A stretch of 64,000 nucleotides of DNA from Alloacidobacterium dinghuense. GTDB lineage: Bacteria > Acidobacteriota > Terriglobia > Terriglobales > Acidobacteriaceae. Numbering within the stretch: position 1 is the first letter of the stretch; each line of letters opens with the position of its first letter. Below, in pieces: positions 1-64,000 of this stretch. The position numbers and the translations under genes are program-made. The stretch lies in contig NZ_CP060394.1 in NCBI RefSeq assembly GCF_014274465.1, forward strand, positions 1,178,001 to 1,242,000, in the 5' to 3' direction. Below the pieces are notes generated by a model, which had not been told where the DNA came from, did no database searches, and worked only from the letters and a program-made list of their open reading frames with translations.

Positions 1-54
1 ACACGGAATTCCGCTGATCAGCTTGGCATTGAGTTTGGAAAGCGTAGCGACTAA
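1..54 (+). CDS. Possible C-terminal end of a gene entering from the left
   Basis: Frame 1 is open from the first base and ends at TAA (52-54), giving the tail TRNSADQLGIEFGKRSD. Seventeen codons are too few to recognise a family. The reading is supported only by the open frame and its plausible composition. Confidence 0.22.
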   Translation, partial: TRNSADQLGIEFGKRSD

Positions 55-200
55 ATCCCGTCGATCGGCTCAATCAAAGAACATTATCTGCCCCTTACCC
101 GGCCACCGCGTGTCAAGCCCTCCAACCGCAAAATAATAGTGGTGATTCCTTTGAATGAGGTTGGAGTTGGACCGTTTGTCCTGCGAAGCAGGACGGCGGT

Positions 201-231
201 GAAGAGCGGGGCCTTCAGCCCCGGGCTTTTC
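201..231. repeat. Dispersed palindromic repeat, family A, copy 1
   Basis: GAAGAG is followed by a GGGGC..GCCCC hairpin and GGGCTTTTC. A related unit lies at 1346-1378 between the acyltransferase and queA. The shared layout (GAAGAG, small hairpin, GGGCTTTTC) suggests a REP-like intergenic element. Confidence 0.5.
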
Positions 232-359
232 CTGCCTTCTCCTTTGTCAAGGGATGATCAGCAAAATAATTTTCAAATCAAAGAAAATAAAGCACATAAA
301 AGACAAGCAATTTGGCGTGTTATTTTGCCAGAACTGCTATTCTGGATATAGAGGAGAAA

Positions 360-382
360 AAGCCCGCCGATGGCGGGCTTTT
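360..382. terminator. Rho-independent terminator hairpin
   Basis: AAGCCCGCC and GGCGGGCTT form a perfect stem around a tiny loop, with A-runs before and TTTT after. The shape is that of an intrinsic terminator, probably usable in both directions. The transcript it ends enters from the left or has not been identified. Confidence 0.7.
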
Positions 383-549
383 CTATTGCCGGGAAGGTCG
401 ATCCCCAGCTAAGTTGTTGAAAACACTAGAAAGCACCTAAGCCTAATAGAATCAAAAGGATATCAGGGGATGATCCCCCTCTAAGTCATTGAAAAATATA
501 GGAGCGAAAAGAAAGAGGGCGGGGGGAGGGGGTAGGTAGAATCAGGAGC

Positions 550-1233
550 GTGACCCGGAAAGACTTCACCCTCCCGCAGCGGATCGCGCTGGCCATCGTC
601 CCGCGCCTCACCGCCGCGATTCTGGCTGCCATCGGCATCACTCTGCGCTTCGAGGTCATCGCCGAAGAAGGAGCCATCCCGGCCACGCCGCCAGCGAAGG
701 GAATTTTCTGCTTCTGGCACCAGTGTACGTTGCCCTGCGGATGGTACTTCCGCAAGTTCCGCTGCTCCATCCTCATCAGCCGCAGTTTCGACGGCGAGTT
801 GATCACCCGAACTCTCTCGATCCTGGGTTTTGACGCCGTCCGCGGCTCCAGTTCCCGCGGAGGAGCAGCCGGACTGCTGGCCCTCCAGCAAGTCCTCGAA
901 TCCGGCCTGCCGGTAGTCTTCACCGCCGACGGCCCGAGAGGCCCCATCTACCAGACCAAGATGGGTCCCGTAAAGCTGGCGCAGATGACGCAGGAGCAGA
1001 TCAGCAGCTTCCACCTCCTGCCCGAGCGAGCCTGGAAGCTGAATTCCTGGGACCGCTTCCTCATCCCAAAGCCGTTCTCAAGGGTCATCGTAAGCTGGTC
1101 GCGCAGCGTTGCGCCTCCCGCCTTCGATGCAGACGCGACAACGCTGGAAGCCAAGCGCGAAGAACTGAACCAAGCCATCGAACGAGCACGACTGAACGCC
1201 GAGCGCCGCCTCTCCTCCGAGATATCATCCTGA
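550..1233 (+). CDS. DUF374-family lysophospholipid acyltransferase-like protein
   Basis: This 227-residue protein resembles the DUF374 branch of the LPLAT acyltransferases, which are thought to add acyl chains to lipid A-like or phospholipid acceptors at the inner membrane. Visible motifs are FWH at 55-57, a conserved DGELI near 81-85, RGSSSRGG at about 98-105 and DGPRGP at 127-132. FWH probably stands in for the usual HxxxxD catalytic site of the superfamily. The start is GTG with AGGAG very close upstream. The last codons run into a dispersed palindromic repeat (1225-1261), so the C-terminus may have been altered by that element. The substrate is not predictable from sequence. Confidence 0.8.
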   Translation: MTRKDFTLPQRIALAIVPRLTAAILAAIGITLRFEVIAEEGAIPATPPAKGIFCFWHQCTLPCGWYFRKFRCSILISRSFDGELITRTLSILGFDAVRGSSSRGGAAGLLALQQVLESGLPVVFTADGPRGPIYQTKMGPVKLAQMTQEQISSFHLLPERAWKLNSWDRFLIPKPFSRVIVSWSRSVAPPAFDADATTLEAKREELNQAIERARLNAERRLSSEISS

Positions 1234-1261
1234 GCGGAGCGCGAAGCGCGTAGTCGAAGGG
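1225..1261. repeat. Dispersed palindromic repeat, family B, copy 1
   Basis: It begins TCATCCTGAGCG, has an internal GCGCGAAGCGCG palindrome and ends GTAGTCGAAGGG. The reverse complement of 55974-56015 has the same ends (TCATCCTGAGCG and GTCGAAGG), and shorter relatives occur at 59794-59830 and 61248-61278. This copy overlaps the end of the upstream coding region. Other small palindromes fill 1262-1340. Confidence 0.6.
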
Positions 1262-1345
1262 CCCGCGCGAGCAAAGCTCGTGCGAAGCCTTGCGCAAGCA
1301 AGGCCCGGTAAAAGCACCAGCCTTCAGGCCGGTGAATAAGTGGAC

Positions 1346-1378
1346 GAAGAGAAAAGGGCTTTAGCCCAGGGCTTTTCT
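1346..1378. repeat. Dispersed palindromic repeat, family A, copy 2
   Basis: GAAGAG, then a GGGCTTTAGCCC hairpin, then GGGCTTTTC. It matches the layout of 201-231 and sits about 40 bases before queA. The hairpin plus TTTT could also act as a weak terminator for the upstream gene. Confidence 0.5.
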
Positions 1379-1418
1379 CTCAAAAGAGCTAAAACGTAGC
1401 GCAGATAAAATCAACTGA

Positions 1419-2495
1419 GTGCAAGTCTCCGACTTCAACTTCCACCTTCCCGAAGAATCCATAGCCCAGAAACCCCTCGGGGACCGAGCAGCATCACGCA
1501 TGCTAACGCTCGACCGCAAGACAGGAGCTTACGAAGACCACCACTTCCGCGAATTCCCGGAGATGCTCCGAGAAGGCGACGTGCTGGTCCTGAACAACAG
1601 CCGGGTCATTCCCGCGCGCCTCTTCGCACACCGCGCTGGACTGCACACGCAAGAGGGCCACAAAACCACCGGACGCATCCAGGTCCTGCTCACCGAGCAG
1701 ATCAGCGAATGGGAATGGAGAGTTCTCGCGCGCCCTGGACGCAAAGTCCTGACCGGAGAGAAGCTGACCTTCGGCGATCACGCCCTCTGCGCTGAAGTCA
1801 TCGCCCACGGCGAATTCGGCGAACGAACGATCCGCTTCGAGCCGGTCGTTGACTTCTATGGAGTCGTGGAGAATCTGGGCCACATCCCCCTGCCGCCCTA
1901 CATCCACCGCCAGGACGAAACCGCAGACCGCGACCGCTACCAGACCGTCTACGCCGAGTCGCGGGGATCAGTCGCCGCACCGACCGCAGGACTGCACTTT
2001 ACGTCCGAAATTCTGCAAAAAATCGCAGAAAAAGGCGTCCAAATCGCATACGTAACACTGCACGTAGGACTAGGAACCTTCCAGCCAGTCCGCGTCGACA
2101 AGGTCGAAGACATTCATCTGCACACCGAGCGCTACACACTTCCGGAAACCACCGCCGAAGCCATCAACGCAGCGAAACGCGAACGCCGCCGAGTCGTTGC
2201 GGCAGGAACAACCACAGTCCGCACGCTTGAACACTGCGCGAGCATCGCCCGGGACGGCAGACTCGAACCACACTCTGGAGCTACGAACATCTTCATCTCG
2301 CCCGGATACGAATTCCGCATCGTCGAAGCACTCCTGACCAACTTCCATCTTCCGCAATCGACACTGCTTATGCTGGTGAGCGCCTTTGGCGGACGCGAGC
2401 ACGTTCTCGCCGCCTACAAACACGCCGTCGAAACAGGCTATCGCTTCTTCTCCTACGGCGACTGCATGTTCCTGTCGTCAGCGCCGCAGCAGTGA
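1419..2495 (+). CDS. queA: S-adenosylmethionine:tRNA ribosyltransferase-isomerase
   Basis: QueA transfers the ribosyl part of SAM to 7-aminomethyl-7-deazaguanine in tRNA, making epoxyqueuosine in the queuosine pathway. The 358-residue length is typical. Recognisable family sequence includes the start ([15 protein letters not shown]), [32 protein letters not shown] in the middle, [10 protein letters not shown], and [16 protein letters not shown] near the end. The GTG start fits the family N-terminus. polA begins 21 bases downstream on the same strand, so the two may be co-transcribed. No other queuosine gene is in the window. Confidence 0.96.
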
Positions 2496-2516
2496 AAAGA
2501 ATTAGACTCGAATTCG

Positions 2517-5267
2517 ATGTCTTCTTCCGATAAAAAGCCTGTCTTCCTGCTCGATTCGATGTCGTTCATCTTCCGTGCCTACCACGCGATGCAGCGTCAG
2601 AGGCCCATGTCCACGCGCAAAGGCGTGCCAACAGCAGCCACCTACGTCTTCGTGAACATGATCAACAAGCTGCGCCGCGACTTCCAGCCAGAGTACTTTG
2701 CCGCCGTCTTCGACATCAGCGGACAGGTCTTCCGTGACGAACGGGCCCGCGCCATGACCAAGATCCGCAAGTTCAACATCAAGACGCAGACCTTCGACGA
2801 GATCGACTACGAGGGCTACAAAGCCAACCGCACCGAAATGCCGCCGGACCTGAAGCAGCAACTCCCCTACATCCGACGCGCCCTCGAAGCCTTCCACATT
2901 CCGATCCTGCAAGCCGAAGGATTCGAAGCGGATGACGTCATCGGTACGTTAGCAAAGAAGGCCGCAGAAGAAGGCCACCCAGTCTACGTTGTCTCGAATG
3001 ACAAGGACATGCTGCAGCTGGTAAACGACGACGTAAAAGTCCTGAACCCGGTGAAAGACAACATGGTTCTCGACCGCGCCAAAGTCGAAGAAACGCTCGG
3101 TGTGCCACCCGAAAAGGTAATTGATGTCATGGCCCTACGCGGCGACTCCATCGACAACATCCCCGGCGCACCCGGCATCGGCGACAAGGGTTCTGTTGAA
3201 ATCATTCAGCAATTTGGCACTCTGGACGCAGCTCTCGATCGAGCATCTGAAGTAAAGCGCAAGACCTATCGCGAATCGCTGGAGAATAACCGCGACAACA
3301 TCCTACTGAGCAAAGAACTGGTGACGATCCATTGCGAAGTGCCGCTTGAACTCGACCTGAATGCGATGCGAACGCAGCCAAACGACGTGAGCGCCTGCCG
3401 CCAACTCTTCACTGAGCTTGAATTCACAACTTTGCTGAAGGAGCTTGCTCCGGCTGAAGTGGAGCACCCGGTCGAACATGTGCTCAACCCTTCAACGGAA
3501 GAGATTGAAAATTTCATTACACAAGCACGCCAAAACGGCTTCGCATTTGCTTTGCCAACATCCGAATTGGAAACGATAGCCGAGCAGGTTAGCGAGAAGG
3601 AAGCAGAGAGCGTTGAGGAGAACGAGCCGAAATTCAAGACCATGTCGCTTCTTGATCTGGCCGAAACAACAGAGCCGACTTCTTCAGGGAAACAGGAATT
3701 GCGGATTGCTGTGGCCGCCAACACCGAACAGGCGTTGCTGGCTCCGCTGAGTGCCATCAAGCAGATTCTTGAAGACGAGTCTATTTCCAAGCGTGTGCAC
3801 GATCTGAAAGGTGCTCTTCGTGCCTTGGAGCATCAAGGTGTGCAACTCAGGAATGCGCTTGACGACCTGATGCTCTACTCGTATCTCATCAATCCGACCC
3901 ACGCCTCTCATCGGTTGAGTGATGTTGCGGCGCGTTTCAGCAATCATCCTTTACGAGAAACGGGAGAAAATGAACTCACCGAAGCAGTGCACGCGGTGCA
4001 GACACTCACTCCAGTCTTGCGCAGTGAAGCGGATGCATTGGAAACGCGTCAGGCCTACGAAACCATCGACCTTCCGCTGGTCCCCATTTTGCTGCGCATG
4101 GAGGAAGCGGGCGTCCGCATCGACTCTGGTGTTCTACAACGGATGGGAGAACGGCTTTCGACGGAAATCCATCGGGTCGGCGAGGAGATCTACCAGCGCT
4201 CTGGACATCGCTTCAATATCAACTCACCAAAGCAACTCGGTGATGTGCTCTTTAACAAAATGAACCTGCCCAAGCCGCTCAAGTACGGCAAAGGTAAGGT
4301 AGTTTCCACTGCGCAAGATGTGCTCGAAGAACTTGCCGATCACAATGAGGTGCCGCGACTGGTTCTTGAATACAGGCAGCTCGCCAAGTTGAAGTCGAAC
4401 TATGTGCATTCGCTGCCTCTGCTGGCAGATAGTGAAGGTCGCGTACATACGACGTTCAATCAAGTGGGTACAGCCACGGGGAGGTTATCATCGACGAATC
4501 CCAATCTGCAGAACATCCCGATACGTACTGAGCTAGGGCGCGAGATTCGAGCTGCATTCATCGCAGCGCCGGGCCGGGTTCTCTTCTCGGCGGATTATTC
4601 GCAGATTGAACTACGACTGATGGCGCATTTCTCCGACGATCCTTTGCTCGTTCGCGCCTATCAGACCGGACAAGACATCCACACGTTGACTGCTTCCGAG
4701 GTCTTTGGTGTTCCCGTAGACAAGATGAGCAAGGAGACCCGCAATCGAGCCAAAGCCGTGAACTTTGGCATTGTTTATGGAATCTCACCATTTGGATTAG
4801 CACAGCAACTTGGCATCGATCAGCACGAGGCGAGACTCTATATCGACACTTACTTTGCACGCTATCAGGGAGTGCGCGCTTACATTGATCATTTGCTCGA
4901 GGAAGTTCGGCGTGACCAGCGGGTGAAGACAATCTTTGGACGCGTGCGGCCCATCCCGGATATTCAAAGCCGCAATGCCAATCTCCGCGGATTTGCAGAA
5001 CGCACCGCTGTCAACACCCCACTGCAGGGAACAGCAGCGGATTTGATTAAGCTGGCGATGATCCGGATCGATCGTCGATTCGCTGAAGAGAAATTGAGTA
5101 CTGTGATGACTTTACAGGTCCATGATGAATTGCTCTTCGATGTGCCTGAAGACGAAGCGGATCAGGTGCAGGCTATGGTTAAGCACGAGATGGAGCACGT
5201 CGTTGAATTGAAGGTGCCCATCGTTGCTGATTGCGGACTGGGACCAAATTGGCGAGACCTGAAATAG
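2517..5267 (+). CDS. polA: DNA polymerase I, proofreading domain apparently inactive
   Basis: A 916-residue family A polymerase for Okazaki fragment maturation and repair. The N-terminal 5'-3' nuclease (about 1-300) keeps its acidic motifs, e.g. EGFEADDVIGTLA and GDSIDNIPGAPGIGDKG. The C-terminal polymerase (about 520-916) has motif A DYSQIELRLM near 690, motif B RNRAKAVNFG near 741 and motif C VHDELLFD near 868. The middle domain (about 320-510) lacks the acidic residues of 3'-5' exonucleases: there is no DxE, and the expected Exo II aspartate is replaced in VHDLKGALRAL. An insertion of about 20 residues lies between FRDE (about 73) and YKANR (about 99). It is probably an active gap-filling polymerase without proofreading. 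Confidence 0.96.
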   Translation: MSSSDKKPVFLLDSMSFIFRAYHAMQRQRPMSTRKGVPTAATYVFVNMINKLRRDFQPEYFAAVFDISGQVFRDERARAMTKIRKFNIKTQTFDEIDYEGYKANRTEMPPDLKQQLPYIRRALEAFHIPILQAEGFEADDVIGTLAKKAAEEGHPVYVVSNDKDMLQLVNDDVKVLNPVKDNMVLDRAKVEETLGVPPEKVIDVMALRGDSIDNIPGAPGIGDKGSVEIIQQFGTLDAALDRASEVKRKTYRESLENNRDNILLSKELVTIHCEVPLELDLNAMRTQPNDVSACRQLFTELEFTTLLKELAPAEVEHPVEHVLNPSTEEIENFITQARQNGFAFALPTSELETIAEQVSEKEAESVEENEPKFKTMSLLDLAETTEPTSSGKQELRIAVAANTEQALLAPLSAIKQILEDESISKRVHDLKGALRALEHQGVQLRNALDDLMLYSYLINPTHASHRLSDVAARFSNHPLRETGENELTEAVHAVQTLTPVLRSEADALETRQAYETIDLPLVPILLRMEEAGVRIDSGVLQRMGERLSTEIHRVGEEIYQRSGHRFNINSPKQLGDVLFNKMNLPKPLKYGKGKVVSTAQDVLEELADHNEVPRLVLEYRQLAKLKSNYVHSLPLLADSEGRVHTTFNQVGTATGRLSSTNPNLQNIPIRTELGREIRAAFIAAPGRVLFSADYSQIELRLMAHFSDDPLLVRAYQTGQDIHTLTASEVFGVPVDKMSKETRNRAKAVNFGIVYGISPFGLAQQLGIDQHEARLYIDTYFARYQGVRAYIDHLLEEVRRDQRVKTIFGRVRPIPDIQSRNANLRGFAERTAVNTPLQGTAADLIKLAMIRIDRRFAEEKLSTVMTLQVHDELLFDVPEDEADQVQAMVKHEMEHVVELKVPIVADCGLGPNWRDLK

Positions 5268-5298
5268 CGCCGGTGCCTTCAGGTCCCTGCTGAGAGAG

Positions 5299-6648
5299 TT
5301 ATGCGCCGAGCGCTTCGCGGATCGCACCGGCGATGCGGTCGGCATGATGCCGCATTGCTTCTTCAGATTCAGCTTCGATCATGACACGAGCCAGTGCTTC
5401 CGTTCCGGAATAGCGCACGACGACGCGTCCATTTTCTGCAAGCTCTGTTTCTGCCTCACGAATTGTGCTTCTGACGGTTGCAATTTCCTCCAGCGGCTTT
5501 TTCTCTTTCACGCGGACATTGACGATGACCTGCGGAAAGACTTTCAGATCCGCAATGAGTTCATGCAGCGGTTTTCGGGCACGGCGAATAATGTCGAGCA
5601 CGACGAGCGCGGTCAGAAGCCCATCGCCTGTAGTCGCAAGGTGCGGGAAGAGAATATGGCCGGACTGCTCGCCACCAAGTGAAGCGTCTTCCTGCTGCAT
5701 GCGCTCCAGCACGTACTTGTCACCTACGGGAGCACGCAGCATCAGAATGCCATCGCTACGCAGTGCTGCTTCGAGGCCCATGTTCGACATGGTTGTAGCT
5801 ACAACCAGTCCCCGCTTGAGAAGCTTGCGCGCCAAGAGATCGCGCGCGGCGAGAAGAAGCACGGCATCTCCATTTACGACATTGCCGTGGGCATCGGCAA
5901 ACAGGGCGCGATCGGCATCGCCATCGAAGGTCACACCCAAGTCTGCGCGGAGTGATTTCGTTTCGGCAGCGACAACTTCCGGATGAAGGGCGCCACAAGT
6001 CGCATTGATGTTGCGGCCAGTCGGCGAGATGTGCGTGAGATCGATTCTTCCGCCAAGCTGAGCAAACAGTTCCGGCGCTATTGCTGATGCCGCTCCATTC
6101 GCACAGTCGAGGACTAGACGTAAACCGTCGAGGCTGAGATCAGGAACGGCCTCTCGCAGAAAATCTTCGTAGTCCGCGCGAAAGCGAGGATTGACTGTTG
6201 GCGCAGTCAGAGAGGAAATGTCAGGAGCAGCTACATTTTCCAACTGGCGAAATATTTCTTCTTCGATGCGCAGTTCTATTTCATCGGGAAGCTTATAACC
6301 GTTCCCGCCGAAGACTTTGATGCCGTTGTCCTGCCAGGGATTGTGAGACGCCGAGATCACGACTCCTGCATCGAAGCCATGCGTTCGCGCAAGATACGCA
6401 ACAGCCGGAGTGGTGATGATGCCGGCGCTCTCGACCTTAGCCCCCCCGCTGACGATGCCAGCGCTGAGCGCGGCTGCAATCCAGCTGCTCGATTCGCGCG
6501 TGTCCATGCCAAGGAGCAGGCGCGGATGACTATTGCTTGCTCTTACTTGGTGCGCGAGTGCCAGCCCAACCGCGTAAATGGTTTTGGGATCGAGTGGCGA
6601 TTGACCGGCTACGCCGCGAATGCCATCAGTGCCGAAAAGTTTTCTCAT
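5299..6648 (-). CDS. glmM: Phosphoglucosamine mutase
   Basis: GlmM converts glucosamine-6-phosphate to glucosamine-1-phosphate, feeding UDP-GlcNAc for peptidoglycan and lipopolysaccharide. The 449-residue length is usual. It starts MRKLFGTDGIRGVAG, has the phosphoserine loop ISASHNP (serine about 101), the metal loop FDGDADR, the sugar-binding GGEQSGH and the phosphate-binding RYSGTEALARVM near the end. Only three bases separate it from the upstream xseA stop, so it is the last gene of a DUF2905-xseA-glmM operon. It converges on polA with 31 bases between them. Confidence 0.96.
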   Translation of the reverse strand: MRKLFGTDGIRGVAGQSPLDPKTIYAVGLALAHQVRASNSHPRLLLGMDTRESSSWIAAALSAGIVSGGAKVESAGIITTPAVAYLARTHGFDAGVVISASHNPWQDNGIKVFGGNGYKLPDEIELRIEEEIFRQLENVAAPDISSLTAPTVNPRFRADYEDFLREAVPDLSLDGLRLVLDCANGAASAIAPELFAQLGGRIDLTHISPTGRNINATCGALHPEVVAAETKSLRADLGVTFDGDADRALFADAHGNVVNGDAVLLLAARDLLARKLLKRGLVVATTMSNMGLEAALRSDGILMLRAPVGDKYVLERMQQEDASLGGEQSGHILFPHLATTGDGLLTALVVLDIIRRARKPLHELIADLKVFPQVIVNVRVKEKKPLEEIATVRSTIREAETELAENGRVVVRYSGTEALARVMIEAESEEAMRHHADRIAGAIREALGA

Positions 6649-6651
6649 AAG

Positions 6652-8058
6652 TTACGAAGTGCCTTCAGGAGTGATTTCTATTACGCGACTCTCAACACTT
6701 CCTTGAGCCAGGCGTGTTACGAGTCGTTGGTTCGGCGTCAGACTAGACGCGCTCTTGATCAGTGTTCCCGCCTCATCGAACACGAGCGCATAACCACGAT
6801 TCAAAACGGCAAGTGGTGACAAAGCATGCAGCTGCCGTGCCAGATTTTGTTGCCGGATCGATAAATTGCGAACCAGGTTCTGCTGCGACAGCGCAAGGCG
6901 GCTATCGAGAGTCGTCAGCCGTTCGCGCAAAAACTGCAAACGATGTGTAACGTCTTGCCGTCGGAGACGCGCTGTGAGCAGATGCAATTGTTCCGAGAAC
7001 ATGCGGTTTAGCAGATTCCACCCTACTTCTATGCGAAACCGTAATTCATCCACGCGTTGCTGACGACGCGCAAAACCCTCGCGCAGGCGGGCAAATGACG
7101 TATTCACATCGAGCCGGGCGAAGCTGTCACGCGCCTGCATCAGGCGATAGCGGCAGGCACGATCAAGTCGAAGCGATAATTGCTCGACGTGCTCCTCCAC
7201 TTTGTGTAGCGCGCCGGTGATAATCTCAGCTGCCGCGGACGGAGTGGGAGCACGCAGGTCGGCGACGAAATCTGCGATCGTGAAATCCGTCTCATGGCCG
7301 ATGGCCGAGACAACCGGCACTTCGGACTCGGCGATGGAGCGTGCGAGAAGTTCGGAATTAAACGGTGCAAGGTCTTCTAGCGATCCGCCGCCACGGGCGA
7401 TCACGATTACATCGACGTTGCGCTTGCGGTTGAAAAAGGTAATGCCAGCAGCGACTTCTGCGGCAGAAGTTTCCCCCTGCACTAAAGCCGGATAAAGCAA
7501 AATATCCAACGCTGCATGTCGGCGGCCGGCTACGTTCAAAAAATCGCGAATGACGGCGCCCGTCGGAGAAGTAATGATTCCGACGCACCTGGGAAACGCC
7601 GGTAGCGGCTTCTTGCGCTCCTGTTCGAAAAGGCCCTGCTGCTGCAGCCCCGCTTTTAGTTGCTCAAAGGCGATCTGGAGGGAGCCTGCACCGACCGGCT
7701 CCATGAATTCGGCAACAATCTGCATTTGCCCACGCTGTTCATAGACCGAGATCTTACCGCGGACCATTACGTGCAAACCATCTTCCGGACGGAAGCGGAG
7801 AAGCGAAGACTGTTTTCGGAAAAGAACAGCCGGCAGTTGCGCATCGCCGTCTTTCAAGGTGAAGTAGACATGCCCCGACGGCGCCGGGCGTAGGTTGGAG
7901 ATTTCTCCTTCCACCCAAAGATCTGCATAAGCGCGCTCGATGTGAGTGCGCACTTCGCTAACGAGCTCTGCGACGTTCCAGATGCGTCGCGTTTCCGTCT
8001 TTGGTGCTTCAAAGATAAAGCCGAGCTGCGGATCGGATTCTGATGCTGTGTGATTCAC
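6652..8058 (-). CDS. xseA: Exodeoxyribonuclease VII large subunit
   Basis: XseA is the catalytic and DNA-binding subunit of ExoVII, which degrades single-stranded DNA from both ends. At 468 residues it is full length. The N-terminal OB-fold (WVEGEISNLRPAPSGHVYFTL) is followed by the family hallmarks GVITSPTGAVIRD, VIARGGGSLEDLAPFNSE and PVVSAIGHETDFTIADFVAD, then a C-terminal coiled-coil region. The GTG start follows DUF2905 by 11 bases. The small subunit xseB is not beside it, which is unusual since the two are often adjacent; it presumably lies elsewhere. Confidence 0.95.
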   Translation of the reverse strand: MNHTASESDPQLGFIFEAPKTETRRIWNVAELVSEVRTHIERAYADLWVEGEISNLRPAPSGHVYFTLKDGDAQLPAVLFRKQSSLLRFRPEDGLHVMVRGKISVYEQRGQMQIVAEFMEPVGAGSLQIAFEQLKAGLQQQGLFEQERKKPLPAFPRCVGIITSPTGAVIRDFLNVAGRRHAALDILLYPALVQGETSAAEVAAGITFFNRKRNVDVIVIARGGGSLEDLAPFNSELLARSIAESEVPVVSAIGHETDFTIADFVADLRAPTPSAAAEIITGALHKVEEHVEQLSLRLDRACRYRLMQARDSFARLDVNTSFARLREGFARRQQRVDELRFRIEVGWNLLNRMFSEQLHLLTARLRRQDVTHRLQFLRERLTTLDSRLALSQQNLVRNLSIRQQNLARQLHALSPLAVLNRGYALVFDEAGTLIKSASSLTPNQRLVTRLAQGSVESRVIEITPEGTS

Positions 8059-8069
8059 AAAAGCTTAGT

Positions 8070-8294
8070 TTATCGCCGAAAGCGCGAAATGAGGTAGAAG
8101 ACAATCGAAAGCAAAATGCTGATCAGAATGGAACTGGCCAAGGGGAAATAGAAGGACGTATTTTTGCCACGATACGTGATATCTCCGGGCAATCTGCCCA
8201 AGGGGATGCCGGTCTTGCCCAGTAGAAGAATCAAGCTGCCAACAACGAGAAATAGCAGCCCAAGGCCCACAAGCATGCGGCCAAAGTCATTCAT
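8070..8294 (-). CDS. DUF2905 small membrane protein
   Basis: A 74-residue protein with two predicted membrane helices (about 8-27 and 50-70) joined by a loop reading GKTGIPLGRLPGDI, the signature of DUF2905. No function is established for the family. It is the first gene of the xseA-glmM operon, with 11 bases to xseA. Confidence 0.85.
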   Translation of the reverse strand: MNDFGRMLVGLGLLFLVVGSLILLLGKTGIPLGRLPGDITYRGKNTSFYFPLASSILISILLSIVFYLISRFRR

Positions 8295-8379
8295 GTTGCC
8301 AGTTTAGAACAGCCTCGCTCATCGTTGACGCGGACCCATAATTCCTGCTCTTCTAAGCGCACGAGAAAGTGAGAAGCAC

Positions 8380-9555
8380 GTGCAGATTTTGAGCCTGATT
8401 GCCGGTATTGCGTGTTTGGTCCTGGCGTTGCTTGATGCGTTTCAGACTGTGATTCTGCCGAGGCGGGCAACGGGCAGGTTTCGTATCACGGGAGTCTTTT
8501 ACATCTTCACTTGGGCGCCCTGGTCAGGGTTCGCTAATAAGATTAAGAACGAACGCAAGCGCGAGACCATGCTGAGCTTCTACGGTCCGCTTTCGCTCGT
8601 ATTGCTGATCGTTGTGTGGGCCAGTGCTCTGGTCCTGGGTTTTGCGCTCATCTATTACGGGTTCGGTTCACCATTTGCCGATCCACTTGGCCGCACTGTT
8701 GGTTTGCGCTCCGACATCTATGTCAGCGGGACCACGCTCTTCACACTCGGCCTGGGAGATGTGGTGCCGCGCCAGTACCTCATCCGAGATTTCGTGATTC
8801 TCGAAGCGGGAATGGGATTGGGATTTGTCGCGATGGTGATCGGTTATTTCCCGGTCCTGTATGCGGCATTTTCGCGGCGTGAGGTCAGTATTGCTCTGCT
8901 TGATGCTCGTGCCGGCTCCCCGCCGACCGCGGTCGAGCTTCTGCACCGGCATGCCTTCGATGGTGGAAATGCCGCGTTGGTCGTTTTACTGGAAGAGTGG
9001 GAGCGCTGGTCCGCTGAGTTGCTCGAGAGTCATATTTCCTATCCTCTGCTTTGCTATTTTCGTTCCCAACATACGCATCAGAGCTGGATTGGCGCGCTTA
9101 CTGCTATCCTCGATACCTGTGCTTTGCTGATATCCGGAGTGCAGGAGCGGCCAGCGCGACAGGCACAGCTTACATTTGCTATGGCGCGGCATGCGCTTGT
9201 TGATCTGGCTCAGGTTTTCTCGCTGGAACCGGTCAAAGACATGCCGGACCGGTTGACGGAGAAGCAGTTTGGGCAGGTATATGACCAGATGTGCCAGTCC
9301 GGCGTGCGACTCTGCCGTGATGCTCACTCATCCGTACGACTGCGTCAGATGCGGCAACTTTATGAAGGCTATGCCGAGGCGCTTAGCCGTTATCTTTGTA
9401 TGGATCTTCCACCTTGGGTGTCTGAACATCCCCACAAAGACAATTGGCTTTCCGTCGCAAAACTTCGAGCTGACGCAGAGGCAGGGACTTTAGACGAGAG
9501 CGCCGCGGAAAATGCACGCGCGTTACTCTTCGATGAAGAACACCATCATTTTTGA
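8380..9555 (+). CDS. Two-pore-helix potassium-channel-like membrane protein
   Basis: The 391-residue protein has an N-terminal membrane helix (about 2-24), a second at about 71-94, a pore-helix-like segment ending TTLFTLGLGDVVP (TLGLGD 122-127) and a third helix (about 138-165). This resembles the Ion_trans_2 pore of K+ channels, but the filter reads TLGLGD rather than TVGYGD. The remaining 220 residues are soluble, mostly helical and unfamiliar, with no RCK/TrkA nucleotide-binding motif. The GTG start follows GAGAAG. It is divergent from the DUF2905 operon with 85 bases between. A channel role is inferred from the pore alone. Confidence 0.65.
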   Translation: MQILSLIAGIACLVLALLDAFQTVILPRRATGRFRITGVFYIFTWAPWSGFANKIKNERKRETMLSFYGPLSLVLLIVVWASALVLGFALIYYGFGSPFADPLGRTVGLRSDIYVSGTTLFTLGLGDVVPRQYLIRDFVILEAGMGLGFVAMVIGYFPVLYAAFSRREVSIALLDARAGSPPTAVELLHRHAFDGGNAALVVLLEEWERWSAELLESHISYPLLCYFRSQHTHQSWIGALTAILDTCALLISGVQERPARQAQLTFAMARHALVDLAQVFSLEPVKDMPDRLTEKQFGQVYDQMCQSGVRLCRDAHSSVRLRQMRQLYEGYAEALSRYLCMDLPPWVSEHPHKDNWLSVAKLRADAEAGTLDESAAENARALLFDEEHHHF

Positions 9556-9833
9556 ATAGATAGGCCTCTTTAACCGCTCAGTGCATTTTCTGGACGTGCA
9601 GCTTTAGACACGCTCAAAGGGAATAAGATTCGAGGTACGTGTTTGTTCGACACTTGACTGGTAGGAGCGAATGGCGGCGCGGCATAATGAGCGGAACCAG
9701 AGAAAGCAAATCAGATAAAGACTACCGATGGATGAGAACACGAACAACGTGGCAGAAAACTCCGTCGGAGAGTGAATCAAATCTTATCCCGCAAGTGGAT
9801 AGTTGAGCAGGGAGGCCGATCTTCCCGCGAAGG
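9556..9833. other. Intergenic region without a supported gene
   Basis: About 280 bases between the channel gene and the terminator at 9834. Several very short frames (15-39 codons, around 9671-9805) exist, but none has a clear ribosome binding site or family resemblance. I see nothing else in it. Confidence 0.4.
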
Positions 9834-9862
9834 AAAAGCCGCGAGCATCTCGCGGCTTTTTC
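9834..9862. terminator. Bidirectional rho-independent terminator
   Basis: AAAAGCCGCGAG and CTCGCGGCTTTTT make a long perfect stem with a short ATC-containing loop. It has an A-run on one side and a T-run on the other. It lies between the convergent channel and deoxyhypusine-synthase-like genes and can serve both. Confidence 0.85.
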
Positions 9863-9877
9863 CAAGTTAGATTGAAA

Positions 9878-10945
9878 TCAGGCTGTGACCGGTTCTAACA
9901 AGCGCGCCCAGCGCCGCTCGGGCCGCGCTTCCTGCGCTTTCTTGTGATAAGCGTAACCCGTGATCAACGGCAAAGCCAAAGTTGCTTCACTGTAAACCAT
10001 CTGTTCGAAGGTGGTGTCCACCTTACCCCAGGAACTGGCTTCCTTAAGCGTGCTTGAAGAAAGGGCGCCATCGCGAACGTCAGCGACCGTGATCTGGATG
10101 GCATACTTGTGCATCGGCGCTTCGGTACCGAGGATGTCCGCAGCAACCACAATGTCCTGCGCAAAGTTCTTCGGCACACCGCCGCCGATCATCAGCAGAC
10201 CCGTAGTCGGGTTCGCGATTTTCAGCTGCGTGATCTCGTAAAAGTCCTTCGCGGAGTCGATCGCAACCTTCGGCTTGTCCTGACGCTTGTGCTGATGCGC
10301 TACAAGGCCGAATCCGGCAGAACAATCGCTGAACGCAGGGCAGAAGATCGGCACATCTTTCTGGTAAGCCGCGTAGACGATGGAATCCACGCCACCCTTT
10401 GCCGGAGTCTTGCCGTTGGCTTCGAGGTAGGCACCCATCGCGCGGATAAATTCACGCGAGCTATGAGCGCGGGGATCGAGCGAATCGGCGATCTTCTCTG
10501 TGGTCGCGTCGCAAATGCGCAGCTCTTCTTCGTCGATCAGCGTGTCATAGATGCGGTCGATCATCAGCTCTCGGAGCATCCCGTCTTCCGTGCCCTGCTT
10601 GAGGATGTCGTCGGCAATCCAGTGCTTATAGCCGAGACCTTCAAAGAAATCCTGATCGACGATGTTCGCGCCGGTGGAAACCACGGCGTCGACCATGTTG
10701 TTGCGTACCAGATCGATGAAAATCTGCTTCAAGCCTGCGCTGATCAGCGAGCCGGCGAGGCAGAGGATGACGCCGCAATCCTTATCGCGAAGCATCCGCT
10801 CATAAATCGAAGCTGCCCGGTGGAGATCACGGGAGCTATAAGCCATGTGTTCCATGGCATCTACCAGCGCCACGACATTGTGCTGCTTGATATCGATGTG
10901 CTGGATAGGGTTGGTAAGAAGTTCCTGTTTCGTAGGCATAGCCAT
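9878..10945 (-). CDS. Deoxyhypusine-synthase-like protein
   Basis: A 355-residue member of the deoxyhypusine synthase family, NAD-dependent enzymes that transfer the aminobutyl group of spermidine. Family features include VSTGANIVDQDFFEGLG, FCPAFSDCSAGFG, GGGVPKNFAQDI and a C-terminal SSWGKV whose lysine (K308) aligns with the lysine that carries the aminobutyl intermediate. Bacteria lack eIF5A, so the acceptor must differ; homospermidine or another polyamine product is an inference. It lies 92 bases downstream of a methyltransferase gene on the same strand and ends at a strong terminator. The start could also be the internal methionine at residue 3. Confidence 0.85.
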   Translation of the reverse strand: MAMPTKQELLTNPIQHIDIKQHNVVALVDAMEHMAYSSRDLHRAASIYERMLRDKDCGVILCLAGSLISAGLKQIFIDLVRNNMVDAVVSTGANIVDQDFFEGLGYKHWIADDILKQGTEDGMLRELMIDRIYDTLIDEEELRICDATTEKIADSLDPRAHSSREFIRAMGAYLEANGKTPAKGGVDSIVYAAYQKDVPIFCPAFSDCSAGFGLVAHQHKRQDKPKVAIDSAKDFYEITQLKIANPTTGLLMIGGGVPKNFAQDIVVAADILGTEAPMHKYAIQITVADVRDGALSSSTLKEASSWGKVDTTFEQMVYSEATLALPLITGYAYHKKAQEARPERRWARLLEPVTA

Positions 10946-11037
10946 TTCAGAATATCAACAAAACCCGCGTCATTACAGGCGATTTGTGTTAATTTCTGTT
11001 GGTCGGAATGGCGAATCTAAGGCGAAGAAATTCTGGA

Positions 11038-11679
11038 TTATCTCCGTCCTTGCCGTTTTTGCGCGATCACCAGACCCCGCGGAGTTGGCAGCAGTACGAC
11101 GGACAGTAGTCCCTCTGCCTCCAACCGCAGTGCGGCTTCTCGAACCACTTTAAGGTGCGAACTCGCATCATGCAGCAAGATGAGTCCCTGCGGGTTGACC
11201 TGTGGCAGAAAACGTCTCACTTCGGGTTCGCGGATCGGCATGTCGCTGTCGCTGAAGAGGATGTCAATCCGGCCATCAATCTTCATCTCCAAGCTCGATT
11301 CGTTCCGCAATTCAACCCATTCAGAAAGGCCGGAAGCTGCAACCTTTTCCTGAGCCTTAGCAAAGACGACAGGATCCAACTCACAGCTGGTGATTTTGCC
11401 GAAGCCATTGCGCTTCAGCCCTTCAGCGATCCACAGCGTGCTGACCCCCAGGAAAGCTCCCGTTTCGACGACCAATTCTGGTTTCACCGTAGTGATCAGA
11501 GTCCGGAGAAATTCCAGAACCTCCGCCTCGGCAGTCATCGAGTCGTACATGCTCCAGCGTTCAGGATGAGGGCACTCAGGAGTGGCGCGGTGGTATTCAG
11601 GCAGCAGCGCTCCAGCAGCGCGTTCTGCCTGCAGCATGACTTTGTGTTCCTGTTTCAGTTTCTCTTTGCGGAAGAGCAT
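11038..11679 (-). CDS. Class I SAM-dependent methyltransferase, O-methyltransferase-like
   Basis: 213 residues with a Rossmann methyltransferase core. Motif I is VVETGAFLGVSTLWIAEGL, followed by an acidic residue after the next strand (CELDP), and a later IDILFSDSD strand. The layout resembles the caffeoyl-CoA/catechol O-methyltransferase group, where D-x-D-type residues bind metal. The substrate is unknown. It may be co-transcribed with the deoxyhypusine-synthase-like gene, but the 92-base gap leaves that open. Confidence 0.75.
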   Translation of the reverse strand: MLFRKEKLKQEHKVMLQAERAAGALLPEYHRATPECPHPERWSMYDSMTAEAEVLEFLRTLITTVKPELVVETGAFLGVSTLWIAEGLKRNGFGKITSCELDPVVFAKAQEKVAASGLSEWVELRNESSLEMKIDGRIDILFSDSDMPIREPEVRRFLPQVNPQGLILLHDASSHLKVVREAALRLEAEGLLSVVLLPTPRGLVIAQKRQGRR

Positions 11680-11772
11680 TTCTTCGATGATAAATGCGCG
11701 TGTTGAGACTGTCCTTTATGTCATCTGACCGACGTTTATATTCGCATTGAGAGAATCAATGCCGCTCGAATT

Positions 11773-12654
11773 TTGCGTCACGTTGCTGTTAGTGTCCTTC
11801 TGCCTTTGGTCGTCGTGCCGCCTTCCTTTGGTTGGGGCAACGTAGGGCATAGCATGATCAACAAACTAGCCGCAGAGAGCCTGCCTGCCGATATGCCCGC
11901 TTTCATGCATACGCAAGCCGCGATCGACGAGATAGAGTACCTGGGACCGGAGCCCGACCGCTGGCGCTCACCTGCCGAGCCTGAACTGAATGCCGCGCAG
12001 GCTCCAGAGCACTTCATCGACATGGAACTGGCGGATGTGATTCAGCCGCTGCCGCACCGCCGCTACGATTTTATCGCTTCCGCCTACGCAGCCAGTCTCA
12101 CGCATCAGGCACAGGCGCGTGATCTTCGTCCGGAACGCATCGGTTTTCAACCATACATCACAAACGAAGTGTGGGAGCGGCTTAAGTCCGCGATGCGAGA
12201 GTATCGCGATCTCAGCGCCAAACACGAGGACACGAAACCGGTCGAAGCAGCCATTTTGTTTTATGCGGGTTGGCTTGGTCATTATGTTGGAGACGGTTCG
12301 CAGCCGCTTCATACCACGGTGAATTACAACGGATGGGTGAACAAAGACAATCCCAATGGATACACCACCGACCACAAGATCCATTGGCAATTTGAAGGCG
12401 TCTATCTCGGAGCCAACATCAAGGAATCGGACGTCAAGCCGCTGCTGACGGCGATACATCCGGTCGACGACGAGTTCGATAACTACAGGTCATATCTGCG
12501 GCATTCAAGCACACTTGTCGAGCGTGTATACCAGCTCGATAAGACGCATGGATTCGATGGCGCCGGTACTCCGGAAGCGAAGCAGTTTACCTCTGAACGC
12601 CTCGCCGCAGGCGCGAGCATGCTGCGAGACATCATCTACTCAGCGTTGGCTTGA
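11773..12654 (+). CDS. Secreted S1/P1-type zinc nuclease or phospholipase C-like hydrolase
   Basis: A 293-residue exported hydrolase of the S1/P1 nuclease-phospholipase C fold, which uses three zinc ions to cleave phosphodiesters. A hydrophobic signal peptide (1-20) ends just before W21, the N-terminal tryptophan that ligates zinc in mature P1 nucleases. WGNVGH (W21, H26), D62 and HYVGDGSQPLH (H170, D174, H180), then HKIHW and E208, supply the remaining likely ligands. The start is TTG; no ATG or GTG in frame lies before the signal peptide. It is divergent from the methyltransferase gene. DNA, RNA or phospholipid could be the substrate. Confidence 0.82.
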   Translation: MRHVAVSVLLPLVVVPPSFGWGNVGHSMINKLAAESLPADMPAFMHTQAAIDEIEYLGPEPDRWRSPAEPELNAAQAPEHFIDMELADVIQPLPHRRYDFIASAYAASLTHQAQARDLRPERIGFQPYITNEVWERLKSAMREYRDLSAKHEDTKPVEAAILFYAGWLGHYVGDGSQPLHTTVNYNGWVNKDNPNGYTTDHKIHWQFEGVYLGANIKESDVKPLLTAIHPVDDEFDNYRSYLRHSSTLVERVYQLDKTHGFDGAGTPEAKQFTSERLAAGASMLRDIIYSALA

Positions 12655-12702
12655 GAGTGCAAAACCCGTACCTGAGGCCCACTACGAGTAATCGGTCTCC
12701 AT

Positions 12703-13374
12703 TTATGGGTGACCGGCAAATCCATCCTTCACAAACATGTCATGTGCTGCGAGAAGCTGCTTTTTTCGCAGCACGCTCAAAACCTGTTCTACCGACCAGT
12801 CGAATGAGGACGTCCCGTCGACAATCAGGTCGGCATATTGAGCAGAGGGCCTGACAAACTCCTCTGCCATCGGTCGCACCGTCTCGGCATAGTGTTTTGC
12901 CACGGATTCCTGAGTTCGTCCGCGCTCCCGCACATCTCGTGCGAGGCGCCGCTGATAACAAATCTCGTCCGGAGTATCGACGTAAACGCCGAGATGATAG
13001 AGGCGCCGCAAGCCCTCGTAGTGAAGTGCGAGAATTCCGTCCACGAGCAGGAAATGCGGCTCATAGATGGTTACAGAAGCTCCTGGAATGCGCGTGTAAG
13101 CTGAGAAGTCATATTGCGGAAGCGCGATGCTGTGCCCCGATGCAAGTTCGCCGATTTGCGAAATAAGCAGATCGGACTGAAGTGCGTCGGGATGGTCGAA
13201 GTTTTGCTTACATCGCTCTTCATAAGAAAGATGGCTTAAATCGTGATAGTAGTGATCCAGATGAAAGTGAGTGCCTTCCAACTCGCGCGCCAATTCTTGC
13301 GCCAGGGACGTTTTCCCGGAGCCTGAACATCCTGCTATGCCAATAACAACTGGGCCGTTGTTTGTTCCGTTCAT
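12703..13374 (-). CDS. udk: Uridine kinase
   Basis: A 223-residue uridine/cytidine kinase that phosphorylates salvaged nucleosides to UMP and CMP. It has a P-loop GCSGSGKT (15-22), DHYYHDLS, NFDHPDALQ and PQYDFSAYTR, all typical of Udk. It is the last gene of the nucleoside salvage operon, and its ATG overlaps the stop of the phosphorylase gene (ATGA), so translation is likely coupled. The C-terminal 20 residues are longer than in short family members. Confidence 0.93.
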   Translation of the reverse strand: MNGTNNGPVVIGIAGCSGSGKTSLAQELARELEGTHFHLDHYYHDLSHLSYEERCKQNFDHPDALQSDLLISQIGELASGHSIALPQYDFSAYTRIPGASVTIYEPHFLLVDGILALHYEGLRRLYHLGVYVDTPDEICYQRRLARDVRERGRTQESVAKHYAETVRPMAEEFVRPSAQYADLIVDGTSSFDWSVEQVLSVLRKKQLLAAHDMFVKDGFAGHP

Positions 13375-14222
13375 GTGCCGCCGGTCTTCCCTTGTATGGC
13401 AGGTATCAGCGCCGTGAGCAACTGCGTGAACTTCGCCGATACGCGGCGTCCTGTTTCCATAACTTCTTCGTGGCTCAGTGGCTCAGTCTGGATACCGGCA
13501 GCAAGATTGGTTACGCAGGATATGCCGAGCACCTCAATCCCCATTTGCCGCGCCGCGATCACTTCCTGCACCGTCGACATGCCAACGAGATCTGCGCCCA
13601 GCGCGTGAAATGCGCGAATCTCTGCCGGTGTCTCAAAGCTGGGGCCAAGCACGCAGAGATACACGCCCTCCGCAAGAGAGAACCTCGACTGTTCGGCGGT
13701 TTTCGCCGCCAGTTTGCGCAGGCGATTCGAGTAAGCTTCGGTCATATCGAAGAATCGTGGCCCGAAGCGCTCATCGTTCTCTCCGATGACTGGATTGCGA
13801 TCGGTAAAGTTGATGTGATCGGAAATCAGCACCAACTCGCCCTGTTTTAACCCGGGCCGAATACCGCCGGCGGCGTTCGTCACGATCAATGTCTTGATGC
13901 CGAGCAGACCAAGCACCCGAACGGGAAACGTGACCTCGTGCGGCGAATAGCCTTCATACGCATGCACGCGCCCCTGCATTACAGCAACGGGGACACCATC
14001 AAGAGTACCGATGACGAGCCGACCGCTGTGACCGGGAACAGTGGACTTCGGAAAATGCGGAATTTCAGCAAAGGGGATAGCGATCGAGTCCGAGATCTTG
14101 TCGGCGAAGGCCCCGAGCCCCGACCCGAGGACGATGCCTACCGTGGGGATCAGGGGCGTCTGGGCTTGAATGTGGGCGACAGCCGCTGTGGCTTGTTCAA
14201 ACAAAGAGATGTTGTTGCTCAC
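13371..14222 (-). CDS. Purine nucleoside phosphorylase, trimeric family
   Basis: 283 residues. It cleaves inosine and guanosine with phosphate to the base and ribose-1-phosphate. It has GIVLGSGLG (30-37, phosphate loop), VPGHSGRLV with H65, NAAGGI, DHINF, GPSFETPAE and GMSTVQE, the pattern of the trimeric (PunA/XapA-type) phosphorylases rather than hexameric DeoD. The start is GTG, 15 bases after nupC. It overlaps udk by four bases. Confidence 0.93.
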   Translation of the reverse strand: MSNNISLFEQATAAVAHIQAQTPLIPTVGIVLGSGLGAFADKISDSIAIPFAEIPHFPKSTVPGHSGRLVIGTLDGVPVAVMQGRVHAYEGYSPHEVTFPVRVLGLLGIKTLIVTNAAGGIRPGLKQGELVLISDHINFTDRNPVIGENDERFGPRFFDMTEAYSNRLRKLAAKTAEQSRFSLAEGVYLCVLGPSFETPAEIRAFHALGADLVGMSTVQEVIAARQMGIEVLGISCVTNLAAGIQTEPLSHEEVMETGRRVSAKFTQLLTALIPAIQGKTGGT

Positions 14223-14237
14223 GTCTATCTATATGTT

Positions 14238-15476
14238 TTATCGCATCAGGATGCCAACAATCGAGGCGGACATCAGATTTGCCATCGTCCCCGCCAGCAT
14301 GGCGCGCAATCCCAGCCGTGCCAGATCATTCCGGCGATTCGGAGCGAGCGCACCGATGCCTCCGATTTGAATGCCGATCGAACTCAAGTTGGCGAAGCCG
14401 CAAAGCGCAAAGGTTGCAATCGTGAAGGAGCGAAAGTCCATCATCGCCTTCTGTGTTCCCAGGAGGGAATAGGCCACTACTTCATTCAGCACCATGCGCG
14501 TTCCAAGCAAATTGCCTACGATTCGCACATCGTGCCACGGGACACCAATGACCCACGCTATAGGCGCAAAGAGCACGCCAAGAATCATATCGAGCTTGGA
14601 CGGAAAAGGGATATGGTGTGGGCTGAGCCAGTTGTGTATCCCGCCAAGAATTCCATTCACCAGGGCAATCAGGGCCAGAAACGAAATGAGCATGATGGCG
14701 ACATTAAAGGCGAGACGGCCTCCGTCAATGGTCCCACGCGCGATTGCTCCCAGCAGATTCTCCTCCTTGTGCTCAGCATCTTTGGGCATGTGGACAATGC
14801 CTTCCGTCGCAGGTGTCTCAGTCTCCGGCACAAGCATTTTCGAAATGAGAATCGTTCCCGGAGCTGTCATGATGACCGCAGCCAGCAAGTGCTGTGCCTC
14901 AATACCGTACAAAATGTAGGCTGCCATGATGCCGCCGGAAACGTGCGCCATGCCGCTAGTCATAATCGTCATCAGCTCGGATTGCGTCGCGTCCGGCAGA
15001 AATGGCCGAATGGTCAGAGGCGCCTCTGTCTGCCCCATAAAGATACTGGCAGCCACATTCAGGCTCTCCGCGCCGCTTACGCGCAAAGTGAGTTGCATGA
15101 GTCGGGCAAAGAGCCGAATCAGCAACTGCATGATGCCGAGGTGATAGAGGACCGCGAAGAAAGCAGAAATAAAGATGATCGTTGGCAACACCTGAAACGC
15201 GAAGATACTGCCAAAAGTGGAGTGCTGTTTGCCTAATTCGCCAAAGTCGAACGTCGAACCCACAAAGGCATACGACAATAGTCGGGTAACGGCATCACCG
15301 GCAACCGCAAGGACCTTTTGGCCCCACGAGAAGTCAAGGACGATGAACGCGAAGCAAATCTGTAGTCCTAAGCCCCAAATGACCGTACGCCAGCGGATAG
15401 CCCGCCGATTGGTAGAGAAAATCCATGCCAGGCCCAGCATGGTAAGCAGGCCCAGAATTCCGGTAAATCGCCCCAA
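14238..15476 (-). CDS. nupC: Concentrative nucleoside transporter
   Basis: A 412-residue inner-membrane CNT family symporter importing nucleosides with H+ or Na+. It has many hydrophobic segments and family motifs such as GQTEAPLTIRPFL, MTSGMAHVSGGIMAAY, and CGFANLSSIGIQIGGIGALAPNRR near the end. The start is TTG with a good AGGAGA six bases upstream, which decides the start. It sits between deoA and the phosphorylase, supplying their substrates. The symbol is by family; the exact subtype (NupC or NupX) is not resolved. Confidence 0.9.
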   Translation of the reverse strand: MGRFTGILGLLTMLGLAWIFSTNRRAIRWRTVIWGLGLQICFAFIVLDFSWGQKVLAVAGDAVTRLLSYAFVGSTFDFGELGKQHSTFGSIFAFQVLPTIIFISAFFAVLYHLGIMQLLIRLFARLMQLTLRVSGAESLNVAASIFMGQTEAPLTIRPFLPDATQSELMTIMTSGMAHVSGGIMAAYILYGIEAQHLLAAVIMTAPGTILISKMLVPETETPATEGIVHMPKDAEHKEENLLGAIARGTIDGGRLAFNVAIMLISFLALIALVNGILGGIHNWLSPHHIPFPSKLDMILGVLFAPIAWVIGVPWHDVRIVGNLLGTRMVLNEVVAYSLLGTQKAMMDFRSFTIATFALCGFANLSSIGIQIGGIGALAPNRRNDLARLGLRAMLAGTMANLMSASIVGILMR

Positions 15477-15499
15477 ATCGTTCTCCTATTCTCTTCATC

Positions 15500-16855
15500 C
15501 TATGGGCGATAGGCGTTTTCGAGGTACTGTTTTTTGTTTTCAACCGTAATCGTGTCCTGGATGAGTGGCTCAGTGGGGGGGGGCTCATCGGCAACCATCA
15601 GTGCTAGCCGCAACAGTATCTCCGGTTCAGCGAACCGCCCATCATAGTCTGCAAACAGCGTACACAGCGGCTTGCCAGCCTCGACCTTATCGCCCAGCTT
15701 GACATGCATCTCCAGTCCTGCGTGCGCCGAGACGGGCTCTCCTGCACGCTCGCGCCCTGCTCCAAGTCGCTGGACTGCCCAGCCCACCAGCGTGCAATCG
15801 ACATGTGCCAGATAGCCTGATCGGTCGGCTACAAAATCCATGCGCGCGTGAGGATTATGGAATTTCTCAGGCTGGTCGAAGATTGCCGTGTCGCCACCCT
15901 GCGCCTCTACCATCTGCGTGAAGATCTTGAGTGCCTCGCCCGAGGTTAGAATCTGCTCGGCACGGTCGCGCCCCATTTCCGCACTGTCGCTGGCTCCGCC
16001 GAGGAAAATCATCCATCCCGCTAGTACTAGGGAGAGCTCCCGCAGGTCTTCGTTCAGGGGATGCCGCTTATCGGCTAACAAGTCGAGCGACTCTTGTATT
16101 TCGATCCAGTTGCCGGCAAAGCGTCCCAGCGGCTGATTCATATTCGTGAGCAATGCCGCCGTGCGTGTACCAGCGCGTTCTCCGATCTCCACCATCAGGG
16201 CTGCAAGAAAAAGAGCATCTTGCTTGTTCCGTAGGAAAGCTCCTGTGCCGGTCTTTACGTCAAGGACTAGGCCGTTCAGGCCGGCGGCAAGTTTCTTGCT
16301 CATGATCGATGCGCAAATGAGATACGGATTCTCTACCGTAGCTGTGCGATCGCGCAAACTGTAGAGAACTCGGTCGGCTGGAACAAGCTGATTGGTTTGG
16401 CCAACAATGCTCGCGCCGCATTTCGCGAGCACTTCCGCCATTTCCGCAAGGCTCAAGTGAGTCCGGTAGCCAGGAATGCTTTCGAGTTTGTCCAACGTGC
16501 CGCCGGTGTGGCCCAGAGCCCGTCCGCTGATCATGGGAACCACGAGCCCGGCAGCGGCTGCAATCGGAGCAATCAGAAACGATGTCTTATCTCCCACGCC
16601 TCCGGTTGAATGTTTGTCAACGGCAAAGCGCCTGAGCGGAGCAGGATCAAAGACAACTCCGGAAAGCCTCATCGACGTCGTCAATGCATCGACCTCTGCG
16701 AGGCTAAGACCGCGCAGAAATGCTGCCATCAGCCAAGCGGCCAGCTGTTCTTCGGGAATGCTTTCCGTGGCCGCTCCGCGCACGAGGAACTGGATCTCTG
16801 CGAGTGTAAGTTCTTCGCCGTCACGTTTCTTTCGGATCAGATCAACCGCGTGCAT
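15500..16855 (-). CDS. deoA: Thymidine/pyrimidine-nucleoside phosphorylase
   Basis: A 451-residue enzyme splitting thymidine or uridine with phosphate. The start is placed at the ATG at 16855 (MHAVDLIRKKRDG), where the family begins; an upstream extension to 16951 is open but overlaps cdd and looks unlike the family. Motifs include KHSTGGVGDKTS, GRGLGHTGGT-like sequence in the variant RALGHTGGTLDKLESIPG, SIMSKKLAAG and VKTGTGAF, then the C-terminal PYNP domain with a lipoyl-like fold. It overlaps cdd by 14 bases and is likely translationally coupled to it. It could be a dual-specificity pyrimidine phosphorylase. Confidence 0.92.
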   Translation of the reverse strand: MHAVDLIRKKRDGEELTLAEIQFLVRGAATESIPEEQLAAWLMAAFLRGLSLAEVDALTTSMRLSGVVFDPAPLRRFAVDKHSTGGVGDKTSFLIAPIAAAAGLVVPMISGRALGHTGGTLDKLESIPGYRTHLSLAEMAEVLAKCGASIVGQTNQLVPADRVLYSLRDRTATVENPYLICASIMSKKLAAGLNGLVLDVKTGTGAFLRNKQDALFLAALMVEIGERAGTRTAALLTNMNQPLGRFAGNWIEIQESLDLLADKRHPLNEDLRELSLVLAGWMIFLGGASDSAEMGRDRAEQILTSGEALKIFTQMVEAQGGDTAIFDQPEKFHNPHARMDFVADRSGYLAHVDCTLVGWAVQRLGAGRERAGEPVSAHAGLEMHVKLGDKVEAGKPLCTLFADYDGRFAEPEILLRLALMVADEPPPTEPLIQDTITVENKKQYLENAYRP

Positions 16856-17276
16856 GCTCTTCCTTCGTCCAGTGGTGGAATATGTGGGGCAGTAGTTCTT
16901 TGAATGGAGCGGATGTGATGCCCTGATCGTCGGGGAAATAAACGACGGCATCGGAAGTGACGAACTCGCTTAGCATCTGGCGGCATGCACCACACGGAGG
17001 ACTGGCAGCCTGATTCAGATTTGTAACGGCAATTGCGACGATCTTGTGCTGTGCTCCGCGTTCTGCGATCGCGCGGCACAACGCTGTGCGTTCCGCGCAG
17101 ATGGTGAGGCCGTAGGAGATGTTTTCGACATTGCACCCGCTCACGATGGTGTCATCATCGAAGAGCAAGGCCGCTCCCACGCGAAACTTTGAATAAGGAG
17201 CATAAGCTTTCGCGGCGGCTGATTCGGCAGAGGCACGTAATTGTGCGGTAATTTCAGGCGTTAGATTTGCCATCAT
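16842..17276 (-). CDS. cdd: Cytidine deaminase
   Basis: About 144 residues. It deaminates cytidine and deoxycytidine, giving uridine for the downstream phosphorylase. NVENISYGLTICAERTA carries the CAE zinc site with the catalytic glutamate, and PPCGACRQML gives two more zinc cysteines, as in small tetrameric deaminases. The start is taken as one of two adjacent ATGs (17276 or 17273); the longer TTG reading to 17309 adds non-family residues. It is the first gene of the cdd-deoA-nupC-pnp-udk operon and is divergent from cheA with about 75 bases between. Confidence 0.92.
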   Translation of the reverse strand: MMANLTPEITAQLRASAESAAAKAYAPYSKFRVGAALLFDDDTIVSGCNVENISYGLTICAERTALCRAIAERGAQHKIVAIAVTNLNQAASPPCGACRQMLSEFVTSDAVVYFPDDQGITSAPFKELLPHIFHHWTKEEHARG

Positions 17277-17292
17277 CCTGAGGCTAACGGCA

Positions 17293-17309
17293 TTGCTCCC
17301 GGAGAGCAA
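17293..17309. promoter_or_regulatory. Inverted repeat between divergent cdd and cheA
   Basis: TTGCTC and GAGCAA are separated by CCGGA, a perfect 6-5-6 inverted repeat in the 75-base divergent promoter region. It may be a regulator site for the nucleoside operon, the chemosensory operon or both. No second copy was found nearby. Confidence 0.3.
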
Positions 17310-17350
17310 GGCTGCTCAAGTTTACTGGTCTTCCACCCGATAGTAGAGGT

Positions 17351-19639
17351 GTGGACGAGTTGACGCGAGAATTTCTGATCGAAAGCCAGGAAGGATTGGA
17401 CCGCATGGAGCGGTGCCTGACCGATCTGGAGGAACGCCCCGAGGACCGCGAGCTTCTGGCTGAGATCTTTCGTACTGTGCACACCATCAAGGGAACCACG
17501 GGTTTTCTCGGCTTTTTACGACTGGAATCGCTGGCTCATGCCGGAGAAAATCTGCTTGGTCTACTGCGCGACGGCAAGCTTCTGGCCAACGCAGACATTG
17601 TCAGTGGTCTGCTTGCCTTGCTCGATATCCTGCGCGAAATTCTTGGACAGATTGAAGCAAGCGGGAAGGAAGGCGGCGAGGATCATGCCGCGATGATCCA
17701 TCGTCTGAACGCATTGCAGCAGCCTTCGACAGGTGAGAACAACGCGCAGACATCAGGAAGGTCTCTCGAAGATGTCTCGCTTCCCGAGGTGTGCTCTTCT
17801 CCGCATGCTGCCGCAAGAAAGAAGCGGGCGCGCAAACCAAAGGCTGCATCACCCGCTGCGATCACGCCGCTCAGTGACGCGGAGATCGCGAGGCCGCAAG
17901 AGGAAAGCAGGGCCATCGAGGTTTATCAAGCCGAGCCACAGATCGCGCAGGCGAGGGCAGCGGTGAACGCAGCCGAATCGACGCTGCGCGTCGACGTGGA
18001 TCTGCTCAACCGCATGATGAATCTCGTGGGGGAGCTTGTGCTCACCCGAAATCAGATCCTGCAGATGGTCGGCGCCGATGCCAGCCTGGCCATGCTCTCG
18101 CGTCGCTTGGACATGGTAACAGCCGATCTGCGTGAAGCAGTGATGAAGGCGCGCATGCAGCCTGTCAGCCATGTCTTCTCGAAGTTTCCGCGCATGGTGC
18201 GCGATCTTGCGCAGCAGCTGAGCAAGCGGGTACGTCTGGTCATGGAAGGGCAGGAGACGGAACTCGACAAGAGCCTGCTCGAAGCCATCAAAGATCCGCT
18301 GACGCATTCTGTTCGCAACGCTATCGATCACGGCATCGAGTTGCCGCACCTCCGCGAGGCCGCCGGCAAAGACCTGGAAGGCACGCTGCGGCTGCGTGCC
18401 TATCAGGAGGGCAGCCACGTTGTCATCGAAGTCTCCGATGACGGTGGCGGCATGAAGGTTGAGCGCATCCGTGACAAAGCCCTTGAGCGCAAGTTGATCA
18501 CCCGCGAACGCGCAGCGCAGCTTTCCGACCGCGAGTTGATGCAGTTGATCTTCTTGCCAGGATTCTCCACCGCTGAGGCCATTACGAATGTCTCCGGGCG
18601 CGGCGTCGGCATGGACGTGGTGCGCACCAACGTGGAGAAAATTGGTGGCAAGGTTGAGATCGACAGCCGTGTCGGCAAGGGAACAACGCTGCGCCTACGT
18701 ATTCCGCTCACCCTGGCCATTGTGCCTGCCTTGATCGTGCACAGCCGAGGCCAGAGCTTCGCGTTGCCTCAGGGGGCTCTTTCTGAACTCGTGCACCTTT
18801 CTTCCGACCAGGTCAGCGCGCAAGTGGAGTGGATGGAGGGTGCGGCGCTGTACCGTTTGCGGGGCAAACTCCTCCCGCTGATCTTCCTTGGTTCTCTTCT
18901 TAAACAACATACGCGGTCAGAAGAGCCGCGTGAAGTATATATCGCCGTCTTGAATGCGGAAGGCCGCCGCTATGGCCTGGTGGTCGACAGCCTTGCGGAC
19001 CCGGAAGAGATTGTGGTCAAGCCATTGTCGTCGGTGCTCAAGAGAATCGGTTTCTTTTCGGGAGCGACAGTGCTGGGCAACGGTGAGATGGCTTTGATTC
19101 TTGATCCCGGAGCAATCGCCACACAATCGAATATCGGCATGGCGCTTGAAGATGACGAGCCCGAGGTTCTGGGGGGAAATTTGAAGGAAGGAACTGCCGA
19201 ATATCTGCTGATGCAATCCGCGAGCGAGCATTCGGCAGTACCTCTGGATAGCGTGTTACGGATTGAGCGCATTCCGCGTGGGCAAATGGAGTGGCTAAAC
19301 GGTATCCCTGTCTTGCGTTTTGACGGCACACTTCTGCCGCTCAAAGACAGAACGGATGTTGGAGCAGAATCACCAGAGAGCGAGATGACGGTGGTCGTCT
19401 GCCGCGACGGGCAGCGTCACGTAGGAGTCGCCGTCACGCAGGTTCTAGACGTGGCTCCGGGCGAGTCTTTGACTGAGGCCGGAACCAATGCTGCGACGCA
19501 GGATGCCATCCTTTTAAAGGACAAAGTGACAAGCATCGTCGATCTTCGAAGCATCCCGGCATTGCACGGCACGCACCCGCTTTCGGGCGAATTCGTGGAG
19601 ACATGGAAACCAGTTGGAATTGTTGAGATGTCCGCATGA
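17351..19639 (+). CDS. cheA: Chemotaxis-type histidine kinase CheA with two CheW-like domains
   Basis: A 762-residue sensor kinase. Order: an HPt domain with the phosphoryl histidine at H44 (RTVHTIKGTTGF), a basic, low-complexity linker (about 130-210) instead of a clear CheY-binding P2 domain, the dimerisation helices (LLNRMMNLVGELVLTRNQI), the ATPase domain (HSVRNAIDHGIE, VSDDGGGM, SGRGVGMDVV), then a CheW-like P5 domain and a second diverged CheW-like domain (about 615-755). The start is GTG after AGAGG; the next in-frame TTG is possible. It is the first of five tightly packed che genes, with the stop overlapping cheW (ATGA). No receptor gene lies in the cluster. Confidence 0.94.
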   Translation: MDELTREFLIESQEGLDRMERCLTDLEERPEDRELLAEIFRTVHTIKGTTGFLGFLRLESLAHAGENLLGLLRDGKLLANADIVSGLLALLDILREILGQIEASGKEGGEDHAAMIHRLNALQQPSTGENNAQTSGRSLEDVSLPEVCSSPHAAARKKRARKPKAASPAAITPLSDAEIARPQEESRAIEVYQAEPQIAQARAAVNAAESTLRVDVDLLNRMMNLVGELVLTRNQILQMVGADASLAMLSRRLDMVTADLREAVMKARMQPVSHVFSKFPRMVRDLAQQLSKRVRLVMEGQETELDKSLLEAIKDPLTHSVRNAIDHGIELPHLREAAGKDLEGTLRLRAYQEGSHVVIEVSDDGGGMKVERIRDKALERKLITRERAAQLSDRELMQLIFLPGFSTAEAITNVSGRGVGMDVVRTNVEKIGGKVEIDSRVGKGTTLRLRIPLTLAIVPALIVHSRGQSFALPQGALSELVHLSSDQVSAQVEWMEGAALYRLRGKLLPLIFLGSLLKQHTRSEEPREVYIAVLNAEGRRYGLVVDSLADPEEIVVKPLSSVLKRIGFFSGATVLGNGEMALILDPGAIATQSNIGMALEDDEPEVLGGNLKEGTAEYLLMQSASEHSAVPLDSVLRIERIPRGQMEWLNGIPVLRFDGTLLPLKDRTDVGAESPESEMTVVVCRDGQRHVGVAVTQVLDVAPGESLTEAGTNAATQDAILLKDKVTSIVDLRSIPALHGTHPLSGEFVETWKPVGIVEMSA

Positions 19640-20112
19640 TGCCTACTCTACTACTGCAGACTGACGCACAGGACGAAGGCATCGAGATGTGTTCTGTTCG
19701 TGTGGGCCAGACGCTCTACGGCGTTCCTGTAACCCGCATTCTGGAAATTCTGGGAAGGCCTGCGAAGCAGCCTGTTCCACTTGCTCCCAGCTACATCGGC
19801 GGGTTGGTGCACTATCGTGGCGAGGTACTGACGGCTGTTTCGCTACGCAGGTTGGTGGATCTGCCGGAGCACGATGCCGTGGAAGACATCCTCGTCTTTG
19901 AAGGCGGCGATGGATACTTCGGCCTGTTGGTGGACGAGGTAGGTGAAGTGATGACGGTGCAGCCTGCGAATTTCGAGAGCAACCCCTCAACTCTCGATGA
20001 TCGCCGCAAAGCGCTGTTTGCCGGAACTTACAAACTCAATAACGCTCTTCTGGTGATGCTCGATCCGGATCGTCTCGATCCGATGTGTCTTGCAGAAACA
20101 TCCCCCGCTTGA
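19636..20112 (+). CDS. cheW: Chemotaxis coupling protein CheW
   Basis: 158 residues forming a single CheW domain, which links receptors to CheA. It has the CheW core SVRVGQTLYGVPVTRILEILG, YIGGLVHYRGEVLTAVSLR and the C-terminal LLVMLDPDRL. It starts inside the cheA stop codon, implying coupled translation and near-equal amounts. It is followed by cheY after 17 bases. Confidence 0.93.
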   Translation: MMPTLLLQTDAQDEGIEMCSVRVGQTLYGVPVTRILEILGRPAKQPVPLAPSYIGGLVHYRGEVLTAVSLRRLVDLPEHDAVEDILVFEGGDGYFGLLVDEVGEVMTVQPANFESNPSTLDDRRKALFAGTYKLNNALLVMLDPDRLDPMCLAETSPA

Positions 20113-20129
20113 GCGATGAGGGAAAGAAT

Positions 20130-20495
20130 ATGCGTGCGCTTATCGTCGATGATTCGCGTTCCATCCGAAGTTACTTGCGACTGCTTTTGGAAAAGCAGGG
20201 ACTCGAATGCATCGAAGCAGAGGACGGACGGCTGGCGCTAGACGCGATGCAGAGGAACGGCGTCTGTGATCTTGCTCTCGTCGATGTCAACATGCCCGTC
20301 ATGGGCGGGCTGGAATGCGTGAAGGCGATGCGAGGCAATCCGGAAACAAGGTCGATGAAGATCATGATGGTGACGTCGGAGGCAGACCATGCCTTCATCG
20401 AAGCTGCGCTTGAAGCCGGTGCGGATGAATACTTGATGAAACCTTTTGACGCTGACGCGCTCATCGACAAGCTCCAGATGATTGGCATCGCATAA
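20130..20495 (+). CDS. cheY: CheY-like single-domain response regulator
   Basis: 121 residues, a stand-alone receiver domain. It has the acidic pair D7-D8, the phospho-acceptor D52 (LVDVNMP), T in VTSEA and the lysine in LMKPF. The start is the ATG at 20130 with GAGGGAAAG just upstream; the longer frame from 20085 overlaps cheW and is not receiver-like. In this cluster it is the expected target of CheA. What it acts on is unknown, because no flagellar or pilus gene is in the window. Confidence 0.93.
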   Translation: MRALIVDDSRSIRSYLRLLLEKQGLECIEAEDGRLALDAMQRNGVCDLALVDVNMPVMGGLECVKAMRGNPETRSMKIMMVTSEADHAFIEAALEAGADEYLMKPFDADALIDKLQMIGIA

Positions 20496-20507
20496 GGTTC
20501 GATCTCG

Positions 20508-21581
20508 ATGCCCCGACCAATTCGTGTCCTTGTAGTGGACGACTCCCTCGTGATGCGCAGCCTTCTGCGCATGGTGCTCGCCTCGGATCCCGCCATTGAG
20601 TTGGCAGGAATGGCGAAAGATGGTATCGAAGCTCTCGATGCCGTCGAGCGGCTTCGACCAGACCTCATTCTTCTGGACATTGAAATGCCGCGCATGAATG
20701 GCCTTGAAGTGCTGGCCGAACTGCGTTCACGGCACAGCACAGTAAAGATCATTATGTGCAGCACCCTCACACGTCGTGGCGCTCGCATCACCCTTGATGC
20801 GCTGGTGCAAGGGGCGACCGACTATGTTACAAAGCCGACCGTGCAGAATGGCGCTGCGGATGCAGTCGCTACGCTTATGCGTGAGCTTCTTCCGCGGATC
20901 AAAGCTCTGTTTCCAGCACCACAACTCAGCGTCATCCTCGCTGGTTACGCAGGAGGCAAAACCCGGCTGCAGAGGACGCCAGAGATTGTCGCGATTGGAG
21001 TGTCAACCGGAGGTCCTGCCGCTCTTCAAACCTTACTGCCTATGCTGCCTGCAGATTTCCCCGTTCCAATCGTCATTGTCCAGCACATGCCTCGGCTTTT
21101 TACTGCTCTTCTGGCCGAGAGACTGAATCGTGAATGTGCCCTCAATGTGCGCGAAGCGGCGACCGGCATGCTTCCCGAGCCCGGAACGGTCTCGATTGCT
21201 CGCGGAGACTGGCATCTCGAATTTGTCCAGACCCCATTTGGCTATGGACACTTACTTCATCTCTCGCAAGCCGCACCGGAGCACTACTGCCGTCCTTCGG
21301 TCGATATGCTTTTTCGTTCAGCCGCGCAGGTTTACAGCGATGCTGTGCTGGGCGTGGTACTCACCGGAATGGGTGCCGATGGCTTGGAAGGCTGCAAATC
21401 CATTCGCCGCGCAGGAGGAAGAATCCTCGTGCAGGACCGCGCGAGCAGCTCTGTTTGGGGCATGCCCGGTGTTGTTGCCGACGCCGGATTGGCAGATCGC
21501 ATTCTGCCCCTTCCGTCCATCGCGGCCGAACTGATCCGTCTTTGTTCGTCACGTCACGCTACTCTCGCAGCGAAGGAGTGA
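20508..21581 (+). CDS. cheB: Chemotaxis methylesterase/glutamine deamidase CheB
   Basis: 357 residues. The N-terminal receiver domain has D11-D12 and phospho-acceptor D57 (LLDIEMP), a linker follows, and the C-terminal esterase domain carries the catalytic triad S166 (GVSTGGP), H193 (VQHMP) and D291 (TGMGADG). It removes methyl groups from receptor glutamates, opposing CheR. Its stop is directly followed by the cheR leader. Full catalytic residues imply methylation-based adaptation, so a receptor must exist elsewhere in the genome. Confidence 0.95.
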   Translation: MPRPIRVLVVDDSLVMRSLLRMVLASDPAIELAGMAKDGIEALDAVERLRPDLILLDIEMPRMNGLEVLAELRSRHSTVKIIMCSTLTRRGARITLDALVQGATDYVTKPTVQNGAADAVATLMRELLPRIKALFPAPQLSVILAGYAGGKTRLQRTPEIVAIGVSTGGPAALQTLLPMLPADFPVPIVIVQHMPRLFTALLAERLNRECALNVREAATGMLPEPGTVSIARGDWHLEFVQTPFGYGHLLHLSQAAPEHYCRPSVDMLFRSAAQVYSDAVLGVVLTGMGADGLEGCKSIRRAGGRILVQDRASSSVWGMPGVVADAGLADRILPLPSIAAELIRLCSSRHATLAAKE

Positions 21582-21587
21582 TTGCAC

Positions 21588-22403
21588 ATGCCTTCTACCG
21601 AGACGGATTACAGTTTCCTGCGAAAGTTTATCCAGAGCCGTTCAGAGAACATCCTTGATCCCTCACGCAACGATATTTTCGATGCGCGCCTCTATCGCCT
21701 GCTGCAAGTGCATGGCATGTCGGGCATCGATGACCTGGTCCGCAGGTTAAGACTTGCGGCGGATCCCATGCTTGATCAGGCAGTGGTCGAGGCTATGACG
21801 ATCAATGAGACTAGTTTCTTCCGTGATCAGGCCCCATTCGAGTTATTGCGCAACGAGCTGCTGCCGAGACTGATCGAACGCCGTGGCCTGCAGCGCAGTC
21901 TGCGATTTTGGAGCGCTGCATGCTCCAGTGGTCAGGAAGCCTATTCATTGGCAATGCTCATTCGATACCATTTCCCTCAAATTGCCGAGTGGAAGATAGA
22001 GATCGTAGGCACGGACATTCATGCAGACATGATTCGCCGCGCACAGTCCGGCCGTTACCAACGCATGGAGATCAACCGCGGCTTGCCTGCTCGTCTCTTG
22101 CTCAAGTACTTCACGCGCGACGATGACGAATGGGAGGTCACACCGGAGCTGCGTTCTCTTTGTCACTTTCAGCAACGGAACCTGAGCCACACCTTACCAG
22201 CGCTGGATGTATACGACGGCATCCTCATGCGCAATGTGCTTTTCTACTTTTCCGACGCCACACGAAAACGCGTCCTTCAAAATGTTCACGTTGCCCTGCA
22301 GTCAGACGGATTCCTGATTCTCGGTTCGAGCGAGCAGCCCGCGCAACTCGATCTCTGGCAGCCGGCTCTTGACGACAAGACCTGCTACTACAGTCCGCGC
22401 TGA
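21588..22403 (+). CDS. cheR: Chemotaxis receptor methyltransferase CheR
   Basis: 271 residues. It methylates receptor glutamates with SAM. The N-terminal helical domain is followed by MTINETSFFRD, the SAM-binding FWSAACSSGQEAYSLAM, IVGTDI and RNVLFYF. The ATG at 21588 is chosen because GAAGGAG lies nine bases upstream; a TTG two codons earlier is also in frame. It is the last gene of the che operon. Confidence 0.94.
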   Translation: MPSTETDYSFLRKFIQSRSENILDPSRNDIFDARLYRLLQVHGMSGIDDLVRRLRLAADPMLDQAVVEAMTINETSFFRDQAPFELLRNELLPRLIERRGLQRSLRFWSAACSSGQEAYSLAMLIRYHFPQIAEWKIEIVGTDIHADMIRRAQSGRYQRMEINRGLPARLLLKYFTRDDDEWEVTPELRSLCHFQQRNLSHTLPALDVYDGILMRNVLFYFSDATRKRVLQNVHVALQSDGFLILGSSEQPAQLDLWQPALDDKTCYYSPR

Positions 22404-22448
22404 AACGTCGCGGCCCCTTCCATTGCATCAAAATGCCTGAGCATCTTA

Positions 22449-25400
22449 TTGTGCAGGCGGATATCCTGCTTGCTGAGGCCATGGGTGGAGAAGCGGCGAA
22501 TCAAGAAGATCGAGACGGACAACGCCGGTTTTAAGGAGGTGCTTCATCTCTTTCATCCGGTAACAGCAGATTGGTTTAGAGCCGTTTTCGACAAGCCCAC
22601 CTCACCTCAGCGTCTCGGCTGGCCCGCAATCGCTCGGGGTGAGAGCACCTTGATCCTTGCTCCGACAGGAACAGGAAAAACGCTGACAGCATTTCTCTGG
22701 TGCCTGGATCGGCTCATGCTTCGACAGCGTGAGACAGCAGTGAAAGGATGCCGGGTCGTCTATATCAGCCCTCTCAAGGCGCTGGCCGTTGATGTGGAAC
22801 GCAATCTACGCTCGCCTTTGGCTGGAATTGCGAACATGGCCCGGCAACGAGGCGCGGCCTTTTCTCAGCCGGAAATCAGCGTACGCACCGGGGATACTCC
22901 GCAAAAAGAGCGTAGCCGATTCCGTCGTCATCCTGCGGAAATTCTGATCACCACGCCGGAATCGCTGTATCTGCTTCTGACTTCTGAGTCAGCCGCATCT
23001 CTGCGCACCGTGGATACCGTCATTGTCGATGAAATCCATGCCCTTGTGCCCACCAAGCGGGGAGCCCATCTCGCTCTTAGCCTTGAACGCCTTGAAGCGA
23101 TCACCGAGAAGCGCGTCCAGCGGATCGGTCTTTCCGCTACGCAACGCCCGCTTGAGGAGGTAGCACATTTTCTGGCAGGCTGTGATGGACCGCCACCATC
23201 AACAGCAAAGACAGACGATAATCTCACTGCGCTCGAAAAAGAATGGACCTCCGATGTCGATGCGATCGGCAAAGATCGAGCTCCGGCATTTCGCCCAGTC
23301 ACCATCATCAACGCGAGCGAGCCCAAGAGACTTGAGCTTCGCATTGAAGTTCCAGTCGAGGATATGGCGAAGCTTGGCCAGCCAGAGGAGATACCGAGTG
23401 GCGCCGCATCTCAGGGGCCAAAGCGCACTTCCATTTGGAGCGCGATACATCCAAGACTCCTCGAAATTGTTCGCGAACGTCAGTCAACGCTCATCTTCGT
23501 GAATAATCGGCGAATCGCAGAACGCCTTGCCGGCGCGCTCAACGAACTTGCCAATGAACCGATCGCGCGTGCCCATCATGGCTCTCTAGCCGCTGCACAG
23601 CGTACCGAAATCGAAGAGCAACTCAAAGCGGGATCCATCAAGGCTCTTGTCGCCACTTCGACGCTTGAACTTGGCATCGACATGGGCGCGGTCGATCTCG
23701 TGGTCCAGGTGGAAGCGCCTCCTTCCGTCGCCAGCGGCATACAGCGCATCGGGCGAGCGGGCCACCAAGTAGGCGCGCCAAGCGAAGGCATCATCTTTCC
23801 CAAGTATCGTGCTGATCTCGTTGCCTGCGCCGCCGTGACGCGAGCCATGCATGAAGGGTTGGTTGAGTCGACGCGTTATCTGCGCAATCCGCTGGACGTG
23901 CTGGCCCAGCAGATCGTCGCTACGGTCGCGCAACCTCCGCGGACCTCTATTCCTCGGACAAAGGGCCAGCCGCCGGCAAACGCAGAAGTCTCCACGGCCG
24001 ATCTGTTCCGCATCGTCACCAGCGCAGCGCCATTTGCCTCGCTCAGCCGCGGCGCCTTCGATGGAGTGCTCGATCTGCTCGCTGGCCGCTATCCTTCAGA
24101 CGAGTTTGCAGAATTACGCCCTCGTATTACATGGGATCGAGTGCACGACATTATCACGCCGCGCGAGGGCGCAAAGAGCCTTGCCATCCTCAACGGTGGC
24201 ACGATTCCGGATCGCGGTCTATATGGCGTTTTCCTTTCCGGCACCGAAGGCAAGCCTGTGCGGGTGGGAGAACTCGACGAAGAGATGGTCTTCGAAAGCC
24301 GCACTGGGGAAACATTCATTCTCGGCGCCTCGACTTGGCGCATTGATGAAATCACTCATGATCGTGTTCTCGTTTCGCCCGCTCCGGGTGAGCCGGGCAA
24401 GATGCCCTTCTGGCATGGAGACAGCGCCGGCCGCCCTCTCGAATTTGGCAAGCGCATCGGACAGTTGGTACGCGAACTGCGCGAGATGCCGAGGAACGCT
24501 GCGATCAGCCGCCTCGTTCGCGAGCACGATCTCGATCCGGTTGCCGCTGAAAATCTCATCCGTTTTCTCGCCGATCAGGAGATTGCGACTACCGCTGTCC
24601 CAGATGACCAGACCATCGTCATCGAGCGTGTGCGCGATGAACTGGGCGACTGGCGTGTCTGCGTGCTCACTCCCTTCGGCAATCGCGTTCACGCGCCGTG
24701 GGCCATGGCGATCAGCGGAAAACTCCGTGCCATGGGTGCAGTCGATGTAGAAACGATGTGGGCCGATGACGGATTCGTTCTCCGCTTTCCGGACACCGAA
24801 GCAGCGCCGGATTCCGGGATCCTGCTCCTCGATCCAGCGGAAGCATCTGATTTTGTTTTGCGTCAGCTTGGAACCACAGCACTCTTCGCGGCGAAATTTC
24901 GTGAAAGCTCGGCGCGAGCGCTTCTCCTGCCTCGACGTCGCGCGCAGGGCCGAGCGCCGCTCTGGCAGCAGCGCAAACGCGCCTACGACCTTCTCTCTGT
25001 GGCCGCGCGCTATCCCTCTTTCCCCATGTTGTTGGAGGCTTACCGCGAATGCGTACGGGATGTCTTCGATATGCCGGCATTTCTGGAAGTTTTACGCGCG
25101 ATCGAAAAACGCCAGATTCGGGTTCACGTGGCTGATTCCCGCACCCCGTCGCCTTTTGCCTCATCGCTGCTCTTCAGCTACGTGGCGAACTACATCTATG
25201 ACGGTGATGCTCCTTTGGCAGAGCGCCGGGCGCAAGCCCTCTCCATCGATCAGGAGCAGCTTCAGGATCTCCTCGGCGATGCCGATCTACGCGAACTCCT
25301 GGATGCCGATGCGATTGCCGAGGTAGAAGAGCAACTGCAGATGCTCGGAGAAAACTACCGTGCCCGATCGGCCGATGCCATGCACGATCTGTTGCTGCGC

Positions 25401-27200
25401 CTAGGCGATCTTTCACAAAAAGAGCTTTCGCTCCGGCTCGCTTCTCAGGACCTGCTTGCTTCTGTGGATAGGCTCTTGCGGGCAAAGCGTTTGCTGGAGA
25501 TCAAGATCGCGGGCGAGAAACGCCTGATCCCAGTAGAAGACGCTGCGCGCTACCGCGATGCGCTCGGCATTCCGGTGCCTCCGGGAATTCCAAAGCAACT
25601 ACTCGAACCGGTAGCCGCACCAAGGCTCGAACTGATTCGCCGCTATGCCCGCACTCACGGTCCGTTCACGTTACAGAATGTTTCGCAACGATTTGGTCTG
25701 GCTGAATCACAAGCAGAGTCAGTACTGCGCGCGTTGCTTCTCGATGGCCGCATCGTAGAAGGCGGCTTTCGTCCAGGCGGTGTCCACCGCGAATGGTGCG
25801 ATGCGGAAGTGTTGCGCATGATTCGCAGAAAATCCTTGGCGCGGCTGCGAAAAGAAATCGAGCCCGTAGAACAGCAGATGCTTGCCCGGCTTGAGACGCA
25901 CTGGCAAGGCGTTCTCCAGCGAAGACGCGGTCTCGATGCCCTGCTCGATACGATTGAAAATCTGCAGGGAGCACCACTTCCGGCATCTCTGTTGGAGTCG
26001 ACGATCCTGCCGGCGCGCTTGGCGAAATACTCGCCCTCCGATCTCGATACTCTGATCGCTGCGGGAGAAATTATCTGGTGCGGGCTCGATCCCCTTGGAG
26101 AGCGCGACGGGCGCATTGCGCTTTATCTCGCCGACAAGATGACGGCTTTGTTCCCTCCCGCGCTCGCTAGACCCAACGAAAAAGATGGCCCAAGTTCTCG
26201 GGAAGAGGCAATCATCACGGCACTGCAACAAAGGGGAGCACTCTTTTTCAGCAAACTACATGAAACAGTTGGAGGCGGATATCCCGGAGAAACGCTGGAC
26301 GCTCTTTGGAACATGGTATGGCGAGGCGTTGTTACGAACGACACATTTCACTCACTGCGCGCGTATGTAACCCGTCCATATACATCAAGGCCTACGAAAC
26401 GCCAGCACAATGTTCAAAGCTTTCGCTCACGCCGAACCACACCGCCAAGCGCGCAAGGTCGTTGGGGTCTTCTGCCGGGTTCAACAGTCTCTCCAACAGA
26501 ATGGAGTCACGCCATCGCGCAGCAATTGCTGAATCGATATGGCATCGTATCGCGCGAATCGGTAAAGCAGGAAAACATCCCGGGCGGCTTCAGCGCAATT
26601 TACGACGTACTGAAGGCTCTAGAAGAAAGCGGCCGCGTCCGTCGCGGTTACTTTGTTGCCGGTTTAGGAGCCACGCAGTTCGCGCTGCCTTCCGCGGTCG
26701 ACCTTCTTCGGTCGCTGCGCGGCACTTCACAACCGGATCGAACGGAAATCCTATCGCTTGCTGCAACCGATCCCGCAAATCCATATGGCGCTGTGCTTCC
26801 GTGGCCAACGGTGCAGGTTGAAGGCGTCGACGAAAGTGGAATGCGCTCACTGGCGCGCAGCGTTGGAGCAACGGTCATCCTGCGCAATGGCGAACTCATC
26901 GGATATTTGCGCCGCAACAATCCGAATATCCTGGTCTTTCTGCCGTCCGATGAGCCGGAACGCGGGAATGCCGCGCGCGATCTCGCCGCATTTCTCGTCC
27001 ATCTGGCGCTAGAGGAGATGCGTCAGGAAGGGGAGGCGCGCCATCGCGGTGGGTTGCTGATCTCAACCATCAATGGGCAGCCTGTGCATATGCATCCGCT
27101 GTCGCGCTTTCTGCAAGACGCGGGATTTCAGGCCGCTCCGCCTGGTTTCAACGTGCGCCGCATGCCGCCATTGCAGTCTGTTTCAGCCGAGGTGCAATAA
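22449..27200 (+). CDS. lhr: Lhr-type large ATP-dependent helicase
   Basis: A 1583-residue superfamily 2 helicase of the full-length Lhr type, linked to DNA repair. The core (about 30-460) has the Walker A APTGTGKT (71-78), the DEIH box near 194, SATQRP, FVNNRRIAERLA and ATSTLELGIDMG, followed by QRIGRAGHQ. The winged-helix and Lhr core regions follow, then the long C-terminal extension (beyond about 900) seen in E. coli-type Lhr. The start is uncertain between TTG 22449, GTG 22485 and GTG 22538; the family similarity begins near LFHPVTADWF. It follows cheR by 45 bases with no visible terminator. Confidence 0.92.
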   Translation: MCRRISCLLRPWVEKRRIKKIETDNAGFKEVLHLFHPVTADWFRAVFDKPTSPQRLGWPAIARGESTLILAPTGTGKTLTAFLWCLDRLMLRQRETAVKGCRVVYISPLKALAVDVERNLRSPLAGIANMARQRGAAFSQPEISVRTGDTPQKERSRFRRHPAEILITTPESLYLLLTSESAASLRTVDTVIVDEIHALVPTKRGAHLALSLERLEAITEKRVQRIGLSATQRPLEEVAHFLAGCDGPPPSTAKTDDNLTALEKEWTSDVDAIGKDRAPAFRPVTIINASEPKRLELRIEVPVEDMAKLGQPEEIPSGAASQGPKRTSIWSAIHPRLLEIVRERQSTLIFVNNRRIAERLAGALNELANEPIARAHHGSLAAAQRTEIEEQLKAGSIKALVATSTLELGIDMGAVDLVVQVEAPPSVASGIQRIGRAGHQVGAPSEGIIFPKYRADLVACAAVTRAMHEGLVESTRYLRNPLDVLAQQIVATVAQPPRTSIPRTKGQPPANAEVSTADLFRIVTSAAPFASLSRGAFDGVLDLLAGRYPSDEFAELRPRITWDRVHDIITPREGAKSLAILNGGTIPDRGLYGVFLSGTEGKPVRVGELDEEMVFESRTGETFILGASTWRIDEITHDRVLVSPAPGEPGKMPFWHGDSAGRPLEFGKRIGQLVRELREMPRNAAISRLVREHDLDPVAAENLIRFLADQEIATTAVPDDQTIVIERVRDELGDWRVCVLTPFGNRVHAPWAMAISGKLRAMGAVDVETMWADDGFVLRFPDTEAAPDSGILLLDPAEASDFVLRQLGTTALFAAKFRESSARALLLPRRRAQGRAPLWQQRKRAYDLLSVAARYPSFPMLLEAYRECVRDVFDMPAFLEVLRAIEKRQIRVHVADSRTPSPFASSLLFSYVANYIYDGDAPLAERRAQALSIDQEQLQDLLGDADLRELLDADAIAEVEEQLQMLGENYRARSADAMHDLLLRLGDLSQKELSLRLASQDLLASVDRLLRAKRLLEIKIAGEKRLIPVEDAARYRDALGIPVPPGIPKQLLEPVAAPRLELIRRYARTHGPFTLQNVSQRFGLAESQAESVLRALLLDGRIVEGGFRPGGVHREWCDAEVLRMIRRKSLARLRKEIEPVEQQMLARLETHWQGVLQRRRGLDALLDTIENLQGAPLPASLLESTILPARLAKYSPSDLDTLIAAGEIIWCGLDPLGERDGRIALYLADKMTALFPPALARPNEKDGPSSREEAIITALQQRGALFFSKLHETVGGGYPGETLDALWNMVWRGVVTNDTFHSLRAYVTRPYTSRPTKRQHNVQSFRSRRTTPPSAQGRWGLLPGSTVSPTEWSHAIAQQLLNRYGIVSRESVKQENIPGGFSAIYDVLKALEESGRVRRGYFVAGLGATQFALPSAVDLLRSLRGTSQPDRTEILSLAATDPANPYGAVLPWPTVQVEGVDESGMRSLARSVGATVILRNGELIGYLRRNNPNILVFLPSDEPERGNAARDLAAFLVHLALEEMRQEGEARHRGGLLISTINGQPVHMHPLSRFLQDAGFQAAPPGFNVRRMPPLQSVSAEVQ

Positions 27201-27627
27201 CCCGAGTGAGCATACCCCTGTCCAATAAATTATTGAAAATAAGCCATTTTCTCTGAGATTGCTCTACTTATTTCATTCCATTTAGCTTATGAGCATCTAT
27301 TTGATTTTGAAAGGTTTACACCCAATAGAAAAACCCGCCTACTTTGAGGCGGGTTTTCAGAGCTTCTATATCCATTATAGCTGACTGGAAAGGAAAGTCG
27401 GCCAAATTGGGCGAGGTTTTTTCGCTTTGGAATGAAGCGGTTACAGGCTCGAAGGGGTTTTTCGCTCTTGACAGATTTCGTTAAGAAGCCTGGCAGGTCG
27501 TCACACCGGAATCGGTGTGCGGATCGCATTGGGGGCGACGCGCGGCCAAGTGTCGCGAATTGGCTTGATGTGACAAGATTCGCCACTGAAGGAACGCATA
27601 CGGGAAATCCAGGCATACGCTCATCGG
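27201..27627. other. Intergenic region between convergent lhr and PBP genes
   Basis: It contains a strong terminator (27329-27357) and a separate perfect hairpin CACACCG-GAAT-CGGTGTG (27502-27519) without a T-run. The open frames crossing it are shadows or lack ribosome binding sites. I see no gene. Confidence 0.5.
27329..27357. terminator. Bidirectional rho-independent terminator
   Basis: AAAACCCGCCT and AGGCGGGTTTT form a perfect stem with loop ACTTTG, flanked by A- and T-runs. It ends the lhr transcript and can also stop transcription coming from the penicillin-binding protein gene on the other strand. Confidence 0.88.
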
Positions 27628-30258
27628 CTATTGGGGATTGGGCTGGGGCTGTGGTTGTTGCTGCTGGTCATCCTTTTTGCCGCTGCCAAACAGGCGGGCG
27701 AAAAATCCGCGCTTCTTCTTGGGCTGCTGCGTTTGTGTTTGCTGATTGTCCGCTACGGCTCCTTGTGCAGGATTCGACGGAGGATTCATTGGTCTCACCG
27801 GTTGCGGGACAGGCTGTTGCGCCTGAGCTGGCGGTGGAGGCCCGACGGGTTTTTCGCCAAGCCCGAAGATCTTTTGGAAAAGATTTCGCTGGTCACCGTT
27901 CGAGTGGTCGCAGGTGTCGGTGGGTTGTGTTCCATCCAGAAAAGCGGCGGCATAAGAATTGCCTGGGCAAGCTGCGTCGGCAATAAGGTTGGTGCCTTTG
28001 TCCAGTTGCACCTCAGTCACGCCTTCCGGAGCCACAAAATCCTTTGTGTCCGAATATTCCGGCAGCGCAACAGCACGCTTCATGAATTCAGCCCAGATCG
28101 GGGCTGCTGCTTTTGCTCCGTCAAGCTTGATGTCGCTGTAGTCGTCATTACCCACCCAAACGATGCACAGCAGATTCGAGGTGTATCCGGCAAACCAGGC
28201 ATCGTTCGACGTTCCGGTCTTGCCAGCCGCTGGAGCAGAGAATCCCATGGCGCGGACACCGGCAGCTGTACCGTGGTTAATGACATTTTCCATCAGGCTG
28301 GTTGTCAGATATGCAACGCGCGGATCCAGAATCGGCTTGCTGGTTGGTGCATAGTCGCTGATCACATCACCGTTCGCATTGCGTATCGAGGCAAGCATCC
28401 AAGGATCGATCTTTACCCCGGCATTGGCGAAGACAGTGTATGCGCCTACCATTTCAAGTGGAGTGGCGTCATATGCCCCGATGGCTACGGAAGGCGTTCC
28501 TCGCGCGGATTTGATGCCGGCGTCACGCGCCAAAGAAGCCACATTGTTGAATCCCACCATCTGCGCAAGAGCAATCGTCGCAACATTCTGTGATTGCTGT
28601 AATGCAAACCGGGCCGTAATCTCACCGTATTCTTCGTTGTGATAATTGTGCGGAGTATATTCCTGGTCGCCGATCGTGTATGTTGTCGGTTCATCGTTCA
28701 GCATAGTGACAGGAGTGAAGACCCCGCTCACACCGTCGCTATTCGTGAGCTGCGCTCCCGACAGGCTGGTGTTAAACGCCGCCGCGTAGACGAACGGCTT
28801 GAAGATCGATCCTGTGGGGCGATGCGCTACCGCATGATTCAACTGGCTCATTCCATAGTTGCGCCCGCCCACAAGTGCCAGTACTTGCCCCGTATGAGGA
28901 TTGAGCGCGATCAGAGCTACCTGCGGGTACACAATGTTGCTGTCGACAGTTGCCGGAGCATTCTTGGATGCGCGGTGCGTGTGCATCTTCGTCACCAGGT
29001 CATCCACGCGCTTCATACCCTCATTGATGGCTTCGCTAGCGGTAGCCTGCAGCTGAGGATCGAGAGATGTATAAATCCGCAGGCCTTGCTGGTTGTATTC
29101 CGCATCACCGAGCTTTTGCACGATCTGGTCACGCACCAGGTCAACAAAGTAAGGAGCCTCATTCGCATCTACGCTCTGCGTCGCCAGTTTCAGCGGACTA
29201 GCTTTAGCCTCCTCTGCCTGCTCCTTGGTAACACTTCCCGTTTCGACCATCGCATCCAGCACAACGTTGCGGCGTTCAAGCGCTCGCGTCGGGTGCCGGT
29301 AAGGATTAAGGCGGCTCGGGCTCTGAATCAACCCAGCCAGCAAAGCACATTCCTGCAGGTTCAACTGACGCACATCCTTACCGAAATATGCCTGCGCAGC
29401 TTCGCCAAATCCATTGATGGCAAAGCTGCCCTGCTGCCCCAGAGGAATCTGGTTGGCGTACATCTGAAAAATCTGTTGCTTCGTGAAGCGGTGTTCAAGC
29501 TGGAACGTAATAACAATCTCGATCAGTTTGCGTCTGAAGCGCTTTTCAGGTGACAGGAAGAAGCCGCGCGCGAGTTGCATCGTGAGGGTCGATCCGCCCT
29601 GACGATACCGGTGCGAGAGCAGGTCACTGCGCATGGCGCCCAGCAGGCGGACATAATCGACGCCTCCATGCTCAAAGAACCTGCGATCTTCAATCGAGGT
29701 CACAGCCAGAATCAGATCGTGCGGCAACTCATCGTAAGTCACCAGCCGCCGTTTCGTACGGGTCTGGTCGGAAAGTCCGGTGACGAGTAAGGGCTCGAGC
29801 TCATAGGCGGCAAGCTGTTCCCCATTGGCGTCCGTGATCTGATTTACGGTGCTGCCTTCAAAGCTGATCGTCGCGCTGTCTGGTGCATGATAGGACTGCG
29901 CACCAGGATGAACGGTGATACTCCGTGCATTGAGCGAATACGTTCCCATGGGCGACACGGGACTGGCGCCATCTTCTGTATAGCCGGCTGAGCGCAGTTC
30001 CTGCGCCACAAAACTGGCAGTCAGCTTTTGCCCCGGCCGAACCTCATGGGGTGCGGCGTAAATCTTCGCCGTATTCGTGAACAGCGGTCTTTCCAGCCGT
30101 TCGTCAACAATATGTTTGTACTTGTTGTAGTAGAAGCTAAAAACAAGAAGAAAGAAGAGAGCGACAATGCCTACCGCTACGCCTGCTATTTTGAGCACCA
30201 TGCGATTAAGTGGCTTGCCAGAGAAAGATCGGGGGGCGAGTTTTACTTTCAGGGCCAA
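27628..30258 (-). CDS. Bifunctional penicillin-binding protein, PBP1B type
   Basis: An 876-residue class A PBP that polymerises and cross-links peptidoglycan in the periplasm. One membrane helix (about 21-43) precedes a UB2H-like domain (about 60-150). The GT51 glycosyltransferase has TSIEDRRFFEHGG and QGGSTLTMQLARG. The transpeptidase has the SxxK serine in TGSIFKPF near 484, the SQN motif and GKTGTS near 676. The C-terminal 90 residues are rich in Pro and Gln with a short KKKRGFFARLFGSGKK segment, possibly membrane-associated. The start is TTG after GAAGGTGG. The UB2H-like domain suggests activation by an outer-membrane lipoprotein, as for LpoB in E. coli (inference). Confidence 0.94.
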   Translation of the reverse strand: MALKVKLAPRSFSGKPLNRMVLKIAGVAVGIVALFFLLVFSFYYNKYKHIVDERLERPLFTNTAKIYAAPHEVRPGQKLTASFVAQELRSAGYTEDGASPVSPMGTYSLNARSITVHPGAQSYHAPDSATISFEGSTVNQITDANGEQLAAYELEPLLVTGLSDQTRTKRRLVTYDELPHDLILAVTSIEDRRFFEHGGVDYVRLLGAMRSDLLSHRYRQGGSTLTMQLARGFFLSPEKRFRRKLIEIVITFQLEHRFTKQQIFQMYANQIPLGQQGSFAINGFGEAAQAYFGKDVRQLNLQECALLAGLIQSPSRLNPYRHPTRALERRNVVLDAMVETGSVTKEQAEEAKASPLKLATQSVDANEAPYFVDLVRDQIVQKLGDAEYNQQGLRIYTSLDPQLQATASEAINEGMKRVDDLVTKMHTHRASKNAPATVDSNIVYPQVALIALNPHTGQVLALVGGRNYGMSQLNHAVAHRPTGSIFKPFVYAAAFNTSLSGAQLTNSDGVSGVFTPVTMLNDEPTTYTIGDQEYTPHNYHNEEYGEITARFALQQSQNVATIALAQMVGFNNVASLARDAGIKSARGTPSVAIGAYDATPLEMVGAYTVFANAGVKIDPWMLASIRNANGDVISDYAPTSKPILDPRVAYLTTSLMENVINHGTAAGVRAMGFSAPAAGKTGTSNDAWFAGYTSNLLCIVWVGNDDYSDIKLDGAKAAAPIWAEFMKRAVALPEYSDTKDFVAPEGVTEVQLDKGTNLIADAACPGNSYAAAFLDGTQPTDTCDHSNGDQRNLFQKIFGLGEKPVGPPPPAQAQQPVPQPVRPMNPPSNPAQGAVADNQQTQTQQPKKKRGFFARLFGSGKKDDQQQQPQPQPNPQ

Positions 30259-30573
30259 TGCGGACTACCACCTTCAATTCTAACGGTTCCAGGCCGTTTC
30301 ACGCCTCGGTCCCACGGCTGCAGCGAACCCCACAGGTGCAACCTGCTGGTCTGGAATGTCGAGAGAGCCATCTGTAAGACGCGGAATCGAAGAAAGAAGT
30401 AGTCTCGATTCCTCCGCTTGAGGCCGGAAAGGTTGTATTACCTAATCAGGTTCCTCTCCGGCCGCAGTTGTTTTTGCGCTAGCGTTTGCCTTCCATCAAG
30501 TAACCAAATCCGGCGGACAGCACATTTTCCAGTGCTGCTAGAATGGTCCGCACCTTTGCGCTGCGGAGCCAGC
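30259..30573. other. Divergent intergenic region with two hairpins
   Basis: It separates the PBP and serine hydrolase genes. GGAATCGA (30383-30390) pairs perfectly with TCGATTCC (30405-30412), and GGCCGGAAAGG (30422-30432) pairs with CCTCTCCGGCC (30453-30463) with one mismatch. The second is followed by TTGTTTTT. The second hairpin resembles an attenuator or terminator upstream of the hydrolase. No gene is seen. Confidence 0.4.
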
Positions 30574-32568
30574 ATGACACTATTTCGCACCGTAGTTTTC
30601 TGGTTGAGTTTCCCTATAGCTGTCTCGGCATTAGCGCAACCATCTCAGGCGCCAGTTGGTCCTGCCCCCGTTCTACAGCCAACGCATGCAGACCAGCAGA
30701 CATTACCGACTGTTCCTGCTGGCGGCCATGCCCTCGATGCCTCCGATCTGCAGGCGTTTTTTGATGGAATACTCCCCATGCAACTGGAGCGCAGCGATAT
30801 TGCCGGGGCAGCCGTTCTGGTGATGAAGGACGGCAACGTCTTGCTGCAGAAGGGCTACGGTTACGCGGACGAGAAGACGAAGAAGCCGGTCGATCCCAAC
30901 ACAACCATCTTCCGTCTCGCATCCATTTCCAAGCTGTTCACCTGGGTCTCCATCATGCAGCTTGAAGAGCAGGGCAAGCTCAACCTCGACACAGATGTCA
31001 ATCAGTATCTTGATTTCAAAATTGAGCCAGCCTTCGGAAAGCCGATTACGCTGCGCAACCTGATGACGCACACCGGAGGATTCGAAGAGGTTCTACGCGA
31101 CATCATCATTACCGACCCGAGGTGGGCGCTCAGCCTTCGAGATTATCTAATCCAGAACCAGCCTCGCAGACTATTTCCACCGGGAGTCGTTCCCGCCTAT
31201 TCCAACTATGGCGTCGGTCTGGCCAGTTACATTGTCCAGCGTGTGAGCGGAGAACCGTTCGAGCAATACGTCGCCGACCACATCTTTAGCCCGCTGGGAA
31301 TGACGCATTCGACGTTCTACGAGCCACCGCACCAAGCTCTGTCGTCCCTGCCTTCCGAGGGATATCGCGGCAACACAGAAAAGCCTGCGGTAGGCTTCGA
31401 GATTTTCAACCCAGTCGGCGCAGGCGGGCTCTCTTCTACCGCTTCTGATATGGGACGTTTCGGCATGGCCCTGCTGAACGGCGGAGAACTCGACGGGCAG
31501 CGCATCCTCAAGCCTGAAACACTCGCCCAGATGTGGACTCCGCAGTTTCGCGCCAATGACCAGATGCCACCCCTCTGCATGGGTTTTTATCAAACGTGGC
31601 GCAACAACCTGCGTTGGATTGGCCATGAGGGCGACTTGATCGCATTTCACAGTCTTTTTTTCGTCGAGCCTAAAGAAAAGCTCGTGCTCTTCGTTTCCTA
31701 TAATTCAGCGGGCGCTGGGGACAAACCGCGGCCTGAAATCATCGATATGTTTTCCGATCGGTATTTTCCGGGCAACAGCAAGCAGACATTCGTCAACCTG
31801 CCGCGTTATGAACTCGACGCGATTGAGGGAACATACCAGAGCACGCGTCGTGCAGACAGCACCAGGCTGAGACTCGGAGACCTCTTCAATCAACACAGCG
31901 CAAAAGTCGACAAGGACGGAGTTCTTCATATCGAGGACATCACGGATCTTCGCAATCATCCCATCAAGTGGAAGCCGATCGGCAAAGATCTCTGGCAGGA
32001 GATCGACGGCCAACGCAAGCTTTTCGCAATTCGCGATGAGCGGGGAAGAGTGATTCGACTGGCCCACGATTTCCCCGGCGTGCAAGGCCAGCGCGTATCT
32101 TGGTATGACAACAGTAAGTTGGTGTTGACTGCTGCAGGAGCAAGTCTCGCCATTCTTTTGGCAGTGGTTATTGCATCGCTGAGCCGGCTGTGTCGAAGAA
32201 TTGTTCTGCGGAAGCGGAGCAAGCCCGCACCGCAATCGGGAACCAAGTGGCTTCCATTCATCTCACAGACAGCCGCATGGGTATGGGTCGTAATGTTGTC
32301 GGCCATTGCTGGTTTCTTTGCCGCAAAAGGGGACGACTTTTTGCCGCCAACACCGGCATGGGATAAGTATTTTTTCCTGATCAATCTCGTGACAGCATTG
32401 GCTTTGATGCTGAGCTTTTGTGCAATCTTTTCGGGAATTCGCATCTGGAAGCGGGCTGGCATCCGTAACATCACGCGGGTAAAGTACTCACTCGTCGCTC
32501 TGGCCTGCCTGCTCCTGAGCGTCCTTGCTATCCACTGGAATCTCATTGGACCGGTAAAGCGCATTTGA
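30574..32568 (+). CDS. Exported beta-lactamase-family serine hydrolase with C-terminal membrane segments
   Basis: 664 residues. A signal peptide (about 1-22, ending ALAQ) is followed by a class C beta-lactamase/PBP4*-like domain (about 60-370) with the SxxK motif SISK (about 118-121), YSN near 209 and HEG near 350. A linker domain follows, then four hydrophobic helices (about 515-660), so the protein is anchored with the hydrolase facing the periplasm. The ATG at 30574 is chosen for its GGAG site and the signal peptide; the frame opens 156 bases earlier. The substrate may be a peptide or ester; beta-lactam resistance is not implied. Confidence 0.83.
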   Translation: MTLFRTVVFWLSFPIAVSALAQPSQAPVGPAPVLQPTHADQQTLPTVPAGGHALDASDLQAFFDGILPMQLERSDIAGAAVLVMKDGNVLLQKGYGYADEKTKKPVDPNTTIFRLASISKLFTWVSIMQLEEQGKLNLDTDVNQYLDFKIEPAFGKPITLRNLMTHTGGFEEVLRDIIITDPRWALSLRDYLIQNQPRRLFPPGVVPAYSNYGVGLASYIVQRVSGEPFEQYVADHIFSPLGMTHSTFYEPPHQALSSLPSEGYRGNTEKPAVGFEIFNPVGAGGLSSTASDMGRFGMALLNGGELDGQRILKPETLAQMWTPQFRANDQMPPLCMGFYQTWRNNLRWIGHEGDLIAFHSLFFVEPKEKLVLFVSYNSAGAGDKPRPEIIDMFSDRYFPGNSKQTFVNLPRYELDAIEGTYQSTRRADSTRLRLGDLFNQHSAKVDKDGVLHIEDITDLRNHPIKWKPIGKDLWQEIDGQRKLFAIRDERGRVIRLAHDFPGVQGQRVSWYDNSKLVLTAAGASLAILLAVVIASLSRLCRRIVLRKRSKPAPQSGTKWLPFISQTAAWVWVVMLSAIAGFFAAKGDDFLPPTPAWDKYFFLINLVTALALMLSFCAIFSGIRIWKRAGIRNITRVKYSLVALACLLLSVLAIHWNLIGPVKRI

Positions 32569-32796
32569 GCGCCAGAAGAGCAGGGAATTGGCGGCGATGA
32601 TTCCCTCAGCAGTGCACTATTTCTTGCTGGCATTTGCAAGACGTGCTACAAACAAAATCACCTTGCGCTGTAACACGGCCTGCATAAAGGTTGGTTCGAG
32701 ACATTTGAAAGTGAATTGGGAAACGGTTCGATCGCAACCTCAGGACATCGTGTTTCCACAACGGCGCAGGTAGCTCGGGAACGGTCAAGGGTGTTG
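32569..32796. other. Intergenic region, nothing recognised
   Basis: About 230 bases with no clear hairpin, promoter match or gene. It precedes the ATP-grasp gene. Confidence 0.35.
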
Positions 32797-34269
32797 ATGA
32801 GTACAACGCTTCCGCAAGGCCATTCGCAGAACCCGCTGCTGCGCGAGTATTGCCTGGACCGTGCCTATGATGAGATGTTCGGCGCGGACGGTGAAATCCG
32901 GCCTCAGTATGAAGCGCTCCTGAAGGTCCTCACTTCGTTACCTCCGGAAGAGTTGCAGCGTCGCAAGCACTATGCCGACGTCTCGTTCCTGATGCAGGGC
33001 ATCACCTTCACGGTCTACGGTCAGGAAGAAGGAACGGAGAGAATTTTTCCCTACGATCTCCTTCCGAGACTGATCAGCGCTGAGGATTGGGATCGTATTG
33101 AATGCGGGTTGACCCAGCGCATCACTGCGCTGAATCTGTTTCTCCACGATGTTTACCACGAGGGAAAAATTCTCGCCGAAGGCGTCGTCCCGCGCGAAAT
33201 AGTGTACAGTTGCCAGCATTTCCGCCGCCAGATGCGCGGGTTGCAAGTGCCGCGCAATGTCTACGTCGCAGTTGCCGGGACCGATTTGCTGCGCATGGAG
33301 AACGGTGAGTTCGTCGTCCTCGAAGACAACCTGCGTGTGCCAAGCGGTGTCTCGTACATGCTGAACAATCGTCGCGTGCTGAAGCGAACGCTTCCGCATC
33401 TCTTCCGCAGCTACGGCGTGCGTCCCATCGAGAACTACACGCAGGCGTTGCTCGGAACCTTGCGTTCATTGGCGCCGGAAGGCCGACCCGAGCCTTCGAT
33501 TGTCCTACTCACGCCCGGCGTCTATAACTCCGCTTACTTCGAACATACCTACCTTGCTCGGCAAATGGGCATCGAACTGGTAGAAGGCCGTGACCTGGTA
33601 GTACACGACAACATTGTGTACATGCGTACCACCGGCGGCTTGAGACGAGTCGACGTGATTTATCGTCGCGTAGACGACGACTTCATCGATCCATTGTCGT
33701 TCCGCCCAGACTCGATCCTGGGCGCTCCTGGATTGTTCAACGCCTATCGTGCCGGCAACGTCACCCTGGCAAATGCCTTCGGCACAGGAGTAGCTGACGA
33801 CAAGGCTCTGTATGCCTACGTGCCGCAAATCATCCGCTTCTATCTCGATCAGGACCCGATCCTGAATAACGTCGAAACATATATCCTCGCCGACGCCAAG
33901 CACCGTCAGCACGTGCTCGCAAACCTCGACAAGCTTGTCATCAAAGCCGTGGGCGAGTCCGGCGGCTACGGCATGCTGATCGGTCCACACAGCACCAAGC
34001 AGGAGCGTGAAGAGTTCAGGCGGCGCATTGAAGCGAATCCGCGAAACTATATTGCGCAGCCCACGCTCTCGTTTTCTCGGGCTCCATGTTTCCAGGAAGA
34101 CGGCAGCATCGAGCCGCGTCACGTCGACCTGCGACCCTACATCCTGTTCGGAGATAAGGTGACCATTGTTCCAGGAGGCCTCACACGCGTCGCTCTTCGC
34201 AAAGGATCACTCGTCGTAAACTCGTCTCAAGGCGGCGGCAGTAAAGACACCTGGGTACTGAGTCAATAA
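32797..34269 (+). CDS. Circularly permuted ATP-grasp protein (DUF404/DUF407 type)
   Basis: About 490 residues of the circularly permuted ATP-grasp type 2 family, predicted to form amide bonds between a carboxylate and an amine using ATP. Typical sequence includes [33 protein letters not shown]-like [30 protein letters not shown], the acidic [15 protein letters not shown] and the ATP-binding [15 protein letters not shown]. The start is ATG 32797 with AAGG upstream; GTG 32791 or the longer frame from 32716 are alternatives. It is followed after four bases by the alpha-E gene and then a transglutaminase, a conserved trio. Confidence 0.9.
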
Positions 34270-34273
34270 CGCT

Positions 34274-35236
34274 ATGCTTTCTCGTGTTGCCGACAGCCTC
34301 TACTGGACCAGCCGCTATCTGGAGCGCGCCGAGCATACTGTGCGCCTGATCGACATCAATCTGGGCCTGATGCTCGACAAATCGCACACCAGCGCTGAGC
34401 GCCGCTGGCAGCGGGTGCTTGCCGCGCTTGGAAATCCGTCGGATATTCACTGGACAGGCGACGCCTACCGACTGGTGCAGGATATTTGTTTCGAGGCCAC
34501 GAGTCCAAATTCTGTAGTGAATTGCATCATCTCTGCGCGCGAGAACGCGCGGCAGATACGCGAAGAGATCAGCACCGAACAATGGCAGCGTTTGAACCGT
34601 CTCTTCCACGAGGTTTCGCGCGCCCGAACGGAGCGATATTCCGATCTGCAGTTTGCTGAATTCCTGCCCACTGTCATCGATGGCGTTCATCTCTTCCAGG
34701 GAGTAACCGATACAACTCTCAGCCATGGAGAAGGTTGGCAATTCCTCCAGGTTGGACGCTTTCTGGAACGCGCATCAGCAACCGCGATGTTGCTGGACGT
34801 ATACCACCGCGAAGTCACGCGCTCCCCCGAAGAGTCAGTCGACGCGTATGAATATCTCGAATGGGTGGGCCTGCTGCGCAGTTGCACCGCGTTCGAAGCG
34901 TACTGCAAAGTCTATACTGCAGATTTAACCTACGAAAGAATGCTCGAGTTTCTCCTGCTAAACGCCGATTTTCCGCATTCGATTCGCTATTCCATCGACC
35001 ATTTGCATCGGTCACTGACTGCGATTCAGCAGGAGAGCCATCAGCTGAATGTCGATGAACTCATGCGCGTCTCGGGCAAACTCCGCACGGTGCTTGGTTA
35101 CGATCAAATCTCGGATGTCTTCACCGCCGGCCCGGGCAACTATCTGCGTCGCATTCTGCAGGAGTGCCACCGCATCCATGACCTGATCTACGAGGTCTAC
35201 ATTCAATATTCAGTGCAGACAGCGCTGGCCCTATAA
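34274..35236 (+). CDS. Alpha-E domain protein (DUF403)
   Basis: A 320-residue, almost wholly helical protein beginning MLSRVADSLYWTSRYLERAE, the hallmark of the alpha-E family. Its biochemical role is unknown. Genes of this family nearly always accompany the permuted ATP-grasp protein, as here with a four-base gap, and a transglutaminase 15 bases downstream. The family is thought to work with the ATP-grasp enzyme in making a peptide-like product. Confidence 0.92.
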   Translation: MLSRVADSLYWTSRYLERAEHTVRLIDINLGLMLDKSHTSAERRWQRVLAALGNPSDIHWTGDAYRLVQDICFEATSPNSVVNCIISARENARQIREEISTEQWQRLNRLFHEVSRARTERYSDLQFAEFLPTVIDGVHLFQGVTDTTLSHGEGWQFLQVGRFLERASATAMLLDVYHREVTRSPEESVDAYEYLEWVGLLRSCTAFEAYCKVYTADLTYERMLEFLLLNADFPHSIRYSIDHLHRSLTAIQQESHQLNVDELMRVSGKLRTVLGYDQISDVFTAGPGNYLRRILQECHRIHDLIYEVYIQYSVQTALAL

Positions 35237-35251
35237 CGAAGAGGAGCAGCT

Positions 35252-36241
35252 ATGCCGTTCTATTCCGTGCGGCACCTTACAAAGTTTGTCTACAGCAATC
35301 CCGTGAACGAGAGCGTGAGCGAGGTGCGCATGCATCCGCGCAACGACTCGAACCAGCGTTGCCTCAGTTTTTCTCTGTCTGTGAGCCCTCGCTGTCGCGT
35401 ATTTTCGTATCGCGATCATCTGGGCAATCACGTGCACCACTTCGACATTCCGGGGCAGCACGAGCAACTGGTCATGATTAGCGAATCGCTGGTGGAGCAC
35501 CAGCCCCTTTCGAATATTCCATCCTTTCTCGCGCCGGACGCATGGAAGGAACTGGATGTCCTCGTCGCAGCAGGTGATTACTGGGAGATGTTGCTTCCGA
35601 GCGAGTTTGCCACGCCCACAACGGCGCTACAGGATCTCGCAAAAAGACTGAATGTAGTGCGACGCGATGATCCATTGATGATGCTGCACGAGTTGAACGC
35701 GAAGCTCTACGAATATTTCAGCTACGCCCCGCGCAGCACGAGCGTCGATTCGCCTATCGATGAGGCTTTGACCACACGCGAAGGTGTCTGCCAGGACTTT
35801 GCCCACGTAATGATTGCGCTCGTGCGAAGCCTGGGCATTCCCTGTCGCTACGTCAGCGGCTATCTGCATCACCGCAAGCAGGATCACGACCGCTCCACGC
35901 ACGACGCTACGCATGCATGGGTAGAAGCCTTTCTGCCGCATTTGGGCTGGGTAGGTTTTGACCCGACTAATTATCTGATCGCCAGCGATCGTCACATCCG
36001 CACAGCGTTGGGTCGAGACTATGCCGATGTTCCTCCGAGCAAGGGCATATTCCGTGGTCGTGCGAATGGCCAGCTCTTTGTCGCTGTGCGCGTAGAAGCC
36101 TCCGACCGGGCTCTATCACTCGATCAGGAGATGCCGATCCCAGAAGACTGGACGATGCTCGTCGAAAAAGCGCAAGCTCCGCCCCCGCCGCCCGCCGAAC
36201 CGCTGTTGCTCATCCAGGCACAGCAACAGCAGCAACAGTAG
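35252..36241 (+). CDS. Transglutaminase-like cysteine protease-fold protein
   Basis: 329 residues. The N-terminal bacterial transglutaminase beta domain (about 1-85) precedes a transglutaminase-like core with a complete C-H-D triad: C180 (GVCQDFAH), H221 (HAWVE) and D237 (GFDPTN). It has no signal peptide, so it acts in the cytosol. The last residues are a proline run and a stretch of seven glutamines encoded by CAG/CAA repeats (about 36220-36240). AAGAGGAGC precedes the ATG. As third member of the trio it may cleave or transfer peptide amides made by the ATP-grasp partner (inference). Confidence 0.9.
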   Translation: MPFYSVRHLTKFVYSNPVNESVSEVRMHPRNDSNQRCLSFSLSVSPRCRVFSYRDHLGNHVHHFDIPGQHEQLVMISESLVEHQPLSNIPSFLAPDAWKELDVLVAAGDYWEMLLPSEFATPTTALQDLAKRLNVVRRDDPLMMLHELNAKLYEYFSYAPRSTSVDSPIDEALTTREGVCQDFAHVMIALVRSLGIPCRYVSGYLHHRKQDHDRSTHDATHAWVEAFLPHLGWVGFDPTNYLIASDRHIRTALGRDYADVPPSKGIFRGRANGQLFVAVRVEASDRALSLDQEMPIPEDWTMLVEKAQAPPPPPAEPLLLIQAQQQQQQ

Positions 36242-36335
36242 GCATACCGCTATACGGGAATAGCAGCCATGCTCTGCCCTTACACTGGCAGTTGCCAATA
36301 AAGCAGTCATTGTCTGTCTCGGGGAGAAGAAAGAA

Positions 36336-37541
36336 ATGCGTGTTCGTTCGTGTCTGAAGTGCGTTGCCGGTTGTATTCTTTCGATCGCGATATTTTCTGC
36401 AAGCACTCTGCATGCGCAGCAGCATTTGCCAGCGCCTGAAGAGCAAAAGCGCATTGACGAAGCAATCGCAAATCACATCGGCGACGTTCCGGATGACGCG
36501 GGGCCATTGGCAAAAGATCTGTCTCCCAGGCTGACCCCGAAGGCAATCGAGACAGCCATCCGCAAAGTAGCCGACTGGGAGTTGCAGCGCTCGCAACCCT
36601 ATTTCGGCAACGAGTGGACGTGGAGCGTGCTTTACACCGGTTTCATGGCTGCATCCAGCGCCACCGGCGACAGCAAGTACAGCGACGCGATGCTTGAAGT
36701 AGGAAAGAAATTCAACTGGCAGCTGCGATCCCATCTGCCGAATGCGGACGACCAGAGCATAGGACAAACCTACACCGAACTCTACATGCAGAAGCATGAC
36801 CCGGAGATGATCGCTGGAACACGCACAGAGCTCAACGATCTGATCGCACACGAAAACGATCCAGCGCCGCGGATTCCATGGTGGTGGTGTGATGCGCTGT
36901 TCATGGGACCTCCCGTGTGGGCGCGAATGAACGCTATCACGCAGGAGGGAAAGTATCTCGGCTACATCGATCGCGAATGGTGGAAGACCTCCAACCTGCT
37001 CTACGATCCGCAGGAGCATCTTTATTTCCGCGACGCAACCTATCTAAACAAAACAGAGCCGAACGGGAAGAAGATGTTTTGGTCGCGCGGCAATGGGTGG
37101 GTTCTTGCTGGTTTCGCGCGGCTCCTGCCGTACTTCCCGAAAAACGATCCTCGTCGTGAAAAGTATGTGCAGCAGTACAGAGAAATGGCAGCGAAGCTTA
37201 TCACGTTGCAGGGAAGTGACGGGCTGTGGCGATCTGGTCTGCTCGACGCAGACTATTACGTTCTGCCTGAAAATTCAGGCTCTGCGCTGATTGCCTATGG
37301 TCTCGCTTTTGGTGTTAACGAGGGTATCCTCGATCGCAAAACTTATACCCCGGTAATCGAAAGAGCATGGGCCGGCCTTCTCTCACACGTCTATGCTGAT
37401 GGACGCCTGGGTTGCATTCAGCAGGTAGGGGCTGCTCCATCTTTTTACAAACCGACCTCGAGCTTTATCTTTGGGGTAGGTGGCTTTCTGCTAGCCGGTT
37501 CCGAGATAGACCGCATGGCCAAATCCCCAAAACATACATAG
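36336..37541 (+). CDS. Secreted GH105/GH88-family unsaturated uronyl hydrolase
   Basis: 401 residues. A signal peptide (about 1-27, ending LHAQ) is followed by an (alpha/alpha)6-barrel of the YteR/GH105 type, which removes unsaturated galacturonyl residues left by rhamnogalacturonan lyases. WWWCDALFMGPP carries the likely catalytic aspartate (D186), and FWSRGNGWVLAGF, DGLWRSGLLD and ENSGSALIAYGL are conserved. The ATG follows GGGGAGAAG. It ends at a clear terminator and lies before a TonB-dependent receptor, consistent with plant pectin use. Confidence 0.87.
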   Translation: MRVRSCLKCVAGCILSIAIFSASTLHAQQHLPAPEEQKRIDEAIANHIGDVPDDAGPLAKDLSPRLTPKAIETAIRKVADWELQRSQPYFGNEWTWSVLYTGFMAASSATGDSKYSDAMLEVGKKFNWQLRSHLPNADDQSIGQTYTELYMQKHDPEMIAGTRTELNDLIAHENDPAPRIPWWWCDALFMGPPVWARMNAITQEGKYLGYIDREWWKTSNLLYDPQEHLYFRDATYLNKTEPNGKKMFWSRGNGWVLAGFARLLPYFPKNDPRREKYVQQYREMAAKLITLQGSDGLWRSGLLDADYYVLPENSGSALIAYGLAFGVNEGILDRKTYTPVIERAWAGLLSHVYADGRLGCIQQVGAAPSFYKPTSSFIFGVGGFLLAGSEIDRMAKSPKHT

Positions 37542-37545
37542 AGCC

Positions 37546-37602
37546 ATGCGTTATTAACATGCGTTATAGAGCATAACGACAGTTCTTTATACCTTGCGTT
37601 AT
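37546..37602. repeat. Cluster of TGCGTTAT repeats
   Basis: ATGCGTTAT occurs at 37546-37554 and 37559-37567 (13-base period), TGCGTTAT again at 37595-37602, and the inverted form GCATAACG at 37571-37578. Four half-sites in 57 bases just after the GH105 gene suggest a multi-site operator or a decayed repeat. Confidence 0.4.
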
Positions 37603-37604
37603 AA

Positions 37605-37636
37605 CCTGATGCTTCTAATGAAGCATCAGACTTTTC
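37605..37636 (+). terminator. Rho-independent terminator after GH105 gene
   Basis: CTGATGCTTC and GAAGCATCAG form a perfect 10-base stem with loop TAAT (37606-37629), followed by ACTTTTCC. It lies 65 bases after the GH105 stop. Confidence 0.7.
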
Positions 37637-37741
37637 CTTCCATTGATGGATTCCAACAGACAATCATCCTTCCATAAACCTGCTTTATCGCCTGCATCGG
37701 ATTTGCCTGATACCCGAAGTTTATTGTTGAAATGATGAATT

Positions 37742-37762
37742 TGTTCAAACTAAGTTTGGACA
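37742..37762. promoter_or_regulatory. Near-perfect inverted repeat upstream of the TonB receptor
   Basis: TGTTCAAACT (37742-37751) and AGTTTGGACA (37753-37762) are inverted around a single A, with nine of ten positions matching. The site lies about 143 bases before the receptor start and has the size of a dimeric repressor or activator site. The regulator is not in the window as far as I can tell. Confidence 0.45.
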
Positions 37763-37904
37763 TGGAAGTCATCCGACAGACGTTTCACCCCGCCCGCTAT
37801 CCCAAGGAACACGCTTAGACCTGGCGTTTCACCCGTGTTCTCGCAGAGCTGTAAAGCCGTTTAGAAAACAGATTGCTCTCATCTTTCCTTTGGAGGTCGT
37901 TGCT

Positions 37905-40900
37905 ATGTCGTTCCGAAGAGGCCGTTCTCTATCTCGAAACATTGCAGTTCACTTTCTTTTTGCAGCATGCCTTCTCGCTGCGTTGTCGATGCATTCGCAA
38001 ACATTTCGCGGAGGTATCAACGGAGTAGTAACCGATCAAGCTGGCGCTGTCGTAGCGGGAGCACAGGTTGTTGCTACCGCAGAAGCTACACAAGTTGCCC
38101 ACACTACCATCACATCAAGTGGCGGCGAGTTTTCGTTTCAGGATCTGCCGCTGGGTTCTTATACTGTCACTGCAACAGCGCCGAGCTTCCAGACCGTCAA
38201 GGTTGGTAATGTTGGCGTAACCGCTGGCACCATCTACACATTGCCTATCAAGCTCACGGTTGCATCGCAGGCGACAACGGTGGAAGTGTCAGCAGCGGCT
38301 TTGGCTCTAGATACAACCTCAACCACTCAAACAACGGTGCTACAGAGTAAGACCGTGCAGGATATTCCGCTCAACGGACGCGATTTTACTCAGCTGATTG
38401 CCTTGACCCCGGGCTTCGCCGGATACGTAGGCGGTGGCTACGGCTCATTGAATGGCACTCGCGCCAACCAGATGAACTGGCAGATTGATGGCATCGACAA
38501 CAACGATCTGTGGCACAACATCCCCGCAGTCAATCAGGGTGGTGTTTCCGGCATCGCCGGAATCGTGCTTCCGATCGACGCAGTTGAACAATTCTCCGCG
38601 CAAACGCAAGCACCACCTGAGTCAGGCAGAAATCCCGGCGGCACTGTCAACTTAAGCTTGCGTTCCGGCTCTAATGCAATTCACGGCACTGCATATTACT
38701 TCAACCGCAACGAGGCTCTTGGCGCGAAGAACCCGTTTACTGCGACCAAGCAGGAAGTGCGAAATCAAAACTGGGGCTTCTCCGCAGGCGGGCCATTCAT
38801 TAAGGACACGCTCTTCTGGTTCACAACGTTTGAAAAGCAGAACTTCACGATCGGCGTTCCAGCGCAGGCTACTGAACCCTCGCTTGCGTATCAAACCGAG
38901 GCCGAAGCGGTTCTTGCGAATCACGGGATCGCAGTCAACCCCGTGTCTCTTGCGCTGATCAACGGCAACGGTTCAACCAAGGGACTTTGGCCAACCTATG
39001 CTCTCAACGGCCCGGCATCGACGAAGAATTACACCAGCGTCGATCCTGAGTATGGATACAGCTACAACGGGCTCGTCAAGCTCGATTACACAATCAACGA
39101 TCGCAACAGCCTTTCTGCGCACTGGTTTGCTGGCCAGGGAAATCAGGTGGCGCCCGTCGGATCAGTGCTCAAGCCTTACTATGAGGTGGCTCCGATCCAC
39201 GTGCAAAACTATGCATTGGTGTACAACCACGTATTCACGCCTACGCTCACGAATCAGGTATTGGCCGGGGTAAATTATTTCAATCAGGTCTTCAGTGATT
39301 TCGAGACGGACTTCGATCCCGCAGCCCTCGGCCTTGTGACAGGGTCGCCTTTTCCCGGAGCACCCAACATCAACATTGGCGCAAAAGGCGAGTTCGACCC
39401 CACCGGCGAAACGCCGCCTGAGGGCCGCAACGACATCACCGGTCATCTCACCGACGATATCTCCTGGACGATCGGAAAACATCAATTCAAATTCGGTGGC
39501 GAATATCGCCAAGCCCAGCTGAACGAGTTCTATCACCGGCATGCTCTCGGCTCGCTCACCTTCGACGGCGCGCAGGGGCCGTGGACATCGGATGATCTCG
39601 CGCCCTACGGCGGAGACACCAACCTGCTCCCGCTCGCCGACTTCATGGCAGGATATGTCTCTGCAACAGGCTCATCTATCGCCATCGGAGATCCTGAGCG
39701 CCAGGTCTTCGTCAACACCTTCGATATCTTCGCGCAGGACACGTGGCAGATCTCTCCCAAGCTGTCCTTTAATTACGGAATCCGTTACGACTACGAGGGA
39801 CCACTCCACAATGGCAGCAAAGACCTGTCAGTCTTCCGTCCTGATCTCGGTGGCATCGTTTTCCAGGGCGACCAGATAAGCTCGCTGTATCAACAAAGCT
39901 GGACAAACTTCAGCCCGCGCGTCGGCTTCTCCTATCAGGCGCGCAGCAATACGGTCGTTCGCGCTGGCTACGGCTTTTACTTCGACACTCCGAACCTGAA
40001 TCCGTTCCTCGACAACCGTCCGGGTAACGGTGCGCCGAACGGCGTTGAAGGTAATCCCAGCGGCCCGAGCCCTGTGCTGACCGTGCAACCGAACAACATT
40101 GGTTCAGCAAATCCGATTCAGAGCGGTGTTCCCGTATTCCCATCGAGCAGCGCCGCCGATTGTCCGTGCGCTCTGTTCTCGGTTAACAAGGACTTCCGCA
40201 CGCCTTACAACATGAACTACAACGTGCAGGTGGAGCAGAGCTTCAACAGCAAGGTCGTGGCCCAATTGGGATATGTAGGCAGTCAGGGCCGGCGTCTCTT
40301 GAGCTTGCTCGATATCAATCAGGGCTTCGTTGATCCCGGCATTGGAGTAACTCCCGGAACCTATTCAACCTTCATTCAACCCTCCGTGAGCTCGAACCCG
40401 CTGGTCGGCACAAACCCGATCAACCAGATTGAAAGCATCGGCACATCCAATTACAACTCGCTTCAGGCAACGTTGAGGACACAAAACTGGCACCGTCTGA
40501 GTTCAGCCTTGACGTATACCTGGAGCCACAGCCTCGACGAAGTAACGGCCTATCGCGGGCAGCTTCCGCAAGATAGCCATAACTTCAAAGGCGATTATGG
40601 CAACAGTGATTTCGACGTGCACAACACGTTTGTCGGATTCTTCTCTTATGAGATTCCAGGCTCCAGCCATCTCAAGCTTCTCACTTCAGGATGGCAGGCA
40701 AACACGCTGCTCACGCTGCATGGCGGCCAGCCGTTCAGCGTCCTCTCATCCAGTGATACAACGGGCACGAATGAAGGCGTTCAGCGTGGAGATGTGGTTG
40801 GTAATCCTTATCAAGGCGTCTCTCACAACTCCAGCACAACCCAGTCGTGGCTGAATGCGGCTGCTTTCGTCAATCCCGCGCAATACACGTTCGGCGACTC

Positions 40901-41165
40901 ACGTCGCAATCAATACTATGGCCCTGGATACGGCTCCTGGGATCTGTCGTTCTTCAAGAACACGCCGATCACGGAACGCGTCAATACGCAATTCCGCGTA
41001 GAGATGTTTAACCTGACGAACAAATCAAATTTTGCTCCGCCAAGAAACACCGTTGGCTCGCAGTTGGGAACCTTGTATGACACCATCGGCGACTACAACG
41101 GCGCTCCCGGCATCGGCGCCGGCGAACCGTTCAACACGCAGCTTGCTTTGAAGATCATCTTCTAG
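37905..41165 (+). CDS. Oar-type TonB-dependent outer-membrane receptor
   Basis: 1086 residues. A signal peptide (about 1-32) leads into a carboxypeptidase-regulatory-like domain (about 35-115, GGINGVVTDQAGAVVAGAQV), then a plug domain (IPLNGRDFTQLIALTPGF; QIDGIDNNDLW) and a large beta-barrel ending in the outer-membrane signal phenylalanine (LALKIIF). The TonB box is not evident. The ATG at 37905 is chosen because GGAGG lies eight bases upstream; a TTG five codons earlier is in frame. Such receptors are abundant in Acidobacteria and usually import plant or microbial oligosaccharides. The neighbouring GH105 gene suggests a pectin-derived ligand, though no SusD-like partner is present. Confidence 0.93.
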   Translation: MSFRRGRSLSRNIAVHFLFAACLLAALSMHSQTFRGGINGVVTDQAGAVVAGAQVVATAEATQVAHTTITSSGGEFSFQDLPLGSYTVTATAPSFQTVKVGNVGVTAGTIYTLPIKLTVASQATTVEVSAAALALDTTSTTQTTVLQSKTVQDIPLNGRDFTQLIALTPGFAGYVGGGYGSLNGTRANQMNWQIDGIDNNDLWHNIPAVNQGGVSGIAGIVLPIDAVEQFSAQTQAPPESGRNPGGTVNLSLRSGSNAIHGTAYYFNRNEALGAKNPFTATKQEVRNQNWGFSAGGPFIKDTLFWFTTFEKQNFTIGVPAQATEPSLAYQTEAEAVLANHGIAVNPVSLALINGNGSTKGLWPTYALNGPASTKNYTSVDPEYGYSYNGLVKLDYTINDRNSLSAHWFAGQGNQVAPVGSVLKPYYEVAPIHVQNYALVYNHVFTPTLTNQVLAGVNYFNQVFSDFETDFDPAALGLVTGSPFPGAPNINIGAKGEFDPTGETPPEGRNDITGHLTDDISWTIGKHQFKFGGEYRQAQLNEFYHRHALGSLTFDGAQGPWTSDDLAPYGGDTNLLPLADFMAGYVSATGSSIAIGDPERQVFVNTFDIFAQDTWQISPKLSFNYGIRYDYEGPLHNGSKDLSVFRPDLGGIVFQGDQISSLYQQSWTNFSPRVGFSYQARSNTVVRAGYGFYFDTPNLNPFLDNRPGNGAPNGVEGNPSGPSPVLTVQPNNIGSANPIQSGVPVFPSSSAADCPCALFSVNKDFRTPYNMNYNVQVEQSFNSKVVAQLGYVGSQGRRLLSLLDINQGFVDPGIGVTPGTYSTFIQPSVSSNPLVGTNPINQIESIGTSNYNSLQATLRTQNWHRLSSALTYTWSHSLDEVTAYRGQLPQDSHNFKGDYGNSDFDVHNTFVGFFSYEIPGSSHLKLLTSGWQANTLLTLHGGQPFSVLSSSDTTGTNEGVQRGDVVGNPYQGVSHNSSTTQSWLNAAAFVNPAQYTFGDSRRNQYYGPGYGSWDLSFFKNTPITERVNTQFRVEMFNLTNKSNFAPPRNTVGSQLGTLYDTIGDYNGAPGIGAGEPFNTQLALKIIF

Positions 41166-41176
41166 CTCGCCTGGCA

Positions 41177-41243
41177 ACGCCACGTGGCCGCATAATACAT
41201 GCACCACGTGGCGTTAACATCACCTGCCCGGATCCGGGCAGGC
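41177..41243. terminator. Tandem hairpins after the TonB receptor
   Basis: AACGCCACGTGG (41177-41188) and CCACGTGGCGTT (41205-41216) are a perfect 12-base inverted repeat. Immediately after, CCTGCCCGGATCCGGGCAGG (41224-41243) is a perfect 20-base palindrome. There is no strong T-run, so these may be transcript-end stabilisers, weak terminators or protein sites ahead of the amine oxidase. Confidence 0.5.
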
Positions 41244-41280
41244 TGTCTCTCGTTTAAGGTCTTGGAGTGAAAACAAACCT

Positions 41281-42852
41281 ATGGGATTGAGTCGACGTGA
41301 ATTCTTAACGCGGGTAGGCCAGGCCGGAGGCTATGGCGCCGCTTTCATGATGATGCAGTCACTTGGCCTTCTGCCAGCGCCGGGAGCGAATGCAGAGGAC
41401 GCGCTGAAGCCCGTCCCCGGTAAGGGCACGCGTGTCGTCATTCTTGGAGGAGGCATTGCCGGACTGGTCTCCGCCTATGAACTTGGTAAAGCTGGATATC
41501 GATGTACCGTGCTCGAAGCGCGTGATCGCGTCGGCGGACGCAACTGGAGCATCCGCCGTGGCACGCAAGTGCAATTTGCCGACGGCACACAGCAGTCATG
41601 CAACTTCGAAGAAGGTCGCTACTTCAACGCAGGACCCGCGCGCCTGCCTTCCATTCATACCACCATGCTCGGTTACTGTCGCGAACTGGGAGTGCCTCTG
41701 GAAGTAGAGGTCAATACGTCTCGCGGAACCCTCCTGCAATGCGACAAGATGAACAATGGCAAGCCGGTCGAGCAACGCCAGATGGTCAACGATACGCGCG
41801 GCCACGTCGCTGAGCTTCTGGCAAAAAGCATCAACAAGGGAGCGCTCGACGAAGACTTAAGCAGCGAAGACAAGGAGCGCATGCTCGGCTTCCTGCGTGA
41901 GTACGGCGACCTTTCCCCGGATTACATCTTCAAAGGCTCGCAACGTTCCGGCTTCAAAGTCTATCCCGGAGCCGGTCCGGCGACACCGGAAGCGAAAGAT
42001 CCGCTGCCGATGCACGCCCTTCTCAGCGCAGATCTCTGGCAAGGCCTCCTTGCTGAAGACGTGATCGATTGGCAGGCGACGATGTTCCAGCCGATCGGCG
42101 GGATGGACCGCATTCCCGCAGCATTTGAGAAAAAGCTCGGCAGCGTTGTCCGCTATGGCGCCGAGGTCAAGCAGATTCGTCAATCTCCAACAGGCGTCAC
42201 CGTCACCTATCGCGACCGCAAGAGCGGAAAATCGGAAACAGTCGTCGCAGACTACTGCATCTGCGCCATGCCTTTCAGCGTGGTCAAGACCATCGATGCC
42301 GATTTCTCCCCGGATGTGAAAGATCTGATCAGCGAGAGCACCTATGACTCCGGTTACAAAGTCGCGTGGGAATCGCGCCGCTTCTGGGAGCAGGAATACA
42401 ACATCTACGGAGGCCTTTCCTACCTGCGACAAACAGTCGATGTCGTGTGGTATCCAAGCGCACAGTTCTTCTCGCAGAAAGGGATCATCGTCGGTGGCTA
42501 CTCCATTGAGAACGGCACCGACTTTGGCCGCTTGCCGAACATGCAGGCAAAGCTTGACGCCTCGCGTGCCGCGATTGAGAAGTTGCATCCCGGATGCTCC
42601 AAAGAATTGACGAATCCGATCTACGTCAACTGGGGTGAGATTCCGTACAACCTGGGCTCGTGGATCCACGGTTATGGCAGCTCGTATGCCAAGACCTACA
42701 AACGCATCATCCTTCCCGACCGTCGCGTGTACTTTGCAGGCGACCACACCAGCCACATTATTGGTTGGCAGGAAGGCGCAGCGTTGTCCGCGCATCGCAC
42801 CGTCACCCAAATTGGAGTTGCCATGCAACAAGGAGGCACAAGTGGAGCCTGA
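41281..42852 (+). CDS. Tat-exported FAD-dependent amine/L-amino acid oxidase
   Basis: 523 residues. The N-terminus SRREFLTRVG followed by a hydrophobic stretch ending near ANAE (38) is a twin-arginine signal, so the folded flavoprotein is probably sent to the periplasm. The FAD fold follows: VVILGGGIAGLVSAYELGKAG (GGGIAG 56-61), E79, RVGGRNWS, and C-terminal YFAGDHTSHIIGWQEGA. This is the flavin monoamine oxidase family, which oxidises amines or amino acids to imines with release of H2O2. GGAG precedes the ATG. It overlaps the exported RidA gene by 11 bases. Confidence 0.88.
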   Translation: MGLSRREFLTRVGQAGGYGAAFMMMQSLGLLPAPGANAEDALKPVPGKGTRVVILGGGIAGLVSAYELGKAGYRCTVLEARDRVGGRNWSIRRGTQVQFADGTQQSCNFEEGRYFNAGPARLPSIHTTMLGYCRELGVPLEVEVNTSRGTLLQCDKMNNGKPVEQRQMVNDTRGHVAELLAKSINKGALDEDLSSEDKERMLGFLREYGDLSPDYIFKGSQRSGFKVYPGAGPATPEAKDPLPMHALLSADLWQGLLAEDVIDWQATMFQPIGGMDRIPAAFEKKLGSVVRYGAEVKQIRQSPTGVTVTYRDRKSGKSETVVADYCICAMPFSVVKTIDADFSPDVKDLISESTYDSGYKVAWESRRFWEQEYNIYGGLSYLRQTVDVVWYPSAQFFSQKGIIVGGYSIENGTDFGRLPNMQAKLDASRAAIEKLHPGCSKELTNPIYVNWGEIPYNLGSWIHGYGSSYAKTYKRIILPDRRVYFAGDHTSHIIGWQEGAALSAHRTVTQIGVAMQQGGTSGA

Positions 42853-43330
42853 GTCAAGACTGAAGCCGAATCTGCTTTTCTCGCTGGCAGCTGGCGCGAT
42901 ACTCCTCTTCGCGCCGGCGGCTCACGCCCAGGCCACGCGCATTCCTCTGTCCAATTCCAACTTTCCCATTTCACAGGGAGTGTGGGTAGGCGACTCGCTT
43001 TACCTCAGCGGCATGATGGCCTCGACTTTCAGTTCGCCAACGCCTGGCGATACGAAAGACCAGACCGTCAGTGCCATCCAGCAAATCCAGAAAGCGCTGG
43101 AGGCACAAAAGCTCACCCTCGGTGACGTCGTTATGATGCACGTCTATCTGGCGGGCGATCCAGCGAAAGGTGGCAAGATGGACTTCGTTGGATTCATGGC
43201 CGGGTACACGCAGTTTTTCGGGACCCCCGCTCAGCCGAATAAACCGGCACGCAGCGCCATGCAGGTCGCTGCGCTCGCTGCCCCCACCGGTCTCGTCGAG
43301 ATCGAAGTAATCGCCGTTCGTCCGAAGTAA
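42842..43330 (+). CDS. Exported RidA-family imine deaminase
   Basis: 162 residues. Start GTG at 42842 with AGGAGG five bases upstream, inside the end of the oxidase gene; the longer frame from 42635 is a shadow of the oxidase. A signal peptide (about 9-30, ending AHAQ) precedes a RidA domain with VGDSLYLSGM, R137 in PARSAMQVAALA and E153/E155 in VEIEVIA, matching the catalytic arginine and glutamate of RidA. RidA hydrolyses reactive enamines and imines. Coupling to an imine-producing oxidase in the same compartment suggests it clears the oxidase product (inference). Confidence 0.87.
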   Translation: MEPESRLKPNLLFSLAAGAILLFAPAAHAQATRIPLSNSNFPISQGVWVGDSLYLSGMMASTFSSPTPGDTKDQTVSAIQQIQKALEAQKLTLGDVVMMHVYLAGDPAKGGKMDFVGFMAGYTQFFGTPAQPNKPARSAMQVAALAAPTGLVEIEVIAVRPK

Positions 43331-43349
43331 TCTGTAATCGGACAAAAAG

Positions 43350-43376
43350 AAAAGCCCCGCGGCTCGGGGCTTTTTC
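43350..43376. terminator. Bidirectional rho-independent terminator
   Basis: AAAAGCCCCG and CGGGGCTTTT form a strong stem with a small loop and A/T-runs on both sides. It lies between the convergent RidA and aminotransferase genes and can end both transcripts. Confidence 0.9.
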
Positions 43377-43391
43377 TTTTGCGATACACGT

Positions 43392-44606
43392 TCAGGAGAG
43401 ATGGGTGTGCGGCGTGTCGCGCAGCCGTTCCGGTAGTGGCATCGGCTCAAGGCCGGCCGTCGATGAAGCCATGACCTCTTTGTAGGCTGTGCGGAACTTA
43501 TCCATGTCCGTGTGCGTGCCGACCGTGATGCGCACATACGTCGGCCACGAAGGCCACACACGACCGATGTAAACATTCTTCTGCTGCATCGCCGCCAGCA
43601 CTTCCTTGCCTTGCCGCCCCGTATCGAGCATGAAGCAGTTGCTCTGCGAAGGCGTGAACTTGTAGTTATTCGCGGTAAGCCATTCAAAGGTATTCTGCCG
43701 GATGTCCGCATTGATTTTCTTGCGTTGTGCAATGAGGTCCTTGTCCTGAAGGCTTGTCGTCGCAGCGGCCACAGCCATGATGGGCAGGGAATTCATCCCA
43801 TAGAATTGCAGCTTCGCCAGGAGATCGGGACGCCCGATCGCAAGGCCGCAGCGCACGCCCGCCATTCCATACAGCTTTGAGAAAGTCCGCAGAACGATAA
43901 CATCCTTGTCAGCCTTCACAAAATCCAGAGACGGCGTTGCATCAGAGAAGTGGATGTAGGCCTCATCGATCAGTATCACTGAGCCTTTCGGCTTATTGGC
44001 AACCGCGTAGGCGATGTCGTCATGACTGGTGATCGTTCCTGTCGGGTTATTCGGATTGCAGATATACAGCACGCCCGCATTCGGATCCGCAGCCACCATC
44101 GCCTTCACATCATGCGCATAATCCTTCGTCAGGGGAACCTGCAAAATCTTCGCACCGCTCAGCTTGGCCGCATACATGCCTGCTTCATAACCCGGATCGC
44201 CCGTCACATACGGCTTATCCTTCGAGGTAAATGCAAGCACCGTGTAGTGCAGTGGCTCACTCGATCCGGCGTAAGGCATCACATACTCCGGCTTGAGCCC
44301 TTCCATATCGCTGAAAGTGGAAACCAGCTTCAGAGTCAGATCGTAGTCGTAGCGGCCGCCTTCAGGAATCAGGCTCGAAATAGACGCGCACGCTCCCGAG
44401 CATGGACCGAGTGGGTTTTCATTCGCGTCAATCCGCACCGCATCCGCCGGAATATTCTTCGCCACGCGGCGTCGTTGCGCATGGGCCAAGTGAGCTTCGG
44501 TAATGATCGGGATGGAGGCAGCGACGGAAGCAGCGGCAGAGTAGCGAAGAAATGAGCGGCGGGAAAAGCGGGTAAGTGAGTTTCCATCAAGCTCGACAGG
44601 ACACAT
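43392..44606 (-). CDS. Tat-exported HisC-like PLP aminotransferase
   Basis: 404 residues. ATG at 44606 follows AGGAG; the frame extends 19 codons further but without a site. The N-terminus FSRRSFLRYSAAASVAA with R16-R17 is a twin-arginine signal, cleaved near HAQ. The rest is a class I/II aminotransferase like histidinol-phosphate aminotransferase: RIDANENPLGP, NPNNPTG (184-190), IDEAYIHF and the PLP lysine K244 in RTFSKLYGMAG. Export with bound PLP would explain use of Tat. It is not likely to be biosynthetic HisC. It converges on the amine oxidase/RidA pair. Confidence 0.85.
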   Translation of the reverse strand: MCPVELDGNSLTRFSRRSFLRYSAAASVAASIPIITEAHLAHAQRRRVAKNIPADAVRIDANENPLGPCSGACASISSLIPEGGRYDYDLTLKLVSTFSDMEGLKPEYVMPYAGSSEPLHYTVLAFTSKDKPYVTGDPGYEAGMYAAKLSGAKILQVPLTKDYAHDVKAMVAADPNAGVLYICNPNNPTGTITSHDDIAYAVANKPKGSVILIDEAYIHFSDATPSLDFVKADKDVIVLRTFSKLYGMAGVRCGLAIGRPDLLAKLQFYGMNSLPIMAVAAATTSLQDKDLIAQRKKINADIRQNTFEWLTANNYKFTPSQSNCFMLDTGRQGKEVLAAMQQKNVYIGRVWPSWPTYVRITVGTHTDMDKFRTAYKEVMASSTAGLEPMPLPERLRDTPHTHLS

Positions 44607-44728
44607 AATGATCTCCTGGTTCGTGGATACAGCAACTCTAGTCCCGGCTGGCGTCAGGAACAAGCCCAGAACTGCCGTTTTTGCCCTTATTTACATAGCT
44701 TTTCTGCTGCATAAGAATGCCTTATCCG

Positions 44729-45724
44729 TCAGGCATTGTCGAATTCAAGCCGCAACAAAAGCTTGCCAATGTGCGTGCTCGCCTGCATTCGCCGATGCGC
44801 CTCCGCTGCCTCGCCAAGTGGAAACACGCGATCTACAATTGGCCGCAGCTTGCCGGTTTCGATCAAGGGCCAGACGTGGCGTTCGATCTGGTCGCGTAGC
44901 TCGGTCTTTTCCGCAACCGATCGGCGGCGGAGCGTGGAGCCGGTGACGACCAGACGCTTCATCATGATCAGGCGAAGGTCAGTCTCGACCTGCGATCCTC
45001 CGGTGGTTGCGATGTGGATCAGGCGGCCTTTCTGCGCAAGCAGCTTCAGGTGCTTCGGGAAATAGTCTCCGCCGACCATATCGAGAATCACATCGACGCC
45101 GGCTTTTTCCGACCACTCCAGCGCGCCTTCAAACCAGTCCTCGTCGCGATAGTTGAAAGCCCGCTCCGCTCCGAGCGACAGGCAGAAATCGCATTTTTCC
45201 TTTGATCCGGCAGTCGTGATCACGCGAGCGCCTAAGGCCGTCGCCATCTGGATCGCCGTGGTGCCGATGCCGCTTGTGCCGCCGTGAACCAGGAATCGCT
45301 CACCCGAGCGCAGGTAAGGCAACGCAAAGAGATTCGCCCAGACGGTGAAGACCGCTTCGGGCAGTGCAGCGGCATCCACCAATGAGACGTTCTTTGGAAC
45401 TGGCAAACAGCTTCCCGCATTGGCAACGCAGTACTCGGCGTAACCGCCGCCGGGAATCAGGGCGCAGACTGGCTCGCCAACTTTCCATCGTGGTTCGGCT
45501 TCCGGACCCAGCTGGGCGATGTGACCCGAAACTTCCATTCCGAGAATCGGTGAGGCTCCTGGTGGTGCGGGGTAGTGGCCCTGGCGTTGGAGAAGGTCGG
45601 CGCGGTTGATGCCTGCGGCTGCTACCTTGATGAGCACCTCGTCCTGGCCCGGTCTGGGTGCAGGCGCATCGGCGATGGTGAGGACTTCCGGACCGCCGAA
45701 TTCGGGTATATCTATGACGCGCAT
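44729..45724 (-). CDS. NAD(P)H quinone oxidoreductase, PIG3/zeta-crystallin type
   Basis: A 331-residue zinc-less medium-chain dehydrogenase. It begins MRVIDIPEFGGPEVL, has AGINRADLLQRQGHYPAPPG, typical of the PIG3 subgroup, and the NADPH-binding VHGGTSGIGTTAIQ (about 146-159). It lacks the structural and catalytic zinc cysteines of alcohol dehydrogenases. It likely reduces quinones with NADPH in the cytosol. It stands alone, with a structured intergenic region upstream. Confidence 0.9.
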   Translation of the reverse strand: MRVIDIPEFGGPEVLTIADAPAPRPGQDEVLIKVAAAGINRADLLQRQGHYPAPPGASPILGMEVSGHIAQLGPEAEPRWKVGEPVCALIPGGGYAEYCVANAGSCLPVPKNVSLVDAAALPEAVFTVWANLFALPYLRSGERFLVHGGTSGIGTTAIQMATALGARVITTAGSKEKCDFCLSLGAERAFNYRDEDWFEGALEWSEKAGVDVILDMVGGDYFPKHLKLLAQKGRLIHIATTGGSQVETDLRLIMMKRLVVTGSTLRRRSVAEKTELRDQIERHVWPLIETGKLRPIVDRVFPLGEAAEAHRRMQASTHIGKLLLRLEFDNA

Positions 45725-46021
45725 GCCATCAGGATATTCGAGCTTAACCCCTCCGGCATTTTCCCTAAATTCCTTGTTTTCAGTTACTTAGATTTTTTTG
45801 TTTCGCTGTAAATTATTGATTTCTCAAGGCTTACGGCTAAAATCCTTGTTTTGAGGAATTTAGCCCCAAAGCAGAAAGGCACGGCCCGACGGCCATGCCT
45901 TTCTTTTAGTATAGCAAAATCAGCGGTAATTCCCTGCAGGGCTCGTTGGATCGTAAGTCGCTATGGATGAGATTGTTACGAAGGTCGAGGTGGCTCGGAC
46001 CTCTTGACAAGGGAAAATCCT
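45725..46021. other. Structured intergenic region, possible small RNA
   Basis: CTAAATTCCTTGTTTT (45765-45780) recurs as CTAAAATCCTTGTTTT (45837-45852). The segment AGGAATTTAG (45854-45863) can pair perfectly with the first copy or, with one mismatch, with the second. A terminator-like hairpin follows at 45873-45907. No coding frame is evident. A divergent plus-strand RNA is possible. Confidence 0.35.
45873..45907 (+). terminator. Terminator-like hairpin
   Basis: AGAAAGGCACGGCC and GGCCATGCCTTTCT pair with one mismatch around a CGA loop, followed by TTTAG. On the plus strand no gene precedes it, so it may end a small RNA. On the minus strand it could serve the DinB gene, though its T-run there is poor. 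Confidence 0.5.
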
Positions 46022-46534
46022 TTAATCAAATCGCCCTTCGTCAGCCGATGGTCCAAAGATGGCAGGCACAGCTGCGCCATTTAGTCGCAGGTACACGGTC
46101 AGCTGTCCGCGATGGTGGGCGAGGTGACTGAAGACAGCATCGCGGATCATGATGTGCCGCGGATTCTCGCTGACCACTTTGCCGCTAACGACAAATTTCC
46201 AAGGCGTGAGCAGGTGTTCATCCGTTGTATTCTCCAGCGCCTTCCTTGCCTTCGCCACCGATTCATCCAGAGCTGCCAGCAATTCCTTGTTCGTCTTCAA
46301 TTCTTTCGGCCTGAATTTTGGGGCATCCTTCGGCGCCATATCCAGCTGGTCCTGGTTCACCATCATGTCGGTCCAACCAAGAATCGTCGCCACTAGAGTT
46401 GCCAGGTAGCCCAAAGGCATCGACTTCTCGTGTGGCTTCCAGTCATCGCGGCCCTCGGGTACACGCTCTAATACTCGGCGCGTCGAGGCGGCTTCACGTT
46501 CCAGATCAGCGAGGAAGAGTGTCGAATAGAGCAT
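46022..46534 (-). CDS. DinB/YfiT-like protein
   Basis: About 170 residues of the DinB four-helix fold (putative metal-dependent hydrolases or thiol transferases). HLAHHRGQLTVYLRLNG near the C-terminus is characteristic and gives two of the three usual histidines. The first one, normally in the second helix, appears replaced in GYLATLVATI, so metal binding may be altered. The ATG at 46534 is used; the frame opens at TTG 46609, but that stretch includes an inverted repeat end (46597-46612) and lacks family similarity. No ribosome binding site is clear. Confidence 0.72.
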   Translation of the reverse strand: MLYSTLFLADLEREAASTRRVLERVPEGRDDWKPHEKSMPLGYLATLVATILGWTDMMVNQDQLDMAPKDAPKFRPKELKTNKELLAALDESVAKARKALENTTDEHLLTPWKFVVSGKVVSENPRHIMIRDAVFSHLAHHRGQLTVYLRLNGAAVPAIFGPSADEGRFD

Positions 46535-46596
46535 AATTTGGGTTCGCGCCACATTATATGCTTTCAGGAAGACGTTGCAGATTGATCGGACGAATG

Positions 46597-46612
46597 GGTA
46601 GTGGGTCAATTT
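46597..46612. repeat. Left copy of 16-bp inverted repeat
   Basis: GGTAGTGGGTCAATTT. Its reverse complement matches AAGTTGACCCACTACC at 48461-48476 in 15 of 16 positions. The pair brackets the cupin gene, the integrase remnant and the tRNA fragment. It looks like the end of a decayed insertion sequence. Confidence 0.55.
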
Positions 46613-46902
46613 AAGTCTTCTGCCAGGTTCTAGTTACCGCTGACGCCGCTTAACGGGAACCTTTTAGCGATTGGGATTACTTCCGGATGGCCGACCACAC
46701 AACCAGAGCCCACTATCTTAGCGATGGGTTGCCGTACCGAAGCTATGTGCGGCGAATCTCCCATGCGTCTGCAGCTCTATGCCTTGGCCCTAGCCAGAGC
46801 CATTGTTCAATTGTCTAATCGATAACATATTTTATCGTCTAGTAAAAGACCGGGGCGGTCGTCCGACAGAACGTCCTTTATGTCCGGCTATCTGGTTTAC
46901 GC
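46613..46902. other. Intergenic region inside the scarred segment
   Basis: About 290 bases between the left inverted repeat and the cupin gene. No gene, terminator or known repeat is recognised. It may be decayed mobile-element sequence. Confidence 0.35.
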
Positions 46903-47760
46903 TCACCGTGCGACGAACGAACTGACCGAGTCGACGACAGTTCGCCAGATAGTCCTGTGAAGATAGCGGTCCCTCGCCATGCGCGGCCAGTAGTGCAAGC
47001 CGTGTCGGCGCAATGCTTGATCTACGCGAGCCTGCCACCAGAAATTGACGTTGAGGCTCGCCTCAAGCGTACGGAACTGATGCCACCAGTAAATGGGAAT
47101 GTAAATGAAGTCGCCGGGCTCGAGGATCGCACGGAACGGAGTCGCACGATTGAATAGTGGGTAGCGGGAGAGGTCCGGCTTTTCGATCTCGACACGGCTG
47201 AAGTTCGACATGTAGTCCCAAGCGCTTCGTGGATAAAGCTCGTCGAGCTGCGTCGAAGGGAACAGAATGATCTCCTTTCGGCCAAGGAGTTGGATGTTGA
47301 TGTTATCCTCCGTGTCGTAGTGTGTCTTCGTCACGTTTCCGGTCGACCCCATCCAGATGTTCTTGGTGATGAACTTGCGTAGAACGTACCGGATTGGCGG
47401 CGACTCTTCGTTTAGCGCACCCCACGTGTGGAGGGGCTGCTGGTGGACGCGACACTTCTCGTCCGCGTTCGCCGGCGCGAATATACTATCGACGACCTTA
47501 GCGAACGCAATTTTCGGTTCGACACCGATTTTCAGCCTCTCGGCATAGTCGAGGTAGTCGCCATTCGTGGAAACGCCAATCTCTAGAATACGCGTACCGT
47601 ACATTGCCTTCAAATACTCGGGCGTCCATTTGTACGAAGGGGGCCAGTCTTTGACGGCGCCACGCACGATGACGGGACGCTCGGGACGCACATAGCGTTC
47701 AGCGAACTCTTCGACGCTCGGTGCGAGAGCGACGTCGACAGGTGCAGCGTCCTCAAACAT
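46903..47760 (-). CDS. JmjC/cupin_8-type Fe(II)/2-oxoglutarate oxygenase
   Basis: 285 residues. It starts with a region like RPERPVIVRGAVKDWPP, followed by GSTGNVTKTHYDTEDNINIQLLG with the HxD iron ligands, KEIILFPS and IPIYWWHQFRTL with the distal histidine, the pattern of cupin_8/JmjC hydroxylases. Such enzymes hydroxylate protein side chains or small molecules; the substrate is unknown. It stands alone between two inverted repeats in a gene-poor segment, so it may be cargo of a mobile element. Confidence 0.82.
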   Translation of the reverse strand: MFEDAAPVDVALAPSVEEFAERYVRPERPVIVRGAVKDWPPSYKWTPEYLKAMYGTRILEIGVSTNGDYLDYAERLKIGVEPKIAFAKVVDSIFAPANADEKCRVHQQPLHTWGALNEESPPIRYVLRKFITKNIWMGSTGNVTKTHYDTEDNINIQLLGRKEIILFPSTQLDELYPRSAWDYMSNFSRVEIEKPDLSRYPLFNRATPFRAILEPGDFIYIPIYWWHQFRTLEASLNVNFWWQARVDQALRRHGLHYWPRMARDRYLHRTIWRTVVDSVSSFVAR

Positions 47761-47979
47761 GCGGCGGATATTATCACGGGCGCGACTGACGCGCCACGCC
47801 TTTTTTGGCCGCAGTGGCAGTGGGCGGTTGGAAGCCCCTTCTGAAAGGCGGCTCCGCTCCCGTCTTGTTGAGGCACGGAGTCAAGCAGCCAAAGTTGTTA
47901 GGGCGTGAACTCATAGACCCGCCATTGGACAGGTTGCCCAATGTCCGCATCGGGCCAATCGCGTCATCTTGGCGCCCCG
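47761..47979. other. Gene-poor stretch before the integrase remnant
   Basis: About 220 bases. Frames cross it, but none resembles a family. The part joined to the integrase remnant is probably degraded recombinase sequence. Confidence 0.3.
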
Positions 47980-48110
47980 CCGTCAACGTCCGGTCCACCC
48001 CCCGGATAACGCTTGACGTTTACACGCAGGCGACGACGACCAGCAAGCGTGCCGCCCACCCGGAGATCATCCGCAATTACCCGGTGCGCCAGCCGTTGTT
48101 GTGGGTGTGA
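47980..48110 (+). pseudogene. C-terminal remnant of a tyrosine recombinase/integrase
   Basis: The plus-strand frame ending at 48110 reads RITLDVYTQATTTSKRAA followed by HPEIIRN. This resembles the last part of phage-type integrases, where the catalytic tyrosine sits in TLDVYTxA. The upstream arginine and histidine motifs are missing and the preceding residues are unlike the family, so it is a fragment. It ends seven bases before a 3' tRNA fragment, the normal position of an integrase beside its attachment site. Confidence 0.55.
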
Positions 48111-48116
48111 ATTTGT

Positions 48117-48180
48117 TGGTGCCCGGAGGGGGGACTTGAACCCCCACGGCCGGTTAAGGCCTGCGGATTTAAGTTCGGGA
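48117..48180 (-). pseudogene. 3' fragment of a Leu-type tRNA, likely attachment site
   Basis: Read on the minus strand it contains an anticodon-loop-like CTTAAAT, a variable arm GGCC-TTAACC-GGCC, a T arm GGGGG-TTCAAGT-CCCCC and an end TCCGGGCACCA. The long variable arm points to tRNA-Leu. The 5' half is absent: upstream bases cannot form the D arm or the acceptor strand. One extra C lies between T stem and acceptor. A 3' tRNA half next to an integrase end is the mark of an integrated element. Confidence 0.65.
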
Positions 48181-48798
48181 TCTAATTGTCCATGATCGAT
48201 CATGGAGTAATGGTTTGTTGAGCTTAAGGGGAAACTTTTTCTACTAAGTCCACGGAAATGCCATGAATTCCATTCTGGTTCCCACCAAAGTCTCCCACCA
48301 GCTCTTACTTAAACGGCGGAATGCCAATGAGATTAGGTTCCGCTAGAGTCAGTCTTCGGTTCCGACCATCGCGTGGATGTTCTGGGTGGATCACCGGCAA
48401 TACGGAAGTAACCCCGAAGGTGCCTCTGAAGTCTGCTTATCGATAACTCACACCGAGATCAAGTTGACCCACTACCGACGCACACGGATGGTTACAAAAG
48501 AACTGTATTGTCAGCCCTGTTGCCAGCTGAAGGCTTCTGCATGGCCGACGCTACCCAACTCCGCTGCGATGATCGGAAGGGAGCTGAACGTCCAAGCGGT
48601 CCAGCCGAATCATTAGGCGATTTGGGCGGCTCCCACAATAGCGGTGACTCAGGCACCCGTACATAGGTGCGTTTTCCAGTCGGTAACAATCACCATTCTA
48701 GAGCCGCAATTCAACGGGTAAGTCGAGTTGCATTTGTCAACGATTCGCTCGAGAGGCGAGGTACGGTAGGATCGGGAAAATGCGCCTCAGGAGGCTGG
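48181..48798. other. Non-coding stretch upstream of the M1 peptidase
   Basis: About 620 bases with the right copy of the 16-bp inverted repeat (48461-48476) and otherwise no recognised feature. Frames of 65-79 codons have no ribosome site or family similarity. The final 130 bases probably contain the peptidase promoter, but no clear -35/-10 pair stands out. Confidence 0.4.
48461..48476. repeat. Right copy of 16-bp inverted repeat
   Basis: AAGTTGACCCACTACC, inverted relative to 46597-46612 with one mismatch. Together they delimit about 1.9 kb. Confidence 0.55.
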
Positions 48799-51471
48799 AT
48801 GCGGGTTTGGCAACGCTTGTGGAGACGGGCATGGAGGCTGGGTGTCATCGGAGTAACCATCGGACTCTCTGTGAGTTCGGCATCAGCCTTCGCTGAGCCG
48901 GCTAAGGCTAAGGTCGATTCAGGAATTACGCGGGCACTCGCGGTGGAGCGGGCCGGGCGCGTATCAGACCTGCATTATGCGCTTCGATTCAAATTGCGGG
49001 CACATGCAGAGAGCATGCACGGAGAAGAGGTCCTGCTCTTTACGTTGCGCTCTGGAGCCGGGCAGGCAGACCTGCCTCTCGATTATCGAGACGGGACCAT
49101 CTCTTCGGCGACTCTAAATGGTGTTGCGCTAGAACCATTGCTGACAAACGGACACCTGATCCTGCCGGCGCAGCTTCTGCATGTAGGCGAAAACAAACTA
49201 GGCGTTTCGTTCACTTCCCGGGTTGCGACCGCGGGCGCGGCGATCACTCGCTACGACGATAAGGACGATGGAAGCGAATACCTGTACTCGCTGTTTGTGC
49301 CGATGGATGCGAGCATGGCGTTCCCGTGCTTCGATCAGCCAGATATGAAGGCCAGGTTCAGCCTCGCGCTGGATGCGCCATCGGAATGGAAGGTCATCGG
49401 CAACACGGCTCCCGAGTCGACGGAACGAAACGGAACAAGCACGGTGACTCGATTCGCGGAGACCAAACCGATCTCGACGTATCTGTTTGCGTTCGCTGCG
49501 GGGCCGTGGGTGAATGTGCATCCCATCGCCGGAATGCCGGATGTATATGTCCGGCGGTCGCAACTCAAGCGCGCAGAACCTGAGGCGCCGCAACTCCAGG
49601 AGATTACGACACGCGGTATGAAGTGGCTGGCTGATTATTTTCAGCAACCGTTTCCGTTTCCTAAATACGACATCGTGCTGATTCCCGGTTTTCCGTTCGG
49701 CGGAATGGAGCATGCAGGCGAGACCTTCTTACGGGAAGACAGTGTGCTGTTCCGTACGGCGCCTACGGAGAGCGATCGCTTTCAGCGAAATATCCTGACG
49801 CTACACGAGCTGACTCACCAGTGGTTCGGCGATCTGGTGACCATGCGGTGGTTCGACGACCTCTGGCTGAAGGAGGGTTTTGCGCAGTACATGGCTTATC
49901 GGTCGCTCGACTCCTTGGAGCCAAAAGCGCAGGCCTGGAAGCATTTCTATGAGGACATTAAGCCGCAGGCATACGGAATCGACGAGACAGAGGGCACGAC
50001 GCCGATCTTTCAGAACATTCCGAATCTGAAGGACGCGAAAAGCGCGTACGGCGCGATCGTCTATCAGAAGGCCCCGGCGATCCTGAAGCAGCTTGAGTTT
50101 CAACTTGGAGCAGATGCGTTCCGCAATGGGCTGAGGATTTACCTGAAGGAGCACGCCTATGCGAATGCCCAGTGGAGCGATCTGATCGGGGCCTTCCAGA
50201 CTGCAAGTGGGCAGGATGTGCGCACATGGGCCGACGCCTGGGTTCTACGGCGCGGCATGCCAGAGGTGAATGTGAACTACCGCTGCGATGCGCAGGGCAA
50301 GCTTACGGAGCTAAGGCTGACGCAGAAAGATGCGTTGCCCGATGGGTATCTCTGGCCGATCTCGAATGAGGTCTGGCTGGGCTATGGGAAGTCTGGACGT
50401 GCTTCGGTGCGGCACCGTGTGAATTGGAGTACGGCGGAGATTGTGGTTCCTGAGGTTGTGGGCGAAGAATGCCCGGACGAAGTGTTTGCGAACTATGGCG
50501 ACCAGGCCTACGGACGCTTTCTGCTTGATGAGAAGAGCCAGGCCTTTGTACGGCAAACGATTTTGGCGGGCGCGTTACGGACCGAGGATACAGATCCGCT
50601 GTTACGGTCCCAACTATGGGGCGCGCTTTGGGATGGAGTGCATGTGGCGCAATCACCGCCGCGCGCATATGTTGAATTGGTGTTGGCCAACTTGCCGCAG
50701 GAACAAGACGAGACACTTGCGCGCATCCAAGGCGGACATGCCACGACAGCAGTACAACGCTATATGAGTGCCCAGGCTCGCTCTCCGCTGGCCATGCGCA
50801 TGGAAGCGATCGTCACACATCGCATGCTGAGTGCGCAGACGACCGGTCTACGTATTGTGAGCTTCAGAACATTGACTGCAGTCACGGAGACAGATGCAGG
50901 CCGGGCTACTTTGAAGGGGCTGTTGGCGGGCAAGGTTTCTGTTCCTGGCGTCGAGCTGCGGCCACTTGATCGCTGGAATCTTGTGGAGAAGCTGATCTTG
51001 TTGAACGACCCTGAAGCTGCGTCGTTCTTCGCCGCGGAGAGCAAGCGTGATCAAACGGGAGATGGGCAAAAGTATGCCTGGGCGGTACAGGCGGCGGTGC
51101 CTGACTCTGCCACGAAGGACCGCTACTTCGCGCAGTACACGTTGGCTCCCACCAGCGCGGAGGCAAAGCCGGAAGACTGGTTGACACAGAGCCTTCGACC
51201 TTTCAATGCCTGGAACCAGTCGGATCTGACAGAGCCGTTTCTAGGTCGCGCACTCGATCAGCTTCCAAAGATTAAGCGCGACCGGAAGATCTTCTTCTTA
51301 GGAGCGTGGCTCGGCGCGTTTCTGGGCGGGCAGGTTAGCCCTGATGCAGATGCTGTCGTGAGGCACTGGCTTTCCCAGCCGGATATCGATCCAGACCTTC
51401 GGCTGAAGGTGCTGGAGAATGCAGACGAACTCGAACGCACTGTGCGCATACGGCAGAGATTTCCTGAATGA
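48799..51471 (+). CDS. Exported M1-family aminopeptidase
   Basis: 890 residues. ATG at 48799 is preceded by AGGAGG (48789-48794) and begins an arginine-rich signal peptide ending about residue 34; the longer frame from 48667 is rejected. The M1 catalytic domain has FGGMEHAGETF near 301 (exopeptidase motif, here GGMEH rather than GAMEN) and HELTHQWFGDLV near 336 with the distal zinc glutamate in WLKEGFAQYM. The C-terminal ERAP1-like helical domain follows. It trims N-terminal residues from peptides in the periplasm. Confidence 0.92.
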   Translation: MRVWQRLWRRAWRLGVIGVTIGLSVSSASAFAEPAKAKVDSGITRALAVERAGRVSDLHYALRFKLRAHAESMHGEEVLLFTLRSGAGQADLPLDYRDGTISSATLNGVALEPLLTNGHLILPAQLLHVGENKLGVSFTSRVATAGAAITRYDDKDDGSEYLYSLFVPMDASMAFPCFDQPDMKARFSLALDAPSEWKVIGNTAPESTERNGTSTVTRFAETKPISTYLFAFAAGPWVNVHPIAGMPDVYVRRSQLKRAEPEAPQLQEITTRGMKWLADYFQQPFPFPKYDIVLIPGFPFGGMEHAGETFLREDSVLFRTAPTESDRFQRNILTLHELTHQWFGDLVTMRWFDDLWLKEGFAQYMAYRSLDSLEPKAQAWKHFYEDIKPQAYGIDETEGTTPIFQNIPNLKDAKSAYGAIVYQKAPAILKQLEFQLGADAFRNGLRIYLKEHAYANAQWSDLIGAFQTASGQDVRTWADAWVLRRGMPEVNVNYRCDAQGKLTELRLTQKDALPDGYLWPISNEVWLGYGKSGRASVRHRVNWSTAEIVVPEVVGEECPDEVFANYGDQAYGRFLLDEKSQAFVRQTILAGALRTEDTDPLLRSQLWGALWDGVHVAQSPPRAYVELVLANLPQEQDETLARIQGGHATTAVQRYMSAQARSPLAMRMEAIVTHRMLSAQTTGLRIVSFRTLTAVTETDAGRATLKGLLAGKVSVPGVELRPLDRWNLVEKLILLNDPEAASFFAAESKRDQTGDGQKYAWAVQAAVPDSATKDRYFAQYTLAPTSAEAKPEDWLTQSLRPFNAWNQSDLTEPFLGRALDQLPKIKRDRKIFFLGAWLGAFLGGQVSPDADAVVRHWLSQPDIDPDLRLKVLENADELERTVRIRQRFPE

Positions 51472-51511
51472 CGGCTGCCTTCTTATTGCCTGACAAATCA
51501 ACCCTGGCATA

Positions 51512-51530
51512 TATGACATCCTGTGTCATA
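51512..51530. promoter_or_regulatory. Palindrome upstream of the HTH-WYL-PP2C gene, candidate operator
   Basis: TATGACA (51512-51518) and TGTCATA (51524-51530) are a perfect inverted repeat with spacer TCCTG, about 53 bases before the start. The encoded protein has a helix-turn-helix domain, so this is a natural autoregulatory site. The following CATAAT overlaps and could be the -10 element. Confidence 0.5.
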
Positions 51531-51583
51531 ATTGCCGCGACGCCTTTATAAACTTTTTCGAGCCTTCCAAGAGACCAATTTCC

Positions 51584-53098
51584 ATGAGAGCCGATCGCCT
51601 GATGTCTGCACTGCTGTTGCTGCAAGCGCGTGGGCAGATGACCGGCCGTGAACTGGCCGCGAGGCTCGAAGTCTCCGAGCGCACCGTTCATCGCGACATG
51701 GAAGCGCTCAGCGCCGCCGGTGTCCCGGTCTTTGCCATGCGAGGGTCGCATGGTGGCTGGCAGCTCGATGAGGGCTGGCGCACGCAGGCGCCCGGCCTGG
51801 ACCAAACCGAGCTCCGTTCACAACTCATGGCCCAGCCGCGCACGCCGGGAGACAAGCGTCTTGCCGCAGCCGCTGACCGTGCCATCGGCAAAGTGATGGC
51901 TGCGCTACCAGAGCCGCTGCGCGAGAAAGCATCTTCGATCCGCGACCGGCTTTTTATTGACACGACCGGATGGCGCGGCACAACCGAGAATCTCTCCATG
52001 CTCGCCATCGTGCAGGATGCCGTTGCGCAGGATCGCAAGTTGAGCTTCTGGTATTGGCGTGCTGGCCGCGAGCGTGTGGAGCGCACTGTGGATCCTCTCG
52101 GACTCGTTGCCAAGGGCAGCACCTGGTATCTGTTTGCGGGCACCGATCATGGCTATCGCACGTATCGTATCTCGCGTATGGAAGACGCGAAGCTGCTCGA
52201 TGCTCTGAGCGTGCGTCCGCCGAATTTTGACCTGGAAGCTGCGTGGAAGATTTCGGCTGAGGAATTTCGTGATGAGGTGAATCGCGAGATGGAGGCCGCG
52301 CGACGCGCCTACGAGGCTCGCCTGGAAGCAGAGCGCAGAGCGGTGCAGGAAATGGAAATCGCACGTCAGGTGCAGGCACGGCTGTTTCCGCAGCAGCTGC
52401 CTGAGAGCCTGTCGCTGGACTACGCCGGCATCTGCATTCAGGCGCGCAAGGTTGGCGGCGATTATTACGACTTTCTCGATCTCGGCTCGCAGCGCCTCGG
52501 ACTGGTCATCGGTGATATTGCTGGGAAGGGAATCGCAGGCGCTCTATTGATGGCGAACCTCCAGGCAAATCTCCGCGGCCAGCTTGCCATGGTTGTCGAT
52601 CAACCGCAGCGTCTTCTGCATTCTGTGAATCAGCTCTTCTTCAAGAACACTGCCGAACATGCGTATGCAACGCTCATCTTCGCCGAATATGACGACAAGG
52701 CGCAGATGCTGCGCTACGCAAACTGCGGACATCTTCCCGCTCTCCTGCTGCGCTGCAGCGGCGAGATGGAACGGCTGCACTCCACCTGCACCGTCGTTGG
52801 CCTTTTTGATGACTGGGAGTGCAAGTCGAGCGAAGCGTGCCTTTTGCCTGGAGACACATTGGCTCTGTATACCGATGGCGTAACCGAGGCATGCAACGAT
52901 CAGGGTGAAGAGTTCGGAGAGGAGCGACTGGCGGATGCGTTACGCAGATATCGAAATCACTCTGCCAGCGGATTGCTGCAGTCCGTAGTGAATGAAGTTC
53001 AGAGCTTCAGCCCTCAGGAGCAGCAGGATGACATTACGCTGATCGTCGCGCGGTGCCGGGAGACGGATCAGCGAATGCTGTTCGATCGTCCTGTGTAA
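51584..53098 (+). CDS. HTH-WYL regulator fused to a SpoIIE/RsbU-type PP2C phosphatase
   Basis: 504 residues with an unusual domain order. Residues 1-60 are a DeoR/HTH_11-type DNA-binding domain (GRELAARLEVSERTVHRDME). A WYL domain follows (about 140-210; FWYWRAGRERVERTVDPLG, KGSTWYLFAG with W181-Y182-L183). A charged coiled coil (about 225-268) ends in the RsbU-like ARQVQARLFPQQLP, and a PP2C-type phosphatase (about 278-490) keeps its metal aspartates: D293 (GGDYYDF), D311 (GDIAGKG), D431 (LYTDGVTEA) and D482/D483 (QQDDITLIV). The WYL C-terminal extension is replaced by the phosphatase. It may link a ligand or nucleic acid signal to dephosphorylation of an anti-sigma antagonist (inference). 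Confidence 0.9.
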   Translation: MRADRLMSALLLLQARGQMTGRELAARLEVSERTVHRDMEALSAAGVPVFAMRGSHGGWQLDEGWRTQAPGLDQTELRSQLMAQPRTPGDKRLAAAADRAIGKVMAALPEPLREKASSIRDRLFIDTTGWRGTTENLSMLAIVQDAVAQDRKLSFWYWRAGRERVERTVDPLGLVAKGSTWYLFAGTDHGYRTYRISRMEDAKLLDALSVRPPNFDLEAAWKISAEEFRDEVNREMEAARRAYEARLEAERRAVQEMEIARQVQARLFPQQLPESLSLDYAGICIQARKVGGDYYDFLDLGSQRLGLVIGDIAGKGIAGALLMANLQANLRGQLAMVVDQPQRLLHSVNQLFFKNTAEHAYATLIFAEYDDKAQMLRYANCGHLPALLLRCSGEMERLHSTCTVVGLFDDWECKSSEACLLPGDTLALYTDGVTEACNDQGEEFGEERLADALRRYRNHSASGLLQSVVNEVQSFSPQEQQDDITLIVARCRETDQRMLFDRPV

Positions 53099-53108
53099 GC
53101 AAAAAAAA

Positions 53109-53134
53109 TCCCGGCGAATCGCAATTCGCCGGGA
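53109..53134. terminator. Strong rho-independent terminator
   Basis: TCCCGGCGAAT (53109-53119) and ATTCGCCGGGA (53124-53134) form a perfect stem with loop CGCA. A run of eight A on its left is a T-run for minus-strand transcription, so it ends the small secreted protein gene and may also stop the phosphatase transcript. Confidence 0.88.
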
Positions 53135-53154
53135 ATCAGATTGAATTGCTGGGC

Positions 53155-53514
53155 TTAATAAGAGTGCGGATAACCGCGCATCAGGTGCTCGACGCCGGTT
53201 TGGTATCCGCGGCGGAATCCGTCGCGATAGGCTTCCCGGTCGTGATGGGGAACAGGCGGATGGCGGAATTCTTCGCGGTTTTCAACACTGGGCTGACGGT
53301 GATTTTCGTAATCCTTGCGCGCGCCTTCAACGCCATCGTGAAAGCCCTGCGCATGCACGCCCTGCACTTCTGCTGGCGGAGCAGCCCATACCTCGTGGCC
53401 GTAATCGGGAGGCGGCGGACCCTGTTGCGGGTATTGCGCGTTTGCTGCGGGAACGCTCAAGAGCACAGCCGTTGCGAATGCTGCTAACGATAGACCTGGG
53501 ATAATTTTCTTCAT
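53155..53514 (-). CDS. Small secreted protein with GYxxG-type repeats, function unknown
   Basis: 119 residues. Start ATG at 53514, chosen because MKKIIPGLSLAAFATAVLLS begins a good signal peptide cleaved after ANAQ (about 27); the frame opens 15 codons earlier. The mature part has a proline-rich start and two similar units, AQGFHDGVEGARKDYENH and YRDGFRRGYQTGVEHL, each with glycines spaced about four residues. No family name can be given. It ends at a strong terminator. Confidence 0.7.
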   Translation of the reverse strand: MKKIIPGLSLAAFATAVLLSVPAANAQYPQQGPPPPDYGHEVWAAPPAEVQGVHAQGFHDGVEGARKDYENHRQPSVENREEFRHPPVPHHDREAYRDGFRRGYQTGVEHLMRGYPHSY

Positions 53515-53696
53515 ACGTGGGTTCTCCGTTTCGTTCTGCGGAATGGATGAATTCTCCATTCACTTTGTCGGACCCTTTCTACGATGAAGAGTTTCGCGAG
53601 CGTGTTGCACGCTGTATTTGTTCGTAGCGGGGCAACCGTTCGAGGACTTCGCTGTTATTTGTGATACGGATTCGGCCCATTGGCGTTCGCTGTCTT

Positions 53697-53798
53697 CTAT
53701 GTTTTGCGGAAGGATTCGTCGGATGGGCGGCAGGCGGTTAGGAGGGTGGTGCTCAGAAGGAGGAGGGTTGCGAGGGTACTTTTGGCACGTGGACGCAT
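53697..53798 (-). CDS. Possible 33-residue lipoprotein
   Basis: ATG at 53798 (minus) encodes MRPRAKSTLATLLLL, then STTLLTAC with a lipobox (LTAC), then only RPSDESFRKT before TAG. Positive N-terminus, hydrophobic core and lipobox are all in order, but the ribosome binding site is weak. It may be a tiny lipoprotein or the start of a broken gene. It is too short for automatic gene finders. Confidence 0.35.
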   Translation of the reverse strand: MRPRAKSTLATLLLLSTTLLTACRPSDESFRKT

Positions 53799-53958
53799 GG
53801 AGTTTCATCATACTGTTCCATTGCACATGCGACAGAAAAGACTTAGGTTAACTTTGGAGAACATCACGAGACAAATATCCGAAAATGCACAAATTATGTT
53901 GCAGGCGAACAAAAGGAGAACTATACTTTCTCTAGGGGATTCAATTTAAGGAGCTGAC
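53799..53958. promoter_or_regulatory. AT-rich upstream region with a sigma70-like promoter for the DUF5131-tcmP pair
   Basis: TTGCAG (53899-53904) and TATACT (53922-53927) are 17 bases apart, close to the sigma70 consensus. AAGGAG (53948-53953) lies five bases before the ATG at 53959. Base composition turns AT-rich from about 53830. Confidence 0.55.
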
Positions 53959-54768
53959 ATGAGTTTTGAGTCTTCCATCGAATGGACTGATTCAACTTGG
54001 AATCCAGTTCGGGGCTGCACGAAGATTAGTCCGGGTTGCAAACACTGCTATGCATGCACTTTTGCCGAACGCTTCCAAGGTGTCAAAGGACATCCCTATG
54101 AAGAGGGTTTTAAGCTACGACTCGTCCCTGAAAAACTCGCAGAACCTCTGAAATGGGGAAGTTCACGTATGGTCTTTGTGAACTCCATGAGTGACCTTTT
54201 CCATAAAGATGTTCCTGATGCATACATACAACGAGTGGTAGAAGTGATGGCTACCGCAAATTGGCACACTTTTCAGTTGCTAACCAAACGTGCTGAGCGT
54301 ATGCGCGATCTGCTTGCGGGCCCACTTAAAAAATTCGCGGACTTGCCGCACATATGGTGGGGCGTGAGTGTCGAAAACAAGAAGCATGGTTTACCAAGGC
54401 TTCAGGCATTACGAAAGGCTACTGCTTCTATGCGGTTTCTTTCAATTGAACCGCTTTTAGAAGATCTTGGGAGTTTTGATTTACAAGGAATTAGTTGGGT
54501 AATCGTCGGCGGAGAAAGCGGCCCGGGAGCCCGTCCGCTACTTGCAGATTGGGTACGAAACATACAAGAGCAATGCAAGAATCAACAAGTGGCATTCTTT
54601 TTTAAACAGTGGGGTGGCCGTAATAAAAAGAAGGCTGGGCGACTTCTTGACGGTAGAACTTTTGATGAATTTCCAAGAGTAGTGAAGAATAAACCACCAC
54701 ATTCGATGGTAAGGCATGAACACATCCAAAATTTGGAGGCGCGTAGTCTTGTCAGTATTCAGTTATGA
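53959..54768 (+). CDS. DUF5131 (phage Gp37/Gp68) three-Cys-motif protein
   Basis: 269 residues. The N-terminus has C20, C27 and C30 in RGCTKISPGCKHCYA, the three-cysteine signature of DUF5131, which resembles a radical-SAM/iron-sulfur site. Further conserved stretches are FVNSMSDLFHKDVPD, FQLLTKRAERM, WWGVSVEN, SIEPLLEDLG, IVGGESGPGARP and FFFKQWGG. Its biochemical role is not established. The codon use is AT-rich, unlike the neighbours. The stop overlaps the ATG of tcmP (ATGA). It is likely horizontally acquired as a two-gene unit. Confidence 0.88.
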   Translation: MSFESSIEWTDSTWNPVRGCTKISPGCKHCYACTFAERFQGVKGHPYEEGFKLRLVPEKLAEPLKWGSSRMVFVNSMSDLFHKDVPDAYIQRVVEVMATANWHTFQLLTKRAERMRDLLAGPLKKFADLPHIWWGVSVENKKHGLPRLQALRKATASMRFLSIEPLLEDLGSFDLQGISWVIVGGESGPGARPLLADWVRNIQEQCKNQQVAFFFKQWGGRNKKKAGRLLDGRTFDEFPRVVKNKPPHSMVRHEHIQNLEARSLVSIQL

Positions 54769-55925
54769 AAGAAAATGCGTATGATGAAGATCGATTACAA
54801 ACGCAGGTAAAGCATAAGTTATTAGATAGATATCTTTCTGCTGCTGTCCCAATAATTGGAAGTTGGGCGGCGGAAATTTGTTATGTTGACTGTCTTGCGG
54901 GACCATGGAATGAGACCTCTAGCGATCTCTCTGATACCTCCTTCTCTGTTGCGCTGAATGTATTGCGAAAAACTCGCAATACCCTGCTGCAGCGCGGTAA
55001 ATCACCATCAATGCGCTGTATTTTCAACGAATGGGAGGACGTCCCTTTTGAAAAGCTTTCAGCATTTTGTCGAACAGTCGCCGATATTGAGGTCGATCCG
55101 CGCAATTGGGACTTTGAAAGGCACGTCAAAGATGTAGTTAAGTTGGCGACAAATAGAACCAAGTCATTTCCGTTTTTTTTCATTGATCCAACGGGATGGG
55201 AGTTAGCATCTGTACCTCTCATTAAGCCGATATTGCAGATAAGCCCCGGAGAAGTGCTCATTAACCTTATGACATCCTGGATTAGGAGGTTTCTGTCGGA
55301 TGAGAAAAAAGACTTTGTACGATTGCTCGGCGAAGACGCAAAACGAATAGCTCAGCTTAGCGGTGATGAGCAAGAAGAAGAGCTTGTCAGATGTTACTCG
55401 GAAGCAGTTAGAAAGGCAGGTAATTTTCCCTACGTTTGTACAATGCCCATTCTGAAATCGAAGCAAGAGTCATTCCATTTCCACATGGTCTATGCGACCC
55501 GCCATCCCACAGGCGTAAAGGAGTTTAAGAAGGCCGAAGGCGATGTTGTTCCATTCATGCATGAGGTCCGTGCCGAAGCTCGACATCAAAGAGAATTTCA
55601 GGCAACTGGGCAATATTCATTTTTGGAGCCGCTCGATACTTATTCCGATAGGCGATATGCAAGGTATCATCGCAGAAACTTGGAACAAGCCTCACAAGCG
55701 GCGTTGGAACTACTTAGTTCTAGCGAAGTAGTTCAGTTTGACGATCTATGGGCGAAATGGATGCAGTTTGCTTGTGTCAAGGATGATGAGTTGCAATCAT
55801 GGATGCGTGATAGGGAAAAACGAGGGTTGTTGAAAATTGATAACTTATCGGGACGAGCCAAAAAGCTATCCTTTGGTAATGGAATTACTCTAACCTCGGC
55901 AGGTGCGCCCATTTCCCATGATTAA
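54765..55925 (+). CDS. tcmP: Three-Cys-motif partner protein TcmP
   Basis: 386 residues matching the TcmP family, named for its pairing with DUF5131 genes. YVDCLAGPW (40-48) resembles the D-x-F-A-G-x-G nucleotide-binding start of methyltransferase-like folds, and FFFIDPTGW (137-145) resembles the following acidic motif. The C-terminal half is helical and charged. It shares the AT-rich composition of its partner and starts inside that gene's stop codon. A role in phage defence or RNA/DNA modification has no direct support here. Confidence 0.8.
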   Translation: MKENAYDEDRLQTQVKHKLLDRYLSAAVPIIGSWAAEICYVDCLAGPWNETSSDLSDTSFSVALNVLRKTRNTLLQRGKSPSMRCIFNEWEDVPFEKLSAFCRTVADIEVDPRNWDFERHVKDVVKLATNRTKSFPFFFIDPTGWELASVPLIKPILQISPGEVLINLMTSWIRRFLSDEKKDFVRLLGEDAKRIAQLSGDEQEEELVRCYSEAVRKAGNFPYVCTMPILKSKQESFHFHMVYATRHPTGVKEFKKAEGDVVPFMHEVRAEARHQREFQATGQYSFLEPLDTYSDRRYARYHRRNLEQASQAALELLSSSEVVQFDDLWAKWMQFACVKDDELQSWMRDREKRGLLKIDNLSGRAKKLSFGNGITLTSAGAPISHD

Positions 55926-55973
55926 AGTTATCTGTGTGGGTGACTTGTATTAGCGAGATTCCGTAGAAATGCA

Positions 55974-56015
55974 GATCCTTCGACTTCGCACCTACGGTGC
56001 TTCGCTCAGGATGAC
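55974..56015. repeat. Dispersed palindromic repeat, family B, copy 2
   Basis: Reverse complement of the 1225-1261 type, with ends ATCCTTCGACTTCG and GCTTCGCTCAGGATGAC around the palindrome CACCTACGGTG. It lies just after tcmP and may mark the edge of the insert. Confidence 0.6.
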
Positions 56016-56050
56016 AACTCTTATTAGCTGATGCGCAGATAGAACTGCGA

Positions 56051-57169
56051 TTAGACGATCCAGCCACCGCCTACTACTTCATCGCCGTCGTAGAAGACTG
56101 CCGACTGGCCGGGGGTGACGGCGCGCTGCGGCTCATCGAAGGTCGCGAGGACTTCGTCGTTGCTCGACATTTCGATAGTGGCCCAGGCGGGGTCGTGGCG
56201 ATGGCGGATCTTGGCCTTGACGCGCATCGGTGCGCCGAGCGCGGGGATGGAGATCCAGTTCAGGTCGCGGGCGCGTAGTGTCTGGATCGTCGTCTCCGAC
56301 TCGCTGCCTACCTTCACCTGATTGGTCGCGTTGTCGATCTGGATGACGTAGAGCGGCGTAGGCGAGGAGAGGCCGAGTCCCTTGCGCTGTCCTACGGTGA
56401 AGTTGTGGATGCCGTGGTGATGGCCGATGACCTCTCCCGTTGTAGACACGAGTTCGCCGGAGGAGTCCGGCATGGGCTCGCCCTGCTCGTCGAGGTAGGC
56501 GTCGATGAAGCGCTTGTAGTCGCCGCCGGGGATGAAGCAGATCTCCTGCGAGTCGGGCTTCGTAGCGAGGGCGAGAGCGTGCTGCTTCGCGATCTCGCGG
56601 ACCTCGGGCTTGGTGTAGGTGCCGAGGGGGAAGAGCGTGCGCGAGAGCTGATCCTGAGTTAGACCAAACAGAAAGTAGGTCTGATCCTTGGAGGTGTCTG
56701 CGGGGCGCTTCAGGATCCAGCGGTTGCGCTCCGGGTCGTACTCGTTGCGCGCATAGTGGCCGGTGGCGATGCGGTCGGCGCCGATCTGGCGGGCGCGGAT
56801 GAGCAGCTGGTCGAACTTGAGATAGTTGTTGCAGAGCGAGCAGGGAATCGGCGTGCGTCCGGCGAGGTACTCGCGGACGAAGGGGCGGACGACCTGGTCT
56901 TCGAATCGCTCCTGCTCGTTGAGCAGGTAATAGGGGATGCCAAGCGTCTCAGCGACACGGCGCGCGTCATATACATCGTCGATGGAGCAGCAGCGGCCCT
57001 GTACCTCCTCGGGCATGCCCTCCTTGCCGGCGAGGCGGCGCTGATTCCAGAGCTGCAGCGTGAGGCCGACGAGCTCGTAGCCCTCGTCCTTGAGCATGGC
57101 GGCGACGGTCGAGGAGTCGACTCCGCCGGACATGGCTACAGCTACCGTGTTGTTGAAGGTCTCGGACAT
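56051..57169 (-). CDS. mnmA: tRNA-specific 2-thiouridylase
   Basis: 372 residues. It thiolates U34 of tRNA-Lys, -Glu and -Gln using sulfur relayed from a cysteine desulfurase. It has the PP-loop VAMSGGVDSS (11-20), the catalytic cysteines in IPCSLCN and QEICFIPGGDY, TGHYAR and GQRKGLGLSS. Length is typical. It is transcribed alone. A NifS/IscS-type gene lies 4 kb away and could supply sulfur. Confidence 0.95.
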   Translation of the reverse strand: MSETFNNTVAVAMSGGVDSSTVAAMLKDEGYELVGLTLQLWNQRRLAGKEGMPEEVQGRCCSIDDVYDARRVAETLGIPYYLLNEQERFEDQVVRPFVREYLAGRTPIPCSLCNNYLKFDQLLIRARQIGADRIATGHYARNEYDPERNRWILKRPADTSKDQTYFLFGLTQDQLSRTLFPLGTYTKPEVREIAKQHALALATKPDSQEICFIPGGDYKRFIDAYLDEQGEPMPDSSGELVSTTGEVIGHHHGIHNFTVGQRKGLGLSSPTPLYVIQIDNATNQVKVGSESETTIQTLRARDLNWISIPALGAPMRVKAKIRHRHDPAWATIEMSSNDEVLATFDEPQRAVTPGQSAVFYDGDEVVGGGWIV

Positions 57170-57214
57170 GAGAGTGCGCTGCTTCTAGTATCTCATTTAT
57201 TGGATGAGAACAAC

Positions 57215-57247
57215 CCAGGTTAACTTCGTGAACCTGGGGCACCCGGC
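57215..57247. repeat. Dispersed repeat, family C, copy 1
   Basis: CCAGGTTAACTTCGTGAACCTGG is an inverted repeat (CCAGGTT/AACCTGG), followed by GGCACCCGG. A similar unit, with GTTAGCTTCGCGAACC and CTGGGGCACCCGGC, lies around 61126-61181, and GGGGCACCC also occurs at 59759-59769. Confidence 0.5.
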
Positions 57248-57640
57248 GTGAGCAAGGGGACTATAATTCGCTCGATGCTTTACTTGTTGACAATCAATCT
57301 CATACCGAGCGCGTTGGTAGGCTTGGCCTGGTTCTGCCATCACAGGCGTCCCGGAGCCCTTTCTAAGGGCAGGCAGGTGCTTTTTTACAGCGGACTTGTC
57401 GGGGGCACTTGCGGCGCCATACTACTCGTCATTTTCGTGATTGTTAGTGTGATGGATCCGTCGAGTGTCGGTCATGTGAATGTATCGGGAGGAAAGGTAT
57501 TGATACTAGGATTTTTGATGGCGCTTGTAAGCTTTCCGCTTACGCTGGCTGGGCAAAAGGTACAACGTCTGCTTGCCGCAGCTAGCAGTCTGTCGCTCTT
57601 CATTCTTTTGTATATGGCCGGATTGGCATCAAGCATCTGA
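57248..57640 (+). CDS. Small membrane protein with four predicted helices, unknown function
   Basis: 130 residues in the GTG reading; ATG at 57275 is the other possible start and sits seven bases after a TATAAT-like sequence. Hydrophobic segments at about 10-30, 45-68, 82-100 and 108-128 indicate a four-helix inner-membrane protein. I do not recognise a family. It is divergent from mnmA. Confidence 0.5.
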   Translation: MSKGTIIRSMLYLLTINLIPSALVGLAWFCHHRRPGALSKGRQVLFYSGLVGGTCGAILLVIFVIVSVMDPSSVGHVNVSGGKVLILGFLMALVSFPLTLAGQKVQRLLAAASSLSLFILLYMAGLASSI

Positions 57641-57742
57641 GGTCCGAGTTTTGGGTGCTACGCATCTCGATCCTGAAACAACGGGATCATCGCAACCCAC
57701 ATCTCAAAAGCCCCCCGACCCGGAAACGTACACTCTAGAGCG

Positions 57743-58324
57743 CTATTGTTTGTAGACCAATCGGGGACCACTAATCTGTTTCACCTTGAGGTCGATGGTT
57801 ACCTCGACACGATCGGCGATCTTGATAAAGGGAATGCCGCTATTCATCCCGTAATCCTTACGGTCAAACGCCATCGTTCCGTTGATCGTGCCTGCGCCTG
57901 TTCCCTTGCCGGAAACTTCCAGTACAAGGGTCTCCGATCGAGAGACACCACGGATCGAAAAATCGCCAGTCACGTCAAAGGTGGTTGGGCCGGTCTGGGT
58001 GACCTTGGTTGACTTAAAAGTGATCAATGGACTCTGCTCGACATCAAAAAAGTCCTTGCTCTTTAACTTATTGTTCTTCATGCCGCTGCCGGTATCCACG
58101 CTGGCCGCCTGTATCTTGATGTCCAAGACTCCCGACGTTACATCGCTTGATGGGAATGTCAGAGTGGCGTCCCATTTATCGAAATTACCGCTTATCGGGA
58201 CCGACGCCTTCACACCGAATTTGATCGTGCTTGTGACCGGCGTAACCTCGAAGACCGGAGCTTGCGCTCGGCATAACGAAGGCAACATGGCAGTAATGAC
58301 GAGACCGAGGATCGCTATTCGCAT
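57743..58324 (-). CDS. Secreted YceI-family lipid-binding-like protein
   Basis: 193 residues with a signal peptide (about 1-21, ending CRAQ). The YceI lipocalin-like fold is shown by FGVKASVPISGNFDKWDATL, SVDTGSGMKNNKLKSKDFFD, ITFKSTKV and DFSIRGVSRSETL. Family members bind isoprenoid-like lipids in the periplasm; the ligand here is unknown. The upstream gene on the same strand is 98 bases away. Confidence 0.9.
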   Translation of the reverse strand: MRIAILGLVITAMLPSLCRAQAPVFEVTPVTSTIKFGVKASVPISGNFDKWDATLTFPSSDVTSGVLDIKIQAASVDTGSGMKNNKLKSKDFFDVEQSPLITFKSTKVTQTGPTTFDVTGDFSIRGVSRSETLVLEVSGKGTGAGTINGTMAFDRKDYGMNSGIPFIKIADRVEVTIDLKVKQISGPRLVYKQ

Positions 58325-58422
58325 ACGAAAGTTTGGCCGTTTGGGACCTCTGAGTCAACTGGCAAGCTGCACCAGACTCGAATCAAGCAACGAACACCAA
58401 AGGGGCTTTAGCTCCGGACCTT

Positions 58423-58980
58423 CTAGTGAGCACCGGTCATCGCCTGCCGCAACTGCTGCTCAGCTGCCGGAGGCCAATACTTGCAATCGAGTTGCAGGAA
58501 GAGGGAAGTGTAGGGGATGGCCATGTTGGTTTTGAGGACGAGGATGTGGAAGGTCTGTCCGGCGTCATTGATTTGCTTGATGAGGGTTTCGTGCGGGAGT
58601 GATTTGACGGGGCGGTCTTTGAGGATTTCTTTCAGGTGCTGGCGGTAGACGCTTGCTCCGGGCGCGACCTCGTCGGTGACGTAGGGCAGTTCGGCGTCGA
58701 GGTAGACGTTGGGCGTGACGTGGATGGAGTGGTCGAGGGTGTCGAGCACGACGCGCGCGACGTGGGGAAGATCATCGTTGGTTTCGATGGTTTCGACTCC
58801 CGGCGAAACCTGGAGCGGGTAGGCGGAGTCGACGATCATGATCCAGTTGCGGTGGCCGAGGAGCGGGAGTTCCTGATTGAGTTTGATGCGCCAGTCTGTT
58901 TCTGCGTTTGGGGCTTGGGCGCGTGATGCTTGCGCGGCGAAGATGAGGGCGAGCGAGAATGCTAGGATGATTTTTTTCAT
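58423..58980 (-). CDS. Exported RbsD/FucU-like protein
   Basis: 185 residues. The ATG at 58980 is chosen because it begins a signal peptide (MKKIILAFSLALIFAAQASRA); the frame opens 17 codons earlier. The mature part resembles the RbsD/FucU sugar mutarotases: LPLLGHRNWIMIVDSAYP near the start (compare LGH..I.I.D..P) and ILVLKTNMAIPYTSLFLQL near the end. Those enzymes are cytosolic, so a signal peptide is unusual. Similarity is by eye and needs a profile search; sugar binding is inferred. Confidence 0.5.
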   Translation of the reverse strand: MKKIILAFSLALIFAAQASRAQAPNAETDWRIKLNQELPLLGHRNWIMIVDSAYPLQVSPGVETIETNDDLPHVARVVLDTLDHSIHVTPNVYLDAELPYVTDEVAPGASVYRQHLKEILKDRPVKSLPHETLIKQINDAGQTFHILVLKTNMAIPYTSLFLQLDCKYWPPAAEQQLRQAMTGAH

Positions 58981-59061
58981 GGCAGGATGAGCGCTTCCAT
59001 TCCGCCATTCAATATAAGCATCTGGACCCACATCTCAAAGGATTTGGTTAATCCGACCTCT

Positions 59062-59391
59062 CTAAATGGGTTCATCCGGGCGCATCATTTTCTGAAGAAA
59101 TTTGCCAAATGCAATCTCAAGGGCAGGCGCGTCTAGGTTGGAAATCATCTCATGCCGAATGAAGGCATCCTTTCCGTCCGATGTTCTAAGAACTTCAAAA
59201 TCGACGTGTCCAGATGTCCACGCGGTGATACGTCCCATTGCTTGCTCTGAGTCGAAGTCGCCGAAGGCGGCAGGTATATGCATGTGACGTTCTTGCACGC
59301 CCGCTAGTGTTACACCTCGACTTTCTAGCCCAGACGCCTTCGATCGCAGCCACATCACTATACCTTGAACCGTCAGTGGATACTCTTCCAT
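59062..59391 (-). CDS. Possible TriTu-type immunity protein
   Basis: 109 residues, no signal peptide. QGIVMWLRSKASGLESRG, GRITAWTSGHVDFEVL and the C-terminal helix resemble the TriTu immunity family, which neutralises polymorphic toxins. No intact toxin gene lies beside it. The identification rests on pattern resemblance only. Confidence 0.4.
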   Translation of the reverse strand: MEEYPLTVQGIVMWLRSKASGLESRGVTLAGVQERHMHIPAAFGDFDSEQAMGRITAWTSGHVDFEVLRTSDGKDAFIRHEMISNLDAPALEIAFGKFLQKMMRPDEPI

Positions 59392-59872
59392 TTCGCCATA
59401 CTATAGAGAGATCAACCAACCGTGCTATACTAAAGCCACGCTCAGTGATTTGGTTGTGAGCCGTTCTCGCCCTCCAAAGCAAGACCGCCTGGCACGTAAT
59501 TTCCCAAGCCCCTACAGCGTAGCCGCTCCGTGATGGAGTGGGTCCATGTTCGCGATTGCGCGGCATGTGAGAGGCAGCGTCCGGCAGAACCTCGTGTCGA
59601 GAGGTAACTTCGATCTCGACCATTGGATTTGATTCACTCGGGTTTTCCATACGCAAAATATTCATTCCGGCAGTGGGCGTGTGCCTGCTCTCGGATTTCA
59701 AGGTTTCACAGACCGTATGGGTTGGAGACAGTGCTTTCCCACCCTGACTGCGTCAGGATGGGGCACCCATTTTTCGTGCGGATACAGAGGAAAGCAGATT
59801 CTTTCCCTTTGCTGTGCTCAGGATGGCAAGTCCTGGCGAAGTGGTCAGTGTGAAACAAATGATAAGGACACA
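59392..59872. other. Intergenic region with a dispersed repeat
   Basis: The first 300 bases carry no recognised gene; a 168-codon minus-strand frame here overlaps the immunity-like gene and shows no family resemblance. Bases 59756-59830 contain a mixed repeat (GGGGCACCC, then a family B-type end with GCTCAGGATGGC). AAGGA before 59873 is the site for the helicase. Confidence 0.4.
59794..59830. repeat. Dispersed repeat, family B-like, copy 3
   Basis: GCAGATTCTTTCCC, then TGCTCAGGATGGC. It matches 61248-61278 (GCAGATTCTTCGC, GCTCAGAATGAC) and, inverted, 1225-1261. Confidence 0.5.
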
Positions 59873-61024
59873 ATGAACCAATTTTCAGATTTCAATTTGT
59901 CGCCTGCGCTTAAGACGCGCCTGGCGGCTGCTAATTTTGTTACGCCTACGCCTGTGCAGGCGGGGGCGATTCCTCCGGCTTTGGAGGGGAAAGACGTACT
60001 GGCGACAGCGCAGACGGGCACGGGCAAGACGCTCAGCTTTCTGATTCCGATCATCGAGCGGTTGCCGCAGTCCGCGAACAAGAACTCAAAGGCGCTGATT
60101 CTGCTGCCCACGCGTGAGCTTGCGATGCAGGTCGAGCAGGCGTTCCGCAAGATCTCTGCTGGATCGAATCTTCAGGTTGCGCTGGTTTGTGGCGGCATGA
60201 ACGAAGGGCCGCAACTGCAGTCGATTCGCAAGGGAGCGCGGCTGATTGTGGCGACTCCGGGTCGTCTCGAAGACTACCTTAAGCGCAAGCTGGTCAGGCT
60301 CGATCAGGTAGAGATGCTGGTGCTGGATGAAGTGGACCGCATGCTGGATATGGGCTTTCAGCCCGCGATCCGGCGCATTTCCGATGCGATTCCGGCGAAG
60401 CGTCAGACGCTGTGCTATTCGGCGACGCTCGATGCGCAGATTAAGAATGTTGTGCGCGACTACCTGAAAGATCCGGTTCGGATCGAGATCGGATCGGTGC
60501 TCAAGCCTTCGGAGAATGTCGAACTGCAGAGCTTTGAAGTGGAGCAGGAAAAGAAGCTCGAACTGCTGGAGCACCTGCTGCAGTCGGAGAAGGGCAGCTT
60601 CCTCGTCTTTGTGCGCACCAAGCATGGCGCGGATCGCGTGGCGAAGAAGCTCTGCCGGTCGGGTTGGGGCGCGACGCAGATTCACGGCGACCGTTCGCAA
60701 TCGCAGCGGAACGCGGCTCTGCGCAGCTTCGCAGAAGGCAAGCATCGGGTACTGGTTGCGACGGACGTGGCTGCTCGCGGCATTGACGTCTCACATGTGG
60801 CTCACGTTGTGAACTACGACATTCCCAAGGTGGCGGAAGACTTCGTCCATCGCGTCGGGCGTACGGGGCGGGCTTCGAGTCATGGCGTGGCTTCGACCTT
60901 CGCCGCTCCCAACGAAAGAAGGGACTTGCGCAGGATCGAAAAGACGCTTTCGATTCAAATGAAGCGGTTTCGGGTGAAGGGGATGGCTCCTTCGATGGGC
61001 TCGAGGCAGGCTGTTCAAGCCTAG
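59873..61024 (+). CDS. DEAD-box RNA helicase, RhlE-like
   Basis: 383 residues. ATG at 59873 follows AAGGA; the frame opens 192 bases earlier in repeat DNA. It has the Q motif (FVTPTPVQ), Walker A AQTGTGKT (46-53), PTRELAMQ, TPGRL, the motif II LVLDEVDRMLDMGF, with DEVD in place of DEAD, YSATLD and HRVGRTGR. It lacks long C-terminal extensions. It unwinds RNA in ribosome assembly or decay, a general role inferred from the family. Confidence 0.92.
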   Translation: MNQFSDFNLSPALKTRLAAANFVTPTPVQAGAIPPALEGKDVLATAQTGTGKTLSFLIPIIERLPQSANKNSKALILLPTRELAMQVEQAFRKISAGSNLQVALVCGGMNEGPQLQSIRKGARLIVATPGRLEDYLKRKLVRLDQVEMLVLDEVDRMLDMGFQPAIRRISDAIPAKRQTLCYSATLDAQIKNVVRDYLKDPVRIEIGSVLKPSENVELQSFEVEQEKKLELLEHLLQSEKGSFLVFVRTKHGADRVAKKLCRSGWGATQIHGDRSQSQRNAALRSFAEGKHRVLVATDVAARGIDVSHVAHVVNYDIPKVAEDFVHRVGRTGRASSHGVASTFAAPNERRDLRRIEKTLSIQMKRFRVKGMAPSMGSRQAVQA

Positions 61025-61290
61025 AGGCTATGGCTTGGAAAGGGCGTCCTTCGGGACGCTCTTTTTAGTTTCATATCGATTTTCGATTCGGCTCGGACTC
61101 ACGCCGCATTTGGAAAAAAGACCAAAGTTAGCTTCGCGAACCCTTCGGTTTTCACTCAGGGCAGGCTCTGGGGCACCCGGCTTTCCCATCCTGTCGCAAA
61201 CTGCCCGACACGATGCGAGCACCCTTTTCCTGCCTGAGGTAGCGAAAGCAGATTCTTCGCTGCGCTCAGAATGACAAAACGCTATAGGTT
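61025..61290. repeat. Intergenic region with repeats of families B and C
   Basis: A hairpin AAAGGGCGTCC-TTCG-GGACGCTCTTT (about 61039-61065) right after the helicase is probably its terminator. Then come a family C-like segment (61126-61181) and a family B-like segment (61248-61278). No gene is seen. Confidence 0.5.
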
Positions 61291-62451
61291 TCAGCCCAAA
61301 GTCCCTGCATTCACGGGAGCAAGCTCACGTAGGCGGCTGGCGGCGGCGGGGATGACTTCGAGCGCGAAGTCGATGTCCTCGTCGGTGGTAAGTTTCGTCA
61401 GGCTGAAGCGCAGGCTGGCGCGTGCTCTCGCTGGACTAAGCGCCATAGCAGAGAGGACATGAGACGGTTCAGCAGCGCCTGAAGCGCAGGCTGATCCGCC
61501 GGAGGTGCAGAGTCCCTTGAGATCGAGGGCGATGACGAGGGCTTCGCCTTCGAGGTTGTCGAAGTAGATGTTGGAGGTATTCGGCACGCGGGCTACGCTG
61601 CTGCTGTTGACGCCGGTGTCTTCAACCTTCGCGAGAATGCCCTGCTCAAAGCGGTTGCGCAGCGCGGCGACTCTCTCGACGGTTCCGTCGGAGAGTGCGG
61701 TGCGGGCGATTTCAGCGGCTTTGCCCAAGCCGACAATGCCAGGAAGGTTTTCTGTTCCGGCGCGGCGCTGCCGCTCGTGCGTTCCGCCAAAGAACAGCGG
61801 TTCAAGCTGCGTTCCGCGGCGGACGTAGAGAATCCCGGTCCCTTGCGGCGCGTGCATCTTGTGGCCGGAGATGCTGAGCAGGTCGCAGCGCAGCGATTGC
61901 ACGTCGATGGGCAGCTTGCCTGCGGCCTGCACAGCATCGGTATGGAAGTAGATGTCGGCTTCGGCGGCGATGCGGCCGATTTCGCTCACCGGCTGGATGG
62001 CCCCGGTTTCGTTGTTGGCCATCATGATGCTGATGAGCTTGGTATTTGCTTGAATCGCCTTACGCAAATCCTTCGTATCGACAACGCCATCGCTTGAAAC
62101 CGGCAGAAACGTCACTTCAATGCCGCGATCGCGCAGCTTTTCCGCAGCGTGCAGGACGGCGTGGTGCTCGATCGATGTGGTGATGAGATGATCACCGGGC
62201 TGGACGAGGCCGAAGAGGGCGAGGTTGTCGCTTTCCGTTCCGCCTGAGGTGAAGACGATTTCGGCGGCGCGGCAGTTGATGAGGGCGGCGACGGATTCGC
62301 GTGCCTGCTCAACTGCGGCGCGGGCCTGCTGACCCTGCTGGTGAATCGAAGACGCATTGCCGAAGTGCTCGATGAAGTACGGGCGCATGGCTTCGAGCAC
62401 CTCGGGGACTAGAGGTGTTGTCGCATTGGCATCCATGTATACCCGTCTCAT
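61291..62451 (-). CDS. Cysteine desulfurase, IscS/NifS type
   Basis: 386 residues. A PLP enzyme that takes sulfur from cysteine as an enzyme persulfide for Fe-S clusters and tRNA thiolation. It has VYMDANATTPL, GGTESDNLAL, HTDAVQAAGK, the PLP lysine K198 in ISGHKMHAPQGTG and the sulfur-carrying C322 in SGGSACASGAAEPSHVL, with the extended loop of group I enzymes. No Isc scaffold genes are adjacent. It may also feed MnmA. Confidence 0.94.
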   Translation of the reverse strand: MRRVYMDANATTPLVPEVLEAMRPYFIEHFGNASSIHQQGQQARAAVEQARESVAALINCRAAEIVFTSGGTESDNLALFGLVQPGDHLITTSIEHHAVLHAAEKLRDRGIEVTFLPVSSDGVVDTKDLRKAIQANTKLISIMMANNETGAIQPVSEIGRIAAEADIYFHTDAVQAAGKLPIDVQSLRCDLLSISGHKMHAPQGTGILYVRRGTQLEPLFFGGTHERQRRAGTENLPGIVGLGKAAEIARTALSDGTVERVAALRNRFEQGILAKVEDTGVNSSSVARVPNTSNIYFDNLEGEALVIALDLKGLCTSGGSACASGAAEPSHVLSAMALSPARARASLRFSLTKLTTDEDIDFALEVIPAAASRLRELAPVNAGTLG

Positions 62452-62613
62452 TTTTCGTGTTTTCTCCTAAGTACCTATTTTACGACCTTTGGAATCTGAC
62501 ACGCAGATGAAACGCTCCGCTGCAATTTCTGGTCGGCTTGACGACGACTTGACGCATGCTGCCACTCGATTCTGCTAGGCTGCTTTCGCAGTAGTTTCAG
62601 AGGAGGAAGAGAC

Positions 62614-63171
62614 GTGAAGATCGTTCGTATGTTTTGCATCGCATTGCTTTGTTGCCTCGCCGTTCCGGCAGTGTTTACTTATGCACAGGCTACCCAAGCT
62701 GTTCCGGGAGACACCTATAACCACCTGATGACGATAGTCGAAAAAGAGATTGTCAGCGCGGCGGACGCCATGCCTGCGGATAAGTACAACTTTGCTCCGA
62801 CGCAGGGCGAGTTCAAAGGCGTACGCACATTCGCTGGACAAGTAAAACATCTGGCTGAGGCGAACTATGAGTTCTTTGACGGATGGAATGCGCCCGGCAC
62901 TCCCGTAAAAGAAGCCGACATCGAGAAGCTGACCAGCAAAGATGACATCATGAAGGCATTGAAAGATTCCTACGCGTATGCCCACGGCGCACTCGGCACC
63001 ATCACTGCAGCGAATGCCTTCACGATTGAAGGATCAGGCGAGCACAAGTGGACGCGGGGCGGAATGGCTGCCTTCTGCATTGCACATTCCGAGGATCACT
63101 ACGGGCAGATGGTCGTTTATTTGCGGATGAACGGGATTGTGCCTCCTGCCAGTCGTCAGGGCGGCATGTAG
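62614..63171 (+). CDS. Exported DinB-family protein
   Basis: 185 residues. The GTG start has AGGAGG eight bases upstream. A signal peptide (about 1-25, ending YAQA) precedes a DinB four-helix fold with histidines in QVKHLAEANY and CIAHSEDHYGQMVVYLRMNG, giving the usual three-histidine metal site. Export is unusual for DinB proteins but occurs in several soil bacteria. Substrate unknown. It is the second DinB protein in the window. Confidence 0.82.
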   Translation: MKIVRMFCIALLCCLAVPAVFTYAQATQAVPGDTYNHLMTIVEKEIVSAADAMPADKYNFAPTQGEFKGVRTFAGQVKHLAEANYEFFDGWNAPGTPVKEADIEKLTSKDDIMKALKDSYAYAHGALGTITAANAFTIEGSGEHKWTRGGMAAFCIAHSEDHYGQMVVYLRMNGIVPPASRQGGM

Positions 63172-63214
63172 GGCCTTGCTGTCCAGGCATTCGCGCCTTC
63201 GGCGCCAAATCAAA

Positions 63215-63238
63215 AGAGGCGTTCTGACGAACGCCTCT
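63215..63238. terminator. Terminator between DinB and citrate synthase
   Basis: AGAGGCGTT (63215-63223) and AACGCCTCT (63230-63238) pair perfectly around CTGACG. On the minus strand it is followed by TTTTG, fitting the end of gltA. A palindrome at about 63192-63206 (GGCGCC type) lies next to it. Confidence 0.7.
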
Positions 63239-63256
63239 ACAATATTGCGCGATCAA

Positions 63257-64000
63257 TTACCGCTGTGAGATTGGCACGTATTTTGCCGGGTATTCCGGGC
63301 CGATATATTCGGCGCGCGGGCGGATCAGGCGGTTGTCGTCAAGCTGCTCGATGACGTGCGCGGCCCAGCCGGAAATGCGGCTCACGGCGAAGATCGGCGT
63401 GAACAGATCGAGGTCGACGCCGAGCGTGGTGTAGGTCGAAGCTGAATAGAAGTCGACGTTGGCGTTCAGCTTCTTTTCCGACTTGATGTATTTCTCGATC
63501 TTCTGTGACATGTCGAACCACTTGGTGTTCTTCGCTGAGCTGCCGAGGTCTTCTGACATTTTGCGCAGATGCGTCGCCCGAGGATCTTCAGTGTGGTAAA
63601 CCCGATGGCCGAAGCCGGAAATCTTTTTCTTTTGCGCCAGCAGATTCTTCACGTACTCGACCGGATCGGAGCCGTCCTTTTCGATGGCGAAGAGCATGCG
63701 CATCACCGCTTCGTTGGCGCCGCCGTGCAGTGGACCTTTCAGCGCGCCGATGGCTCCAGTGATGGCCGAATGCACATCTGAGAGCGTGGCGGCAATAACA
63801 CGCGCCGCGAAAGTGGAAGCGTTCAATTCATGATCAGCGTGCAGAATAAGGGCCACATCGAGGGCGCGGGTTGCCGTTTCCGAGGGCTTTTCACCAGTCA
63901 GCATCCAGAGGAAATTGCCGGCATGCGAAAGTGACTTGTCGGCTTCGACGACAGGTTTGTCTTTACGAATGCGATCGAACGCAGCGACGATCATGGCAAT
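63257..64000 (-). CDS. gltA: Citrate synthase, C-terminal part (runs off the window)
   Basis: The last 247 codons of a citrate synthase, which condenses oxaloacetate and acetyl-CoA. All three catalytic residues are present: H in GPLHGGANE, H in GFGHRVYHTEDPR and D in NVDFYSAS. The frame is open at the window edge, so the start lies outside. A 2-methylcitrate synthase cannot be excluded from this portion, so the symbol is by best guess. Confidence 0.9.
   Translation of the reverse strand: MAMIVAAFDRIRKDKPVVEADKSLSHAGNFLWMLTGEKPSETATRALDVALILHADHELNASTFAARVIAATLSDVHSAITGAIGALKGPLHGGANEAVMRMLFAIEKDGSDPVEYVKNLLAQKKKISGFGHRVYHTEDPRATHLRKMSEDLGSSAKNTKWFDMSQKIEKYIKSEKKLNANVDFYSASTYTTLGVDLDLFTPIFAVSRISGWAAHVIEQLDDNRLIRPRAEYIGPEYPAKYVPISQR

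What the first reader, a model, noticed from the sequence alone, without database searches (positions are those of the whole stretch)
51584..53098. Single protein joining an HTH-WYL transcription regulator to an RsbU/SpoIIE-type phosphatase
HTH and WYL domains normally form stand-alone repressors or activators, and PP2C SpoIIE domains normally act on anti-anti-sigma factors. Here both are intact in one 504-residue chain: the WYL triplet is at 181-183 and all PP2C metal aspartates are kept. The phosphatase replaces the usual WYL C-terminal extension through a coiled coil. This could couple DNA occupancy or a nucleic-acid or nucleotide signal directly to a partner-switching cascade.
Basis: partly seen in the sequence, partly recalled or inferred. 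Interest (0 to 1): 0.75.

Follow-up and report, generated by a model that had tools for sequence, protein, structure and literature searches.

The report
DNA-binding regulator fused to a phosphatase
In a few soil Acidobacteria, a stress-type gene switch with its own DNA recognition site has been joined to a signalling phosphatase in one protein, so one sensor may drive two different kinds of stress response.

Summary
Window 51584-53098(+) encodes one intact 504-aa protein: HTH_11, WYL, a ~50-residue helix, SpoIIE/PP2C. Six acidobacterial genomes carry it full length, with low dN/dS wherever dS could be estimated, so it is no frameshift. It is rare: about 1,000 distinct Acidobacteriota genomes were searched.

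Both parents survive separately. The front half resembles stand-alone HTH-WYL-WCX regulators that face a divergent DinB gene (27 of 31 fetched loci) across a 19-bp palindrome, TATGACA-N5-TGTCATA. The back half matches VOC (glyoxalase-like)-coiled-coil-PP2C phosphatases, without gaps in the linker.

The window has one perfect palindrome, 53 bp before the gene, the only exact copy in its 6.27-Mb genome. In 200 family genomes exact sites occur only where this regulator occurs (16 of 21, against 0 of 179).

Closest known regulator: mycobacterial SiwR (ssDNA-sensing, activates divergent dinB genes, 19-bp palindrome). I conclude that a SiwR-like regulator exchanged its WCX domain for an RsbU-type phosphatase and kept its operator. 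DNA recognition is well supported by comparison; phosphatase activity and its gating are inferred. New variant of known kinds.

The parts
51584..53098 (+). Fusion gene: HTH_11 - WYL - helical linker - SpoIIE/PP2C, 504 aa
   Evidence: same full-length protein in five other genomes
51605..51760 (+). HTH_11 DNA-binding domain, residues 8-59; motif SERTVHRDME at 31-40
   Evidence: lowest dN of the five segments in 5 of 6 pairs of the closest four fusions
51998..52192 (+). WYL domain, residues 139-203; WYL triplet 181-183; R195/R198 align with PafC R201/R204
52232..52384 (+). Continuous predicted helix, residues 217-267, joining WYL to PP2C; similarity to phosphatases begins near residue 229
   Evidence: model; gap-free alignment with VOC-PP2C linkers
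52487..53056 (+). SpoIIE/RsbU-type PP2C domain, residues 302-491; conserved aspartates D293 (just before the Pfam match), D311, D431, D482, D483
51512..51530 (.). Putative operator: perfect 19-bp palindrome TATGACA-N5-TGTCATA
   Evidence: also in front of stand-alone relatives and four other fusions
51504..51532 (+). Promoter-like site (CTGGCA - 17 - CATAAT, TG before the second hexamer) that the palindrome overlaps
   Evidence: consensus scan only
46022..46609 (-). DinB-family gene: homologue of the divergent partner of the relatives, here about 5 kb from the palindrome

Best explanation
A two-output stress regulator. Its ancestor was a SiwR-like HTH-WYL-WCX transcription factor that bound a 19-bp palindrome between its own gene and a divergent dinB gene. 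In one acidobacterial lineage the WCX domain was replaced by the coiled coil and PP2C domain of a VOC-PP2C phosphatase. The protein most likely acts as a dimer held by the HTH end, the helical linker and the PP2C domains. It binds its palindrome through the HTH. The WYL domain binds a signal, probably single-stranded DNA from damage, through R195/R198. Ligand binding shifts the linker helices and so sets phosphatase activity against a phosphorylated STAS anti-anti-sigma factor, such as the conserved RsbV-like protein, freeing a sigma factor. Shown by sequence: the intact fusion, its two parent families, the conserved palindrome, conserved catalytic residues, purifying selection, and partner-switching genes in the genome. 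Inferred: DNA binding by the fusion itself, ssDNA as ligand, signal passage through the linker, dimer form, substrate, and direction of gene control.
For: Intact fusion in six genomes; dN/dS 0.02-0.27 over all pairs and segments where dS could be estimated. Both parent families found separately. Palindrome: one exact copy in the own genome, in front of this gene; exact sites in 16 of 200 family genomes, all 16 among the 21 that carry the regulator half (Fisher p 1.2e-19, genomes not independent); within two mismatches in 31 of 31 fetched stand-alone loci and 5 of 6 fusions (some of these loci were fetched because one search had shown a site). Hexamer nAnnnT at a fixed distance on the DinB side in 35 of 36 loci. 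R-x-x-R pair kept. Linker gap-free with VOC-PP2Cs and predicted as one helix. PP2C part matches RssB, SiaA, Rv1364c and SpoIIE structures. A STAS protein 90-100% identical among five fusion genomes, and 66-71% in the sixth, is the only PF01740 match in G130. Literature: SiwR (PMC10693628) and the coiled-coil linker mechanism of RsbU-type phosphatases (PMC12143880).
Against: Nothing biochemical was tested. WCX helps form the ssDNA tunnel in PafBC (PMC11804915 passages) and is missing here, so ligand binding may have changed. The sixth fusion (G690) has no palindrome within two mismatches and no detected DinB neighbour, and has Q for H at residue 36. In this window DinB lies about 5 kb away, so here the palindrome can serve only the fusion gene itself unless it acts at a distance. 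Single origin is moderately supported for the front half (86/77, 88% of 200 bootstrap trees), but 0% of 200 bootstrap trees of the back half put all six together, although one clade is not rejected. No STAS or RsbW-like gene lies beside the fusion. The HTH was modelled with low confidence.
Confidence: 0.55

Rival explanations
1. Mainly a phosphatase: the HTH-WYL part serves only as a sensory and dimerisation cap on an RsbU-type phosphatase, and DNA binding is vestigial.
For: N-terminal caps of these phosphatases are thought exchangeable (PMC12143880 passages; the VOC cap). G690 has neither the palindrome nor a detected DinB neighbour.
Against: Among the closest four fusions the HTH has the lowest dN in 5 of 6 pairs (in window/G001 the WYL segment is lower), and the palindrome is exact in 4 and one-mismatch in 1 of 6 fusions. 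The window keeps a perfect site although DinB is 5 kb away.
Confidence: 0.2
2. Mainly a transcription factor: the PP2C domain acts as a replacement dimerisation module for WCX, with catalysis irrelevant to function.
For: WCX takes part in dimer contacts in PafBC and in the SiwR model; PP2C domains of this type dimerise. E. coli RssB shows that an inactive PP2C domain can serve as an adaptor (passage).
Against: The conserved aspartates and the DIAGKG/DISGKG motif are kept in 6 of 6 fusions; dN/dS of the PP2C segment is 0.06-0.16 in the 6 of 15 pairs where dS could be estimated.
Confidence: 0.15
3. Autoregulated stress phosphatase: the HTH acts only on the protein's own promoter, to set its own level, while the output is entirely the phosphatase. 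This is a narrower form of the main reading.
For: Only one exact palindrome in the genome, at its own promoter; DinB is displaced in this genome. The mirrored regulator-side hexamer is absent in 5 of 5 fusions compared but present in 26 of 31 stand-alones, so control of its own promoter has changed.
Against: Four of six fusions keep a divergent DinB with its promoter hexamer. The five fusions compared are closely related, so this loss may be a single event.
Confidence: 0.3
4. Artefact: two genes merged by a sequencing error or frameshift.
For: None found.
Against: Six assemblies, one of them a named isolate, share the frame and the junction.
Confidence: 0.01

Closest known systems
SiwR of Mycobacterium smegmatis (PMC10693628; outline, passages and sections 6, 11, 12 seen)
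   Same: HTH-WYL; divergent DinB-superfamily gene; 19-bp imperfect palindrome upstream of the dinB -10; conserved arginine pair in the WYL domain. Some actinobacterial loci also carry a glyoxalase-like gene.
   Different: SiwR has a WCX domain and no phosphatase. The letters of its palindrome are not in the text seen, so the two sites could not be compared base by base.
PafBC (PMC11804915; passages seen)
   Same: HTH-WYL; R201/R204 of PafC align with R195/R198 here; its site lies at -26 of target promoters (PMC10693628 section 12).
   Different: Heterodimer with WCX domains that help form the ssDNA tunnel; no enzyme domain.
RsbU-type general stress phosphatases: RsbU, RsbP, RsbZ, P. aeruginosa RssB (PMC12143880; passages seen)
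   Same: PP2C domain, an alpha-helical linker, and a variable N-terminal sensor.
   Different: Sensors named in the passages seen are the RsbU N-domain, PAS, GAF, response receiver and HAMP; the term DNA-binding has 0 occurrences in the main text.
VOC-coiled-coil-PP2C phosphatases of Acidobacteriota (this work; own paralogue at G000:C1:303475)
   Same: Likely source family of the linker and phosphatase: 54-70% identical over about residues 229-493, no gap in the linker.
   Different: A glyoxalase-like VOC domain in front instead of HTH-WYL (2 of 2 scanned).
WYL-enzyme fusions listed by Makarova et al. 2014 (PMC4012209; passages seen)
   Same: WYL joined to enzymatic domains.
   Different: Partners listed are Cas3, nucleases, a helicase, a nucleotidyltransferase, BRCT and TerB; the word phosphatase does not occur in the main text. 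Its supplementary list was not seen.

Membership tests
SiwR/PafBC-type WYL transcription factors | N-terminal HTH followed by a WYL domain | tested here: met
   HTH_11 and WYL above gathering scores
SiwR/PafBC-type WYL transcription factors | C-terminal WCX domain (present in most members) | tested here: not met
   no WCX match in P0001; WCX in stand-alone relative L059. Hence not filed as a member, only as derived from one
SiwR/PafBC-type WYL transcription factors | Conserved arginine pair in the WYL domain for ssDNA | tested here: met
   R195/R198 aligned with PafC R201/R204; R-x-x-R in every row shown
SiwR/PafBC-type WYL transcription factors | 19-bp palindrome in front of the regulator gene | tested here: met
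   exact at 51512-51530
SiwR/PafBC-type WYL transcription factors | Divergent DinB-superfamily gene next to the regulator | tested here: not met
   in the window DinB lies about 5 kb away; met in 4 of 6 fusions and 27 of 31 stand-alone loci
SiwR/PafBC-type WYL transcription factors | ssDNA binding and activation under genotoxic stress | not testable with these tools
   needs protein and cells
RsbU-type PP2C phosphatases | SpoIIE-type PP2C domain with its conserved aspartates | tested here: met
RsbU-type PP2C phosphatases | Alpha-helical linker in front of the phosphatase | tested here: met
   one predicted helix 217-267; gap-free across fusions and VOC-PP2Cs
RsbU-type PP2C phosphatases | STAS proteins and RsbW-like kinases in the genome | tested here: met
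   presence only, not a proven substrate
RsbU-type PP2C phosphatases | Phosphatase activity regulated by its sensor domain | not testable with these tools
   needs enzyme assays

The most novel reading that the evidence does not exclude
A transcription factor that is also a partner-switching phosphatase: the same ssDNA-sensing WYL domain controls dinB transcription and, through a shared helical linker, dephosphorylates an RsbV-like protein. DNA damage would then feed directly into the general stress response, and palindrome-bound and free molecules would differ in phosphatase activity.
Probability: 0.3. Interest if true: 0.75.

Novelty: new variant of a known kind. Interest (0 to 1): 0.55.

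Why it matters
Work on RsbU proposes that sensor domains are exchangeable on PP2C phosphatases through a shared coiled-coil linker (PMC12143880). This is a natural exchange in which both parent families still exist, the junction can be seen, and the incoming sensor is a DNA-binding factor with a predicted site. It offers a ready test of whether a ligand-binding transcription factor can drive a phosphatase, and of how damage signals could reach partner-switching cascades in Acidobacteriota.

Tried and rejected
Frameshift or merged genes: rejected. Long open frames around four stand-alone regulators (G315, G396, G344, G140) as further fusions: rejected; no PP2C match was found in the stretches fetched around them (L068, L067, L066, L141). 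The exact palindrome at G031:C8 (L132) as a regulon member: rejected; it lies between the 3' ends of two convergent genes, with no regulator or DinB match in 13 kb. The one at G176:C19 (L133) was kept: it precedes a second DinB gene (39% identical). A wider regulon in the own genome: not supported; 8 further sites, each with two mismatches, against 5 for the reversed control. A cognate STAS neighbour: none found. Plasmids: 0 of 72,556 records hold at least 80% of the protein in one place.

Literature: (WYL domain + SpoIIE) 0 papers; one search listed 11, judged by listing except PMC7159879; one search listed 1 (PMC7159879), whose passages show WYL only in a reference title; one search listed 4; 0; one search listed 1, not opened; (WYL + RsbU) 0. 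The library holds open-licence PMC papers only.

Limits: searches scored only the top three candidates per genome at strict cut-offs, so their counts are lower bounds and distant fusions could be missed. Outside Acidobacteriota only (short exact peptide patterns; it returned neither G003 nor G690, so it is not exhaustive) and one search were run. PF13466 (STAS_2) was not searched. No dimer was modelled. That searches used the same 200 genomes rests on identical settings; one search names only 41 of them.

Rows left out: the promoter table has 36 loci, 5 fusions and 31 stand-alones; G690 was left out because no palindrome was found, duplicate loci were counted once, L132 and L133 are not regulators (L133 was printed but not counted), and G113 was not fetched. 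The phosphatase tree used 54 of 63 rows and the clade test 51 of 63; before that, hits with an internal stop or under 230 aa were dropped, uncounted. The regulator tree has 37 rows; L131, which matches in two frames, was left out.

Full report
What is there. The window's ORF 51584-53098(+) encodes one 504-aa protein. Pfam places HTH_11 at 8-59, WYL at 139-203 and SpoIIE at 302-491. A structure prediction on 11 aligned sequences (mean pLDDT 74.9; residues 1-10, 12-19 and 40-90 under 50, so the HTH is poorly modelled) gives a helix and five strands for WYL, one uninterrupted helix 217-267 and a PP2C fold. The best Foldseek matches are RssB, SiaA, Rv1364c and SpoIIE phosphatase domains; no WYL protein is among the 50 rows shown. 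By sequence the front half matches PafBC, PafC and other WYL proteins.

How common. In 398 family genomes, 5 carry the full-length protein: G000 (the window's own), G001, G003, G130 and G038. A class-wide draw of 399 added G690, from another family. A phylum-wide draw of 396 added none. The draws overlap; handles reach at least G1036, so about 1,000 distinct genomes were searched. A pattern scan over named genomes (84,980 species by the tool's description) gave three fusions: Acidobacteriales MAG bin_2, Acidobacteriaceae Centralia_MAG_86 and Paracidobacterium acidisoli 4G-K13. Identity and contig length show these to be G001, G130 and G038. The scan returned neither G003 nor G690. Within genus g1 the fourth genome, G002 (59% complete), has no match; G020, of G130's genus, has none.

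Parents. The first ~228 residues are 54-73% identical to stand-alone regulators (47% in G113) whose frames are mostly 320-350 aa; the one scanned by Pfam ends in WCX. Residues from about 229 on are 54-70% identical to phosphatases with a glyoxalase-like VOC domain in front (Pfam run on 2, both positive; five more N-parts looked alike by eye). A second group of relatives, with long N-termini, shares only the part from about residue 243 on. Fusions and VOC-PP2Cs align without a gap through the linker. The simplest history is replacement of WCX in the regulator by the coiled coil and phosphatase of a VOC-PP2C. In the regulator tree the six fusions form one clade with moderate support (86/77; 88% of 200 bootstrap trees). 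In the phosphatase tree five form a clade (96/92), G690 is unresolved, and 0% of 200 bootstrap trees put all six together; a test on a slightly smaller set does not reject one clade (p-AU 0.60, the held tree scoring 5.6 log units better than the quick search). Whether G690 shares the same fusion event is therefore open.

Selection. Nei-Gojobori estimates from my own script give dN/dS 0.02-0.27 wherever dS could be estimated; dS is often saturated. Among the closest four fusions the HTH has the lowest dN (0.03-0.06) in 5 of 6 pairs; in window/G001 the WYL segment is lower.

Palindrome. TATGACA-N5-TGTCATA lies at 51512-51530; the looser pattern with 2-10 spacer bases is expected 0.01 times per window. 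It is the only exact copy in the 6.27-Mb genome, and none has one mismatch. In 200 family genomes, 16 have exact sites, 18 sites in all, against one site for the reversed control. A separate search with the same settings found the regulator half in 21 of 200. All 16 genomes with sites are among those 21 (Fisher p 1.2e-19; related genomes are not independent). Four of the other five have a one-mismatch site (G038, G043, G140, G170); G113 was not examined. Of the 18 exact sites, 16 precede the regulator, one precedes a second DinB gene (L133), and one has neither (L132). Of 31 stand-alone loci fetched, 24 have an exact site, 5 one mismatch and 2 two mismatches; of 6 fusions, 4 are exact, one has one mismatch and G690 has none within two. 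Some of the 31 were fetched after one search had shown a site, so against one search is the fairer test.

Promoter anatomy. Aligning 36 loci on the palindrome shows a hexamer nAnnnT at a fixed distance on the DinB side in 35 of 36, TAnnnT in 28. Read as a -10 element, it places the palindrome at roughly -41 to -23 of the DinB promoter (inference), comparable with SiwR, whose 19-bp palindrome spans the -10 to -35 region. The one exception is the window, where DinB lies elsewhere. The mirrored hexamer on the regulator side is present in 26 of 31 stand-alones and 0 of 5 fusions (Fisher p 0.0007; the five are related, so this may be one event). In the window a promoter-like site with CATAAT overlaps the palindrome. 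I read this as kept control of dinB in the other fusions and changed control of the fusion gene itself; both are inference.

DinB neighbour. A DinB-family gene lies divergent within about 1 kb in 27 of 31 stand-alone loci and 4 of 6 fusions. In the window the DinB homologue is at 46022-46609(-), separated by about 5 kb that holds a Cupin_8/JmjC gene and an M1 peptidase. Inverted arms at 46597-46612 and 48461-48476 (94% complementary) suggest a past insertion.

Partner switching. The own genome has 32 HATPase_c_2 matches (23 over the cut-off; many in long frames that may be histidine kinases) and 11 STAS matches. All five other fusion genomes have STAS matches. One STAS protein is 90-100% identical among the five family fusions and 66-71% in G690. 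In the own genome its upstream neighbour matches HATPase_c_2; in the other four family genomes the neighbour looks alike by eye, and in G690 it was not annotated. G130, listed as 100% complete, has only this one PF01740 match. It is the best candidate substrate, but nothing ties it to the fusion in particular.

Mechanism. SiwR binds ssDNA through its WYL arginines and activates divergent dinB genes under genotoxic stress (PMC10693628). RsbU is switched on when its linkers form a coiled coil that dimerises the PP2C domains (PMC12143880 passages). The fusion joins these two devices. The most likely working is a dimer that binds its palindrome by HTH, senses a nucleic-acid ligand by WYL and passes the state through the linker helix to the phosphatase. 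DNA recognition rests on comparative evidence; ligand, gating and substrate are inferred.

Membership and novelty. Because WCX is missing, the protein is not filed as a SiwR/PafBC-type member; it is derived from one and may work like one. Its back half meets the sequence features of RsbU-type phosphatases. Exchange of sensors on these phosphatases is a published idea; a DNA-binding WYL regulator as the sensor was not found in the papers searched, which cover only open-licence PMC papers.

Noticed in passing
G000:C1:303475-304266 (L054) and relatives such as L069: VOC (glyoxalase-like)-coiled-coil-PP2C proteins recur across Acidobacteriota; one search for a description found none. The VOC domain may be a sensor for a small molecule.
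   Followed up: partly
window 46597-48476: Inverted arms around a Cupin_8/JmjC gene lie between DinB and the palindrome; this looks like a past insertion that split the divergent pair. The window is the one of 36 loci without the DinB-side hexamer.
   Followed up: partly
window 53959-55925: A DUF5131 gene overlapped by four bases by a 386-aa gene with no Pfam match at E 0.001; likely one operon of unknown function.
   Followed up: no
L133 (G176:C19), palindrome at 6265-6283: A second exact palindrome in a genome that has the stand-alone regulator elsewhere; it precedes a second DinB gene, so the regulator may act in trans there.
   Followed up: partly
L174 (G690): The only fusion outside the window's family has no palindrome within two mismatches, no detected DinB neighbour and Q for H at residue 36; it may bind another site.
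   Followed up: partly
L058 (G038), WYL domain: An insertion of about 17 residues within the WYL domain, only in this one of six fusions.
   Followed up: no
L131 (G134) 5109-5823: A stand-alone regulator that matches in two frames, as if frameshifted near residue 191; left as found.
   Followed up: no
G000:C1:2636432-2636629: The only other WYL domain found in the own genome, in an open frame of 254 aa; not studied.
   Followed up: no
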